This document shows positions 1-64,000 of a stretch of 64,000 nt of DNA, in pieces. The stretch is from Myrmaecium sp. VS I D KN 1 (lineage: Eukaryota > Ascomycota > Dothideomycetes > Valsariales > Valsariaceae): the NCBI GenBank assembly GCA_019775845.1, contig JADQAV010000064.1:108825-172824 (forward strand), read 5' to 3'. The notes under the pieces are model-generated. The model was not told the DNA's origin. It did no database searches and saw nothing but the letters and a program-made list of their open reading frames with translations. How positions within the stretch are numbered: position 1 is the first letter of the stretch; every line of letters begins with the position of its first letter. The translations under genes and the position numbers were made by a program.

Positions 1-71
1 ATAATGCCTTAGCTTTGACACACCCCTTAAGGTTTATAGTATTAGTTATTTCTTTTTAATAGTAATTATTT

Positions 72-240
72 ATATATTCTATCTTATAACAGTAATCATC
101 TGTCTGTTATTATTAAATATGATTTTATATCTATTATAATCTTATAACAGCGATTATTTATCTGTTGACTTTATAATAGTAATTATATATCCATTATAAT
201 CTTATAATAGCGATTATTCATCTGTTATATTCTATCCCCG
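72..240. repeat. Three-copy tandem repeat of about 59 bp
   Basis: Three diverged copies are anchored on the word CTTATAAYAG at 83, 141 and 201, a spacing of 58 and 60 bp. Each copy continues with a CGATTATT...CATCTGTT-like stretch. The array ends just before the left terminal inverted repeat of the neighbouring TIR element. Confidence 0.6.
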
Positions 241-244
241 ATAA

Positions 245-767
245 TTTATAAGAGAATTACTATTTATAGAGGCGGGTTTTGCTAGCAGCAGAGGCTATCT
301 TATCTAATTATCTTATCGATAAGATGGAACACTAAATCCAGTGCCAGTTTTAAGACTCGCTCGAAGGTCTTCAGGCTCTCACACAGGCCCTTACGCAGGC
401 CCTCACGTAGGCTCTCACGCAGGTCCTCTTGCAGGTCCTCTCGCAGGTGCCCTCGCCCTTTAGTAGCTCCGGTCTTCCTACCTGCGTGAGGGCCTGCGTG
501 AGGGCCTGTGTAAGGACAGCCCCTAAGGTATCGTAGGCTCGCTCGCAGGAGGCTTACTTATAGGAGGCTTGCTTGCAGGAGGCTCGCTCTTAGGCCCCCT
601 CGCAGGCCCGGTTACAGGCTCTCTTTTAAGCCCTCAGAGTGCCCTTAGCAGGCCCCCCTACAGAGCGCTCGCAGGCTTATTTAGTATTTAATCTAATCGA
701 TAAACTAATTATATAAGATAGTCTCTGCTGCTAGTAAAACCGGCCTCTGTAAATAGTAATTCTCATT
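245..767. mobile_element. Non-autonomous TIR (MITE-like) element with GC-rich core
   Basis: The left end (about 245-312) and the reverse complement of the right end (about 700-767) match over about 65-70 bp, sharing GAATTACTATTTA, the TTTTRCTAGCAGCAGAG block, CTATCTTAT and the TTATCGAT region. The core holds no ORF. It contains 12-bp-period repeats of the type AGGCCCTCACGC (about 373-450), an inverted run of the same unit (about 481-515), and a 17-bp-type AGGCTYGCTYRCAGGAGG repeat (about 536-600). Terminal inverted repeats plus no coding capacity suggest a MITE-like element. I did not find a clean target-site duplication, so the exact ends and superfamily are open. Confidence 0.6.
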
Positions 768-774
768 TATAAAG

Positions 775-1185
775 ATTTTAGTTTTTAACTTATCTAGCCC
801 TTTTATAAATAAATCAGCTGTCTGTTCTGCCGTTAGAATATACTTTAGGCTTATAAAACCTGATAACACGTAATCCCTAGCTATATAATACTATATATCT
901 ATATATTTAGATCTAGTGTGGTATTTAGGGGTTTTTACTAATTCTATTACTACTTCTATATATATCTAGTTATTTAAGTAAAATAGCTAGCTATATATAT
1001 TCTTTTATAGCCTCTTTTAATACTATATATTCGGCTTTATAGATTAATAGGGCTACCGATTTTCATAGGGTGCTAGGCCAGCTTATTAGATATTTATTTC
1101 CTTATAGAAATAAATAGCTAGTAGTGCTTTTTCTAGTTATATAATCACCCCCCTACTCTGAATTAGTATAGCCGATTAGATTAAG
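775..1185 (-). mobile_element. Decayed Ty1/copia retrotransposon, RNase H C-terminus
   Basis: Read on the minus strand, the stretch from about 1180 down to 1020 gives a copia-type RNase H signature: GYTNSE*GGDYITRKSTT, then a match to the VALSSTEAEY motif as VALLIYKAEY. Further down (about 950-780) comes the usual copia C-terminal part, with KTPKYHTRSKYIDI and a TAEQTADLFIKGL match. Several stops interrupt it, including one at the position of the conserved Trp, so it is a pseudogene. More of the pol gene probably lies upstream on the minus strand (1185-1500) but is too mutated to align by eye. The right TIR of the MITE-like element sits directly against the C-terminus. Confidence 0.75.
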
Positions 1186-1761
1186 ATTAAGTGATTTAGA
1201 GTATTTATATACTAGCCCTAATTTCTTTAGTACTATTTAGATACTTCTAAATGCGGTATAGTGCCCTCTAGTGATTTTTATCTATATTTACCATATATCT
1301 AGTGCATTACAACCACCTGATAGTGCCTCTATTTAGTGGTTTTAATTTATTATAACTATATTATAATGCCTTATTTTTGACAGTGATTTACTACCTGCTA
1401 AATACTCCTCTAGATATTATACTATATATCTTAACCTATAGATCTCTTATCTAATAAGTATAAGTAAACATCTAAGTATATTCAGCTATCTTAATATAAT
1501 CTAATAGTTTCTTCTCTATTATTATATAATATTAGTAGTTCAGGTACCTTATGAATTATTTAGTAATAACCTTTAATTTTAATAGAATTTAGAGAAATAA
1601 CGGCTTTATATATTAATCCCTGTTCTAATCCTTAAGATTACTATTATAATTACTTTTATACTAATTAAACCTGCTCTTCTAATAACTTTAATCCTAAATA
1701 TAGCTATAATAATAGTCTATAGAAGTTTATAGTTTATCGAGATTTACCTGATATTATAAGA

Positions 1762-1840
1762 AGTACTATTTGCAGAGGTAAGTTTCCTAAGCGGTAGAGG
1801 CTATCTTATCCTATCGCCTTATTAATAAGATTAAATACTA
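1762..1840 (+). repeat. Second, mutated copy of the TIR sequence
   Basis: ACTATTT-CAGAGGTAAGTTT followed by GTAGAGGCTATCTTATC and a TAAGAT...ACTAAA end aligns with the left TIR at about 255-330. The following 100 bp contains CGCCCTATATAGGCTCTTA, which resembles an AT-drifted version of the GC-rich repeat core of the first element. A matching right-hand TIR was not found. Confidence 0.5.
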
Positions 1841-3725
1841 AAATATTATATATTAAGAATCCGCTATACTATTACTCTTATTAGCTATATCGCTCTATAA
1901 TATCTTTTAAGCGCCCTATATAGGCTCTTAAAACTACTTTCTATATTACTTATAGGCGTCTAAATAGATATACTACCTCTAGGTCCTTATATAGACCGCC
2001 AGGAAGCCTTATAGGCTATTAAGAACTAGGTAAAGGCTTATAGTTATAGTATTATAATAAATAATAGGGATGTCTAGAGTAAAATATTCAGATTTCAGAT
2101 AAGGATACGTAGATTATTAATAGAGTATATATTAAATATAGTAGAGGCTCTATATATAATTTAGTTACTATATACCGCTAGATAAATATATATAAAAAGA
2201 CGATCCTTTAAAATAGTAATTAAGTATATTAAGGAGGGGTATACTTTCTAGCTAGTTAAGATAATTAAAGCTGCCTATAACTATTACTAGTATATATAAA
2301 TATAGCTCTACTAGCCTACCGTATACTATTAAGCGATAATAAGAAGTTAATATATATTCTTTTAGCTATAAAAGTAACGCCTAGATAGATATAGACTATC
2401 CTAATATTATAATAGCTAATATATATAAGTATAATAAGATACTATAGATATATAAAGAGTTATTAAATAGCCTTATACTAACTTAATCCTTCTAGCTAAC
2501 TCTTTAAGAGTAGGAAAAATAATACTCTAAATACTAGTATATATTTAAATAGTGTAGTAATAATAACTATATTAATTATCTCTTCTAGGCTTATCTAAGC
2601 TCTATTAAGCTCCTTAAGTAGTATCCTAATCTCCTTCTTATTAACAGTATATATAAGATAAACTACTATAATATACCTCTTATCTATATAACTAGTTTTA
2701 TATAAGGCCTTATATTTAATATAGCGTACGCGCTTATTATTAGGGAAAATAAAATAAACTATACTTTATTTATAACTTATCGAGGGGCCCTTTAGTAATA
2801 AATACTATATAAAAGCCGCGTTTCTCAGTTATAAATAAGAAGAGGGCCTTAAAGAACGCCTATAAAAGTAGTAAGTACTTCTAATTAGGACCTTAGTTAT
2901 ATTAATAGTATACTAGATATCTTCTGAATTATAGATAGCTAGAGTAGGAAGTACTAGGATTATAAAAAGGGCCTATTAAGTAAGGAGGAGAAGAAGGAGC
3001 TTTAATAAAAATATTAGGAATCTAATATTAAATAGAAGACGCTAATAGAGTTAAAGTTAAAAACTAACTTTAATACTTAATAGTAAATGCTTAAAGATAA
3101 CTATTTAATATAGATTATTCTATTAATATATCTATAGAAAGAGTAACTAGATAAGTAGAAGAAAAGTTTATTAACTTCTAAATTAGCTATAGTATTATAG
3201 TATAAAGTGAATTCTAGTCTCCTAGTATTAAGTTAAACGCTTTTAATAACTATACTATAAGACTACTTATACTAATAAAAGTACTTATACTTATTCTAAG
3301 ATATATCTAAATAGCGTAAAGGGCGATCTTCTCTTAGTTATAAAAGTTATTTATATTAAGATAGTTTTTACTAATATACTTAATAATATTACACCTATTA
3401 ACCTAGTATACTCTAGAAATAAATAAGGGATATAGTTAGGAATACTTCTACTATCTCCTAATATAATTAGACTAGTATTTAGCTATACTAAGACTAGAAC
3501 TAGTATTAAATAATTAATTCTGGGTAGTTACGGTAGATATGCGATTAAAGTCGCCTCTAAGCCCCTGAGCCGACCGGCTGGTCAACCAACCTAGCCATCC
3601 GATTATCTCCTATACCAGTCCCGTCCCATTCGACCCAGAAGAATCCTTTCCCCTATCCATCCAAGACTGATCGGATCACTTAAACCTCACTCTTTGCGTC
3701 CCCTGACGAAGCTGCCTCCTCTCGG

Positions 3726-5913
3726 TTATGGTTTTTCGTCCTTCTCCTTCCCGGATCCAGGCGTATCCACTTCCAGCGGACTCTCCGACAGCGACGATGC
3801 GGTTGTTGCCACCGTACCCTTCCTCTGTTCAGGACCACCTCTTCCCTCCCCTTCCACGTGCACATCCCCCATCCCACCTACCTCCACACCCACATCATGG
3901 CCCCTTATTCCCCCCAGAACCCCCCGCACCCGCTCTGCTACCCCGCCCACCTCACTCAGCAACCCCACCAGCTGTACGCCCTGCACCTGCAACTCCGCCA
4001 CTGCCCTCTCCAACACTCCATTCCGATCCCGCAGCCGCTCCACCTCTCCTCGCAACGTTACCGCCGACCCGTCCGCGTCGTATCCCGGCCCCAGGCCTGG
4101 TCCTGCTGAACTTCCGCGCCGACACCGGCACCGCCTCCGCTCCTCCCGCCCACGCTCCTCCAGCGCACTCGCCATGGCCACGATGCGCCCGTACTGTCCC
4201 GCGCACGCGGCAAGTTGGCTGCGAGCCTCATCCCGGGCGGCCGCCAACCCGCCCACCTGCTCCTCCAGCCCGGCCAGCTGGGCTCCCAGCCGCTCACGCT
4301 CCTCGAGCAGGCCATGCAGCTCCGCCTCGGCGGTCGCGGCCTTGGCCTCCAGCGCTGCGTTTCGGGCGCGCTGTCGCTCGAGGTGCTGCATGCAGAGCTC
4401 GTGTGTGCGCTGGAGCGTCGACAGCTGGACGGTCTGCAGGCTGAGCTGGTGCTGCAGGTCGTGCAGATGGGATGTTTGGACGCCGGTCAGAGTGGATATG
4501 GAGGCGGAGGTGGGCGCACTTGAGGGCGGAGGCGGGAGCGGCGGAGGCGGGGAGGAGACGGGGGCAAGAGAGGAGAAGCTGGAGGCGGGAATCTGGGTCA
4601 GGGACGAGGGCGATGGAAGCAGCCGCTGGGACGTTGAGCCTGTGAGTGGGGAGCGGGATGGAATGTAGCCGGATGTGCTGCTGGTGGAGGCGGTCCGACG
4701 GGGGGACTGGGGGATCGAAGCGGGTGGTGGTCCGTGGGTGGAGGGAGGCCGACGGAGTTCAATAGCGTCCACGCTGTACGGCTGAGACGGTCGACGTGGC
4801 GGGTGGACGGGGCCAGAGAGAGTCCTTCGGAACGGAGGCATACCTGTTGACGATTCGGTGTTGCCCTGACGCCGCTTGACGCCTTCCGCAAAACGAGCGC
4901 CGTAGAATCCAGCGCCTTCGAATTTGAAGGGATAATCACTCACACGGTCGACGTCCGATCTTGTCGTTAGATCTGAGAGGCCGATGCTGTCCCCTTTCAC
5001 AACGTCGAGAACCCACTCCAGAGTCCGGTCGTAGCTGAGGTGGTCGATGTCGGGGATCTGAAAAGGGCGTGAGAAGAAAGAGCGGACGAAGACGCCCGAA
5101 GCTGCAGCCACAGCGCGCCGGGTAGAGAGTGAGCGGGATAGGGGGCAGATGTGGCGCCGGACATACCTCCTTGACCGCCTGAGCAGACTCCACCAACGAA
5201 CTCTGCAGCTTCGAGTCCAGAAGTACCAGCTCAGCGGCGAGCTTGCGAAGCAGAACGCGAACCCTCGTGCATGTAGGTCCAGTGCAAGTGACGGGGCAGC
5301 ATCGCGCCGATGTAGAAAGGTGTTCGGCTTGGATGTCCACTGCATGACCAGACAACGTTCCCGATGACAATGACGCTGAGGATGGTTCGGACAGACTAGT
5401 CTTGGCGTCTGCAGTGAATGACAGTAAGCAAAACAACTGCCACCAAAGTCTCGGGCAGCTTCAGGCAGGCGTGGTCCGCGCTGAGGGGCCGAGCGAGGAT
5501 GATTTACCTGTGATTGTCTTGGACTCATCGCGTTCCCATCCTGAGGGAAGGCCGGCGTTGGCCTGGGTTTGGTTGTATTCATACAGTCGCGGGCGCTTGT
5601 CTTGATAACCGTACTGCTGCTCGCTTGGCTCAAACCTGAATGGTTCATAACCTATTTGCGCGCTCTTCTGGAAGGTGTTTGAGGCCGCCGCACTGTCGCG
5701 ATGCTTGCCGGCCGATGTGTCACTCGTGGTTGGAAGTAGAGGTGGCAGCCGCCAATCGTCACCTTGGCCGTCACGAGTGGCCCAGCCGGCCTGTAGAGGC
5801 AGTGACGGGAGGGGTTCCTGGTGAGCAGATCCGGCGGAAAGCAGGTAGGTAGGTCGGAAGTCGGAGGGGTGAGTAGATTCCCATGGTCTTTTCCTGCCTG
5901 TCCACGATTCCAT
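3726..5913 (-). CDS. Conserved coiled-coil protein of unknown function
   Basis: The model joins 5913-5508, 5408-5167 and 5057-3726 and gives 659 aa. The start MESWTGRKRPWES was chosen over an upstream in-frame Met at 6036 because its N-terminus looks like a genuine protein start. Introns have GTAAAT...CTGCAG and GTATGT...TTTCAG ends. The middle exon holds a short Cys-rich stretch (CCPVTCTGPTC) followed by a helix. A Pro/Ser-rich linker then leads to a long coiled coil (about residues 400-530, with LERQRARNAALEAKAATAEA) and a second short coil. It resembles a fungal family of predicted nuclear coiled-coil proteins, but I see no GATA or Zn2Cys6 finger. Function unknown; exon structure is moderately certain. 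Confidence 0.65.
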
Positions 5914-7083
5914 GAGTTGCACCGGCTTTTGAGAACGCAGCACGACTGATCCGGATCGCCATCCGATTTCAGTGCGAGGTGGTGATGAGGGCGCGCGGTC
6001 AAAAGCGAACTGGCGTGGCTTGTGTCCCGCCCTCACTCACGGATGTAAATGTCCAATTCCCGAGACGAGCGCTTAGTAATGCGGCAAGTGGGTGCCACAC
6101 GAGTTCGTCCGGGACGGGCGATATTGAAAGGATGCTGGCTGGTGGTAGGAGGCGCGCACGCGTGCTTCCTCGTTCTGCATGCAGGTGGCTGCTGTGTAAC
6201 TGTGCAGTAGCCCCGGCTAACAATATCAAGCCTTGCTGACGTCGTGAGGTAGCGGAGGCGACCTGGCGCTTATTGCAAGCGCCGGTACCGAGGACAGAGG
6301 GCCTGGAGAAGCGGCGCCTAAGCCGACTTAAGTATAACGAGTCGAAGAGTTGCAGATGGACAGGACGGGCTTCAGAGAGCGGGTGTTGCGGGGAAACAAA
6401 GCGGATGGAATGAGACGACTGGTTAGGGAGCACGACTGGACACCGGGAACAGCACGCAGGTCAGGAAGAAGAAGGGTGGACGTGTGATTGGAGGTAGGAT
6501 AATCTATGTAATACGGGACAGGGCGAGGTGCATACAATAGGAAGCCAGCGGGTGAGCTTCGATGCCCACACTGGGGGGACGTTGGCGCTGAGTAATCGGA
6601 GAGGTGCAGGAAGGGTGAGATGGATTGGTACAGTGGAGCACCGAGTATGTAAGGAAGGAGGAACGCTCGCGCCGCGGACACGGCCTTCGCAGCGGCAGGA
6701 GCTAGGAGCAGGATGCGGCCGGCCGCGGAGTGAGATTCGGCCCATCCCTGGCATAAGGATGGTGGGAGGGTGAGAAGATGGAGGCGGCTTGATCCTCCAG
6801 GAAAGCAGGCCGTAGGTGGGAGGAGGTTGGTACATACGATAGGTAGGTATTCGATATGCGGCCGAGAAGGCCATCCTTCCGCGCGCTTCCGGTCCTCCTT
6901 TGCCGGACGAAAGAAGGCTGTGAGGATGGCTCATCTCGGCAGATACATGGGGGGGTCCCGCCGGCGACACTCAATACATATGCCTTCACCATGTCACGAT
7001 CCGAATGGCAAAGGCCATCGGTACCGAGAGAGGTGATGTTGTTGCTAAGGGGACGAGCAGCTGTTCCTTGGAAAGGAGGAACC

Positions 7084-7093
7084 AAGTCAGCCA

Positions 7094-7130
<37 letters not shown>

Positions 7131-7157
7131 TCAGTCAGTCAGTCAGTCAGTCAGTCG
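7084..7157. repeat. (CAGC/CAGT)n tetranucleotide microsatellite
   Basis: About 18 units alternate between CAGC-type and CAGT-type tetranucleotides. The first part is a CAGC/CAGT mix and the end is a pure CAGT run. Confidence 0.9.
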
Positions 7158-8593
7158 GCCGAGGAGGTGCGAAGGGCTGCACGGTGGAGAAGGTGGAGCA
7201 GCTGAGATAGGCGGGATGATCAAACGCCGCCGGAGTTGCGGCTTCAAGAGGGCTAGTTGGTCGGCGTGGCAGAGCGTGACGGAAAGGCATGGCGCATGGC
7301 ACATGGCACCTGGCATCTGGCATCTGGCATCGCTGGCGCAGGTGTGCAGGAGGAGGCTCAAGGAGTCGAGTCCGATGCGTGATGTGCAGGCCAGATGATG
7401 GAAAGCAATGGGAAGTCGACGCCTTAGCGCTTACTCATACGCCGCCAAGCCCTGCCTCCTCCCGCCGCTCATCTTCGCGACGACAACGACGCGAAGAGGC
7501 AGCAGCAGCAGCAGCAATCACAGAAGTATCGAACTCGACAGGCACCCCATCCACAAGCCGCCAACCAACATGCTCGCTTTGGCGTTGCACCAACAACGAC
7601 ATCATCCATTCATTCATCCATGCGCCTCCTCCGGTCCTTAACTCCCCGGGATGCAAACCCAGCAACTCATCCCCGAGCTTTCCCTCCTCCACCACCCTGC
7701 AATCGCGTGCATCTCAAGCTGAAGCTCACCCAACCAGCGCCTCCCGTCCTGTCCTGGCTGCAGAATTCAGCAATGTATGATAAGTACTGCTTTCCCCGCC
7801 TGTTCACGTCCAATCCCGTCCGTGATGATTCTCACCCGACATGGGCCTTACCCCGCCCGAGATTCCTCATCTCCTCCCCGAACCCGGATCACTTAGGTTG
7901 GTATGCTCCAGGAGGTCCTGAATACCTCTCGTGCACGCGGGCGGGATGAAGAGCGCGTGTGTATGGACGGTTGTGTAGGGCTGCAAGGATCCGAGCTCTT
8001 GCGGCAGGAATGGTGATGCCTGGGAGAGGAGGGTAGGTATTCTTGGAAACGGTTGGGTGATACATATACACACATTTGTATATTTAGTAAGGTGGGGGTA
8101 ACGGATGAGCTGCACTGACGTTGATGCAGTAAGGTAAGACTGAAGGGCACGAGCATGCCGCATGCGGTGCTGGTTGTGAGCATTCCTGCTGTGCTCCGTT
8201 GATTCCTTGGCTTGGAGAGAGGAGAGTACACGCAAAAGCAGCACGTGTGAGGAGTAGAAGACTCCCGGGTCTGTATCAGCTCACCAAACATTTTTGGTCT
8301 CTATCTTCGTGTCCTTGTCACTGGGAGGCACTCTGGAACTCGGGAACAGAAAGAACAAAAGAGAGGAAAAGATAATTAAATCGCAGACATCAACCTTGTA
8401 AAATCGAGGATCGATTATGGAAATGAGCCCATCCAAGGCGATATAAAACGGTGTCGTCCGTCTGCAACCACTCTGACTCTGGTCCGATGGATCTCCGTCG
8501 CAGCCTCGCCTCCTGTCTCCATCCATCTGCATTTTCCAGAAGGCGGGTCGAAGCAGTTTGCCTGTCGCGGCCCCACTGCGGACGACGACGAAT

Positions 8594-8645
8594 GATGGAC
8601 GGTGGTGGACGGTGGACGGTGGACGGTGGACGATGGACGTTGGCC
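8594..8645. repeat. GGACGGT minisatellite, 7-10 bp units
   Basis: Successive units of the type GGTGGACGGT and GGACGGT repeat about six times, with small variations. It lies about 300 bp upstream of the MFS gene start. Confidence 0.75.
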
Positions 8646-8945
8646 AGGTGGGGACAGCCGGGTGGGGTACGTACCTTGTTCGCTTTGTTGATCGGGTCAC
8701 CTCAGGCCGAGGGACGAGCGACATCAGTGCCTCTCGCCAACTTCCCACTTTCTCCTCCGACAACCATCACCCACCACGGCCATGGTCCATCTGCCCCAAT
8801 GCTCCTCTGCACCACGATACCCATGATACGCGAATAGCCTGCGCTCACGCCTTTCCTCCCCCTTCATCGCCTTCCGGACCGTGCATTGGCTGCGCGATCA
8901 CCGCCGACCGCACCACTTCTACTGCCACTGCCACTGCCATTGACC

Positions 8946-10999
8946 ATGCCGCTCACCCTCCCGCGCTTCCTCTCAATCACGGCGACGCGCACCCAGGCGC
9001 TCACCTACCTCCTCGGCATCGCTCTCTTCAGCATCTCCTTCCTCGTCTTCCTCAACAGCAGCATCAGCTTCGTCATCACCGACGTCATCGGCCGGCACCG
9101 CGGCGTCGGCGATGCGGTCGGCACGTTGGGCTTCGCCGATGAGCTGGTTGCTCTGGTCGCCTGCCCCATCTGGGGTATCGTGAGTGACCGCGTGGGCGTG
9201 CGAGCCGTCGCCGTTGCCGGATATGCTCTCATCGGGGTGGCCTTGTGCGTGCTGGTTCAGGCGAGAAACGTGTATCCGCAGCTGCTGTTGGCCCGGCTGT
9301 TGTTCAGCGTAGGAGGCGCGGCGAGGTGAGCATCTCTACCGGCGTGCCGACGAGAAGTCACATCCTGGAGCATGCTAACAGATCCTCCTGTCGCAGCGCG
9401 ACAATGGTCACTGCCATCCTCCCCTCGATGACTCTTCCCGCCTCTTCCATCTCTTCGCAAGACGAGCACACTCCAGGCAGCGCCAATCCCAACCGCAACT
9501 CCACCCACACTCTCTCCCCCTCCATCTCATCCGAGCTGACCATCACGCCGGCGCGCTTCCAGTCACATTCGCCGGTCGCTGAAGAGGCAGGCGAGCCCGG
9601 CAGCGACAATGGCGCGGCCCAGTCACCCTCTTCCACCGGTACCACCTCCTCCCACCTGGCCGGCCTGGTTGGCATGTTTACCGGCTTCGGCGCGCTCCTC
9701 GCTCTCGTCGTCTTCCTTCCGCTCCCGACCCGCTTCCAGCGCGCAGGCTACACTCCAGCCGGGGCCGTTGCCGCCGCCTTCTACGTCGTCGGCGCGATTG
9801 CTATAGTTGTTGCCATCGCCGTCTCCTTCGGGCTCCGCAACCTTCCGGGCGAATCCGGCAAAAGTCTGCGAAACCTCTTCCACCAGCCGCGCCACAAGCG
9901 CACTTCCGCCTCATCGCTTCCGGACGGGATTCCCTCCTCCGCTGCCGACCTGCCGACCCCGCCTCCCCCGACTCTCAGTTACCCGCGCCTCCTCCTCACG
10001 AGCCTACACCTGGCTATCCATGATCCGTCGCACATTGGCCTCGCCTACCTCGGCGGCATCGTCGCCCGCGCCTCCAGCGTCGCCATTTCCCTCTTCTTGC
10101 CGCTCTACACCCACGCCTACTTCATCGAGTCCGGTCAGTGCTCCGCCGGCGGCGACGGCGATGGGGCGGGAGACATCAAGCACGCCTGCCCGCGCGCCTA
10201 CCTCCTCGCAGCCGCCCTGTCTGGCACCTCACAGCTCGTCGCCCTCCTCTGCGCGCCTCTGTTCGGCTGGCTGGGCGCGCACTACAGCGGCGGGGTCAGC
10301 AGCGACGAACGAACGCGCAAAGGCCTCCTCCAGCACTCCTCTTCGGAGGGCCTGGGCATCAACCTGCCCCTCCTCCTCGCCGCGATCGCGGGCCTGGCGG
10401 GCAACGCGCTCTTCGCGCTGCTGCGCTCGCCCGACCCGAAGAGTGCGCAGGGCAACGGCGGCGTCTTCCTCATCGTCGCCCTCATGGGCTTCTCCCAGAT
10501 CGGCTGCATCGTCCTCTCCCTCGGCTTGCTGGCGCGCGGGGTGAGCGAGGTGGGAGGCAGCGCCGATGAAGAGCAGGAGCGGAGAGGCGCGCATGCACGT
10601 CAGCGTGAACGCCACGAAGAGGCCAGACCGGGGAGGGAGGGCGAAGAGGAGGCGGAGGCCTTGCTCGGTGCGGACGCAGGTGCGGATGTGGAGGCGGAGG
10701 CGGAGGCGCGGTCTGACGGACTCGGCAGCGGCGGTAGTAGCAGCAGCAGCAGCAGCCGCGCCCACCTCAAGGGCAGCCTCGCGGGCTGTTACTCCCTCTT
10801 CGGCGGCGCCGGCATCCTCGTCCTAACCAAGTTCGGCGGCTGGGCGTTCGACGCGTGCGGTCCGGCCGCGCCGTTCTGGATCTTGGCTGCCTTTGAGGCC
10901 ATTTTGGCGCTCGGCGTGGTGGGCGTGGGTGGATGGGGATGGGTACGTCGGGTGCTGCTGCGTGGAAGGGGGAGGGGCGGTGGGAGGACGAGGCTGTAG
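8946..10999 (+). CDS. MFS transporter, YCR023C-like
   Basis: Exons 8946-9325 and 9397-10999 give 660 aa; the intron is GTGAGC...CGCAG. The start is an ATG in a GACCATGCC context. The N-terminal half has the MFS loop (GIVSDRVGVR) and a SVGGAASATM segment. A Ser-rich loop follows, then further membrane helices (GLVGMFTGFGALLALVVFL), a cytosolic central loop (about residues 285-325), and C-terminal helices with QIGCIVLSLGLL. A charged Glu/Arg/Ser-rich loop (about residues 520-590) precedes the last two helices. The family is the major facilitator group of S. cerevisiae YCR023C, a vacuolar-membrane transporter of unknown substrate. It is convergent with the next MFS gene. Confidence 0.85.
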
Positions 11000-11709
11000 A
11001 GGGAGTTCGTGAAGGAGGAGGAAGTTTGGACCCGTTATGAACATATCATGGCAACGTTGGAACGTATCGTGCAGTCAGGAGCAGTGATGTAATGTTATGT
11101 GATTCCCCTTTACCCTTGCGTGATCCCTTCCAGTCGATACGTAAAAATCATAAGTTTCTCTTGTGCATACAAGTTCTTCTACCTTTCTTCTATTGTCCCG
11201 TCCTGTTTTCGTCGATGCCCGCGATGTACCTGATATCGTGTTTTATCCCCTCCGTTGAGCGAGCGGAGAGTTGTGTATTCCGCATGGTACAACGTGGATG
11301 GTATGGATGGTAGGAACGGTGTATGGAATAACACGCGTTCGGATAGATGCTCGTGGAAGGAGAGAGAAGATGACGTTGATAGTAGGGAATATCGTGATGT
11401 GAAGGGGGGAATCGATAGGATGATGAGAGGTGTTGACGATACGGTAGGGAGAGATAAGATGAGGTCGTGAATGAGGGATGATTGATGGAGAGGCGGGCTT
11501 TTGGATGGTGTACTAGGGGTAGAGGGGGTGTGAGGTGTGAGGGATGATAGGAATGAGGTATAATTGGGGAGAAAGAAGACGGCAAAAGAGGATTGAAAAG
11601 AAAATTGAAGACTTGGTAGGACTTCCCATTCTGCATGCGATTCAATGAACTATAAGAGTCTGTGAAAGACAATGCCTATCCATGCATACGCTTCCTCTTC
11701 ACCTCCACC
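11000..11709. other. Convergent 3' intergenic region
   Basis: This is the shared 3' region of two tail-to-tail MFS genes. It carries AT-richer UTR-like sequence and no convincing ORF. Confidence 0.5.
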
Positions 11710-13327
11710 CTACACCACAACCCTCACATCTTGAATCTCTTCCCCCTCCCCCTTCCTCTTCTTCTTCTCCCTCTCCCACTTCCCCCTTACAACCAACGTA
11801 CTCCCAAACAACAGCACACTAATCACACTCGCAGTCACAAAGCCCTTGAAATACCTCGGCGAATCCGTTTGATCCCATACAAGGAGGGGTAGCCACGCCT
11901 GCACGGCGTAAGCAAGCGCATTCATGCTTCCCACGACAAGAGCGCGCTCCTCATTGTCCGCAGCGCAAGCCTCATGCGCCCACGCGAAGAGCAGACCGCT
12001 CAGCCCGCCACCGCAGCCGATGAGGGCGTAGCACGTCCAACGCAGGCCGTTCGGGATCCGCCAGACGGCGAGGGGCACGTACGCGATGAAGTTGGCGGTG
12101 GCGCCGAAGAGGATGGGCGGCCAGCGGGCGCCGGCCAGCGCCGCGTCCGACGTCCAGGCGTACGCGAGCGTGCTCCCCACCTGCACCGCCGAGGTGATGG
12201 TCGGGTAGGTGTTGATCTGCGACACGCTGTATCGACCCGTGGACTTGAGCCACTGCGCGAAGACGGGCTGCCCGCCCGCGCCCGCCCCGTTGTTGAACAG
12301 CACGTACAGCCACGTGAAGGCGTACAGGCGCCAGGAGGTGAAGATGGCCTTCAGCTTGGCGGCCGTGTAGGGGGCCCGGGGACGGCGGCCTTCGCGCTCC
12401 ATCCGCACCCGCGCCAGCTGCACTTCCGCCGTTGTCAGGTAGAATGGCGCGCTGATCTCGGGCACGTCCGGCAGGATCCAATACCCGGCCAGGGCGACGG
12501 GCAGGCTGATGATGCCGTCGACGAGGAAGAGCCACTGCCAGCCGCGGAAGCCGCCCGTGCCGTCGAGGCGGTACACCGCCGCCATCAGGTAGCCCGAGAA
12601 CATGGTCGCGATCGCGGAAGAGGTGTGGAAGATGCAGCTCCGCTTCGCCAGCTCGTCCGACCGGTACCAGGACCCGATCAGGTACTGCATGCCCGGGTAG
12701 AAGGTCGACTCGGCCAGGCCGACGAAGAAGCGCAGCGCGTACACCGTCCGCGCGCTCGACGCCCGGCTCAGGCACATGGTCAGCACGGCCCAGAGGAGCT
12801 CCATCGTCGGCAGCCAGTACCGCGGCCGGAGCCGGGTGAGGAGGAGGTTGGACGGCAGCTCGCCGAGCACGTAGCCCACCGTCCAGCACGTCTGCATGAT
12901 GTTCAGCTGGTTCTGGTAGAGGCCGAGGTCTTCTTTCCTGCGGGTGACGGCGTCAGCGTCAACGACGAATGCGATGCGATGAGCGGGGTGGAAGGAGGGA
13001 GGACGCGTACATTCCGCTCACGAAGGCGCTGTTGATGTTGGCTTGGTCGAGGTACTTGATGAAGTATCCCAAGCTCGCGAATGTGAGCAGGGCTGCGTCG
13101 AGCTTGAAGAGCATCCGGCGCTCCGCCGGATCCTTGTCGAGCGTGTCCCATATGTAGGACGTCCACTTGCGCTTGCCCGTGGCGACGTCAGTTCGAACCT
13201 CCACACTGGCGGCGGACTCGGCCTCCAGCACCACCGACTCCTCCTTAGGCCTGGCAGTGATGGTGGTCACATCTTTGGCGGAGGAGGCGGGCGAGGTGGA
13301 ATGGGAGGTCTTGGAGATCTCCATCAT
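11710..13327 (-). CDS. MFS transporter, Dal5/Fen2-Liz1 (ACS) type
   Basis: Exons 13327-13011 and 12937-11710 give 514 aa. The intron runs GTACGC...CCGCAG. The N-terminal cytosolic part leads into [25 protein letters not shown] and [17 protein letters not shown], the hallmark of the anion:cation symporter family that includes allantoate (Dal5) and pantothenate (Fen2/Liz1) permeases. Other family blocks are [16 protein letters not shown] and [10 protein letters not shown]. The length matches the family (about 500 aa, 12 helices). The SGM-KEDL and Y-x-N-Q-LN motifs favour the pantothenate-type subgroup, but substrate cannot be set from sequence. Two adjacent Met codons start it; either could be used. 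Confidence 0.88.
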
Positions 13328-13409
13328 TCTCTCGTTGGCTGTCCGTGAACGGTCGATTCAACGTCTCGAGGAACGAGCGATGGTCCCGAAAGCGGATGTG
13401 GACGAGTGC

Positions 13410-13682
13410 TCAGAGATCAAAGCGAGGCAGCCACACGAACGGCCGGACCGCGTACACAACCCAGGAATGGAACAGCCAGATGGAGGTTCCTAGCACAGGC
13501 ACCCAGAGCGGCACGGGGAGATCGCGGGTGAGATGCAGGGGCTTGAGGAGGTCGGACGGACGGCGGGAGTGCCCCCTCTTCGTGTCGGCGACGGAGGACG
13601 AGGAGCGGTATCCGACGTAGGCGGAGGCCAGGGCGAGGGTCCAGGCGATGGGAGTGGAGAGGGCGTGAGTCGCAGGAGCCAT
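13410..13682 (-). CDS. Possible small membrane protein, 90 aa
   Basis: An unspliced ORF begins MAPATHALSTPIAWTLALAS and ends RPFVWLPRFDL. It has two hydrophobic segments (about residues 10-26 and 60-80) separated by a basic loop (DTKRGHSRRPSDLLK). It ends about 80 bp upstream of the start of the MFS gene on the same strand. I do not recognise a family. Base composition and the two-helix layout favour a real gene, but chance ORFs of this size are common in GC-rich sequence. Confidence 0.35.
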   Translation of the reverse strand: MAPATHALSTPIAWTLALASAYVGYRSSSSVADTKRGHSRRPSDLLKPLHLTRDLPVPLWVPVLGTSIWLFHSWVVYAVRPFVWLPRFDL

Positions 13683-16600
13683 GGTGAAGGATGTGGTCAG
13701 ACGGAACGTGAGGGCTTTTTGAGATGGGTTGGAAGGCTGCGCTCTCTGGGGGAGAGAGGAGTTGACAAGAGATCTTCGTGATTGGTGATATCCAGGGTGC
13801 TGTGAGGAATCTCCCGCGCGGGGTTCGCGGCGGCGATGGCAGTGGTGGTAGTCGTGATGGTTAGGATGGTGAGGATGGTGAAATCGGAGGAGGTGTTCGA
13901 GCAAGGCCCGGGAAGGTGGGAGCAGTGATAGAGTGATGCCGGCCTCAGATGGCGGAAGGGCTCTTATAGCAGGCGGATGCGAACACGGAGGAGAGGGGAA
14001 ACGGAACGAAACGAGACGAGAGGAATGGGTGCGGGGATGATGACCAGGGTGAGCGGAGGGATCCTGGCAGGTTGCGATAATGGATGCGGTGTGGTGCCAG
14101 AGCAGCTGCTGGTAAGTGTCCCACAGGCTGGTCGGCGGTGAGAATATTGGTGATGAGGGGTTGGGCCGGAGATGATGAGATAACTAGAGGGCGGAATGGT
14201 AGTGAATGGTGAGTGGTGGAGGATCGGGAGGAGGATGGGATGGGGGGCCATTGAGAATATGAAGCATCAATGGCGTGCGATGGGCGTGTGACGAGAGCGC
14301 AAATACCTCACTCCAACTCGGATGTATGAGAGAAAGCAAGAGTGTGGAGTAAAGGGCTAGCACAGTGACTACCGCTAGGCTGCGGACGATGGCCAGGCCA
14401 GCCAGGCCAGCGCGCGCCGTTCCCCGGGGGCCGAGACTGTCAGCCGCATGCAAATGGGAAGCAAGGGAGAGTGTGAGTGGGGAAGGACGCAGTGTTACGA
14501 GAGATGGTTGGCTGCCAGCCGCGGATGGGATCGTATCGTTTGTGAACGGCAGCGCCCGGCCGGATTTTATGCTTGATGCTTGGATGCTTTGACGGCGGAT
14601 GCTTCGATATCATGCTCGGATGCTTGATTGATCCTCGTATTTGAAGAAATACTACTACTAGTATCGCCCACAGACTGGTAGACAGCTTCATCGTGACCAT
14701 AATCGGCATTAAATACAAACCAATACCAGAGAAGCCATGCAATTTTAGTACGAGAGACCAACAACAACAACAACACCAACAACCTCAGGCTCCGGATATC
14801 GCGACATCAAAGAGCGATTGTTCGCAATGATCATCCGTCCTACTAACGGTACTGTGACTCCATCCCGAGCGACATATGATGTCAATTATCCATACCACCA
14901 TACCACTAAACTGAAAGTACGGAATACCTTATTCACTGTACATCCCTTGGACCCTGATTCCCCTCTTCTCTCGTTCAACGTCACGTAAAAGAAGGACGGG
15001 AAGGGGAGGGAGCACGTCAAGTTCGCCAACATCACGTCATAAGCCCCGGCAGCCAATTGGAGATGAGCACTTCGACCCTGACTCAGCCATCATCATCCTC
15101 CTCTTGACTGGTCCATTTCACTCATCTGCAGGCACTTCGTATCTACAGTATCAATTTCACTGTCGAGTTCACAACGCCCGAAAGATATTGAGATAGAGTG
15201 GAGAGTAATAGAAAATAAGTCAAGTACAAAACAAGTGGTCCTTCCTCCTTCGTTTTCGCACGTCTTGTACAGTATGAAGTTTTCTTTCGAGTATTCACCG
15301 AGCGCAAGGTCAGTTTTAGCAATTTTCACCTCTCCCTCGTATTCCCAAGATAGATGCAAGGCTAGGTGCACGACCTCCTCGGCCGTACATCCTCAGGTAC
15401 TACCGATGTCCTTCCACGCCGCACTCCGGTAGGTAAACGAACGGCGAAGGGAAGGAGGGGATAGATACGGAGCTCTGCCACCGGAAGTGATCTCGAATAG
15501 GCAGTTCGCGACATCGTACCCTGGCCATTGCGTGACGCTCCATCGGAAATACTTGATATTTGCACTCCCTTCGGTCGCTAACAGGAGAAAAGAGTGGGTT
15601 AAGGCTCGAAGATATTTCAAGCGTAAATCAGATCTTTCATTCAAAAGAATAACCATAACCCGACAACGAGAAAAGAAGATTTTAAGCTTATTCACCTCTC
15701 TTTCCGCGAATCTAAGCTTGACGTCTTTATTTGCCATATTTCTTTGACAACATCCTTTCCACTTCCTCCCACTCTTCTTCTGCTAATCGTGTACTGCAGC
15801 AGTTCACCATCAGTCAGAAGAGACGCGAAGAACATATACTAATCCAATCCGAGAAAAAGCCCATCCACGGGCATCTTCCCCATCTCTATATGTCCTCCTC
15901 TTCCTCCCTCCGTCCCTCCCACACCAGCATCTTCATCATCATCATTACCCATTTCCAAGCTCCTTCCCCGCCGCGCCGTCGTCATCCATCACCAGTACCC
16001 ACCGAGACGAAGCAAGATCCCACAAATAGCAGTTCACCACCAATCGAAGTCAGAAGGGACACGAGGAATATACAGTACCTATCAATCCAGTCCGAGAAAA
16101 AGCTCATTTCCCTCCCTCCGTCCCTCCCACATCGTCATTCTCCATCTACAAGACCATTTCCCGGGACAACGTCGACATCCATCACCAGTGCCCATCGAGA
16201 CGAATCGAGATCATACACACACACACTCTCTCTCTTACCAACGGCTCCTGGAACCGACCACTAAAACCCACAAACGCGAATTCAACCAAAAATACGCACG
16301 ACCGGACCAAGTAGCAGCCTGCTCGACGACCGCAGGCAAGTAAAAGCGAGCTCTCCTATCTGCACGAGGCCCGTCTATCGCGCGGTTGGCGTCGTGACAG
16401 TGAATCCCCGGGTACCTGGGTATTAGTCTCTGAGGTTCTTGATTTCACTTAACTTACCCTGGATACTTACTCTCCCTGGGAAAGACATAGCCAGGGAACA
16501 AAGAAGGAGAGAGGAGGGAAGAGAAGAGAACCGAGGAGAAAGGCCGGAACGGATGAAGGTTGAAGGATCTATCCTATTCATCGCCTGATACCTAGTCCCC

Positions 16601-17557
16601 ACGCATGTCCGGTTTTGCAGAGTTGAAAAAGGTTTGGTTTTTTGTTTCAGAAGACCTAACCAGGGAAGACACGAAAACAAACGGCACAGCCGTGAATCGA
16701 CGCCAATGAATGAATACAGGGACGGAATGGATCAGTACATACATTATGTGGTTTCGCCGGCTTCTGGACATTTTGTCATCTAACAATGAGAAACAGAAAG
16801 AACGTTGACTACGGTTCAAGGTAGGTAGGCACATAAGGTAAGTACTGGTAGTAAGACGAGACGACAGAAGGTAGGTCAGCCCAACAACGACGACGGTGAG
16901 TACGGTGTGAGATGAGACACAGTCATCCATACATCCATCCATCCATCAGAGGCAATAGCAACGACCAAAGCAAGGACCCGCCAGATCAACCCGACGCCGG
17001 GGAAGTAGACATACGTACTCTTAGTACTTCTATAGAACATAGGACATAGTACATACTGTAGTACATAATTCACCGATATCTGTCGTAGTACATACATTAG
17101 TAGTACATACATACAATCCCAAAACAAAAACGAAAAAACAGAAGACGAAAGACAAGAACAAAGCAAGTTATGTATACAGAAAGTGAAAACAGGCGGAAGG
17201 AAGAGGAGCAGCGGCCTGTCCTCTGTTCCTCTGTTTGACTTGACCTGACGACGACACTAGTAGTGAAACGACGTCGATCGCACACTCGTCCTCTTCTCTC
17301 TCGTTGGAGATGAAGAAGGATAGAGAGAGGGAAGGGGTGGAGAGGAGGAACGGAGATAGAGAGAAAAATCTCCTCCCTTCCCCTTCCTCCCGTGCCCTCC
17401 ATCCACAGTGACAGAAAGTAGTAGTCGCAGTACAAGTGAACAGGTGAAAAGCAAAAAGCAAAACGCAAAACAAAACGATGCACCACAGCAAGAACAGAAA
17501 ACAAAAGCAGAGCGAAAAGAAAACAAAAAAAAAACCGATGTATCCTCAACCTCAACC
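13683..17557. other. Long intergenic region with repeats
   Basis: Nearly 3.9 kb without a supported gene. It contains CAACAA microsatellite sequence (14760-14780), an imperfect tandem duplication (15797-16215), a CATC run (16927-16950), and five AGTACATA words (16733-17110). The region from about 17000 to 17557 is probably the 3' UTR side of SPA2, which ends at 17558 on the minus strand. Confidence 0.5.
15797..16215 (+). repeat. Imperfect direct duplication of about 200 bp
   Basis: Unit 1 (about 15797-16019) and unit 2 (about 16027-16215) share AGCAGTTCACC at the start, TCCGAGAAAAAGC in the middle, CTCCCTCCGTCCCTCCCACA, and CATCCATCACCAGT followed by CGAGACGAA near the end. Spacing between matches shifts from about 229 to 243 to 193 bp, so there are several indels. 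An ORF of 177 codons spans both units, but its composition is low-complexity and I do not call it a gene. Confidence 0.6.
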
Positions 17558-19613
17558 TCAAAACTCCAACCCCCCAACCTCATCCCCATCCCCCAACGCC
17601 CCCGTCTCCACCCGCTCAACCCGGAGCACAAGCTCCTTCATCGCGCGCGCCATGCGGAACGCCACCGGCGGGATGCGCTCCCTTTGCTGCCGCTGCCCTC
17701 CTCCGCTGCCAGATGCCACCACATCCATCAACTCCCGGCGACACCGATCCAACACGTCGACGACGGGGAGGGCGTGACGGCGCAGGGCCTCGCCGCCGAC
17801 GCCGCCGCGCTGGACCGCGCCTTCCGTCCGCGCGACCGTGTCCCCGACCGTGCGGCCGATCGCCTCGACGTAGCCGGCGATGGCGGCCTGGTCGTCGCCG
17901 TCGTCGTCGGCAGGACGGCCGCTGCCGCTCCCCCCCCGGATCCGTTGGACCAGCGGCTGGATGCTCTGCACCAGCAGGGCCGTCTGGTCGTCGAGGTAGT
18001 TTTTGAACGCGGCCAGCGCCGGGTCGTGCGAGGGTCCGCCCTCGTCGCTGCCCCGGAGCGACGCGCTGATGCCGTGGAGCAGGGCCGAGGGTCCCTCCGA
18101 TCGCCGCGCGTTCGACCATCGCGACGGGCTGCCGCTGGACGAGGCCACGCTGCCCCGGCTCCGCGCCCGGCTGTGGCGCCGACTGCCGCCGTTGCTGCTG
18201 CCGCTGCCGCCGTTCGCGAAGCCCAGGTAGCTCTTGCGGGCGAGCGGGGAGGGCTTGTCGGCGAGCTCGTGGTAAGAGCTGCCGTCCTCGGCCCCGTCCT
18301 CAGCCGGGTCGATCGGACGGATCTTGATGACGCGGAGGAGGTCGATCACGGCGTTGCTCAGGTGCGAGGCGGCCGCGTCGAGCAGGGAGACGGGCGAGAG
18401 GCCGGCCGCGTTCGCGTGGATCTTCGTCGCCGTGATCAGGTTGTTCGTCGTCGCCGACACCCGGCTCTTGATCTTCTGCGTCTGCTTGGCCGTGTCCACG
18501 CTCTCGGCGATGGACGTGCTGCTGTGCGGCGAGCCCGCGACCGAGTCGATGCCCGCCGTCAGGTCGCGCACGCAGCCCACCACCGCCTTCACGGCGTCCA
18601 TCATCGCCTGCCCGTCCGTCTTGCGCGCCGTCTGCAGCAGCTCGTCCACGCTCATCTGGAACCGGGTCACGTCGACGGCCTTGGCCATGCCGTCCGGCTG
18701 CGTGAAGGCCGGGTCACGGGTGAAGTGCGACGCGTCCTGGGCGAAGGCGGTCAAGCCGACGGAGGAGTTGCGGATGTGGCGGGCCTGCGTCTTCGCCCGG
18801 GCGTACCGCGCCTTCCACTCCTTGACCTCGCTCTCCAACTGCGCGATCGTCTCCTGATAGCGCTCCTCCTTCTCCATCGCCTGCTGGCTCTCCTGCGACA
18901 GCTGTCGGATCTCGTCGATTGTCTGCTGCAGGTCCTGCTTGACCTCGTCCGTCAGCTGCTGCTGCTCCCGCAGCGCGCGCTGCAGATCCGCCACCTCCTG
19001 GCTGCTGTGGTCGTCCGTACCGCCATCGCGCGCGCCCGCGTGCCGCTGCTGCAGCTGGATGTCCTCCAACTGCATCTGGAAACTCCGCTCCGCCTCATCC
19101 GATTCCGCGCGGACCTTGTCCAGCTCCGACCGCAGGGACTCGTTCAGGTTCTGCGCTTCGGAAAGCTTCCGCTCGAGGCTGTGCTGTAGGTCTGACCACT
19201 CGGCGCGTTCGTTGGAGTTGGCCTGGGTGGGATAGAGTTAGCGGTCGAGAAAGAAGAAAGTATAGTAGTAAAGACACCCAGTCCACTCACCGAATCCCGC
19301 TCCTTCTCCGTCGCCTGCAGATCCTCAATCTGCGCCTCCTTCGCCTTCAGCTGCGCGTCCAAGCCGTCCAGCTTCTCCCGCAGCTCCGACACCTGCGCCT
19401 GCAGATCCGCGACGAGTTTATCACGCTGGAAAGACACGTTAGCAAGGTGTGACACAGTGACCGACTCCGCAGAAGGCGAGCAATTACCCCCGACCCCACG
19501 CTGCTGCCGCCGATGCTCTTGTTGGTCGTTCGCCGGCTGCGGCGCGCGCTCTGCCGCTTCGCCGCCCCCTCCAGCCCGAACGCGTCCTCCTCCTCGTGAT
19601 CGTCTAGGTCCCC

Positions 19614-19648
<35 letters not shown>

Positions 19649-20696
19649 CGTCCTCCTCCGCCCCGCTCTCGTCGTCCTCCACCATCGTGCTCTTGTTCGG
19701 CACAATCGTGTTGCTCTGGAAGGTCTTGGGCAGCGGCCGCCCGTAGTCGTTGGGGCCCGGGCCCGGACCCGGCCCGCCGGCCATCCCGGGAACGTTCAGC
19801 CCGCCGGGGCCGGCCATGCCAGGCGGAGGGCTGTTTCGGAACGGCGGTCCGCCCCGTCCGGGTGGAGGCGGCCCGCGGAACCCGCCGCTCATGCTGTTCG
19901 GCGTGCCCATGCGGCCGGACATGCCGCGGTTGCTGCTGGTCGTGCTGCCGGCCGGACTGGCCGGCCGGTCGAAGGGGCCGTTGACAAAGCGCGGGAAGCG
20001 TCGCTCGAGTTCATAGAAGACGTCCGTGGCCAGCTGGCGGAAGCGCTCGAGCGGGAGGGTGGAGAGCTTCTGCCGTGCCTGGTTGCGCTTCGGGTGGAAG
20101 TTGTCCTTGGGGAGGAGGTACTTGGGCGTGCCGTTGCCGGGCGCGTTCGGCCCGCCCCGCCGCCGGTCCTCCTCTCGTCGGATGGATTCATCGTACACGT
20201 CCGTGCTGAGCTCCTGGAACTGGACGGCCGACAGCCGCAGCAGCTTGTCCCGCGCGCGGTTCGGCCGCGGGTTGCCCTTCTCGTCCCGCAGGTAGGGCGC
20301 CAGGTAGTCCCGCAGGACGTGGTAGTGTTCGGCGAGCGCCTCCTCCATCACGAGGGCGCTGCGGCTGCTCACGCTGTCCGTCCGGCTCCCGTTCGAGGGG
20401 TACAGGCCGGTGCCGTTGCTGGATCGGGCGATGGAGCTCGGCGGCGACGGGTGGCCTCCGCCGTTCGACTGCCGCGGGTTCATGCCGTTCGGTAGGCCGC
20501 CACCGCTGCCGTCGAGCGTGCTCGAACCGGACGCGGGCGGGCTCATCATCGTGGGGTTGCGGTGCGCGGAGGGGGGGATGGTGGGAGAGTATGGGTTGTC
20601 GGGGTTGCCGCTGCCGCCGTTGACGGATTGGTAGCGAGACACGTCCCAGTCACTCCCGACCGAAACTGGAGAGAGCGTGCCGGTCGGGTCAGTCAT
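17558..20696 (-). CDS. SPA2: Polarisome scaffold protein SPA2/SpaA
   Basis: Exons 20696-19488, 19425-19291 and 19222-17558 give 1002 aa; both introns are phase 0 (GTAATT...TTCCAG, GTGAGT...CCCAG). Residues about 117-240 carry two Spa2-homology (GIT/SHD) repeats, DKLLRLSAVQFQELSTDVYD and QKLSTLPLERFRQLATDVFY. A Pro/Gly-rich stretch and an acidic His-Asp run (about residues 345-370) follow, then a long coiled coil (about 405-590). A C-terminal helical domain with ITATKIHANAAGLSPVSLLD resembles the GIT/Spa2 C-terminal region. SPA2 scaffolds formin and MAPK components at hyphal tips and septa. Length and domain order fit the fungal SpaA family well. Confidence 0.9.
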
Positions 20697-22396
20697 GCCT
20701 CCTGCGAGCGTGAACCTGCGTGTTCCTCCGCCCAGCCAGTCGGGGGAGGGAAGGGGGCGATCGCCTCAAGCGCCGAGAAGGAAAGGAGCGAAGGCGGCTG
20801 ATCTGCACCTGTCCGCGTTTCGCGTCGGCTTGGCCCTTCCGGTGTCACACGATTGGGACGGTGGACAACCGGGGATGTTGTATGTATGTATTGTGTGCGT
20901 GGTGGCGTTTCCGTGCCCGCAAGGCAGTGGTGATGCCGAGCAATGTGTGATGTGGTGGGCGTAGGGGAAAGTGTATGCGGTGAAACGATTGTTGTGTGAG
21001 CGAGTGGTCAGCAGCGAAGCCGGGCGGTCGTGGGGGGTGGGTTGGTGATGGTCGTCGTGGCAGTAGGCGTGAGACTCGGGGGGGATTTCGTGGCGTGCAT
21101 ATAAGGTACGCGCAGGCGTCGCAGAAAGTCGGTCGGAGTGGAGATCGTGGGTTCGTGGAGACCGGAGGATGCAGTGGAAGGTGGAAGCCCAGGGGGGCGG
21201 CGGGCGGCGGGCGGGAAAGGGAGGTCGCTAGGGGACAATCCGTTCGGTGAGTACAGTAGGTGGAGTTCAGGTACGGAGCAAGCTGGAACAACTGGAACAA
21301 CTGGGGGACAAGAGAGTCAGGGAGATCGAGGTTGTGCCTACTAGTTACTCCTACTCACAGTTAGCGTGCGGGTGGAGCGATCCACAATCCACAATAATAA
21401 GGAAACCCGGGATTCCCACGCGCGCGCGCGCCGCAGCTGGAAACAAAGGAACGCGGGCGGGCGAGGGAGGAGGAGAGAAAGAAGGGGGTGAGAGAAGGAA
21501 GGGAGTCAGGGAGAGAAAGAAAGGAAGACGAACAGGAAGAGGAATAGGAACAGGAAGAGAAAGAGGAACAAGAAGAGGAAGAGCCGTTTCCCCAACGGCA
21601 GTCGTCGTCGTCGTCGTCGTTGTCGTTATGAATCGCCAACGGGTTGTAAATAAATATAGCATATACTACTTAGTCGTTATACACACACGTCCTTCTCAAT
21701 ACCGGTAGGTACACGTACTGTACACGTACTGACATGAGCACTCCATGTAAGTACACGCAACCAGAATGCACATGTCCAAAGGGAAGAAGAATAGCGACCT
21801 TTAGCTCTCAAGCAAAGGATAGCTACTGGTCTGGTCAGGTCCGGTCGGTGGCCTGGCCTGGTCTTTTTCCCGCATCTCTTTCTCTACAACGATCCGTGCG
21901 TGGGTGCGTACGTGCGTGCCCGCGCGCCGCGCACCGCGCCATTTCCCATGTCCCGTCAGGGGCAGTTGGGGGTGGATGCCCCCCGGGTTGTAGAGGTAGA
22001 AAATGTACATAAAGTAGGTACTGTAGGTACTGTAGGTAGGCAGGTTGTTTCAGACGACTACACCGCTGCTATATGCTTGTATGTGTGTACTAGGGATATA
22101 TCACACACAGCTCTCGCTGGAAATTCACAGTATTCTGCGAATGGAAGATACTATCAATCCAGATATGTCTGTACTGTATACCAGCGATCAGAAGGCACAT
22201 TTTCCCATGTCCCTTATGGAAGAAACGCCATCCGTGATCAATGCCACCCTCACGCTCTGAGAACCCATCCCAACGCCCTCTCAGATAACCCATGAAGATA
22301 CAGAACCGACGAGAGATCCCTCACACGCTCCAAAAGCAAAAGAACCCAAAAAGGCCAGACAAAGAAAGGAAAAGAAAGAAATACCCTCCTGACAGC
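20697..22396. other. Intergenic region
   Basis: 1.7 kb lies upstream of SPA2 and downstream of the PHD gene, whose stop is at 22397; both are on the minus strand. It contains a purine-rich stretch (about 21460-21590), a TCGTCG run near 21603-21625, GTACACGTACTG duplications near 21710-21732 and GTAGGTACT tandem units near 22014-22040. No gene is supported. Confidence 0.5.
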
Positions 22397-23991
22397 TCAT
22401 CGACTCTTCTTCACCCTCCCCTTCTGCTTGATGCACTCCGGACACAGCCAATCCCCCACCGGCTCCTCCTTCAACCCCACGCACTCCCAGTGAAACCACT
22501 GGTACGGGCAGAGATCGTTGTCGCACGCCACCATATCCCCGTAGCTCACCGCCTTGCAAAAGCAATACTTCGTGTCGTCCCCGTCCTCCTCGCCCTCCGC
22601 GCCCTCCTCATCCACGTCGCCGCCGGGACCCCGGCCCCGCCCGCCGCCGCCGCCGCCGCCAGCCGCCGCTCCACCCGCTCCTCCATCCAGCCCGTCCATT
22701 CCCCCCGTCATCGTCGTGGTCCCTGCGCCCGCCCCGCCGCCGCCGGACCCGTCGTCCTCCTCGTCCGAGCCGACGTCGTCCGAATCCAGCGCGGAGTCAT
22801 CGTCGTTGGTCGTCGTGGTGGAGGGCGAGCCGCGCGAGCCGCTGCCGTGCAGCAGCCGCCGCGCCTTCTTGTTCATCGTTTTGGCCGCCTTCCTGCGTAA
22901 CTGCTGCTGCTGCTGCGACGCCGAGAGCTTCTTCAGGTGCGCCTTGCGGTTGACGGACTTGGCGCCTACGCTGCCGGCGCGCGTGCTGCCGCTGCCGCCG
23001 CTGCCGCCCGCGCCCGGCGTCGATGCTCCGGATGGTCGAGGCGTTCCTGGTCCGACTGAGGAGGGCCGGGCGAGGTGGGAGGCTGGTAGGGAGCCCAGGC
23101 TTGCGTTCAGTCGCCGCCGCTTTGTCTCGCTGCCTACTGACATCTCCCGCGCCCGCTGGTTGTTCATGGATAGGGCCGCCAGCGCGGACGGGTTGGCCAG
23201 GTGTGATTGTGAGGCCAGTCCGTTGGTGGAGAGACCGAGCGTGCCGGGAGCTGGGGAGCGGCCGCCGGCTGCGTTTTGGAGACGGGCTACGGCGGCGTGC
23301 GCTAGGTTGGGTGCGCCGCCGGTGGTGCTGCCGGACAGCATGTGCAGCGGCGTGCTCATGCCAGTGTTGTTGTGCGAGTGTATGGGCGCGAGGTTACCGG
23401 GGGAGTCGTGGAGGAGGGAGGGCAGGTCTGGGTCGGCAGGGAGGGCGCCGTCGTTCTGAAGGTCGCGGATTTTGATGTCGAGTCGTTTGATGTGGCGGTC
23501 CAGCTGCGGCGACGTGCCATTAGCATCCGACGTTCAGCATAAGGGGGTGAAGGAGTGGAGAGAGGGAAGAAAGGAATGATGGCTGCTCACCAGCACGGCG
23601 GCCTTCTCCGCCAGGCCTATCTTCTCGCTCTGCAACAGCTCGGCCTTCTCGAACTTCTCGAGGATGGTCTTGGCGTAGGGCTCCTCCTTGGGGTTCTTGA
23701 GCAGGCTGCCGTTCAGCTTGACAAACTTCTGCAGGCTGTTGTCGCGCTGGGTGATGACCTGGCGACACTCGGCGATCTGGCTCTCCTTGGCCTGCATCTC
23801 CTCGTACAGATGGGAGATTTCGGCGGGAAGGTTGGCGACTGCATGTCGTTTGATTTATTCGTGATTAGTATGATGAGTTTAGAGAAGTGTTTCCACGGTG
23901 CTGCGTGGATGAGACAATGTAGATGGAGGCCGGACTCACCATCGTGGATGAATTGCTCCAGCACGATAGCTGGGTCTTCGGCGATCGCCAT
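22397..23991 (-). CDS. YNG2: ING-family PHD-finger protein (Yng2-like NuA4 subunit)
   Basis: Exons 23991-23940, 23838-23591 and 23503-22397 give 468 aa. The N-terminal ING domain (about residues 10-120) reads VLEQFIHDVANLPAEI, then KFVKLNGSLLKNPKEEPY and LDRHIKRLDIKIRDLQ, closest to Yng2-type histone-acetyltransferase subunits. A long low-complexity linker includes basic NKKARRLL and acidic stretches. The C-terminal C4HC3 PHD finger (about residues 415-463) contains YCFCKAVSYGDMVACDN, FHWECVGL and DWLCPECI, including the residues that bind H3K4me3 in the family. The role is inferred as NuA4-type chromatin acetylation. Yng1 or Pho23 orthology is less likely but not excluded. Confidence 0.88.
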
Positions 23992-25068
23992 GGTCGGCCG
24001 CGGCGGTGGAGCGCCCGGTCGCGCGTCGCAAAAAGCCCGACGGAGGACACCAAGAGGTTTCGCAAGGGCTCGACAGCCAACACCACGCCAGAAAGGTAGA
24101 AGATTAAGGAAGAGGACGTTCCGGTCGCGATAAAGTCTCTCTCGATGAAGATGCGCGTCAAATGGATCGCTGATCGATGGGTAATGGATGATGGGTGAGG
24201 TGTGCGGGTACAGTGTAGGCAGGGTGTGAACCTCCGGTCCGCAAGAGCAGAAGTGGGTGAGGGGGTGATTGGTGACAAGGGCCAGTGGGTGGCGAGTGGT
24301 CTTGCTGGCGTTTAGCAGGCCGCAGAATAAGCGGTCCTGGCCTTTCGGTCATGCCATGATGGATCGAAACGCGACGGGAACTTGAAGGGGCTCAACGGCC
24401 CGGAAGCGCATGCCTAACTGGATATCGCAACTTGAACAGAGTCACATAAAACACACCTGGATTTTCTGTATGCTTAAGCAATAACTATGGTTTATATCCC
24501 TTCTGATTAGGTGAAGACAGTGAGGAAGTATATAAACTTAAGATGCAGACGGACCAAACAGAACCTGAACCCCCAGTACATACGGATACTGATGATGCAC
24601 ACACCCACCCACATAACCCACACTGCACACACCACACCACACACCCCCATCCCCCCCCGGGGAAGGTCGATGGTCACCATCGCGCCTGGCGGCTCCTGGC
24701 TCCTGGGCTCCTGGGCTGCTGCTGGCTGCTGCTTCCAGTTCCACCTACCTAATACCTAACGAACAACTAACCTAGTAACTTATGCTGCTGCTTATGCTCA
24801 CTGCTTCGCTTCCATGCTCTTCCTGATCTCTCCCCCGTCCTCTCCTCCCTCCGTTCGTTCTGTTCTCGCACCGCGCGAGCACCCGCTTTCCTCTCATCGA
24901 CGACCGTCCGCGTCGATGATTGCGAGCCCGCGCGGTCGCTGGATTGCCTGACCGTCCCCGACCGGAAAAAGGGAAGAAGGGAAGAAAAGGGGGGTGAACC
25001 TCCTCCTCCTCCTCGGCCGCCTTCCCCCATCACGTGCTGGCTGGCTCCCAGAAGCAGTCCGCTAGAAG
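23992..25068. other. Intergenic divergent promoter region
   Basis: About 1.1 kb lies between the ING gene (minus) and the 533-aa gene (plus). A CCACACC/ACACAC-rich stretch (24595-24655) and short CTCCTGG repeats are visible. No gene is supported. Confidence 0.5.
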
Positions 25069-26670
25069 ATGCTGCCATCCCATCCCAGCTCTTCTTCTTC
25101 CACCACCACCGCCTTCTCCTCCTCCACCACCGCACCCGGCACCCCCGCCCGTGACCCTCACGATCCTCCGTCCGCCAAACGACGACGACGGTCGGCCCCG
25201 GACACGGGAACTGCCGCTGCTGCTGCTCCTGCTGCCCGACCTCGCGCCGCCAAAACGCGCCTCCTCGACGACGCGGACGTGATCGATAGTACGGAGAGCG
25301 TCCAGTCCGGCACCGGCCCAGGGTCCTTATCGGCCGACTCGCCCGCCTTCCAGCTCGATCCCTCCACCGCCGCCTCAGAGTCTTCGCCGGATCCGACGTC
25401 GACGCAACCGAAGGACGCCTGCGACGCATCCCCCGATCCTAATATCCTCCGCAAGTTCGGCCTCGCTGCCGTCGATCCGGAAAACCAGGGTGGCTACTTC
25501 GTTCCCGAGCTTCTGCCCACCAAGACCCGCCGACGCACCCGCCCTCCGCCCGAACGCCGCTCCGTTGACCTCCGTCATTCACGCCTCTCAGGCTTCCACT
25601 CCGCTGCCGCCAGTCCGGACGCCGCGCGCAGCTCGAGCCTCCCGCGCGGAAAGCGCCATCGCCAGTCGCTGTCCCGCGACGACGCGCATTCTGAAGCCTC
25701 CACCCCCGACCCGAAAACTCTGCGTCGCCTGAAGTTGGACGCTGTCGACCCCGCCGTGCACGGTAACCACTTCTCCCCAGCCGTCTTCCACCGCCGTACC
25801 CGGTCCGAAACCAAGGTCGAGACCACGGTCGACGCCCGTCCCGCCTCGTCGCACCGCCATTCCGACGTCCCCAGACCCTCGCCCGTTCTGCGAGCGATAC
25901 ATTCGGAGACACCTGTGAGACGACGGACGCAGTCAGATCGACGCAACCCTCCGCACAACCCGCTCACCCACCCACCCGTCGAGCCAGACCCGGTGACATT
26001 GCATTCGGCCACGAGACGCAGAGCTAGACACAATCCCGCAACGGCAGCGGCGACTGAAGCGGCGGAAGAAGAGTGTGAACGCGGTACGAGCCAGTCATCC
26101 GAATTCTCGGTGATCCAAGTCAGGGCCGCGGCTGCTGGTCTGAAATCGATCACGGTTGATTCCGGTGACGAGAAATCACTAACGCAGGTTTCAGTCAAGG
26201 AACTCGAGCCCCCCGTTGGCGAGGAAGATCTCCGCGCGCCTTGGAAAGAGCCCAGTCCGATCCCGAACCTGCCTGAGTCCATCGCACCGAAAGTCATCAG
26301 CCGAGAGCCAGAGCTAAAGCAAGAGCCCGAGCCCGAGCCGCTTGAAGAGGGCGCAGCGCCGCAACCACCGCCACATTTCGTGCTTGCAACCGACCCCGAG
26401 GACGTGACCGAGCCGAGCCATTCCATCGACGAGGCACCCGTTGCATCCGCGCACCGCGAACCGAAACGCTCGAAAAAAGGCAAGAAGACTAAGGCCAAGG
26501 CGAAGCCCAAGGTCCCCAAGTTCACGCAACCTCCGCGACAACTCTCCCCTCCGTTCGGGCACTATCCGCACGTGCCGGTCTACTGGTCGGTCCAGGCTGC
26601 CTTGAAGGACATCCAACCGCTCCTCCATCGTGAGCAAGCCAACCGAGACGAAAAGGAAAACCGTCCGTGA
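25069..26670 (+). CDS. Unknown basic, disordered protein with an internal repeat
   Basis: An intronless ORF of 533 aa starts with MLPSHPSS and ends DEKENRP. It is Ser/Pro/Arg-rich with KRRRR and KRSKKGKKTKAKAKPK basic clusters, so nuclear location is likely. Two copies of an approximately 38-residue unit occur at residues about 121-158 and 212-249, sharing [ST]PDPxxLRxxxLxAVDPxxxGxxFxP and a trailing TRR/TRS. A conserved-looking C-terminal part (PPFGHYPHVPVYWSVQAALK) follows. I recognise no family. It ends 14 bp before the HDAC start on the same strand. A 316-codon antisense ORF exists but is a shadow of the GC-rich codon positions; the repeated motif supports the plus strand. Confidence 0.7.
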   Translation: MLPSHPSSSSSTTTAFSSSTTAPGTPARDPHDPPSAKRRRRSAPDTGTAAAAAPAARPRAAKTRLLDDADVIDSTESVQSGTGPGSLSADSPAFQLDPSTAASESSPDPTSTQPKDACDASPDPNILRKFGLAAVDPENQGGYFVPELLPTKTRRRTRPPPERRSVDLRHSRLSGFHSAAASPDAARSSSLPRGKRHRQSLSRDDAHSEASTPDPKTLRRLKLDAVDPAVHGNHFSPAVFHRRTRSETKVETTVDARPASSHRHSDVPRPSPVLRAIHSETPVRRRTQSDRRNPPHNPLTHPPVEPDPVTLHSATRRRARHNPATAAATEAAEEECERGTSQSSEFSVIQVRAAAAGLKSITVDSGDEKSLTQVSVKELEPPVGEEDLRAPWKEPSPIPNLPESIAPKVISREPELKQEPEPEPLEEGAAPQPPPHFVLATDPEDVTEPSHSIDEAPVASAHREPKRSKKGKKTKAKAKPKVPKFTQPPRQLSPPFGHYPHVPVYWSVQAALKDIQPLLHREQANRDEKENRP

Positions 26671-26684
26671 CGTGCGACGTGAAG

Positions 26685-28223
26685 ATGGCGCGAGACGACA
26701 TCGTCCAGGCATTTATGTCGCCCGCGCCCGCGACACCGCTGCCTTCCTACCAAGAATTTCGAACGCTTCCCGATAAAGAGAAGGAGTACGTCATCCGAGA
26801 GGAAGCGGAACGCAACGGGATCGTCCGGCCGCAAGGGTACAAAGTGTCCTTCCACTACAACCCCGACGTCGAGTATCACCACTTTGGCAGCTCCCATCCG
26901 ATGAAGCCTTGGCGACTGACGCTGACGAAACAACTCATCACTTCGTACGGCCTGGAATATGCCATGGACTGCTATCGAACGCTTCCCGCCCGATATGATG
27001 AGATTGCCATCTTTCACGACCGAGAATATCTTGATTTCTTGAAAAAGTAAGCTTGATAAATGTCCACGGGCTCGCACAGCGCCACTGACTTTCGCAGGGT
27101 GACACCGACCAACATGTCATGGTACAAGAACTCTCTCGACGCCTTCGGCTTCGCCGGCGAGACGAACGATTGCCCCGTGTTCGACGGCATCTGGGATTAC
27201 GTCTCTCTCTACTCAGGCGCCTCTCTCCACGCCGCCCGGTCCCTGGTCAGCGGCCAATCCGACATTGCCATCAACTGGTCGGGCGGTCTGCACCACGCGA
27301 AGAAGAAGGCCGCTTCAGGCTTCTGCTACGTCAACGACATCGTGATGGCCATCGTTCACCTGCTGCGCTGCTACCAGCGCGTGCTCTACATCGACATCGA
27401 CGTCCACCACGGAGACGGCGTCGAGCAAGCGTTCGAATCCACCGACCGCGTCTTCACCCTATCTTACCACAAGTACGACCCCTACTTCTTCTTCCCCGGC
27501 ACCGGCGGCATCGACGAGACCGGGCCTGCCGACCTGTCCAACCGCGGCAAGGCCCACGCGCTCAACATCCCCCTCGAAGACGGCATCAGCGACGCCCAGT
27601 ACATCGATCTGTTCAAGACGGTCACGGGCAACGTCATCGCCAAATATCGACCGGAAGCGATCGTGCTCCAGTGCGGGGCGGACTCCCTCGGCGGCGACCG
27701 CCTGGGCAGCTTCAACCTCAACATCAAGGCGCACGGGGCCTGCGTCGCGTTCGTGAAGGAGCAGGAGATCCCACTCATGCTGGTCGGGGGCGGCGGCTAC
27801 ACGCCCCGGAACGTGGCGCGGACGTGGTGCCACGAAACGGCGGTGTGCGTGGGGGCGACGCTGCACAACGACCTGCCGTCGCACGTGCCCTTCCTGCAGG
27901 CCTTCCAGGGCAAGGAGAACGGCGGCGGGGTGCTCTACCCGGACCTGCACAACATCAAGGGCAAGGAGCACCAGAACCACAACACGACCGAGTCGCTCAA
28001 CAAAATCAAGGCGACGGTGCTGGACCACCTCCGGTACATCGAGGCGGCCCCCAGCGTCACGGCCATGGCCGACATCCCCGAGGCCGACATCATGGCCCTG
28101 CGCGAGGAGGTCGAGCGCGAGATGCAGGAGGAGGAGGATGAGCGGGAGCGCGAGGCCGCTGAGGCCGGTCGTCGACGACGCGAACGCAATACGGGTGGTC
28201 GGATGGAGCATCGGTGGAGATGA
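26685..28223 (+). CDS. HOS2: Class I histone deacetylase, Hos2/HosA type
   Basis: Exons 26685-27046 and 27098-28223 give 495 aa; the 51-bp intron runs GTAAGC...CGCAG. It holds the full HDAC fold: FHYNPDVEYHHFG, the catalytic His pair in GGLHHAKKKA, zinc ligands in DIDVHHGDGV and QCGADSLGGDRLG, and the transition-state Tyr in GGGGYTPRNVARTW. KGKEHQNHNTTESLN near residue 420 is typical of the Hos2 branch (Set3 complex) rather than Rpd3. The enzyme removes acetyl groups from histone lysines. It starts 14 bp after the stop of the preceding gene, leaving no room for an independent intergenic promoter. Confidence 0.93.
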
Positions 28224-29101
28224 TATGCTTATGTCCTTCATCGTCTTGTGTTTTTCAACAGCAACAGCATTCATGGCGTTTCATTCTTTGACAATTACTA
28301 CTCGTTCGTCTGGGGGAAGGCGCGGCGGCATTGTTACTTGATTTTTCCGCTCTTACGTGATCATTCATCATATGCATTGCATTCTTTGACATACGAGGGG
28401 TGAGGGGCAGCGGTAGCATTCTATTGTTTGTGCTTTTTGCATATGCGTACGTTCAGCTCTTTGGGGATTGATGTCGGTCGGTGATGATGGGGATGATGGG
28501 GTTGGTGACGAGACAGATGGATATCGGGGACGATTGGTAGCGACGTATTTATCCACCCATCTATATATCTATGTATATATTGTCTTTGCAGTGGATTGCG
28601 TTCCGCGGCGCTGTTTCGCATGTGACTCTGTGAACAAACGATTGTGTACTTGTTGAAGGTGGGCAGCCACACCATCAAAGCCACGCACGAGCCACGAGCC
28701 ACGGGCTGGCTACGCGCCCCCAATGCGCCCCTACTCGGTCGCAACCAACTGCTCCGCGGGCAACCATCAACAACGCCCTCTCTCACTCACTCACTCACTC
28801 ACTCACTCACTCAGCTCCTCCTCAAACACACGACACCCTCCGCCGCCTATCCGTATCCAAACCACGATCACATTCGCAAGATACCATCGATCCAGAACAA
28901 TGGCTCGCTGAACACATCCCTCCGCCGTCGCACGCCGTCGCCGCACGCCGCCGACGACGACGACGACGCCACACTGACCTCGAAAGACAACGAGACGAGA
29001 CACAAGGTGCCCTGGCACTCCGTCCTCCCTTCCTCTACCGCTTCATATTCCCCCGCCGCCGCCCAGCGCTCCTCCTCCGCCGCTGGAGCAGAAAGGTCAG
29101 C
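28224..29101. other. Intergenic region with (CACT)n tract
   Basis: The region holds the HDAC 3' UTR side and the SLX4 promoter side. A CTCACT-CACT tetranucleotide run of about seven units lies at about 28783-28811. No gene is supported. Confidence 0.55.
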
Positions 29102-32100
29102 ATGTGCGCGCCTCCCCCCTCCGCCACCACCACCGCCGGCGCATCCCCCACCACATCGACCGCGCACGTCGTCGTCCTCTCGTCAAGCAGCCCGTTGAGC
29201 CCGCTGAGTCCGCTGCGACCGCTGAGGGGACTTAGTCCGCGCCCGCGGGTGGAGAATGGGAAGGCTGGGGTGTGTGACACTGTTTCGGGGCCGCAGGGCG
29301 AGCGATGGGGAGGATTTGTGAGGGCGAGGGAGGTTTTGGGGTGGCAGCAGCGGGAGGGGGACCTTGTGGAGGAGGGGAAGGGGGAGGAGGAACGGGGAAA
29401 GACGAAGGCAAGGGTGGATGGGGATGGAGATGCGCAAATGGAGGTGGGGAAGGGACGCAAGGGAGTGGTGAAGACGAAGAGGGCGAGGAAGGGTGGTACA
29501 ACGACGGCAAAGAGGAAGAAGAAGGATGAGGAGGGGAAGGTTCAGGAGGAGGAGAAGGAGCTCGTATTGGCGCATAATTCACGGCAGGAAGATGATGGGC
29601 TGGCGGATCAGGGCCTTCAGCTCGAGGAGGCGGTCCGACGGCGCAGGGACTGGACGCCGCCGCCGCGGGACACAGATACTCATGTGGGGGAGGACGAGGT
29701 GATCGACCTCGCGGCCACGTCCCCGCTGGAGCCGCCGCGGCTGGAGAAACGGAGTTTTGGTGATTTGATGCTTCATTATGAGTATGTCGCCGAAAAGAAG
29801 GAGGAGACGGAGGAGAAGGAGGAGCCCGCCGGTCCGGCGCCCATGCCACCACCGCCACCGCCGCCGCAGAGGACAGTCAGCGGAGAGGCCCCGACGAAGC
29901 GGCGACGCGTGGAGCTGGTGGATGTAGGCGTGCCGCGACCGCGCCCGCCGCCGCCGCCGCCCAAAGCCCCGAAGGAAAAGGCGCCGAAGAAGAAGGCGAG
30001 GACGATTACGGATCTGGTTACGGCGCCGTATCGACCGCAGCCGCAACCGCAAGTGCCAGCTGAGGTAGCAACGGCGCAGGAGGCGGAGAAGGTCTCGCAG
30101 TTTTTTGCGCCGCAGATTGTGGCGGAGGGAGAGGGGGTGGTGGGGGTTGGGGTGATGGCTTCGGAGCGGAGTGCGTCTCCGGAGAAGAAGAATGCTGCTA
30201 CGGGTAAGGCGAAGGCGACGTCGAAGCCGAGAGCGCCAAAGACGAAGCCCAAGACGACGACGAAAGCGACGAAAGCGACAACAAAGAAGAAAAAGGCCGC
30301 CGAAGTAGAAAAGGAGGAGGACCGGCTGCTCAGCCCACGCGCGGCTCAATCCCGCCTCCGCGCCCAAGCCGTTCTCTTCGGCACCTCCAGCCAGCTCGTC
30401 CGGGACGAGTCCCCGACCTTCGTCCGGCAGCTCCAGCAGGCGCTCGCCGAGTCGGAGGCGATGGCGTTGGCAGAGTCGACACCAGCACAGTCGGGGAGGG
30501 GCCGCGGCCTCTGGGCGGCGGCGAGTCGCGACTTGCAGGATTGTTTGCTGGCGGCGGAGAACCCGATGCGAGGGGGGTTGGAGGTGGATGTGCGATCGTT
30601 GACCCAGCAGCAGCTGCAACTGCAGTATGGCCGCTCGCTGCCGTTTGGGGATGTGGAGGCGGATGTCGTGGTGCAACTACCCGCTGAAGACCGCGAGAAG
30701 CGCGAGAACGTCTCTCATGATGTCGATAAGGCTGGTACGGACGGTGCTGCGGATATTCGACCGACCAGCGTGCCTCCTTCCACTCCTCCTCATCTCTCTC
30801 CCATCTCGCCGCCGCCGCGCGCCCACCGGTCCAGTCCCCCATTCATCGACATCGACGACATCACTCTCACCCCGCCGGCGCCGCCGGCGCCTCCGGAACC
30901 GGAACCGGAACCGGCACCAGAACCCAGCGCGCGCAAAAGCTACGTCCTTATCGACTCCGACAACAACAAGGACGTGGGCATGCGGTCCTCCCCTCCGCTG
31001 CCCAGCTTCGTCGACGATGGGGCCCCCTATGATTTTGTGCCCCCGCCGTCCGGGCAGTCGACGGCGGCTGCGACGCCGACTGCGGAACCGCTGGCCCGGC
31101 GGACGGCGTTGAAGCCTTTGCAGGCGAATCTGCATGTGCGTGGGTTGAGTCCGGTTAAAGGGCTGGTGGCGGGGTTTAGTACTACTGCTACTGCTGGGGC
31201 TGGTACTGGTGCTGGTGCTACTGCTGCGGGTACTGCTAATACTACTGCTGCCAAACCGCGCAAACCGCGTAAACCGAAAGGGACCGCGGCTGACTCGGAA
31301 CCAGCGCCGCCCAAGCGGCCTCGTGGTAGACCGCGCAAGGATGCTACGACGACAACGACCGCCACCACTACAATCGCTACTACTAAACCCAAGGCCGTCC
31401 CCTCCACGCCACGAAAGTGCAACGCCAACCCGCCACGCGCCGAGCCGAGCTGGCACCACATCGACGAGATCCAAGACTCCGACCCGGACCTGCTCACTCC
31501 GACGCCGCCCTCGACCCGACACTCGCCGCGCCAGCCGCTCGCGCTCAGTCCGTTCATCCGCCGCCAGCGCGAGCGCACTCCGACGCCCTCGCCTAGAAAT
31601 AGCAAGAGTAAGGGCAACGGTAGTGGTGATGGGGGTATCGGCACCGTCCTCTTCCCCGCCACCGCCCGCCGTCTCGATCGCGAAACGAGCTGGTCTCGCG
31701 TCCGCAGCACGCTCTTTCCGCGTATCACCGCTGCTATCTTGGCTCCTTCCTCCTCCTCCTCCTCCTCCTCCTCCTCCTCCACCACCAACTCCTCCTCGTC
31801 TCTCACCTGGCACGAGAAAATCCTCCTCTACGACCCCATCGTCCTTGAGGATTTGACGGCGTACTTGAATGACGCGGGTGTGCGTGTGCGATGGGCGTTT
31901 GGGGGGAAGGACGGTTTGGGGGCGCGGGTGAGGAAGAAGACAAGGAAGAAGAAGGGGAAGGGGAAGGGGGATGAGGAGGGGGGAGAAGAGGAGCAGGAGG
32001 AAGATGAGGAGGGGGAGGAGAGGGATGTTCCCGTCTGGATGGTGCAGCGTTGGTGTGAGGAGATGGGGGTGTGCTGCTTGTTGAGGGAGGGCATGAGGGG

Positions 32101-32122
32101 TGGGGTGAAGGCGAAGTATTGA
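29102..32122 (+). CDS. SLX4: SLX4 structure-specific endonuclease scaffold
   Basis: An intronless ORF of 1006 aa. The C-terminal conserved domain is clear: LTWHEKILLYDPIVLEDLTA near residues 900-920 and VWMVQRWCEEMGVCCLLRE near 977-995, the part of SLX4 that binds the SLX1 nuclease. The rest is low-complexity and basic, with KKKK and PPKRPRGRPRK AT-hook-like patches, Pro runs, and a Ser run encoded by TCC repeats (31750-31785). SLX1-SLX4 cuts branched DNA in replication-fork repair. The length exceeds usual Aspergillus forms (about 700-900 aa), mostly in low-complexity parts. The N-terminus has no strong homology, so an upstream exon or later start is possible. Confidence 0.85.
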   Translation: MCAPPPSATTTAGASPTTSTAHVVVLSSSSPLSPLSPLRPLRGLSPRPRVENGKAGVCDTVSGPQGERWGGFVRAREVLGWQQREGDLVEEGKGEEERGKTKARVDGDGDAQMEVGKGRKGVVKTKRARKGGTTTAKRKKKDEEGKVQEEEKELVLAHNSRQEDDGLADQGLQLEEAVRRRRDWTPPPRDTDTHVGEDEVIDLAATSPLEPPRLEKRSFGDLMLHYEYVAEKKEETEEKEEPAGPAPMPPPPPPPQRTVSGEAPTKRRRVELVDVGVPRPRPPPPPPKAPKEKAPKKKARTITDLVTAPYRPQPQPQVPAEVATAQEAEKVSQFFAPQIVAEGEGVVGVGVMASERSASPEKKNAATGKAKATSKPRAPKTKPKTTTKATKATTKKKKAAEVEKEEDRLLSPRAAQSRLRAQAVLFGTSSQLVRDESPTFVRQLQQALAESEAMALAESTPAQSGRGRGLWAAASRDLQDCLLAAENPMRGGLEVDVRSLTQQQLQLQYGRSLPFGDVEADVVVQLPAEDREKRENVSHDVDKAGTDGAADIRPTSVPPSTPPHLSPISPPPRAHRSSPPFIDIDDITLTPPAPPAPPEPEPEPAPEPSARKSYVLIDSDNNKDVGMRSSPPLPSFVDDGAPYDFVPPPSGQSTAAATPTAEPLARRTALKPLQANLHVRGLSPVKGLVAGFSTTATAGAGTGAGATAAGTANTTAAKPRKPRKPKGTAADSEPAPPKRPRGRPRKDATTTTTATTTIATTKPKAVPSTPRKCNANPPRAEPSWHHIDEIQDSDPDLLTPTPPSTRHSPRQPLALSPFIRRQRERTPTPSPRNSKSKGNGSGDGGIGTVLFPATARRLDRETSWSRVRSTLFPRITAAILAPSSSSSSSSSSSTTNSSSSLTWHEKILLYDPIVLEDLTAYLNDAGVRVRWAFGGKDGLGARVRKKTRKKKGKGKGDEEGGEEEQEEDEEGEERDVPVWMVQRWCEEMGVCCLLREGMRGGVKAKY

Positions 32123-32437
32123 GCGGGAGGTGGGGGGTTATTGTTTGTTTTGTTTGATATCCCTACCTTTGTTCGTCTATTCCCTTCTTCTTGGCTTCAG
32201 GGTTTTGCGGTTGGAGTTGAGGGATTGAGATGGCCTTCTGGTTTCGTTTCATTTTTGGGGGAAGCGGGTGTCTGGATACCCGATATCGAAGTCCCTCCAC
32301 CAGGATGTTTCTTTCTTCTCTCATGATCACCGAAGCGAAGCGAGGGAGCGCACGTCCATACGCTCTGACCTGTACATGGGATTTGGTTTCGTTTCATGTA
32401 TCTCGTCTGTTGAGAGTCGATGGCCAGACTTCTCTAC

Positions 32438-32672
32438 CACACTGGTCTCAGAAGTCAGAATCAGGCATCAATTTGTCCACTCACCACAACACCAACTCCG
32501 TGCGTCTGATCGATTAGATGCAACCAATTGTCGACACTACGTTATAGCTTAATAACGTTGGTCATTAGAGCAGGCCTGTGTTATTGCTTCGAGTTCACTG
32601 TATAATAGCTAGACAACGATGAGAAGTTGTGGCGAAGTTGATGCCTGACTGTAACTTCTGAGACCAGCGTGT
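32438..32672. repeat. Inverted repeat, about 50-bp arms and about 134-bp loop
   Basis: The left arm (about 32438-32490) contains ACTGGTCTCAGAAGT, TCAGGCATCAA and CCACAAC. The reverse complement of the right arm (about 32625-32672) shows the same three blocks in order with a few substitutions and one 4-base gap. Identity by eye is about 80-85 percent. It could be a small foldback element or a processed RNA hairpin; neither is shown. Confidence 0.65.
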
Positions 32673-33619
32673 ACTACTGCATAAAACCATGTGTAGATAT
32701 CTACGATACGCCCATGCTCCCCTCGCTCGTAACCTGTAACCTCGACCGACTCCCTCCCCCCTTCCCCCTCAACACCAACGGCTGGGAGATGTGCCGGCGC
32801 TAAAGAACCAGATCAGGAAATCCGGAAGTCCCCCGAAACTGCAAAACCGCAAATGGAACCTAAACAAACCCGACACCTCCTTCCCCTCGTTTCCTCTTCC
32901 GTTTTGCCGTTGTTCTTGTCTCCTGGACGCCGCTGCTTTGTACTGTGGTAGTAGTTCCTAGCTACTGTGTTGTACAGTACTGATGTACCTACCATTCCAC
33001 GGAACAAAGAAAGGAGGAGCGGGTCAAATGCCCGTGTAGATTTCCCTCCAATCGGCTCGGAGTGGAGTGGAGTGGGAGTCGCGCGTGAGCATCCCGTCTT
33101 CCCCCTGAACGATGCTCTCGCGAGCGAGCGAGCGAGCAGCTAGCCTGGCAGCCAGCCGAGGCTCGGTCCGGAACGGCGCCGCCGCCCGCGCACGTCTCAC
33201 ACAGCAGGGAGGGGCCCGGGTGGCTTTTGTTTGGCGGTGCGGGATGGTGCGGGATGGGATGGTGCGATATGGTTTGGTTTTAAGGATAATTTTTGGCTTT
33301 CTCCTGAGGTTTGGGTGGTACTAGGTAATCTAGATAGATTGATGTGAGACGGCCCTTCTTTTCTATGCCTACCCCCCCTGCCTGCTTGCTTGCTTGCTTG
33401 CGGCTTTGCGGACTAGATTGGGGATGGTTCTATGTTCATGCAAGGCCCTCCCCCAGAGGTAACGTGGAACTCGTTTACAGTATGCACGATACAGTACATT
33501 TGAGGCTACTTCACCGTGGATATCGATTGCCGACGGAAGATTTATGCGCGTTTAGATAGAGTGAGAGGGGGCAAAGGGTTGTAGGTGGGCTTCCGCTCAC
33601 ACCGATATATCTATCCATG

Positions 33620-33625
33620 TATAAA
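33620..33625 (+). promoter_or_regulatory. TATA box of the GH43 arabinanase gene
   Basis: TATAAA lies 77 bp upstream of the ATG at 33702, in a TATCTATCCATG-rich context; placement is typical of strongly induced secreted-enzyme genes. Confidence 0.5.
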
Positions 33626-33701
33626 GCTCCCCTCACATCCCTCTGAAAGCGCCCACCCTTCCCTCCCGGAACCTCACCTTCTCTCCAACACCCCCGTCAC
33701 C

Positions 33702-34958
33702 ATGCTCCGCCAGGTCCTTGCCGCCGCGGGCCTCGTCCTCCTCTCCCTCGCCGGCGCCGCGACCGGGTACTCCAACCCGGGCGCCTGCAGCGGCACCTGC
33801 AACAACACCCACGACCCGTCCATCATCCGCCGCAGCGACGGGACCTACTTCCGCTTCAGCACGGGCGGGAAGATCGCCGTCCACACCGCGCCCGACATCA
33901 CCGGCCCGTGGACCTACCAGGGCGCCGCCTTGCCGGATGGGAGCAAGATCGATCTGGATGGTAATGATGATCTCTGGGTGAGTGATCCCGCACGCCATCA
34001 GCATGTGTCGCCCTCCATCATTCCTCGTCGAGACTGACCGAGCCCAGGCCCCCGACGTCTCCCTCGTCGGCTCCACCTACTACCTCTACTACGCCGTCTC
34101 CACCTCGGGCTCGCAAACCTCCGCCATCGGCGTCGCCACCTCCACCACGCTCGAGGTCGGCAGCTGGACCGATCACGGCGCGACCGGGGTCGCCTCGACC
34201 AGCGCCAAGGTCTACAACGCCATCGACCCCAACCTGATCAACGTCGGCAGCAACTACTACCTTACCTTCGGCTCCTTCTGGGACGACATCTACCAGGTCC
34301 AGATGGCCAGCGGCAGCCCGCTGAAGGTCGCCAGCGGCGTCTCCTCGTATAACCTTGCGTATGACCCGAGTGGCACCCATGCGGAGGAGGGCGCGTTCAT
34401 CTTCAAGTATGGTAGCTATTACTATCTCTTCTTCAGCCATGGTATCTGCTGCGGTTACGACTCCAGCCGGCCGGCCTCCGGGGAGGAGTACCAGATTCGT
34501 GTCTGTCGGAGCAAGCATCTCGTCAGCGGTTATGTAGGTTTTATTTCCGTTTTTCTCCGTTTCGCGCCTCTGCCCAGACTCATAATGTCGCTTCGTATAA
34601 TCTGCCTCGGATGGTTTGTTGCGTCACTCTCATCCAGGATACTGATCAAGATGCGTACATAGGTCGACCAGGACGGCACGGCGTGCACCGAAGGCGGCGG
34701 CACCACCGTCCTCGCCTCCCACGACAACGTGTACGGGCCCGGTGGACAGGGCGTGTACGACGACCCGACGTACGGCCCGGTGTTGTACTATCATTACGGT
34801 GAGTCAATTCTTCGCATCGTCCCCACAGTCGCTCTTTGCTTGATCCTTGGGGCTGACAGAGCGTCCGTTCAGTGGATACGACGATCGGCTACGCGGATGG
34901 CCAGAAGGTCTTTGGCTGGAACCAGATCACTTGGGTGGATGACTGGCCGACGGTGTAA
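33702..34958 (+). CDS. Secreted GH43 endo-1,5-alpha-L-arabinanase
   Basis: Exons 33702-33977, 34048-34533, 34663-34798 and 34873-34958 give 327 aa; all introns are GT...AG. A signal peptide ([19 protein letters not shown]) precedes the mature protein. The five-bladed beta-propeller catalytic acids are visible: Asp in NNTHDPSII, Asp in NAIDPNLI and Glu in HAEEGAFIF. The C-terminal [17 protein letters not shown] is typical of fungal endo-arabinanases (AbnA-like). The enzyme cleaves alpha-1,5-linked arabinan side chains of pectin, outside the cell. Length fits the family (about 320 aa). Confidence in family is high; exo versus endo action is inferred. Confidence 0.93.
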
Positions 34959-35399
34959 AGGATGGAGGGATAGAAGGTGTATATACATACTCATCTGGCT
35001 GGTGGTACCGTATCAGTGGGATAGGGAAGGGTTAGTTAGGAGCGAGAGAAGAAAGAATCAAACCCAACCGGATTCCAAACTGATTCACGCCTGCATTCTC
35101 TCTTGTCTCGCCCTGTCCGTCGCATTGCCGGTGAAGTCTTCAGCCGGAGAGGACAGAGACGAGAACAGTGAATGTTGAAAGTGAGTGAATGCCAAGCCCC
35201 TCCGCCGATCCTCGATCGATCTCCACCCTCCCGTGGCTTGCCGGCTGCAGGGACCAGATCGGACCCTGAGGAGTGATCGATGACATCGTCCATTCCCTTT
35301 GTTTTCCACTACGCCTTCAGCTTTCATTTACTGGCCTCCTTTCGCGCCCATCACTCTCTCTTCACAATGTAACACCTCTTCACCTTCCGGATTGATTCA
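34959..35399. other. Intergenic region
   Basis: 440 bp lie between the arabinanase stop and the photolyase start on the same strand. I see no gene and no clear motif beyond ordinary UTR-like sequence. Confidence 0.5.
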
Positions 35400-37603
35400 A
35401 TGCTTCGAGTATCCTCACCGGGACTGCAGTCGTCTCTCCATAGCATCACTCATTCACCAAGCGCAACACTAGGACTGCCAGCAGCGCTTGCTCGCCTTCC
35501 GCGGTTCACACATCCGATAATCACCCGCTTCAGCTGCAGAACGTTCTCCTACCACCACCACCGCTCGACAAGCAGCGCAAACATGCCGCCGAAACGCAAG
35601 ATCCCCAGCAGCGTCGGGTACGCGGATGCCGCCGGTACCACGGCCAACAAGCGGTCCAAAGCCGCCATCTCCGCCCACGACAACGATACACCGTCCAAGC
35701 CCGCCGCCAAACCAACAAACAGCAGCACCGCCAGCACCCTCGACACCTTCGTCCACCGCACCCCCACAAAACAAGACAAACCCGCACACCACCTCGTCCA
35801 AGGCCACAACACCGATGGATCCACCAACCTCCACCGGCCCGACCAGCCCGAAGAGCGCGCCGGCGTGGTGAACCGCAAATACTACCCCGCCGAAATGTCC
35901 AACGCGCGCTGCGCCGCCTACAACGACGGCAGCCTCCCCAAGCCCTACGAGGTCCTCCTCACTGCACTCGCCGACGCCGACGCCTCGCTCAACACTCTTC
36001 CAGAGGAGAAGAAGCCGGCACCCAAACAACCCGGCGCCATCCTCCACTGGTTCAAGCGCGACCTGCGCACCCACGACAACGCCGGGCTCAGCGCGGCGAG
36101 CGCGCGCGCCCGCGCCCTCGGCCTGCCGCTGGTGGCCGTCTTCTTCGTCTCGAGGCAGGACTACGAGGCGCACCTCACCAGCGCGGCGCGGGTGGATTTC
36201 GAGCTGCGGACGCTGGCGGGGTTGAAAGCGCGGTTGGCGGGGGAGTGGGAGGTGCCGTTGTTGGTGGAGGCGATCCCCGAGCGCGAGCGGGTGGACGACC
36301 GCCTGCTGGGGTTGATGGGGGAGTGGGGGGTGCGGGAGGTGTTTTGTAATATGGAGTATGAGGTGGATGAGTTGAGGCGGGAGGCGAGATTGGTGAGACG
36401 CCTGGCGGGGATGGGGGTGAGGATGCATGTTAGGCATGATGATGTGATTGTGCCGCCTGGGGAGTTGCGGACGGGGGCGGGTGGTCCGTATGCGGTGTTT
36501 AGTCCGTGGTTTCGGGCGTGGGTTAAGAAGGTGCATGAGCGGCCGGAGTTGTTGGAGGAGTGGCCGGCGCCGACGCGTAATCCGCCGGGTACGCGCGAGC
36601 GGTTCGCGTGGGTGTTTGAGAGCGGGGTGCCGGGGGCGCCGGAGGGGAAGCGATTGGGAGCGGAGGAGAAGGAGAAGTTGAAGGCGCTGTGGCCGGCGGG
36701 GGAGGAAGAGGGGATGAAGCGGTTGCAGAGCTTCCTCAAGGAGAGGGTGAAGGGGTATAAGGAGCTCAGGAACCTGCCGGCTAAGGATGCGACGAGCGCG
36801 CTGAGCGTACATCATTCGGCCGGCACGCTCGCGGCGCGGACCAGCGTGCGGATGGCGCGGGCGGCGAACACGACGGCGAAGCTGGACGGCGGGCTGGAGG
36901 GAATCCGGGGGTGGATTTCGGAGGTTGCGTGGAGGGACTTTTACAAGCATGTTCTGGTGCAGTGGCCGTATGTCTGGTGAGTGAACTGAATCTGTGAGAG
37001 AGAAAGGGGGATATCCCTACGAAGGAATGATGATTGCTGACACGTGGGAGCAGCATGAACAAGCCGTTCAAGTACGAGTACACCAACATCGAGTGGGAGT
37101 ATAACGACGCGCACTTCGAGGCCTGGTGCCAGGGCCGAACGGGCTTCCCGATCGTCGACGCAGCCATGCGCCAGCTCAACCACACAGCCTACCTGCACAA
37201 CCGCTGCCGCATGATCGTCGCCTCCTTCCTGGCCAAGGACCTCCTGCTGGACTGGCGCATGGGCGAGAAGTATTTCATGGAGCACCTCGTCGACGGCGAC
37301 TTCGCCTCCAACAACGGCGGCTGGGGCTTCGCCGCCTCCACCGGCGTCGACCCCCAGCCGTACTTCCGCATCTTCAACCCCCTCCTCCAGAGCGAGAAGT
37401 TCGATCCTGACGGCGATTACATTCGCCGTTGGGTCCCTGAGCTGCGCGATGTGTCTGGAAAGGCGGTGCATGATCCGTATGCGCGCGGAGCTGGCGCCGT
37501 CGCTGAGCGGAACGGATATCCACGTCCAATTGTGGATCATAAGGAGTGCCGCGCAAGAGCGCTGGTGAGGTATAAAGCTGGGCTTGGCAGGGAGACTGCT
37601 TAA
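35400..37603 (+). CDS. PHR1: DNA photolyase (CPD class I type)
   Basis: Exons 35400-36976 and 37054-37603 give 708 aa; the 77-bp intron joins VC|MNKPFKYEYTN. The photolyase domain starts at ILHWFKRDLRTHDNAGL (about residue 218), and the FAD-binding helical domain carries GFPIVDAAMRQL, LHNRCRMIVASFLAKDL and NNGGWGFAASTGVDPQPYFR. It repairs UV cyclobutane dimers using light. The N-terminus has two possible starts: Met1 opens a basic, acid-free segment (about 60 aa) resembling a mitochondrial presequence, while Met62 (35583) begins MPPKRK, a nuclear-localisation-like start. Neurospora PHR is about 640 aa, in line with either form. A long antisense ORF is a shadow. Confidence 0.92.
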
Positions 37604-37892
37604 TTGAGTTTTTATTCTTTCTTTTCTTCCATCCTTCTTTCCGGCTTTCTCTCGAGGTCGTGGGGCGCAAGAGGCGAACTAATGCAACCTGTATGTGAGG
37701 TACTCGGAACCGGAATGGCATATACTATACACACTTGACTTGGATAAGTCGGCATGTGGCATGCAATGACGACTTCCCCCTGTGCGGTCATCGTGTCTGC
37801 GTGCCGGATGGATACCTCGCTTCAGCTTCACCGGTTCCCATCAATTCGGATTCCCACCGCCATAGCTTGCTTTCGTCTCTTTGACTCCCTCT

Positions 37893-37939
37893 CCCCCCCC
37901 CCCCCCCCCCCCCCCTCTCTCTCTCTCTCTCTCTATCTC
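37893..37939 (+). repeat. Poly-C run (about 23 C) followed by (CT)n
   Basis: An uninterrupted C run at 37893-37915 passes into a CT repeat to about 37934. Such homopolymers are rare in the window and can form i-motif or G-quadruplex structures; the length could also vary between assemblies. Confidence 0.9.
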
Positions 37940-38210
37940 TTAGCCAACGAGCACACCGAGGACAGCGGCGAAGTGGACGTACCGGTCGAAGCCATCCAGA
38001 CGATCGACCCCAACGTCGTCGTCAGTAAGAGTTCTTCCCATCTCGTCGGTACCCCGGCTTGACTAGCATCTGTTCCTCCCAGAATCCCCCAAAGGCACTA
38101 TGGCGACCTCGATCAACCCCCACGGCGCCAGCTTCTGGACGCGCACCGCCCGCCACAAAGCCGAGCTCGATGGCGAACCGAAGGAATACTTTCTCAAGGT
38201 GAATCAAGAC
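37940..38210 (+). pseudogene. Fragment of fructosamine/ribulosamine-3-kinase-like gene
   Basis: In one frame the sequence reads EAIQTIDPNVVV, then after a plausible GTAAGA...CCCAG intron (38026-38082) it continues KSPKGTMATSINPHGASFWT RTARHKAELDGEPKEYFLKV. The HGASFWTRTAR...FLKV pattern is typical of the N-terminus of fungal aminoglycoside-phosphotransferase/fructosamine-kinase family proteins. The kinase core that should follow is missing, and no start codon with a convincing N-terminus precedes it; the poly-C tract lies there instead. I take it as a truncated relic. Alternatives are a short real gene of 60-90 aa or a misassembled locus. Confidence 0.45.
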
Positions 38211-38896
38211 GCGTCCTCCATGACGCTGGAACGACCACAACCGCATACGCCTATTCGCAGACATTCTAAGACCTGCTTGAAGCAGATCATCCACGATGAC
38301 ATGAAAGCTGCGCAGTCGCGAAGACCAAGCGCGGCTCCTCATTTACCAAGGAAGGGACTGGAGGGCTGCTGCACCTGATGTTGACGAAGAACGGTGAGAG
38401 ATGGTGGTTGTTGAAGATAGCATTCATTCGAAGTCGGTAGGTAGGATGGCTGTGACTTTGGGTTGGGACTTTCCTTTCCCTTTTTCTTCTCTTCTCCCCC
38501 GCCTCCGCTCCCCCTCCTCCTCAATTTTCAGTCCCTTTTGTTCTTTCTCCCGGCTGTACATCATTATAGCGTTGGTCAAGTGTGAGTGTCTTCCTTGATC
38601 GGAGTAGTGAGACGCAGTGAGACGATAGGACTGAATTCCCGCGGTTGTACCGGTCGTCCACAGCCGCTTACATAAGCATTCAAACCCCTGCCGATGACGA
38701 CAGCCGCTGTCCATCCCGCATCAGGAAGGTCGTTGGCCGATGACCGATGGAGCTGCCAGCTCGCCATCGATGCTTCCCCCACCCTTCCATTCGTCACCTC
38801 AGCTGGAGAGCTTCGGGCATTCCCCAGCAATGACCTGAGCCCTTCTCCTCTCCGCTCACTTCCGCCATCTCCCTCTCCACCATCGCCTTCCACCTC

Positions 38897-41420
38897 ATGT
38901 CTCCACGCCTCGTGGATGAGAAGGCTGCCATGGCTGCCGTGGCTGACACCGAGCGGACTCCGCTGATCCAAGCCGTCCCCGTCCGACCTTACACCCGCGA
39001 CCGGTACCCGCATCACACCCTTCGCCGCATCTGCACCGTCGTCCTCACCGTCGTCCCTATAGTCGTTATCACCACCTTTCTTCTCGTCCTCTTCATCCCG
39101 AACGTCCTCTTCGGCGGCAACCACGGCCATGACGGCCTTTCCTCTCTCTGGACCGGCCATGCCATGAACCAAGCATGGCCGCAGAACGACCACATCAGAC
39201 TTCGCGACTTGAAGGAGATCATCAACGAGACCATCAAGGCAGAAAAGGCGCGGGAGTGGAGCAAGTATTACACTGCCGGTCCGCATTTGGCCGGAAAGAA
39301 CCTTACGCAGGCACTGTGGACACAGCAGCGGTGGAAGGAGTTCGGCCTCGCCCAAACAGAGATTGTTTCGTACGATGTCCTTCTCAACTACCCGGTCGAC
39401 CACCGGCTCGCACTCCTGAGACGAAAGGATAATGAGACGGAGGTTGTGTACGAGGCCAGCCTGGAAGAGGATGTCCTCGATGAAGATGGCACCAGCGGCC
39501 TCGAAGACCGCATCCCGACGTTCCACGGCTACAGCGCAAACGGAAACGTCACGGCGCCGTACGTCTTCGTCAACTACGGCACATATCAGGATTTCGAGGA
39601 TCTCCTCGCGGCCAATGTCAGCTTGGTGGGCAAGATCGCCCTCGCGAAATATGGAGGGATCTTCCGAGGCCTCAAGGTCAAGCGTGCCCAAGAGCTTGGC
39701 ATGGTCGGCGCGATCCTCTACAGTGACCCGGGTGACGATGGCGAGGTGACCGAGGAGAACGGCTATGAGGCGTATCCGAAAGGTGGCGCACGCAACCCTA
39801 GCGCCGTCCAACGCGGCAGCACCCAGTTCTTGTGTAAGTCTTGACGCGTTTCATATGTGGTGGGAGTTCTCGACGTGCTGAACCATACGAATGACTCTAG
39901 CTATAGCACCTGGTGATCCGACGACGCCTGGCTACCCATCCAAGCCCGGTGCCCCTCGACAGCCGGTCGACCACTCCATCCCTTCCATCCCGTCTCTGCC
40001 CATCTCATATAGCGACGCTCTTCCGCTCCTGAAAGCGCTCAACGGCCACGGACCGAAAGCCTCCGACTTCAACAAATACTGGCAAGGTGGTGGCCTGAAG
40101 TACAAGGGTGTGGACTACAACATTGGTCCTTCGCCAGATGAGCAGGTCATCAACCTGGTCAATGAGGTGGACTACCAGATCACCCCGCTATGGAATGTCA
40201 TTGGCATCATTAACGGCACCATCCCCGACGAGGTCGTTGTCCTCGGCAACCATCGTGATGCCTGGATCGCCGGAGGCGCCGGCGACCCCAACAGCGGCTC
40301 TGCCGCCTTCAACGAGGTGATTCGCGCTCTCGGCATCGCGCTGGAGGCGGGATGGAAGCCCCTCCGCACCATCGTCTTCGCGAGTTGGGACGGCGAAGAG
40401 TACGGCCTGGTGGGCAGCACGGAATGGGTGGAGGAATATGTGCCCTGGCTCAGCAAGGCCGCCGTCGCCTACCTGAACGTCGACGTGGCGGTCAGCGGTC
40501 CCGTGTTGAAGGTTGCGTCTGCGCCGTTGCTGGAGAAGATCATCAAGGATGTCGCTGCTGAGGTGCAGTCACCGAATCAAACGGTGCCGGGCAGCACGGT
40601 AGCCGATATCTGGGACCACCACATCGCTACCATGGGCAGCGGATCGGACTTCACCGCCTTCCAGGACTTTGTCGGGATTCCCAGCCTGGACGTCGGTTTC
40701 ACGGGCGGCAAGGACAGCCCGATCTATCATTACCATAGCAATTACGACTCCTTCGATTGGATGGACCGGTTTGGTGATTCGGGCTTTGCTTACCATGAGG
40801 CGGCGGCGAAGCTCTGGGCCTTGCTCGCAGTCGAGCTAGTGGAGAGCCCGGTGTTGAAGCTCAACGCGACGGATTATGCGGTTGCTCTGGGACAGTACCT
40901 CGAGAGCGTTGAGAAGAAGGCGAGGGAGAGCGGGGATGTGGGTCTACTTTCTCTTTTGGACGAGGAGACTGCGGACGCGGACGTCGACGCGCAGGGCAAG
41001 AAGCACAAGCACAAGCCGAAGAAGGGCATCTTCCACCCGCTGGAGAAAGCAATCCGCCACCTACACCACGCCGCCGTGGAATTAGACCAGACCGCCGCCA
41101 CGCTCGCCGCCGAGGTCGCCCAGCTGCCCGACCTCCCCTGGTGGAAGCTCTGGAAGAAGCTCCGGCTCTTCGTGGCCGTCCGCCGAACCAACACGAAGCT
41201 CAAGCTCCTCGAACGCCAGTTCGTCCACGCGCCCGGCTTGGATGGGCGGCCTTGGTTCAAGCACACGGTCTTTGCACCCGGTCGCTGGACGGGCTATGCG
41301 GGCGCGACGTTCCCCGGCCTCGTCGAGGCGATTGAGGATCGTGATGTCGTGCGTGTGCGCAAGTGGGTGGGTGTGTTGACGGAGCAGGTTTGGAGGGCGG
41401 CGAGGTTGGTTAGGGGGTGA
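38897..41420 (+). CDS. M28 glutamate carboxypeptidase II-like type II membrane peptidase
   Basis: Exons 38897-39833 and 39901-41420 give 818 aa; intron GTAAGT...TCTAG. A short cytosolic part precedes one membrane anchor (VLTVVPIVVITTFLLVLFI, about residues 49-67). A PA domain (about 225-310) follows, then the M28 zinc peptidase core: HRDAWIAGGAGDPNSG (His and Asp ligands), ASWDGEEYGL (catalytic Glu), NVDVAVSG (Asp) and HSNYDSFDW (His). The C-terminal helical domain completes the transferrin-receptor-like architecture of NAALADase/PSMA and fungal Tre/Vps70-type proteins. It is an ectopeptidase of the vacuole or plasma membrane; its substrate is unknown. Confidence 0.92.
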
Positions 41421-42582
41421 GGGGTGAAAGTGTTGATATATAAGGTATCTATACGTAGCCTTCAAGAAGGTACATACGAGCTATCTTGTAACGCTACAAC
41501 GAAAACTCGGATTTCATCTTTGAGATGGATAGCTTTCATCGCATCACAATTGGTTGGTAGGGGTACGGCTGATCGATCGGTCGATGTGCCACTGCTCATG
41601 TTGCTGCTGGGTTTTTCACTGCATGTTGCTTATCAAGCTACCTGCTTGCTTGTCAGCCTGTCAGTCAGCCTACCGTGCTTGTACCTGGAGAGGGGTAAAC
41701 GGGCAGGCATCCCATGCAACGCTTAACGGGATTCGGGAGGTGAATGTTGTTTAGTGGTTAGTGTGAGCGGGGTGGAGTGGGTGGCTGAGTGGGTTGGTGG
41801 ATGGGTGGGTGGGACGAAGGATTGGGAAGTTCCTTAATCCTTGGACATCCTCTACTCCGCAGCTAATACCTTCCTTCATCCTTCCTTTCTTCCTTCCATT
41901 CTCTTCCTACACTTCCTGGGAGAAAGGGGCTGTGCAAGTACTCTTAGGGGCTTGTACAGTGCGGTCGGAGGTGAGAGATACATACTGTACAAGATCGATG
42001 TTCCTGTGCCTGGCAGAATATGGAGTGCTAGGAAGGACAAGGGAGTTTGTGAATTTTGATAAGGAACCATCACTCTCCGATATTGATAGTGAATACACAC
42101 AATAGCTACCGGGACTCATACCGTGAACGTCCCACTGCGGCACCACCCACAACCCCCACCTCCCCTCCGCCCCCTCCCCGGCTTCATCCGTCCTAGAGGA
42201 ACACCAATACAGTGGGGCTGCGGGCCGAAGAGAGGCGAAGCGGGGGTGGGTGGTGAGCTCGGGAAGCTGTGAGCTGTGAGCTATGAGCTATAGCTGGAAG
42301 ACTGACAGGCATCACAGGAATATGCAGCGCTCCACTGACGTATTTACCGTCCTGCCGGCCGGAAGCACCGTACCTTGGCTCTTAGCGACCTTCCTACTTG
42401 GGCGGCGAGCTCCATGAACCTAATGTATGCATGACGAGAGAGGAGCAGTCAATATACAATACGAGAACCCTCCACCGGACGGACATGTATATATAAACCG
42501 TGGACCCCAGGACGGATCGTCGTGCTTCCTCAACCCCCTCCCATCATCACCACCATCCTTCCGCCTCAGGCGTCACTCACCA
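41421..42582. other. Intergenic region
   Basis: 1.16 kb between two plus-strand genes. A 7-bp tandem motif (GAGCTGT/GAGCTAT, 42266-42292) is visible. No gene is supported. Confidence 0.5.
42490..42497 (+). promoter_or_regulatory. TATATAAA box of the carboxypeptidase gene
   Basis: TATATAAA lies 93 bp upstream of the ATG at 42583, followed by a C-rich start region. Confidence 0.5.
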
Positions 42583-44498
42583 ATGGCGCCGCTCCTCCCC
42601 TTCCTCACAGCCTTCCTGGCCCTCGCCTCCGCCAGCCCGCTGGGGCAGCTGCGCCCCCGCGCGCCTTCGGCACCCCAAAAGCACGTCTCCCGCTCGCTGA
42701 AGCTGGACGCCCGCGGCATCCCGGCCGAGCCGACGGGCGTGACGACCATCACCAGCAAGCAGGGCGCCACCATCCGCTACAAGCAGCCGAGCAAGGAAGG
42801 CTTCTGCGAGACGAAGGAGGGCGTCAATGATTACGCGGGCTACATCAGCTTGGATGCGACGACGAATGTGTTTTTTTGGTTTTTTGAGGCGAGGGAGAAG
42901 CCGGAGGAGAAGCCGGTGAGTGCCGCCTTGGACGCGGAGGGGAGGGTGTGGATGAAGATGGTAATTGTTGCTGATAAGTGCCTCCTGGACAGCTCACGCT
43001 TTGGTTGAATGGTGGACCGGGGAGTGATAGCTTGATTGGATTGTTCCAAGGTGAGAGGAAAAATCGCAAGCTCATGCGAGTGATTGATTGCTTGATTGAC
43101 GGCTGATTCTGGTACCTAGAACATGGCCCTTGCAACATCACCGAGGATCTGAAGACCCAATGGAACCCGTACTCGTGGAACGAGGTGTCCAACATGCTGT
43201 ATCTCTCGCAACCGGTCGGCGTCGGCTTCTCCTATGAGACCGAAGGCGTCGGCAGCCAGGACCCCGAGACGGGTCTGTTCGTGAACGCGTCGGAAGCCCC
43301 GGCGACGGGGAGATGGTCTTTGGTGGACGAGGACCGGACGAACACGACCCACGCGGCAGCCGTGGCGGCGTGGCATCTGCTGCAGGCGTTCTTGGACTTG
43401 AGTCCGAACCTGGATGCGAATATCCAGAATCATACGTTCAACCTGTGGACGGAGAGTTACGGGGGTCATTGTGAGTTGTGATTCAAGGTCGTCTGATGCT
43501 TTTGCTCGTCATGCTGATGTGGGAACCTACCAGATGGACCGGATTTCTACAACTACTTCTACAAGCAGAACCTCGCCGTGCAGAACGGCTCCGTGCCCGG
43601 CGTTCCCCTCACGATGGACACGCTGGGTGTGATCAACGGGATCGTGGACGAACGCATCCAGGCGCCGTACTACCCCATCTTCGCCGTCAACAACACCTAT
43701 GGTATCAAGTCGATCAACGAGACGATTGCAGACTACATGACAATGACGTACTACATCTCGGGCGGCTGCCGCGACTATATCGACTACTGCGAGGAGTGCC
43801 TCCTCTCCGACGACCCCTTGCTGCGCGCCCAAGCGGCCGACACCTGTGAGACGGCGACCAACATCTGCCGCGGCCTGATCGAAGAGATCTACTACGCGTA
43901 CGGCGGCCGGGGCGTGTACGACATCCGCCACCCCTACAACGACCCCACGCCGCCGGACTACTTCGTCGACTTCCTCAACCAAGCCTGGGTGCAGGAGATC
44001 CTCGGCGTCGACCTGAACTACACCGCGACCAGCTACTCGGTCTTCTACGGTTTCGATTCCACCGGCGACTTCGTCTACCCGTTCTTCAAGAAGGACCTCG
44101 AGCAGATCCTCACCTACAACGTCACCGTCGCCCTCATCTACGGCGACGCCGACTACATCTGCAACTGGTTCGGCGGCGAGGCCGTCAGCCTCGCCCTCGA
44201 CTGGTCCGACGCGGACGCCTTCCGTGCCGCCGGCTACGCGCCCTTTGTCGTTGACGGCGAGGAGTTTGGCGAGACGCGCCAGCTGGGTCGTTTCTCGTTC
44301 ACCCGTGTTTATGAGAGTGGCCATGAGGTGCCGTATTATCAGCCTAAGGCTGCTCTTGAGCTTTTCCGTCGCGTCCTGGATCAGCGCGCGATCGCGGATG
44401 GTGGGAGCTGGGGTGCTGGGAATGAGACGACTGGCCCGGTTACGGCGACGCATACTGAGAGCTTTGTCCCCTTGCCTACGGCGACGGCGTCGTCGTAG
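42583..44498 (+). CDS. Secreted serine carboxypeptidase S1 (S10 family)
   Basis: Exons 42583-42915, 42993-43050, 43120-43470 and 43534-44498 give 568 aa. A signal peptide ([16 protein letters not shown]) is followed by a propeptide-like basic part. The catalytic triad is visible: Ser in [10 protein letters not shown], Asp in [11 protein letters not shown] and His in [13 protein letters not shown]. The oxyanion/substrate loop reads [15 protein letters not shown], where many S10 enzymes have GGPGCSS; this variant occurs in the fungal S1 subgroup. Many N-glycosylation sequons (NxT/S) are present. The enzyme releases C-terminal amino acids from peptides outside the cell. Family call is strong; substrate preference is not determined. 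Confidence 0.93.
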
Positions 44499-44897
44499 TT
44501 CCATGGTTGGGTTGTGCGTTGTGTTGCGATTTGGGGTGGTCACCTTAGGTCGGCGGCTGTGAATGATATGGAAGTGGTGGATACCTAGTTTTTACATCCA
44601 TAAACGTCTATTGATGACATTTGATAATGAACGATATTAATGATAGCGATGGCTACAAGCATGTGTGGACTGCTCATCCCACATCCAATCAGCAAATCAG
44701 ATATCTTCATCAACCAACCAAGCCACTACTCTTACCAGCGATGAACACGTCGCATGCCATGCCATGCCATGCACGCAGTCCCACTAGCACTACTACCACC
44801 TCACACCGGATATCTCTCACTACATCCCCCAGACTTTTTTTTAAAGGAAAGAAACCCCTTCAAACCTCCCTCCACCACACATCAAGAAACCAAAACC

Positions 44898-45109
44898 ATG
44901 CCCACCCTCCTCACCCTCCTCATTCTCCCCACACTCATCCTCACCCACCTCCTCCTCCTCCTCCTCCTCATACTCCTCATACTCATCATCATTACCATCT
45001 TCTTCTTCGCCGCCATCGCCCTCCTCCTCATCACTCCCCTCATCGCCGCCCTTATTCGCGACAACGACGACTACTATCACCGCGCGAGGGTGAACGGCCT
45101 ACCCGCTCC

Positions 45110-45148
<39 letters not shown>

Positions 45149-45248
45149 ACAGCAGTCAACCCTGTCACTCCCGCTACAGCCCCAGCCGCTGCAACAGCAG
45201 CAGATCCTCCCCGCGCGTTTGGATTTGCATTTTGAGCATAAGACGTGA
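44898..45248 (+). CDS. Possible small Leu-rich membrane peptide, 116 aa
   Basis: The ORF MPTLLTLLILPTLILTHLLL... has a long hydrophobic N-terminal half (about 55 residues) followed by DNDDYYHRARVNG and an Ala/Gln-rich tail. Much of it is encoded by CTC and GCT trinucleotide repeats, so chance is a real alternative. No family recognised. Confidence 0.25.
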
Positions 45249-47313
45249 GACGAGGGGGTCGTTGGGAGAAGGGAGGGAGCAGGACTGCAGCTATTGCGCT
45301 GGATTTTGGTGTCCGTTGTCGCCGCGTTTTTGCGTTGAGGGGATGAGGTCCCCTAGAGAGAGGGTTAGTTATTCGTTTCGTCTCTTCACTCCCCCCCTCT
45401 CTTCTTTGCGGGCAAGACGAAGAACAAGAGGACAAGAGCGCAAGGCACAACAACGAACCTCCCTCCCGCCCCGCCAAGCCTGCCTACCTTAACCCCCCAC
45501 GATCCAGATCCCGCGCCACCCTCGGTAGCGTACCATAATGATCGGATGGTTTTAAGGTTAAACTTAACTCAATAACGCTGAAGGCAGAAGGTAAATGTTT
45601 ATTGGTTCCCAGTGTCAATGGAGCGGCGATTGGGATTCTCCGAGCAGGGCGAGCTACCTAGGTGTTAAATTACCTAATTCTCCGTGAGTAGGGGGGGGGG
45701 TGAAGGGGGTTAGGGAGAGGTGTGAGGGTGAGGGTGGGGGAGGGAGGGAGGGAGGGATGGTTATGGTTGTTTCTCCCTTTCTTCTTTCCTTTTCTCTTGC
45801 CTCTTCTCCCTTTCTTCGCTTTCTGTCGCTTTCTGTCGCTTTGATGGGATGAAGGGGTTGGTGGCTTCTGCGTTATGAGAGTTACTCATGATCTGTCACT
45901 ATGCTTTTGAGGGTTCAAAAGTGTTGAGGCGAAGACATCGAGAGCAATCCAGCGCCTCCGTCGCCGAGAGACAGATGAGCAAAGCACACTATTGGAAAGC
46001 GACCGACGAGAGTGAATAGCAGAGCAATGGGAGCATCGCCTCGATCGCCTCGAGATCCTCAAGGGAAGTCCACAGGGTCGTGGATCGAAGGGAAGGAAGG
46101 AAGGAAAGGGTTTTCCCCAAGGGCGGAGGCCACTTGCCCTACCTAGCTCATTCTGTCACTACCTTGCGAGCTCAGGGCTCAGGGTCATAGTCGCTCACAT
46201 AAGGAAAGTCGATGCCGAGCCTCTTCTATGTGAGCGAGGTCGAAGCTCGGAAGTTTGTTCGGAGAGGCACCTCCGTAAATGAGCGGCAAGTCACAGCCGA
46301 GAGGCGAAAAGCAGTGGCCTTCTTTACGTGGGGAGGTGATGCTGAAGAACTGACTCATCACTCGCTACCACCTTTGGGTGCAGGTGTTCCGTACGTACCT
46401 TAGGTACAGGATGTTTTCCTCCGGGATGGGACGGACGGACCGCAGCGGGATTTCCGCAGCGTGCATGCACGCAGTATGCAGCCAGCCGTCGTGGATGCGC
46501 ACGAAAGAACTACTCCTACAGTAATATCCGTTACGGTCCCGCCGGGGCCGAACTTCCATTAGTCCAAGGGAGAGGGGATATTTGTGAACCCAGACCAGCA
46601 GAACGCCACGCCGCGGGGGGAATCAGGTACAGGGCATGAGGGCGTTCAAGACTGGCCATCTAGACCGTGGACCCCTTCGCCGGGGGATCTAAATCCATCT
46701 CGTCGGCTCGAACCGCCCCCTGCGGATCTGAGCCTTTCGCGCTCTTTCGTCATGGTGGTGGGCCTGCGCCACTCAACCTTATATGCTCCGAAAGCGAGGG
46801 ACGCTCCACTCAGACCGATCCCCCGGCCCTCCACCGACTGGCTCGGGGCTATATGATCTCACGCTCTTCACCGACCGAGTCTCGACCGCGCCTGAAGACC
46901 CCGGTCGATGCGCCGGCAGATCGTCATCTGGCTTGCCTTCAGCCTTCACCCCCTGAGATCGCCCGGGCGTTTCTGCCCCTATGGTCTCGCCCGAGACGAA
47001 CGCCTCCGCGGGGACGGCGAGGACCAACCGCAGCCTGCATTAGGTGCCGAGCCTCTCCCTTGGTTAACTCAATCTGCTGTCAACTGTCATCTAGCCCTTT
47101 GCTCCTTCGTTCACCGGGCTATCCTGGCTATCCTGGCTGTCCCTAGCGTATCGTGGAGAAGGTGACCCCCCCATGAGATCACCCCGAATTCCAATTTTCC
47201 GCTCAACGGGCGAAGGTGTATATAATGGACGGGGACAGCAGTTCTCTTGACTTTCCGAATCATCCCAAAACCACTTCACCAATTGAGCACGTCCTCCAAC
47301 AGCAATCTTCACG
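45249..47313. other. Intergenic region
   Basis: About 2 kb upstream of the CBM1 gene with no supported gene. It has GGGA-rich runs (45690-45760), a CTTTCTGTCG duplication (45818-45841), and short ORFs without coding character. Confidence 0.5.
47219..47225 (+). promoter_or_regulatory. TATATAA box of the CBM1 gene
   Basis: TATATAA lies 95 bp upstream of the ATG at 47314. Confidence 0.45.
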
Positions 47314-48951
47314 ATGCTATTCTCTCGTTCCATCCTCTCTCTTCTTTCGCTCGCCTCTTTCGGCGCAGCTTCCCCCATCAACAGCCGCGTCGCCATCCCT
47401 TCAGTGGGCACCTGGCTATGGCTGACCTCCCAGATCACCGACTCTTCCGCGGTCAGCAGCATGCTGTCGTTCGCCCAGAAGAACGGCGTCAACAGCATCT
47501 ACCTGCAGTACAACCCCGGCATTGCCACCTCATCGTACCAAAGCTTCATTGCGGCCGCCAGTGCCAAGGGCATCAGCGTTCAGGCGCTCGAGGGTGAGCC
47601 GGAGTGGGCCCTCGAGGAGACTCCCCAGGGTCTGACCGACTTCCTCACCTGGGTGGAGACATACCAGAACGGCGCGTCCTCGAGCCAGAAGTTCTCCGCC
47701 ATCCACATCGACCTCACCCCGTACACCCTGGCCGACTGGGCGACCAACCAGACCGGCGTCACCGCCAACTGGCAGGCCAACGTCAAGCAGGTCGTCGCCA
47801 AAGCCAAGTCGCTCGGCATCAAGGCCGTCGGCGACGTCCCCTTCTGGCTCAACATCGACAACACCGCCGATAACTCCCAGACCCTCAGCAGCTGGATGAT
47901 GTCCGAGTACGACGAGATCATCCTCACCTCGTACCGTACAACCAGCGATGCCATCCTGAGCGTTGCTGATGCCGTTTTGACTGAGGCTGACCAGGCTGGC
48001 CGCAAGGTCGGTCTCGCCGTTGATACGACCAACTCGGACTCCAACAGCTTCTACGGTTCGGACGTGAGCGTCATGACGGCCGAGCTCATCGCTGTCGTCG
48101 AGGGCGTGACCCACTCTTCCTTCGACGGCCTCTCCGTCAACGACTTGATCGCATGGATGGCCATGAAGGGTGCTGCCGTCACCAGCAGCTCCAGCTCCAG
48201 CTCTTCGACCATCAACACCAAGTCCTCGACTTCCAGCAAGGCCACCACCAGCAGCTCCACCTCCAGCTTGATCACTCCCAGCCCGGTTTTGGCCTCCACC
48301 ACCAGCTCGTCTTCCTCCGTCACGACCTCCACCCAGACCGGCCTCGTCTCGCTGTACTACCAGTGCGGCGGCCAAAACTACAACGGCCCAACCAAGTGCG
48401 TCTCCGGCGCCGTCTGCCAGTCCCAAAACGCCTTTTACTACCAGTGCGTCGCTGCTCCTAGCACCTCTTCTTCTACCACCTCCTCCAAGGTGACCAGCAC
48501 CAGCAGCACCAGCACTTCCACCAAGGCAACCACCACCTCTTCCACCACCTCCACCACCAGCACCAAGACCACCTCAACCAGCACCACCACCAGCCCCGCC
48601 GCCGCCGCCACCGCCGCCGGCACCGTCCCCCTCTACTACCAATGCGGCGGCATCAACTACACCGGCGCCACCAAGTGCGTCGCCGGCGCCGTCTGCCAAT
48701 CGCAAAACGCCTTTTACTACCAGTGCGTCGCCGCTCCCACCACCACTTCTAGCAGCACGAAGACGACGTCCACTTCGTCTACCAAGACGACCAGCACCAG
48801 CACCAGCACGACGAGCACCAAGGCGGCGGCGGCGAGCCCGGCGGTGGCGAAGTATGGGCAGTGTGGTGGTGTGGGGTACGCGGGCTCGACGACGTGTGTG
48901 GCGGGCGCGAGCTGTGTGTATATGAATGCGTTTTATTCGCAGTGTTTGTAG
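47314..48951 (+). CDS. Secreted protein: uncharacterised TIM-barrel-like domain plus three CBM1
   Basis: Intronless, 545 aa. Signal peptide [19 protein letters not shown]. Residues about 26-290 form a compact domain ([69 protein letters not shown]) with strand-helix periodicity and conserved-looking acids, suggesting a TIM-barrel hydrolase-like fold; I cannot name a GH family. Ser/Thr linkers then separate three CBM1 cellulose-binding modules (about residues 347-375, 442-470, 515-545), each with YxQCGG...C...C...F/Y-YxQC. The first two are near duplicates; the third, [15 protein letters not shown], is closest to the standard form. It probably acts on plant cell walls outside the cell. Confidence 0.8.
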
Positions 48952-49888
48952 GATGCAGGGTGAGGAAGAGGTGAGGACGGAGTGATGGGATAGGGGAAAT
49001 TAGGTTTCTTTCTTCCTTTTCTTCTTTGAATTAGGATATCTTGCTTTTTATTAGCTTGGATTGTATTGGTTTAACTTAGCATCGGTCGGAGTTTTATAGA
49101 GGGGTGCTTTGGGGAATTAGAATATTGATTTTATCTATTTTTTAAACTTTTGAGGTGTTTGTTTTTTCTTCTGATCGCGCCTATTCACTCTTCCTCCTCT
49201 TTCTACAATTAGGGAACCAGACCTTCTATTCCATTTATTTTCTCAGTCATTCAGGTGTTTGTTTTCCTTTCTGACGGCGCGGCCCTACCCTTCCTTCTCT
49301 TTCTACCGCAATCAGAGGGAGTCTCAGTTTGAAGTTAATAAAACCTTCTAACTATGATCAAGTCCTTCTTTTTATCTCCTCTTTCATCGAATAACTTCTC
49401 AACGAACAGAACTGTTATAGGATGTAAAATAGGGGTGATTCTTGCGCCCATCCCCATTGCAACCGATTGTAGTAGTAATTGCGAGCAGTGGGTCTTAACA
49501 GAAACAGAATCCTGATCCTACTATATCCACTCACTCTGCCGTGTATTCATACTCTTAGGAGTACAACATAAGGTGACCTCCGAATCCTCCGCCCACATTC
49601 CGTCCTCGGACTTTTCGCCTATCTCCGCTGGATCCGGACTTTAGCCTCCGCGAGCGGGGGAAGGCTGTCGATCAACCCCTCCCCTTCGGGACTCCAACCA
49701 ATCAACGGTGGTCTTCGTGCTTTGCTAACTCCGTTGACGTGCATCGCTGGTGCTGCTGGCTGACGAGGGAGTACAATGTGGGGGATTTTATATAAAGATC
49801 CTGACATTCCCTTTGTAGTGTTGCTTACGACAACCTCCGGACTTTGTGCCTGAGACAACACACATTCGGATTCACATCCCAAACCACG
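48952..49888. other. AT-richer intergenic region with a 60-bp duplication
   Basis: The 3' side of the CBM1 gene. AGGTGTTTGTTTT...CTTCTGA...CTCTTTCTAC occurs at about 49154-49212 and again, diverged, at about 49254-49315. No gene is supported until 49889. Confidence 0.5.
49789..49796 (+). promoter_or_regulatory. TATATAAA box of the SDR-like gene
   Basis: TATATAAA lies 93 bp upstream of the ATG at 49889. Confidence 0.45.
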
Positions 49889-50936
49889 ATGGTCTCCCCC
49901 TCCGCCATCCGGGAAGCCAACGCCCGCTTCCAAGCCGCCCACCACACCGGCCTCGTGCTCGTCTTCGCGGGCGCGACCAGCGGCATCGGCGCCGGCACCC
50001 TCGACCGCGTCGCCGCCATGGTCTTCGACTCGGTCATCTACGTCCTGGGCCGGTCGGCGGCTCGGTTCGCGCCGACGAAAGCCCGTCTCGAGGCCCTCCA
50101 TCCGTCGCTGACGATTGTGTTTTTGGAGCTGGATGTTTCGCTCCTCCGTGATGTGGATGAGGCGTGTGGCCGGATTAAGGCCCGGGAGACGAAGGTGGAT
50201 TGGTTGTTTATGAGTCAGGGGCAGTTGCCTTGGGGGGGTGCGACGTGTATGTGACCAAGAATGAGAGAGAGAGTGAGAGAAAGATAGCCCTGTCCAGCCG
50301 CTCACAAACCCCCTCCCAGACACCGCCGAAAACCTCGAGCTCAACTTCGTGCTCTCCTACTACAGCCGCATGCGCCTCACCACCAACTTGCTCCCCCTGC
50401 TCCAGCAGTCCCCGCAGCACCCCCGCGTCCTCGCCGTCCTCAACGCCGGCCACGAAACAAAACCCCTCCTCGAATCCGACCTCGGCCTTTCTTCCTCCCC
50501 CTCCTCCTGGTCCGTCCCCAACCTCATCAACCACACCACCACCATGACCTCCCTCGCCCTCGTCCACCTCGCCCGCCACGCGCCCCGCATCGCCTTCCTG
50601 CACTCCTCCCCCGGCCTTGTTGCTACGGGTATCGTGGCGCGTTTGCGACCCGCGCCTGATGCGTCGTTCCTGTGGCGCCTGCTGGTGGCGTTGATGCGTC
50701 CGCTTCTGGCGTTGATCATTCGCGTGGCGGCGATTGATGTGGGGGAGAGTGGGGAGCGGCATGCGTATTTGCTTGCGGCTGAGGAGGGGTGGGAGCCCGG
50801 GATGGCGGTGAGGGTGGATGCGAAGTGTGAGGTCCTGGAGATGACGCCGTTGTTGGAGGGGTATGTGCAGAAGGGGATGCCGGAGAGGGTGTGGGAGCAT
50901 ACGGTGGGGGTGTTCGAGAGGGTGTTGGGGGGGTAG
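49889..50936 (+). CDS. SDR-family oxidoreductase-like protein, divergent active site
   Basis: Exons 49889-50246 and 50320-50936 give 324 aa; intron GTATGT...CCCAG. The N-terminal Rossmann motif VFAGATSGIGAGTL (TGxxxGIG type) is clear and binds NAD(P). WLFMSQG stands where SDRs have NNAG. The catalytic region reads FVLSYYSRMRLTTNLLPLL, so the Tyr is there but the usual YxxxK lysine is replaced. This variant belongs to a fungal SDR-like subgroup often found near secondary-metabolism genes. The reaction is unknown and catalysis itself is uncertain. It lies in the subtelomeric group next to the permease (convergent, 422 bp apart). Confidence 0.82.
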
Positions 50937-51358
50937 ATGTTGGGAAGGTGGGATGTGGGGTTTGGCTTGGTTTGTGGGGTTGAACGGGGTGTTCCGGACG
51001 GGTGGCTGTTGTGGTTTTGGGTGCGGGTGTTACTTGGCTTTTTCTTTTTCATTCTCCTCTCAAAATGGTGCCGATCCGTTCTTTGGTCGCTAGGACAAGC
51101 AAATTGTCAAGTCAGAGTTCGGTCATGAGTTCAGTTTCGAGGGCTTTCTGAGACGTCGGTAACGGTAGTTTGATATAATAATGTCTCTCCTCTTCATGTG
51201 CATATCATACTCTGGAAGAAGACAGTTTCTCATATGCACACGACAAGAAACCGTATACTCCAGTAGGTCTACCTCCACCAACAGAGAGAGGGACTGTGGC
51301 AAGAAACAGAAAACACAACGATTGAAACCCAGCCCTCCCTCCCCTCACAACACACTCT
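50937..51358. other. Convergent 3' intergenic region
   Basis: Lies between the SDR-like gene and the permease tail. No gene is supported. Confidence 0.5.
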
Positions 51359-54087
51359 TCAAAACAGCCTCGCCAAAATCCGATCCTTCACCGTCATCGG
51401 CGCCCCATCCTCCTCCCGCTCCTGCCGATAATACTCCGTCAGCGCGTCAAAGAACGCGAGTCCGGAACTTAGATCCACCGCTTTCGCCCGCTGGAACCGC
51501 GTTCGCTTCACCAGCTTCCAGCCTAGCCCGATGCCGCCGGCGAGAGCGATCTGTTTGTTTGGTTAGGAAGGTGGCTTGGAGGGGGGAAGAGAAGGGGGGT
51601 GTTTGACGACTTACGATCCCGTAGTTAAAGATAAACGTTGAGACTTCCCAGTTCCCCTTGAGGAAGACGGCGTAGCCTTGGATCCTGAAGAAGCATCATG
51701 CATCGTCAGTCCCTAACTCGGGCTGCTGGTGGAGTGCGGAGTAAACGTACCAAATAAACAACCCCGCCCATCCCAACGCCCAGTACCCCGCGTACGGCTG
51801 CCACCGCGACCGCGACGGCAGGAAGGACGCCCGGTCGATGTGCTGCGCTTTCATCGCCGCGTTGAACCGGATCCATGTTGCGGACATGACGCACCAGTTG
51901 CTGTGGAGCAGACAGGTTAGATGCTGGGGAGTGGAGAGGAAAAGGGGGGGAAGGGACTTACAACATGGTGGCGGCGGTGCAGAAGCTGTGGGTGGGGTTA
52001 GGGTTAGCATCTGCTTCTCGGGATTAAGGAGAAGGTGGGTGATATCTTTCTTACTTGAGAATCCAATTCAACACCGTCGAGCTCCCCGATCCAAGCGCAA
52101 GGTAAGCCAGGCAGCCCAGCAGCATAACCACAATCACAGCCATATACGGCGTCCCACTATCAAAGCCCTCCGTTAGCCGCCTGCAGTCGAAGGGGGTGTG
52201 TTATTCTCCATTGCTAAGGGCCTAAGTACGTACTGCTTATTCGTCCGCCGCAAAAACCGCGGCGCCTGCCCCTCCAGCGCCAGCGCGTGCAGGCTCCGCG
52301 ACGCGTTGAACGTGTACGCGTTCCCGCCGGAGACGACGGTGGTGAGCAAGGCGGCGTTGACGATGGAGGGCAGGACGGGGATGCGGAGGCGTTGCATGGA
52401 TATGACGCTGTGTGAGATGGATGGTCAGTCATGCATTGAAGCGGGGGGGTTTTATTCAAAGGGAGGCCTACTAGGGTGATCCGCCGGCGTAGGAGTCGGA
52501 GCCGTTTGTTAGACTGTGGTGGGTGTGTGTTAGTGGGATTTGCGCGGATACTGGGGATGTGCGGGCTCTTCACTTACGTTTCGTCGTTGTAGGGGACGAG
52601 GATCTGTACAGACAGAGTGGTCAGTGGTGATTCACGGGTTCTGAATGAGATGGAAGCGAACTTACCCCAATACAGAGACAGCCCCCGATGAAAAAGATAA
52701 TCATCCGCACCATGATGGTAGCGAACGCCCGCGGCACCGTTCGACGGGGGTCTCTCGCCTCGCCGGCAATCACTAATCGATCAATGTCAGTCGCCACAGA
52801 CTCTCGAACTACAGCCGACAAAACTCACTGGATATATATTCCGGCCCACCCATCACAAACCCAGCAACATTAACCGCGTTAACAAAAGACTCCAGCCTCG
52901 TCCCCGGGGTATCGCCCGCCCAAACGCCGGGATCCCTCCAGTAGCGGAAGCCGAAGCGGCTGTCACGGACGGAGCACGTTAGCCAGTCCATCTCTCTCGC
53001 TCCGCGGGTTATGAGACTCACTCGTGCAGCGGGTTACCTCCTAGCATCGCCACGAAGGTGTAGACGATGAGTCCCATTGCCAGAATGACCTTACCCAGCG
53101 CTAGCCAGACTGGGATGGGAGATGGAATGTTAGTGTGGTCCGAAGGGTTGGTGGAGGAGGAGGGAATTCCACGCACACTCGGCTTCGCCGAAGAGGTCGC
53201 CGCGCCAGACGTTGATGGCTAGGTAGAAGATCAGGGAGACTATGGGCATATCAGTCAGTACGGCCACGCATTGGGGATGGGATGGACGTACCGGTGATGA
53301 GGATAGCGGGTGATTGATTATAGCCCCAGTATTCGACGAGCGTGTTGATCATGGTGGCTTCGAAGATGACGTAGGATGTTTGTGCGAACTGCATATGTGC
53401 GTCAGCCTACGCCACGTCTCTTAGAGGACTCCTCGAGGGGGAAACGCACGAAATGATTCCAACCGACGGCGACGCCGAGGGCGGGATCGACCATCCGGCC
53501 GGCCAGTCGGATGAAGGAACCATCGAGGGGGAAAAGGGTGACGATCTCCGTTTCTGCGAGACAGTGTGAGATTTCATTTCTGAGAGAGAAGAGTCTAGCT
53601 GGTCTCTTACGGCACTGAGCGATCGAAAAGACCACAGTCGCCCAGAAGATGAAGGCGATGAGCAGACACAGCGGGCCGGACAAGACACCAGACCCGATGG
53701 CCACGAAGAGCGCGCTGAAACGTATTTCATCAGCTTCGCATCTTCAGAAACATCGTGTTCCTCTTCCCACGTACGCGCCGATAGATCCAGCCAGTGCGGT
53801 CAACTGGATTTGCCGCGGGTTCAGTCGCCGGTGGTTCACCGAGTGCTTGATCGCGGCCTCCAGCTCGGTGGCCTCGGCCTCCGATTTGGGAGCGTAGCCA
53901 GGGCTGCGGGATTGATCGCCGTCGCTATCCTGTGATGGTGTCAGTTCAGATGAAACATAGGTACTACGATAGTACTGTAATATGAAGGAATCCCCACCAA
54001 GACGGTAACCTGGCCAGCCTCGAGCGAGTCCACCGTCGTCAAGGGGCCCGTGTCTTTCTTGCCCACATCGCTGATGCTGGGCTCCAT
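51359..54087 (-). CDS. APC-family amino acid permease (AGP2-like), 17 exons
   Basis: Exons are 54087-53998, 53929-53775, 53714-53611, 53553-53450, 53388-53292, 53239-53177, 53109-53022, 52959-52829, 52772-52666, 52603-52578, 52513-52472, 52407-52234, 52156-52055, 51985-51962, 51900-51751, 51684-51615 and 51550-51359; the joined CDS is 572 aa. Family blocks include NHRRLNPRQIQLTALAGSIG, FVAIGSGVLSGP, TEIVTLFPLDGSFIRLAGR, SFVNAVNVAGFVMGGPEYIS and RDPRRTVPRAF, matching the fungal AAP/AGP2-type branch. About 12 helices are expected at the plasma membrane. Two exons are as short as 24 and 26 bp. Sixteen introns is far above every other gene here. Substrate unknown; carnitine, polyamine or amino acid transport are known for relatives. 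Confidence 0.88.
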
Positions 54088-55012
54088 GGTGATGGTATGG
54101 AGTTGAAGAAAAGACAATGAAAGATGGAGAAAAAAAGGTGAGGATGGCGTGAGTGAACGATCTCCAGCGATTCACCTACACACCTATATACATCCATCCC
54201 TCCCTCAGCAGGCTAAGACTCGCGTCACGTTCCAAGGCCGATAGAGCCTAGACGATAGCCGTTCACACTTACAAGCAGGGACCAAACGCCAACATGGGGA
54301 AAACGATTCGAGAACACCGCCGCCTTTCCCCAATCGGCTGGCTTTATCGTCCCCTTCCTGTGCCACGCCCGACAGTAACCGGGGCGGAAATGTGTTTTGC
54401 GGGGTTGATAGTGACGGGCGGAGGCGAGGTGGGCGCGAAGGTCCAAGCGGTGGGTGGGTGAAGTGACTGCATACTATAGGATTGGACCTATTAGCCACTC
54501 GACCACCTCCCGAAGGAGAACAGGCAGAGTCCGGGGGAGGCGTTTGGGAAGGTCAAACCGGCGCTGCGGTTTGGTGGAGGGGAGGTGGGTGTTGGGAGGG
54601 AGGTTCCTCGATGGGGTAAAAGCCCGGAACGCCGGATGACCGGATTAGGCAATTTTGGTCACAACCGACTATTCGATACTGACAGCCTTCCCCAGATAAG
54701 CCCGCCAGTATTCCGCCGCTCCGCCGCTCCGCTCACTTCTTCACTCCTCACTAAGAATACCTAGCGACGCGTAAGGCGGAGGCGACTAGCAGGGCTGATC
54801 CAAAGCCGCGGATATGCGACGGCCCTCTCTGTAACGTCCCCTTGGCCGTCACACCCCCTCCTCACTCTGTTGTTATTAGATTCCCCTCGCCGCGCATCGA
54901 TGGCTGCTGCTCTTCTCCTTCGACATTCTGCATCTTCTTAACTAATTCGTTCTCCTCCGTTTGCCCATCCCTCTCCAGCCTCGCTGCCTCTGTAACCCCC
55001 TTCCTCCACGCC
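54088..55012. promoter_or_regulatory. Shared divergent promoter, permease / dioxygenase
   Basis: 925 bp separate the start codons of the minus-strand permease and the plus-strand dioxygenase. It is GC-mixed, with CCGTTCACAC (54250-54262) and a GGGCGGAAATG stretch (54380-54390), and no ORF. Co-regulation is inferred from geometry only. Confidence 0.4.
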
Positions 55013-56492
55013 ATGGCACCTTCCCTCATCACCATCGATGCCTCCGAGCCGCTGGAGAAGATCAACGAGATCATGGCTCGCGACGGCGGTGTCATCGTCT
55101 CAAACCTTCTCTCCCCTGAGCTCCTGAAAGAGACCATGGCTGCGAGTGAGTCGTAGCCCACAGGGAAGAAGCTGGTAGAGACTAACCCTCCTACCACCTA
55201 CAGTCGAACCGCACATCTCCGGCCGCAAGCTGTGGGACTCGACCGAAACGCACAATGAGCTCGGGACGGAGTTCTTCCCGGAGGGGTCGCAGCGTGTTTA
55301 TGTCGGTCCCTCATCCCCAAAGCTCAGGTGTTTTCTGTGGTAGAGGTCTGACTTTGTGTCTGTTTGCAGGGCCTCCTCGCCAAAATGCCCGACCAGCTGA
55401 TCAAGATCATGCGTCTGCCCATCTGGCAAGGCATCATGGCTCGCTTCTTGAAGTACATACTCCCTCTCCCCTCCTCAATCAACCCGAGGAGACGACAAAC
55501 GAAACACTAACCCCTCCACCAGCGACGAATACGCCTCCTACACCGGCGAAACCCTCGTCCCGCAAAAGAGCGGCTACATGCTCGCCTCCACCGCCGCTCT
55601 CCGTCTGGTGCCAGGCGCCAAGCGGCAGCCGCTTCACCGCGTATGTGAAATCGCCGTCCTCCCTGAGACACACCTATCAACTAACCGAATCCTGATCCCC
55701 CCCAGGACCAAATCGCCTACCAAAGCCGCCCCGACCCCAGCAACCCCCTCTTCACCCCCATGGTCGGCTGTCTGATCGCGGGGTCGAGGTGCACGTATAA
55801 GAATGGGGTGAGGAATACACAGCTTTCCCTTGCTTTCCTTCCGTCCCGCGCGACTGACCATTATAGGCTACCGCAGTCATCCCCGGCAGCCACCTCTGGG
55901 CCCCCGACCGCGCGCCTAAGGTCCAGGAGTGCACGTATGCGGAGATGGAACCGGGATCGGCGCTGTTTACGCTGGGATGTAAGACGGCACCAACTGAAGA
56001 AACCCTGCCATCCGCGTGTGGATGCTAACGCATTCCAAGCGACCTACCACGGCGCCGGCGAGAACAAGTGCGAGAAGACGGATCCGGATGCGCTGCGGAC
56101 GTTGTTTGCGGTGTTTGGGTACGTGGAATTTCCTCTTTTCCAGAAGGAGGAGCCATTTCTTTTTCGTTCTTTTCACTGACGATTCCACTTCGTATAGTCA
56201 ACGCGATTACTTCCGCCAAGACCAAGACGAGGTGCTCTCGACTCCGCTTGAGATCGCGCGCAGGCTACCTGAGGATATTTTGAGGTTGGCGGGTTATTGT
56301 AGGTTTCTTGTCCCTTTTACGCGACTTGCATGTACTGTATTGTACTAACTATTCCCCGTCAATATAGACAAGGCGGTGGGCGGCGTGGGATACGTTGAGG
56401 ATCATCAACATCCGGTTGAGTTTTTGAAGAAGGCGGAGGGGAACGTGGGGATGGGGAAGTTGGGGGCGGCGGCTGCGCAGTTGAAGGTTTAG
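55013..56492 (+). CDS. Phytanoyl-CoA dioxygenase (PhyH) family Fe(II)/2OG enzyme
   Basis: Nine exons: 55013-55145, 55204-55301, 55370-55452, 55523-55640, 55706-55807, 55867-55978, 56040-56118, 56198-56298 and 56368-56492, giving 316 aa. Family landmarks are ARDGGVIVSNLLSPELL at the N-terminus, MVGCLIAGSRCTYKNGATAV, IPGSHLW (iron-ligand and substrate region), GSALFTLGSTYHGAGEN with the distal His, and the C-terminal LAGYYKAVGGVGYVE. Such enzymes hydroxylate or desaturate small molecules with Fe(II) and 2-oxoglutarate. The second intron would use a non-consensus GTCGGT donor at 55302; frame and homology force it, but this junction is the least certain. The start Met follows CACGCCATGGC. Confidence 0.82.
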
Positions 56493-56738
56493 GGTGGTTC
56501 TTTGCTTTTACCTATTCTTCGTCCTTTTTTGTTTGGTTTGCCTTTTTTTGTCGTGGGTTTAGCTGTCATGGCATCGCAGTAATTGTTGGTTTCTCGACAC
56601 CTCCACTGGCGTCACGAACGAAAAGCGAGATTGCTGCGGTAGATAATGAAGTTTCAGTATATGGGGCTGGAAGTGAGCTCAATGCGTGTATATCTTAGGG
56701 ATCCCAACCTACTTCACCTGATCTCTAGTATGAATAAT

Positions 56739-58167
56739 TCACGTCAAAACCTCATCCCCCTTCCACCCCGAGCGCCCCCGACTCTCCGCCAACCTGCTGT
56801 CATCCTCCCAACTCCCATCATCCCTCGACGACAACCTCCGCACATCCACCACCGAAACACCAGCACCACCAGCACCAGCACCCCCCACCTCCTCCTCCTC
56901 AAACTGCGTCAACGGAAACTCCCCATCCCTTATCCGCTCCGACACCAACGCCGACGCCGTCTTATCGCCGCGCCTCCCCCGCAGCCGCAGCGGCTGCGAC
57001 TGCAGCTCCGCACTCCGCCCGCTCTCGCTCCCGCGCTTCCCACTCGTCCCGCCCTCCACGCTGCTCCACCACCATCGTCCCGTGGAGGGAAGGATGCGTG
57101 TGATGACGGGTCGCAGCATGGGCACGCAGGCGTTGGCGACCGCGACGGCGGGCTCGGCGACGCTCCAGAAGGCCGCGTCGATCATGCTGTAGGGGAGGTC
57201 GGTGAAGTCGACCGTGGTGAGGACGCGGATGCGGATGACGGTTATGGCGGAGATGCTTGGAAAAAGGGGAGGGGGTTAGTGAGGAAGAAGAGAGGGAAAA
57301 GAAGAGGGAGGAGGAAACACGTACAAAACACCCACACAAAACACGGCATACAACCCCCACTTCGTCGTCCTTGTCATCTGCAGCGTACTAATAAACCGCA
57401 CCGGCAGCAAGATGATCGCCAGATCCGTGACCAGATTGAACGCGCCGATGGTGCTGAAGGCCACGTTCTGACTCGCGCAATGCCCGCCCGCGATCGTCTG
57501 GTCCCAGTTGTAGGCGAACGGCTGGCAGATGAGGAATACTTGCAGCGTGCTGCCGAGCCAGTAGGCGCACGCGCATCCCGTGCAGATCCACGCCCCGACC
57601 CGGAAGGGCTTGCTGATGAAGATGCGTTGGTAGAAGATGAGGTAGGTCAGCTTGGCGAGCAGCATCGCGTTGTAGTAGACGAGTTGGTAGGCGATGAGCA
57701 TCTGGGATGGGGAGAGAGAGGTGGGTTGTGGTTAGTATGGAGAGTATCATCACTGGAAGGATGGGTAGTTGTTCCTGGGACCTAGGACGTACCTGGAAAA
57801 TCCGGACGGTGTTGATGGGCGGCATGTCGGCCATGTGGTTGCGCATCCCCAGACGCGCGTAGTGGTAGTGCATGCCCAGCATGCCATACGTATGGAGCTA
57901 TTTTCGAGGTGATGAGCAGAGGGCCATCCGTCAGTGTTTGACTCTCGACTCCGGGTAAATGGATAGATTGGATGGATGTCATACCAGCGACCCAACACAG
58001 CACGCATCATCCCACCAGATCCGATTGCGACGGATGCGTCTCGCGACGAAGCGGAGAACGACCATGAGGGTGGCGAAGGCGGTCAGGACGGTGTTGGCGA
58101 TGAGCTGGTCCCGCACGACCCGATGCTGGAAGACATTGTACAGCGCGATTTGCTGCTGGCTTGCCAT
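56739..58167 (-). CDS. Pth11/rhodopsin-domain seven-helix membrane protein
   Basis: Exons 58167-57985, 57897-57793, 57701-57325 and 57255-56739 give 393 aa. About seven hydrophobic helices run from VLTAFATLMVVLRFVARRI to the segment before ILPSTGRWWW. Diagnostic family motifs are RRIRRNRIWWDDACCV after helix 1, LLAKLTYLIFYQRIF, FLICQPFAYNWD and FNLVTDLAIILLPV. The extracellular part has conserved Cys; no CFEM domain is present. The cytosolic C-terminal tail (about 110 aa) is Ser/Arg/Glu-rich. Relatives include Pth11-like receptors of plant-interacting fungi, though ligands are mostly unknown. It ends tail-to-tail, 246 bp from the dioxygenase stop. Confidence 0.85.
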
Positions 58168-59089
58168 AGTGGCAGGGGCTGATGGGGAAGTGAGTGAGGA
58201 CGCTGCGAAAGGACAGGAGAAGACAGGACAAGACACAAAACCATCGAAGAGACGAAGGGAGACACCTAGAAACATACATACGGTATTTACAACCCCTAAC
58301 TATATTGTAAGCTTACTCTGCATCCTGAGCAGGGAGATGCAATGCGCTAGGGGGCAGGCAGGCATCCTGAAATCCCGCCTACCCTGGCCGCGGCACAGGG
58401 GAAAAAAGAGGGAAAAGCGGCCCGCAGGATTCGATCGTTGCATTGCAGTTGGTGGGACGTTGCGCCGTCCGTCCGAGCGGTGCTTGATCCTTTGTTTTGG
58501 GAGGTGGTGCGATATGGATGCGAGATCTCTCTCCACCGTGCTTCCACTGCCGGTACATATGGACTTGCTAGCAAGATTTGTGAATGGCCAAGGGATATAA
58601 AATTGTACAAGATTTTTCGGAATTCAACCACCCACGCCCGGCCCGGCCCCTCGGATGAACCCACCCGCCAGCACGATGGATGAGCCGTTCCTGGGGCGGC
58701 CCTTCCCATCCGTTTCCCCAGTCACCGTGATTGGCCGCAGCAACGGCAGTGAACGGTTGGCGCGGCGGGGCGTTCGGGCCGAACGGTTTGGGGGGCGGAC
58801 GTTGGCCCATGTTCTCGGACTAGTCCCGGCTCTTCTCGACCCTCACCTCACTAACGACAGCCTGGGGGGGAAGGGGGAGGCGGAGGCGGAGGCGGGCGAA
58901 GGTGAACGGTTTCAAGAATGATCCGATATGGGCCGCCGGCACTTGGACTTGGGCGAGGGAGGGTGATTTAACCCACGCGTTCGGTCTGTTCCTGCAGGTT
59001 ACCGCTGAAAATCTTGGGACGACTGAGATCTCTCTTTCATAGATTCACGCATCACCACCAGCACTACTACCACCACCTCCTCTTCCAGC
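58168..59089. promoter_or_regulatory. Shared divergent promoter, Pth11-like / GMC
   Basis: 922 bp between divergent starts. It holds three copies of GAACGGTT (58751, 58781, 58904) and a GGAGGC run (58876-58895). No ORF has coding character. Confidence 0.4.
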
Positions 59090-61014
59090 ATGACAAATTC
59101 CTGCATCACCTCGCTCTCCGATCTGCGGTCGGAGGAGTTTGACTATGTCGTCGTCGGGGCTGGGATTGGAGGGATGGTCGTGGCCACCCGCTTGAGCGAG
59201 GACGCCGACGCAACCGTCCTGCTTGTGGAAGCGGGTGCGAATCGCATGGAGGATCCGCGGGTCGTCATCCCGGGCTACATGGCGTCCATGTATGGTGACC
59301 CGGACTTTGATTGGGATATCATGAGTGAGCCGCAGGTAAGCTACACTCGCTGCTGTTCTCTCTCTCTTCCTCTCTGCGATGTAAAACTTATCATTCGCCT
59401 CCCTAGGTCCATGTCAACGGCAGGCAGATCCCCCAGCCTCGGGGCAAGCTCCTCGGTGGCTCCTCCGCCCTCAACTTCTCCGCCATCCTCTACCCAACCA
59501 AGGAAGACTTCAACGCCTGGGAGGCGCTCGGTAACGAGGGCTGGTCCGCTGAAGTAATGGCGCCCTACCTCCGCAAGTTCCACACCTTCACTCCGGCCAC
59601 GCCCACCACCCACGACCTGCTCTCGCTCGACTACATGGACAAGGACAAGCAAGGCCGCGACGGACCCCTTCCCGTCACCATCCCGGAAGTCTACGGCGAC
59701 TTCAACAAGGCGTGGATGAGCACCTTCGAGAAGCTCGGCTGGCCCGCCTCGGGAGACCCGATCGCAGGCGAGCGACTCGGCGCCTTCACATGCCCGCTCT
59801 CCGTCGACCCCAAGACCAAAGCGCGTGGCTACGCCGCCTCGTACTATACCCCCGAGGTGGCCGTCCGTCCTAACTTGCAGATCCTCTGCGAGACGCAGGT
59901 CGAGAAGGTGCTTCTCGAGAAGGACTCCTCCAGCGGCGATCTCACCGCCACAGGCGTGCAGGTGGTAACGAAAGACGGCCATCGCACCGCCATCCGCGCC
60001 CGCCGCGAAGTCATCCTATCCGCCGGCGCCCTTCACACCCCCCAGCTACTCGAGCTCTCCGGCATCGGCTCCCCCGAGATCCTCCAGGCCCACGGCATTC
60101 CCGTCCAGCTTCCCCTCCCTGGTGTCGGCGAGAACCTCCAGGACCACGCCATCTGCGCTTTCAGTTACGAAGTCGCCGACGGCCAGGTCTCCGGCGACGT
60201 CCTGCGCGACCCAGCCGTGCTCGAGGCACTCACAAACCTGTACCGCGACGCCGCCGCCGGTCCGCTGACGGGAAGCCCGATCAGCATCGCCTACCTGCCC
60301 CCCGTTGACGGCGACGGTCCACTGCCACCCGCTGCCATCGAGGAGCTCCTCCAAGCGGCACCGCCGCCGCCCTCCGACAACCCAGCCCTGCGCGCCCAAT
60401 ACGACATCCTCACTAACCTCTACCGCAACCCGACCGCGCCAACCGGCGAGTACATGTACCTCCCCCTGCAACTCCACATGCACCCCACCGGGCCCACCCC
60501 CATGCGCGAGCTCCTCGCCAAAAGCACACCCGGTAACTACATCACCATCATGGTCCTCCTCAACCACCCCTTCTCCCGAGGCAGCGTGCATCTCTCCTCC
60601 GCCTCCCCAACTCATCCGCCCCGCTACGACCCCAACTACCTCGCCCACCCCCTGGACCTCGCTTTCCTCGCCCGCCACGCTCAGTACATCGACCGCCTCG
60701 CCAGCACCCCGCCGCTGGCCGCCTTGCTCCGGCAGCCGCTCCGCCGCATCCCGGCTGAGGCGCCGGATAGTAGGGTGAGTCTGGCGGCGGCGCAGCGTCT
60801 GGTGAGGGAGCGCTTGTTTACGTGTTTTCATCCGTGCGGCGCGGCGGCGATGGGGGAGGTGCTGGATCCCCGCTTGCGGGTCCGGGGTGCGCGTGGCTTG
60901 CGGGTGGTGGATGCGAGTGTGTTTCCCTTGATTCCCGTTGGGAATATACAGGCGACGGTGTATGCGGTGGCGGAGAAGGCGGCGGATTTGATTAGGGAGG
61001 ATTGGCGGCGGTAG
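59090..61014 (+). CDS. GMC oxidoreductase (FAD-dependent alcohol/choline-type)
   Basis: Exons 59090-59335 and 59407-61014 give 617 aa; intron GTAAGC...CCTAG. The ADP-binding motif is VVVGAGIGGMVVATRL with VLLVEAG. The GMC signatures GKLLGGSSALNFS (PROSITE 1 region) and GALHTPQLLELSGIG (signature 2) are intact. The C-terminal catalytic part has FTCFHPCGAAAMG with the general-base His and PVGNIQATVYAVAEKAADLI with the second polar residue. There is no signal peptide, so intracellular action is likely, unlike secreted aryl-alcohol oxidases. The natural alcohol substrate is unknown. It ends tail-to-tail, 94 bp from the HET gene stop. Confidence 0.92.
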
Positions 61015-61108
61015 GGAGGTTGGTAGCTTGTGAGCGTGGGAATGATGGGATGGGGAAGGGTATGTGTTGGTTGAGATAGTGTAGCTTATGTGAATTACTT
61101 TCGACTTA

Positions 61109-63448
61109 TTACACCAAAGTAATCTTCTGCATCCGTGGTCCGGCGTACCAGAAAGCCTCGACGTCACAGACGCCGACCCCGATTCTTTGCGCCTCGCCAT
61201 CTCCCCCCTCCCTCTGAATGACAAGGACATCATACATCCTCCAGCTGAGCTCGGTGATAGTATGCATGACCATATAGCTCGCAGCGCTCCGGTCATTCCT
61301 AATACTCCGCCGTCTCACATAGTCCTGCTTGATTTCCAACACATCCTCATCGCCTTCCGGCGGCGGCTGCGCAGGATGGTCTCTTCCCTCCGCATCCGCA
61401 GTTCGGGAGATAGCAACTAATTCGTACTTCCTTGGACTGCTGCCATCTTTTGAGTTGTCATCGTGGATGTATACCACTCCACAGGAAGAGTTGTGCTCGT
61501 CGAACAGCGTGTACGAGACCATCTCTGGGTCTAAGGGTATGGTTGACGGCGCCTTCTCCCGCTCTGGTCGAGCCATGAGAGACACGGTATAAGCGATAAA
61601 GGACAGTTTCCATGACTCGGGCTTCGTGAAATGGCGCGAGGTTGTGTTGGCCGATACCGGATGTGCGAATAGTACCAGCGGGTTACTCTTGTCGCGGTAT
61701 CCAGGCGCCTTGTCGTCACCTCTGTCATGGACCTCCCAATCACTATGTTGTTGTTGATCCCTCCGTTCACTACCTCCCCGCCACTGATCCGTCGTAAATC
61801 CCGTCCCAGCGTCGGCGTCCACCCAGACGACTCTGCTAAATTGCCGGGGCTGGAGGGAGCCAAAGCACACCGCCCCTTTCCACGCCGCCCAGCTCCAGCT
61901 CGGGAACAGCGGCTTTTTGGTATCATCGTCCAATCTGCGCTCCAAGGTGCTCGACTGCGGGTACCACAGCAGCGCGTACTCGAGCTCCGACGTGGGTAGC
62001 CCGAATAAGAACGGACGGCGAAAGTACGCGCGCATGATATTAGCCAGCCCGGCAAAGGCGTGCAGCGCGTCCGATTGAAAGGTCAGTTTCTTGGTCGAGT
62101 AGAACATGACGGACATGCCGTACAGCTCGGTGTTCAAGAACGCAGTGCCTTGCTGCGAGAGCCCGGGGATGCCGAAGTTTGCCAGCGTCAGCTCGGGGCC
62201 TGGTTCCTTGTGCAGCGGGGCGTGCACGTCTTCGGCTGTCCAGCCGTCTTCGCTCGCCAGGAAACAGCCGTCCCGCCCGAGATGGATTTTCCGCAGCGAC
62301 AGGCATTCCTCTTGGTATGTCCATCCGCGCTCCTGCCACACGCGCGGACCGTAGCCGGGGAGGAAGATCTGCCGGTTCGCGAGCTGCATGCCGCGGACCT
62401 CGACGACGTGTTGCGTCCATCGTTTCGGGTGGTCTGCGCGTTGGCCCGGCAAACCGGCATCGGCGTTGGTCCCGTATGCAGCGATGATGGTGGCTACGGC
62501 GCAACCGTAGATGCGGTCCATCGCGTTGATCAGGTCGATCTTCCGCTCGTCGTCCTGCACGATGCACAGCGAGTCCACCCAGACATACCGCTCCCCGATC
62601 GCGGCGGTGAACTCCATGGCATCCGCGATCGTCCTCGGCAGCTTCGACGGCGCGAGGCTGCCGGGCTTGCGCAAGAGCAGATCCCGCGCCTTCAGATTCT
62701 TAAACGCCTGGTCACCTCCCCAGACGTAACTCAAGGCAAGGTATCTGCATCCCGCCGGACCACGCACCAGCACGACGCTCCGCTGCTGCACGTCGATGAC
62801 GCGAAACTCCCGCAGCGGCTCCTGCGTGAACCCCGCCACGGCCTTTCCGGAGGGGTATCGTCCAATCCATTTCCGAATCCGCGCAAAGTCCAGCAGCTGC
62901 CCGACCCGCGCGCCTTCGAACGGCACCTCGCTCTCGCTGAGCCGGTGCACGGGCAGGACCTTGAAGGCGCTGAATTGGACGCTAACCCCTTGAAAATCGC
63001 GGAGCAGGATCTCGATCTCGTAGACGTGGGCGTCCGAGCCGGCGATTTGCGCTTCGATCTTGCGGCTGTTCGACAGCGTGATGTAGATGTCTGGCGAAGC
63101 GTGCCCGTCGTAGCTGATGTGCTGGAGATCCTGTGTTCGGGTCTCGTAGCCGGCGGCGATGGTTAGCGTGATGAGCCGGCAGAAGTTACATTGCTCGGCT
63201 TTGCGGAGGATGTCTGTAAGGAAGCCCAGGGCGAGCTCCGGAAGGTTTTCCGTGACTTTCCGACACGACGGCGGTTTTGCGCGGTTGTTGCCATGCTGTA
63301 GAGCCGCTCCAGGCACGTATTGTCGGAACAGTGTGACTTCGACGGGGTTGCTCAGGAGCCACTCGAAATTGATCTCGCCGCAGACGTCGCATAGATGAGG
63401 ACAGCGCGGCGCTGTCGAGGTGTCCAAATACCAAGGTCTCGAAGCCAT
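61109..63448 (-). CDS. HET-domain (heterokaryon incompatibility) protein
   Basis: Single-exon ORF, 779 aa from the start MASRPWYLDTST; a longer 833-aa form from 63610 is possible but its extra N-terminus lacks domain character. After a Cys-containing N-terminal region (CPHLCDVCGEINF) comes the HET domain (about residues 230-390): CRYLALSYVWGG, RYVWVDSLCIVQDD, DRIYGCAVATIIAAYG and WQERGWTYQEECLSLRK. HET proteins trigger cell death on non-self recognition during hyphal fusion, usually with partner loci; this one's role is inferred. The C-terminal half has no recognised domain. Subtelomeric location is common for HET genes. Confidence 0.9.
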   Translation of the reverse strand: MASRPWYLDTSTAPRCPHLCDVCGEINFEWLLSNPVEVTLFRQYVPGAALQHGNNRAKPPSCRKVTENLPELALGFLTDILRKAEQCNFCRLITLTIAAGYETRTQDLQHISYDGHASPDIYITLSNSRKIEAQIAGSDAHVYEIEILLRDFQGVSVQFSAFKVLPVHRLSESEVPFEGARVGQLLDFARIRKWIGRYPSGKAVAGFTQEPLREFRVIDVQQRSVVLVRGPAGCRYLALSYVWGGDQAFKNLKARDLLLRKPGSLAPSKLPRTIADAMEFTAAIGERYVWVDSLCIVQDDERKIDLINAMDRIYGCAVATIIAAYGTNADAGLPGQRADHPKRWTQHVVEVRGMQLANRQIFLPGYGPRVWQERGWTYQEECLSLRKIHLGRDGCFLASEDGWTAEDVHAPLHKEPGPELTLANFGIPGLSQQGTAFLNTELYGMSVMFYSTKKLTFQSDALHAFAGLANIMRAYFRRPFLFGLPTSELEYALLWYPQSSTLERRLDDDTKKPLFPSWSWAAWKGAVCFGSLQPRQFSRVVWVDADAGTGFTTDQWRGGSERRDQQQHSDWEVHDRGDDKAPGYRDKSNPLVLFAHPVSANTTSRHFTKPESWKLSFIAYTVSLMARPEREKAPSTIPLDPEMVSYTLFDEHNSSCGVVYIHDDNSKDGSSPRKYELVAISRTADAEGRDHPAQPPPEGDEDVLEIKQDYVRRRSIRNDRSAASYMVMHTITELSWRMYDVLVIQREGGDGEAQRIGVGVCDVEAFWYAGPRMQKITLV

Positions 63449-63724
63449 GACCGCGGCTTGAAGGGATTGTGTGAGGGGTGAGTGACGGGATGAGGTGGGG
63501 TAGGATCCCCGCCATCTTGATGCATGAGAGAAGGCTTTTAAGAGGTTGGTTGATCCTTTCGGCCCCCACGTATATATTGACGTGTAGTATGGTCGCAAAG
63601 TAATCGTCAACCTCGAAAATAGCTCAGCCTTCCTGCATATGTAGGTCCTACTTCTGTGCGAGGAGTCGAAAAGGAGAGGTAGGTATATAGCTATGAAGAA
63701 GACATATTACAGATCAAGACCTTG

Positions 63725-63970
63725 CTAAAGTACAAACGCCTCCGCAAGAGAGACATGCTCAACTAACGTCTCCTCCTCCGCCTGCCGCAGCTTCTCCACC
63801 ACAAACCCATCCAGCTCAGCTTGCTCCTCCTCCGTCAGCAAACGCAGCCGGTCTTCAAGCGAGGTGAAAGGGCCAAAGTGCCGCTCATCAAGGCACTGCC
63901 AGTACACATCGTCAAAGAGGAAGGGTCGGGTAGCCGCAAGCACGAACCAGAAAACGCCGTTGTCGAGCGA
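63725..63970 (-). pseudogene. 3' end of a gene truncated by the telomere
   Basis: The minus strand is open for 82 codons (SLDNGVFWFVLAATRP... to ...HVSLAEAFVL stop) without interruption up to the first telomere repeat, where an in-frame TAA follows at once in the telomere itself. Only a Met at residue 11 could start it, giving 72 aa. The Glu/Leu-rich helix-like composition and the stop-free frame suggest the tail of a real gene whose 5' part is lost. I recognise no family; it does not resemble the telomere-linked helicases of some fungi. Confidence 0.6.
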
Positions 63971-64000
63971 GGGTTAGGGTTAGGGTTAGGGTTAGGGTTA
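63971..64000 (+). repeat. Telomere repeat array, 5 x TTAGGG (end of chromosome)
   Basis: Perfect GGGTTA units fill the last 30 bp, G-rich strand running 5' to 3' to the right edge, which is the orientation expected for a right chromosome end. The array is short, so the assembly may have been trimmed. No subtelomeric tandem repeats precede it. Confidence 0.95.

Follow-up and report, generated by a model that had tools for sequence, protein, structure and literature searches.

Chromosome ends that lose their tips and are sealed by new telomeres have already been documented in Pyricularia and in Zymoseptoria, and beside them the end described here, taken alone, is an ordinary case. In Pyricularia (Magnaporthe) oryzae, TTAGGG arrays are found on single-copy DNA after terminal loss; in the parts of the reports drawn on here, seeds of 1-4 bases gave rise to 19 of 24 new telomeres at the rDNA end, and conservation of the telomere junctions is poor, 331 of 689 being confined to a single strain (PMC7367193; PMC8381367). 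In the kmt1 mutants of Zymoseptoria tritici, according to the excerpted account, breaks were healed by TTAGGG repeats, and one of the breaks sealed in this way lay in a gene-rich region (PMC6510446). The ends of Neurospora crassa, so far as the available sections of the report describe them, share no subtelomere and carry about 2 kb of AT-rich, RIP-marked DNA between the telomere and the first gene (PMC2596135).

The window, which is the whole stretch of DNA that was analysed, covers the final 64,000 of the 172,824 bases of contig C53, in a genome assembly of 25.66 Mb and 66 contigs, and the end of the window is the end of the contig. The telomere array at this end stands on single-copy DNA and adjoins a coding-like open frame that has no second copy in the genome. 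Like the Pyricularia junctions, it joins TTAGGG repeats directly to unique DNA; unlike them, it is known without a progenitor, whereas the events in that fungus were seen against one and their seeds could be scored (PMC7367193; PMC8381367, in the parts used here). The healed breaks in Zymoseptoria match the reading proposed here in their TTAGGG repeats and differ in that laboratory mutants were followed by reads and gels, as the excerpted account has it, while C53 is seen in a single assembly (PMC6510446). With Neurospora the genome shares the lack of a repeat common to its ends and, at many ends, AT-rich tips with a RIP signature; the AT-rich spacer of about 2 kb described in the available sections has no counterpart at C53, and at the other ends AT-rich tips give way after some 300-600 bases (PMC2596135). 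The features of the C53 end are as follows.

63970 to 64000, plus strand: telomere array that closes the contig, a perfect TTAGGG repeat of 31 bases, beginning AGGG
63725 to 63969, minus strand: coding-like, putative C-terminal remnant of 80 codons and a stop (63725 to 63727), which lacks an ATG and the 5' part and runs inward from the telomere
63729 to 63977, plus strand: open frame opposite the remnant, serine-rich, no ATG, judged to be a shadow frame
63449 to 63724, minus strand: 276 bases that separate the remnant stop from the HET gene at its first plausible ATG
61109 to 63448, minus strand: HET-domain gene with a Pfam HET match; counted from its first plausible ATG, it is a single open frame of 779 codons

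The base that precedes the array is G. In a search of the genome against itself, the final 2,970 bases of the contig and the final 23-mer ahead of the array matched only themselves. Telomere repeats thus abut single-copy DNA without a subtelomere, which is the arrangement sought as a test for de novo telomere healing. No classical subtelomere was seen either, as no match of more than 50 bases to another end was found in the last 2 kb (28 ends compared). With a GC content of 0.54 and a RIP index that is formally barely positive, at 0.01, the last 300 bases do not form a RIP-mutated, AT-rich tip of the Neurospora kind. The last 200 bases have a GC content of 0.60, higher than at 23 of the 27 other ends. 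At the opposite side of the window, positions 1-4000 are AT-rich (GC 0.26-0.39 vs 0.48-0.70 elsewhere in the window) and look like a RIP-mutated repeat island.

Each strand has a stop-to-stop frame of 82 codons that extends to the array, at 63725-63973 on the minus strand and at 63729-63977 on the plus strand, and both hit a stop within the first telomere repeats; read from the repeat, one of the three frames on each strand meets a stop inside a TTAGGG array. Neither translation holds an ATG, and therefore neither frame is a whole gene. The original prediction was of an open frame that runs into the first TTAGGG unit and stops there, and its coordinates (63725..63970, strand unnamed) fit the minus frame. 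Such a frame is present, with its stop in the array, but both strands are open, and among 5,000 random window positions an open frame of 81 codons or longer extended to the position in 72%, and two did in 46%. A frame of 82 codons is for this reason unremarkable and proves nothing by itself.

The choice between the strands was made with codon usage and fold models. A larger codon model, trained on 61 long frames (29,033 codons) that were themselves picked by the same score, identified the right frame in 92.8% of 572 held-out pieces of 80 codons. It gave the minus frame, which has no stop, a score of 13.8, close to the mean for known frames (15.5, sd 11.4), and the plus frame a score of -7.9. 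Under the same model the antisense frame in register with the minus frame scored 14.5 but contains a stop, and a small codon model trained on two genes favoured the plus frame (9.9 vs -3.5 for the minus frame); both results were counted against a truncation. The larger model was trusted over the two-gene model. AlphaFold2, run without an alignment, predicted four helices for the minus frame (pLDDT 66.2, pTM 0.54) and returned a pLDDT of 42.9 and a pTM of 0.17 for the plus frame. Because the larger codon model and the fold model both speak against it, the plus-strand reading was dropped, despite the preference of the small model. If the gene lies on the minus strand, its reading direction is from the missing side towards the interior of the contig, and the part that was kept would therefore be the C-terminus. 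On these models, the minus frame may represent the C-terminus of a gene whose 5' part is lost.

A longer homologue of the tail, to which the original prediction had looked, did not appear: no significant relative was found in the genome itself, Pfam, NCBIfam, PDB, viral contigs or plasmids, and this was counted against a truncation. Because no relative was found and the sets searched include no collection of other fungal genomes, a longer ancestral gene is only inferred, and with sets of this scope the absence of a relative says little. Nothing usable came from NCBIfam (best E 0.17), from PDB by sequence (best E 0.16, a coiled coil) or from PDB by fold with the model of the minus frame (a single match, E 4.9). 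A resemblance of the tail to the C-termini of fungal aminoglycoside-phosphotransferase (APH)-like proteins went unsupported, with no Pfam match and best E values of 2.9 in six-frame tblastn and 2.5 in phmmer when 12 of the 23 APH places were compared along with the end loci. All six frames were also scanned for a motif, with the APH loci inspected in plus frames only, and gave no match. A degenerate DNA pattern for F-D-x-x-[FY]-W occurred at 20 places, and the 13 inspected among the 19 others held no relative of the tail. An APH-family match at C7:898187-898762 sits about 490 bases from the C7 telomere array.

The other ends of the genome provide the background against which C53 can be read. 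Telomere arrays were located with an 18-base pattern, which identifies 28 contig ends on 27 contigs (among 82 pattern matches listed); the sequence read comprised about 10 kb at each of 13 right ends and 2 kb at each of 15 left ends. Beyond the arrays, the likeness between ends in the last 2 kb is limited to a few short or diverged pairs, of at most 169 bases at 73% identity, and no common subtelomeric repeat was found among the 28 ends compared. The original prediction had treated the missing subtelomeric repeat as a mark of a break. The repeat is indeed missing at C53, but its absence is the rule among the 28 ends and so lends no support to a break. Many of the other tips are AT-rich with a RIP-like signature and an index of up to 2.07, unlike the C53 tip, and this difference was counted for a truncation. 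The RIP composite index is above 0 in the last 300 bases of 21 of the 28 ends, C53 included by its 0.01, as compared to 17% of 3,000 interior window pieces and 23% of 296 pieces taken from deeper inside the right ends. A C stands just before the array at 14 of the 28 ends where 8.5 would be expected (P 0.02, one of several looks at the data); a C can never belong to the array, and the preference was left unused. Near the left end of C13 (C13:215-237, with the pattern match at 215-232), a short inward TTAGGG array that is not terminal lies in AT-rich DNA; it is an interstitial array, or perhaps the mark of an old fusion.

The best reading of the C53 end, and a probable one, is that it was truncated within a gene and received its telomere directly at the cut. 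An ordinary, long-standing end, with the telomere on non-coding single-copy DNA near a HET gene and both frames open by chance, is unlikely, though it has several points in its favour: frames of this length are common at random positions, the tail has no homologue in the sets searched, and all ends of the genome, as far as compared, stand on unshared DNA. Against it are the codon score and the fold model of the minus frame, the GC-rich last 200 bases and a tip that is not AT-rich. Telomeric repeats wrongly joined to the end of an internal contig, by the assembly or in the library, would account for arrays of 28-35 bases at 23 of the 28 ends and of exactly 31 bases at 15 of the 28 (strict periodicity). 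This near-uniform length looks like an assembly limit, so that the assembler rather than biology would set the visible length; but all 28 terminal arrays have their G-rich strand outward, as at chromosome ends (which was counted for a truncation), and no other contig carries the last 23-mer, so the assembly holds no continuing sequence. An artefact of this kind is quite improbable.

A tip copied from elsewhere together with a partial gene, through break-induced replication or duplicative transfer, and then capped is very improbable at C53, where the final 2,970 bases have no second copy in the genome; copying of this type does happen in Pyricularia, according to the parts of the reports used here (PMC7367193; PMC8381367). 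The most improbable account is a chromosome fission in which both sides were healed and the lost 5' part now lies on another contig. Twenty-eight telomere-bearing ends would be many if the chromosome number is low, which suits a fission, but no pair of halves was recognised.

In the favoured truncation inside a gene, the C53 arm, once longer, would have lost its tip by break or erosion within the coding part of a minus-strand gene, and telomerase would have capped the broken coding sequence directly. A dead remnant, made up of the final 80 codons with their stop and the 3' flanking sequence, would be left upstream of the HET gene, which has an open frame. The break healed by a telomere within a gene, as originally predicted, is thus retained as the best reading in a changed form: the gene would lie on the minus strand, with its C-terminus kept and its 5' part gone. 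C53 would add an example of a chromosome end that stands on a gene instead of a subtelomere.

Coding DNA also meets the array at other ends. With a criterion of at least 50 open codons and a codon score above 8, coding-like junctions were found at 4 of the 28 ends (C53, C26, C10 and C61), a result counted for a truncation. The same criterion is passed by 38% of interior positions (3,000 window positions) and by 37% further in at 12 end loci; coding-like junctions are accordingly rarer than random breaks would give, and this was counted against a truncation. At the three other ends, a frame with a Pfam domain runs to or from the array. The array cuts the C26 frame within a permease domain; the AA_permease_2 match spans positions 23-79 of 427 and reaches residue 86 of 88. 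The C10 frame begins at the array and carries a methyltransferase domain, and the C61 frame, which is 189 codons long and carries an F-box, runs into it; in both the domain itself is uncut, and neither frame has a second copy in the genome. A known unit appears clearly cut at the junction only at C26. A search for the lost half of the C26 permease gave 21 permease matches (21 of 38 candidates scored), and the C26 fragment itself was not recovered among them. C42, which is GC-rich, falls short of the criterion; its 80 codons score 13.5 and include one stop. Taken together, four or five such ends are more telling than C53 alone.

It is conceivable, but doubtful, that this fungus repeatedly loses its tips and seals them inside genes, and that its ends form an age series. 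Such a series, to be regarded with the same doubt, would run from fresh coding-cut ends (C53, C26, C10, C61 and perhaps C42) to older tips in which some 300 bases are RIP-like and AT-rich. If it is true, the turnover of chromosome ends could be read from one genome; and should the state of the tips allow the ends to be put in order, a single genome would show both their loss and their replacement. The RIP index of the last 300 bases is 0.15 at C26, 0.0 at C10, -0.62 at C61 and 0.7 at C42. The coding-like and AT-rich classes are not clean, because the non-coding ends C54 and C41 also have an index below 0.

The HET gene beside the junction was part of the original argument for a break. The minus-strand frame at 61109-63706 matches Pfam HET with an E value of 7.9e-30 and lies on the same strand as the putative remnant. 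This gene does adjoin the junction, but it is no sign of a break, because HET matches cluster near telomeres in this genome, as they do in Neurospora, where the available part of the report places HET genes near telomeres more often than by chance (PMC10684091). The genome has at least six HET matches at E values up to 1e-5, and among the six listed, three are no more than 13 kb from a contig end with a telomere (C53, C18 and C55). This zone makes up 1.4% of the genome, which gives an enrichment with P about 6e-5 at a limit set after seeing the data; at 20 kb, P is 2e-4 for the six matches listed. The HET neighbour is a feature of chromosome ends. The matches near other telomeres are at C18:3797-4228 and C55:30182-30655.
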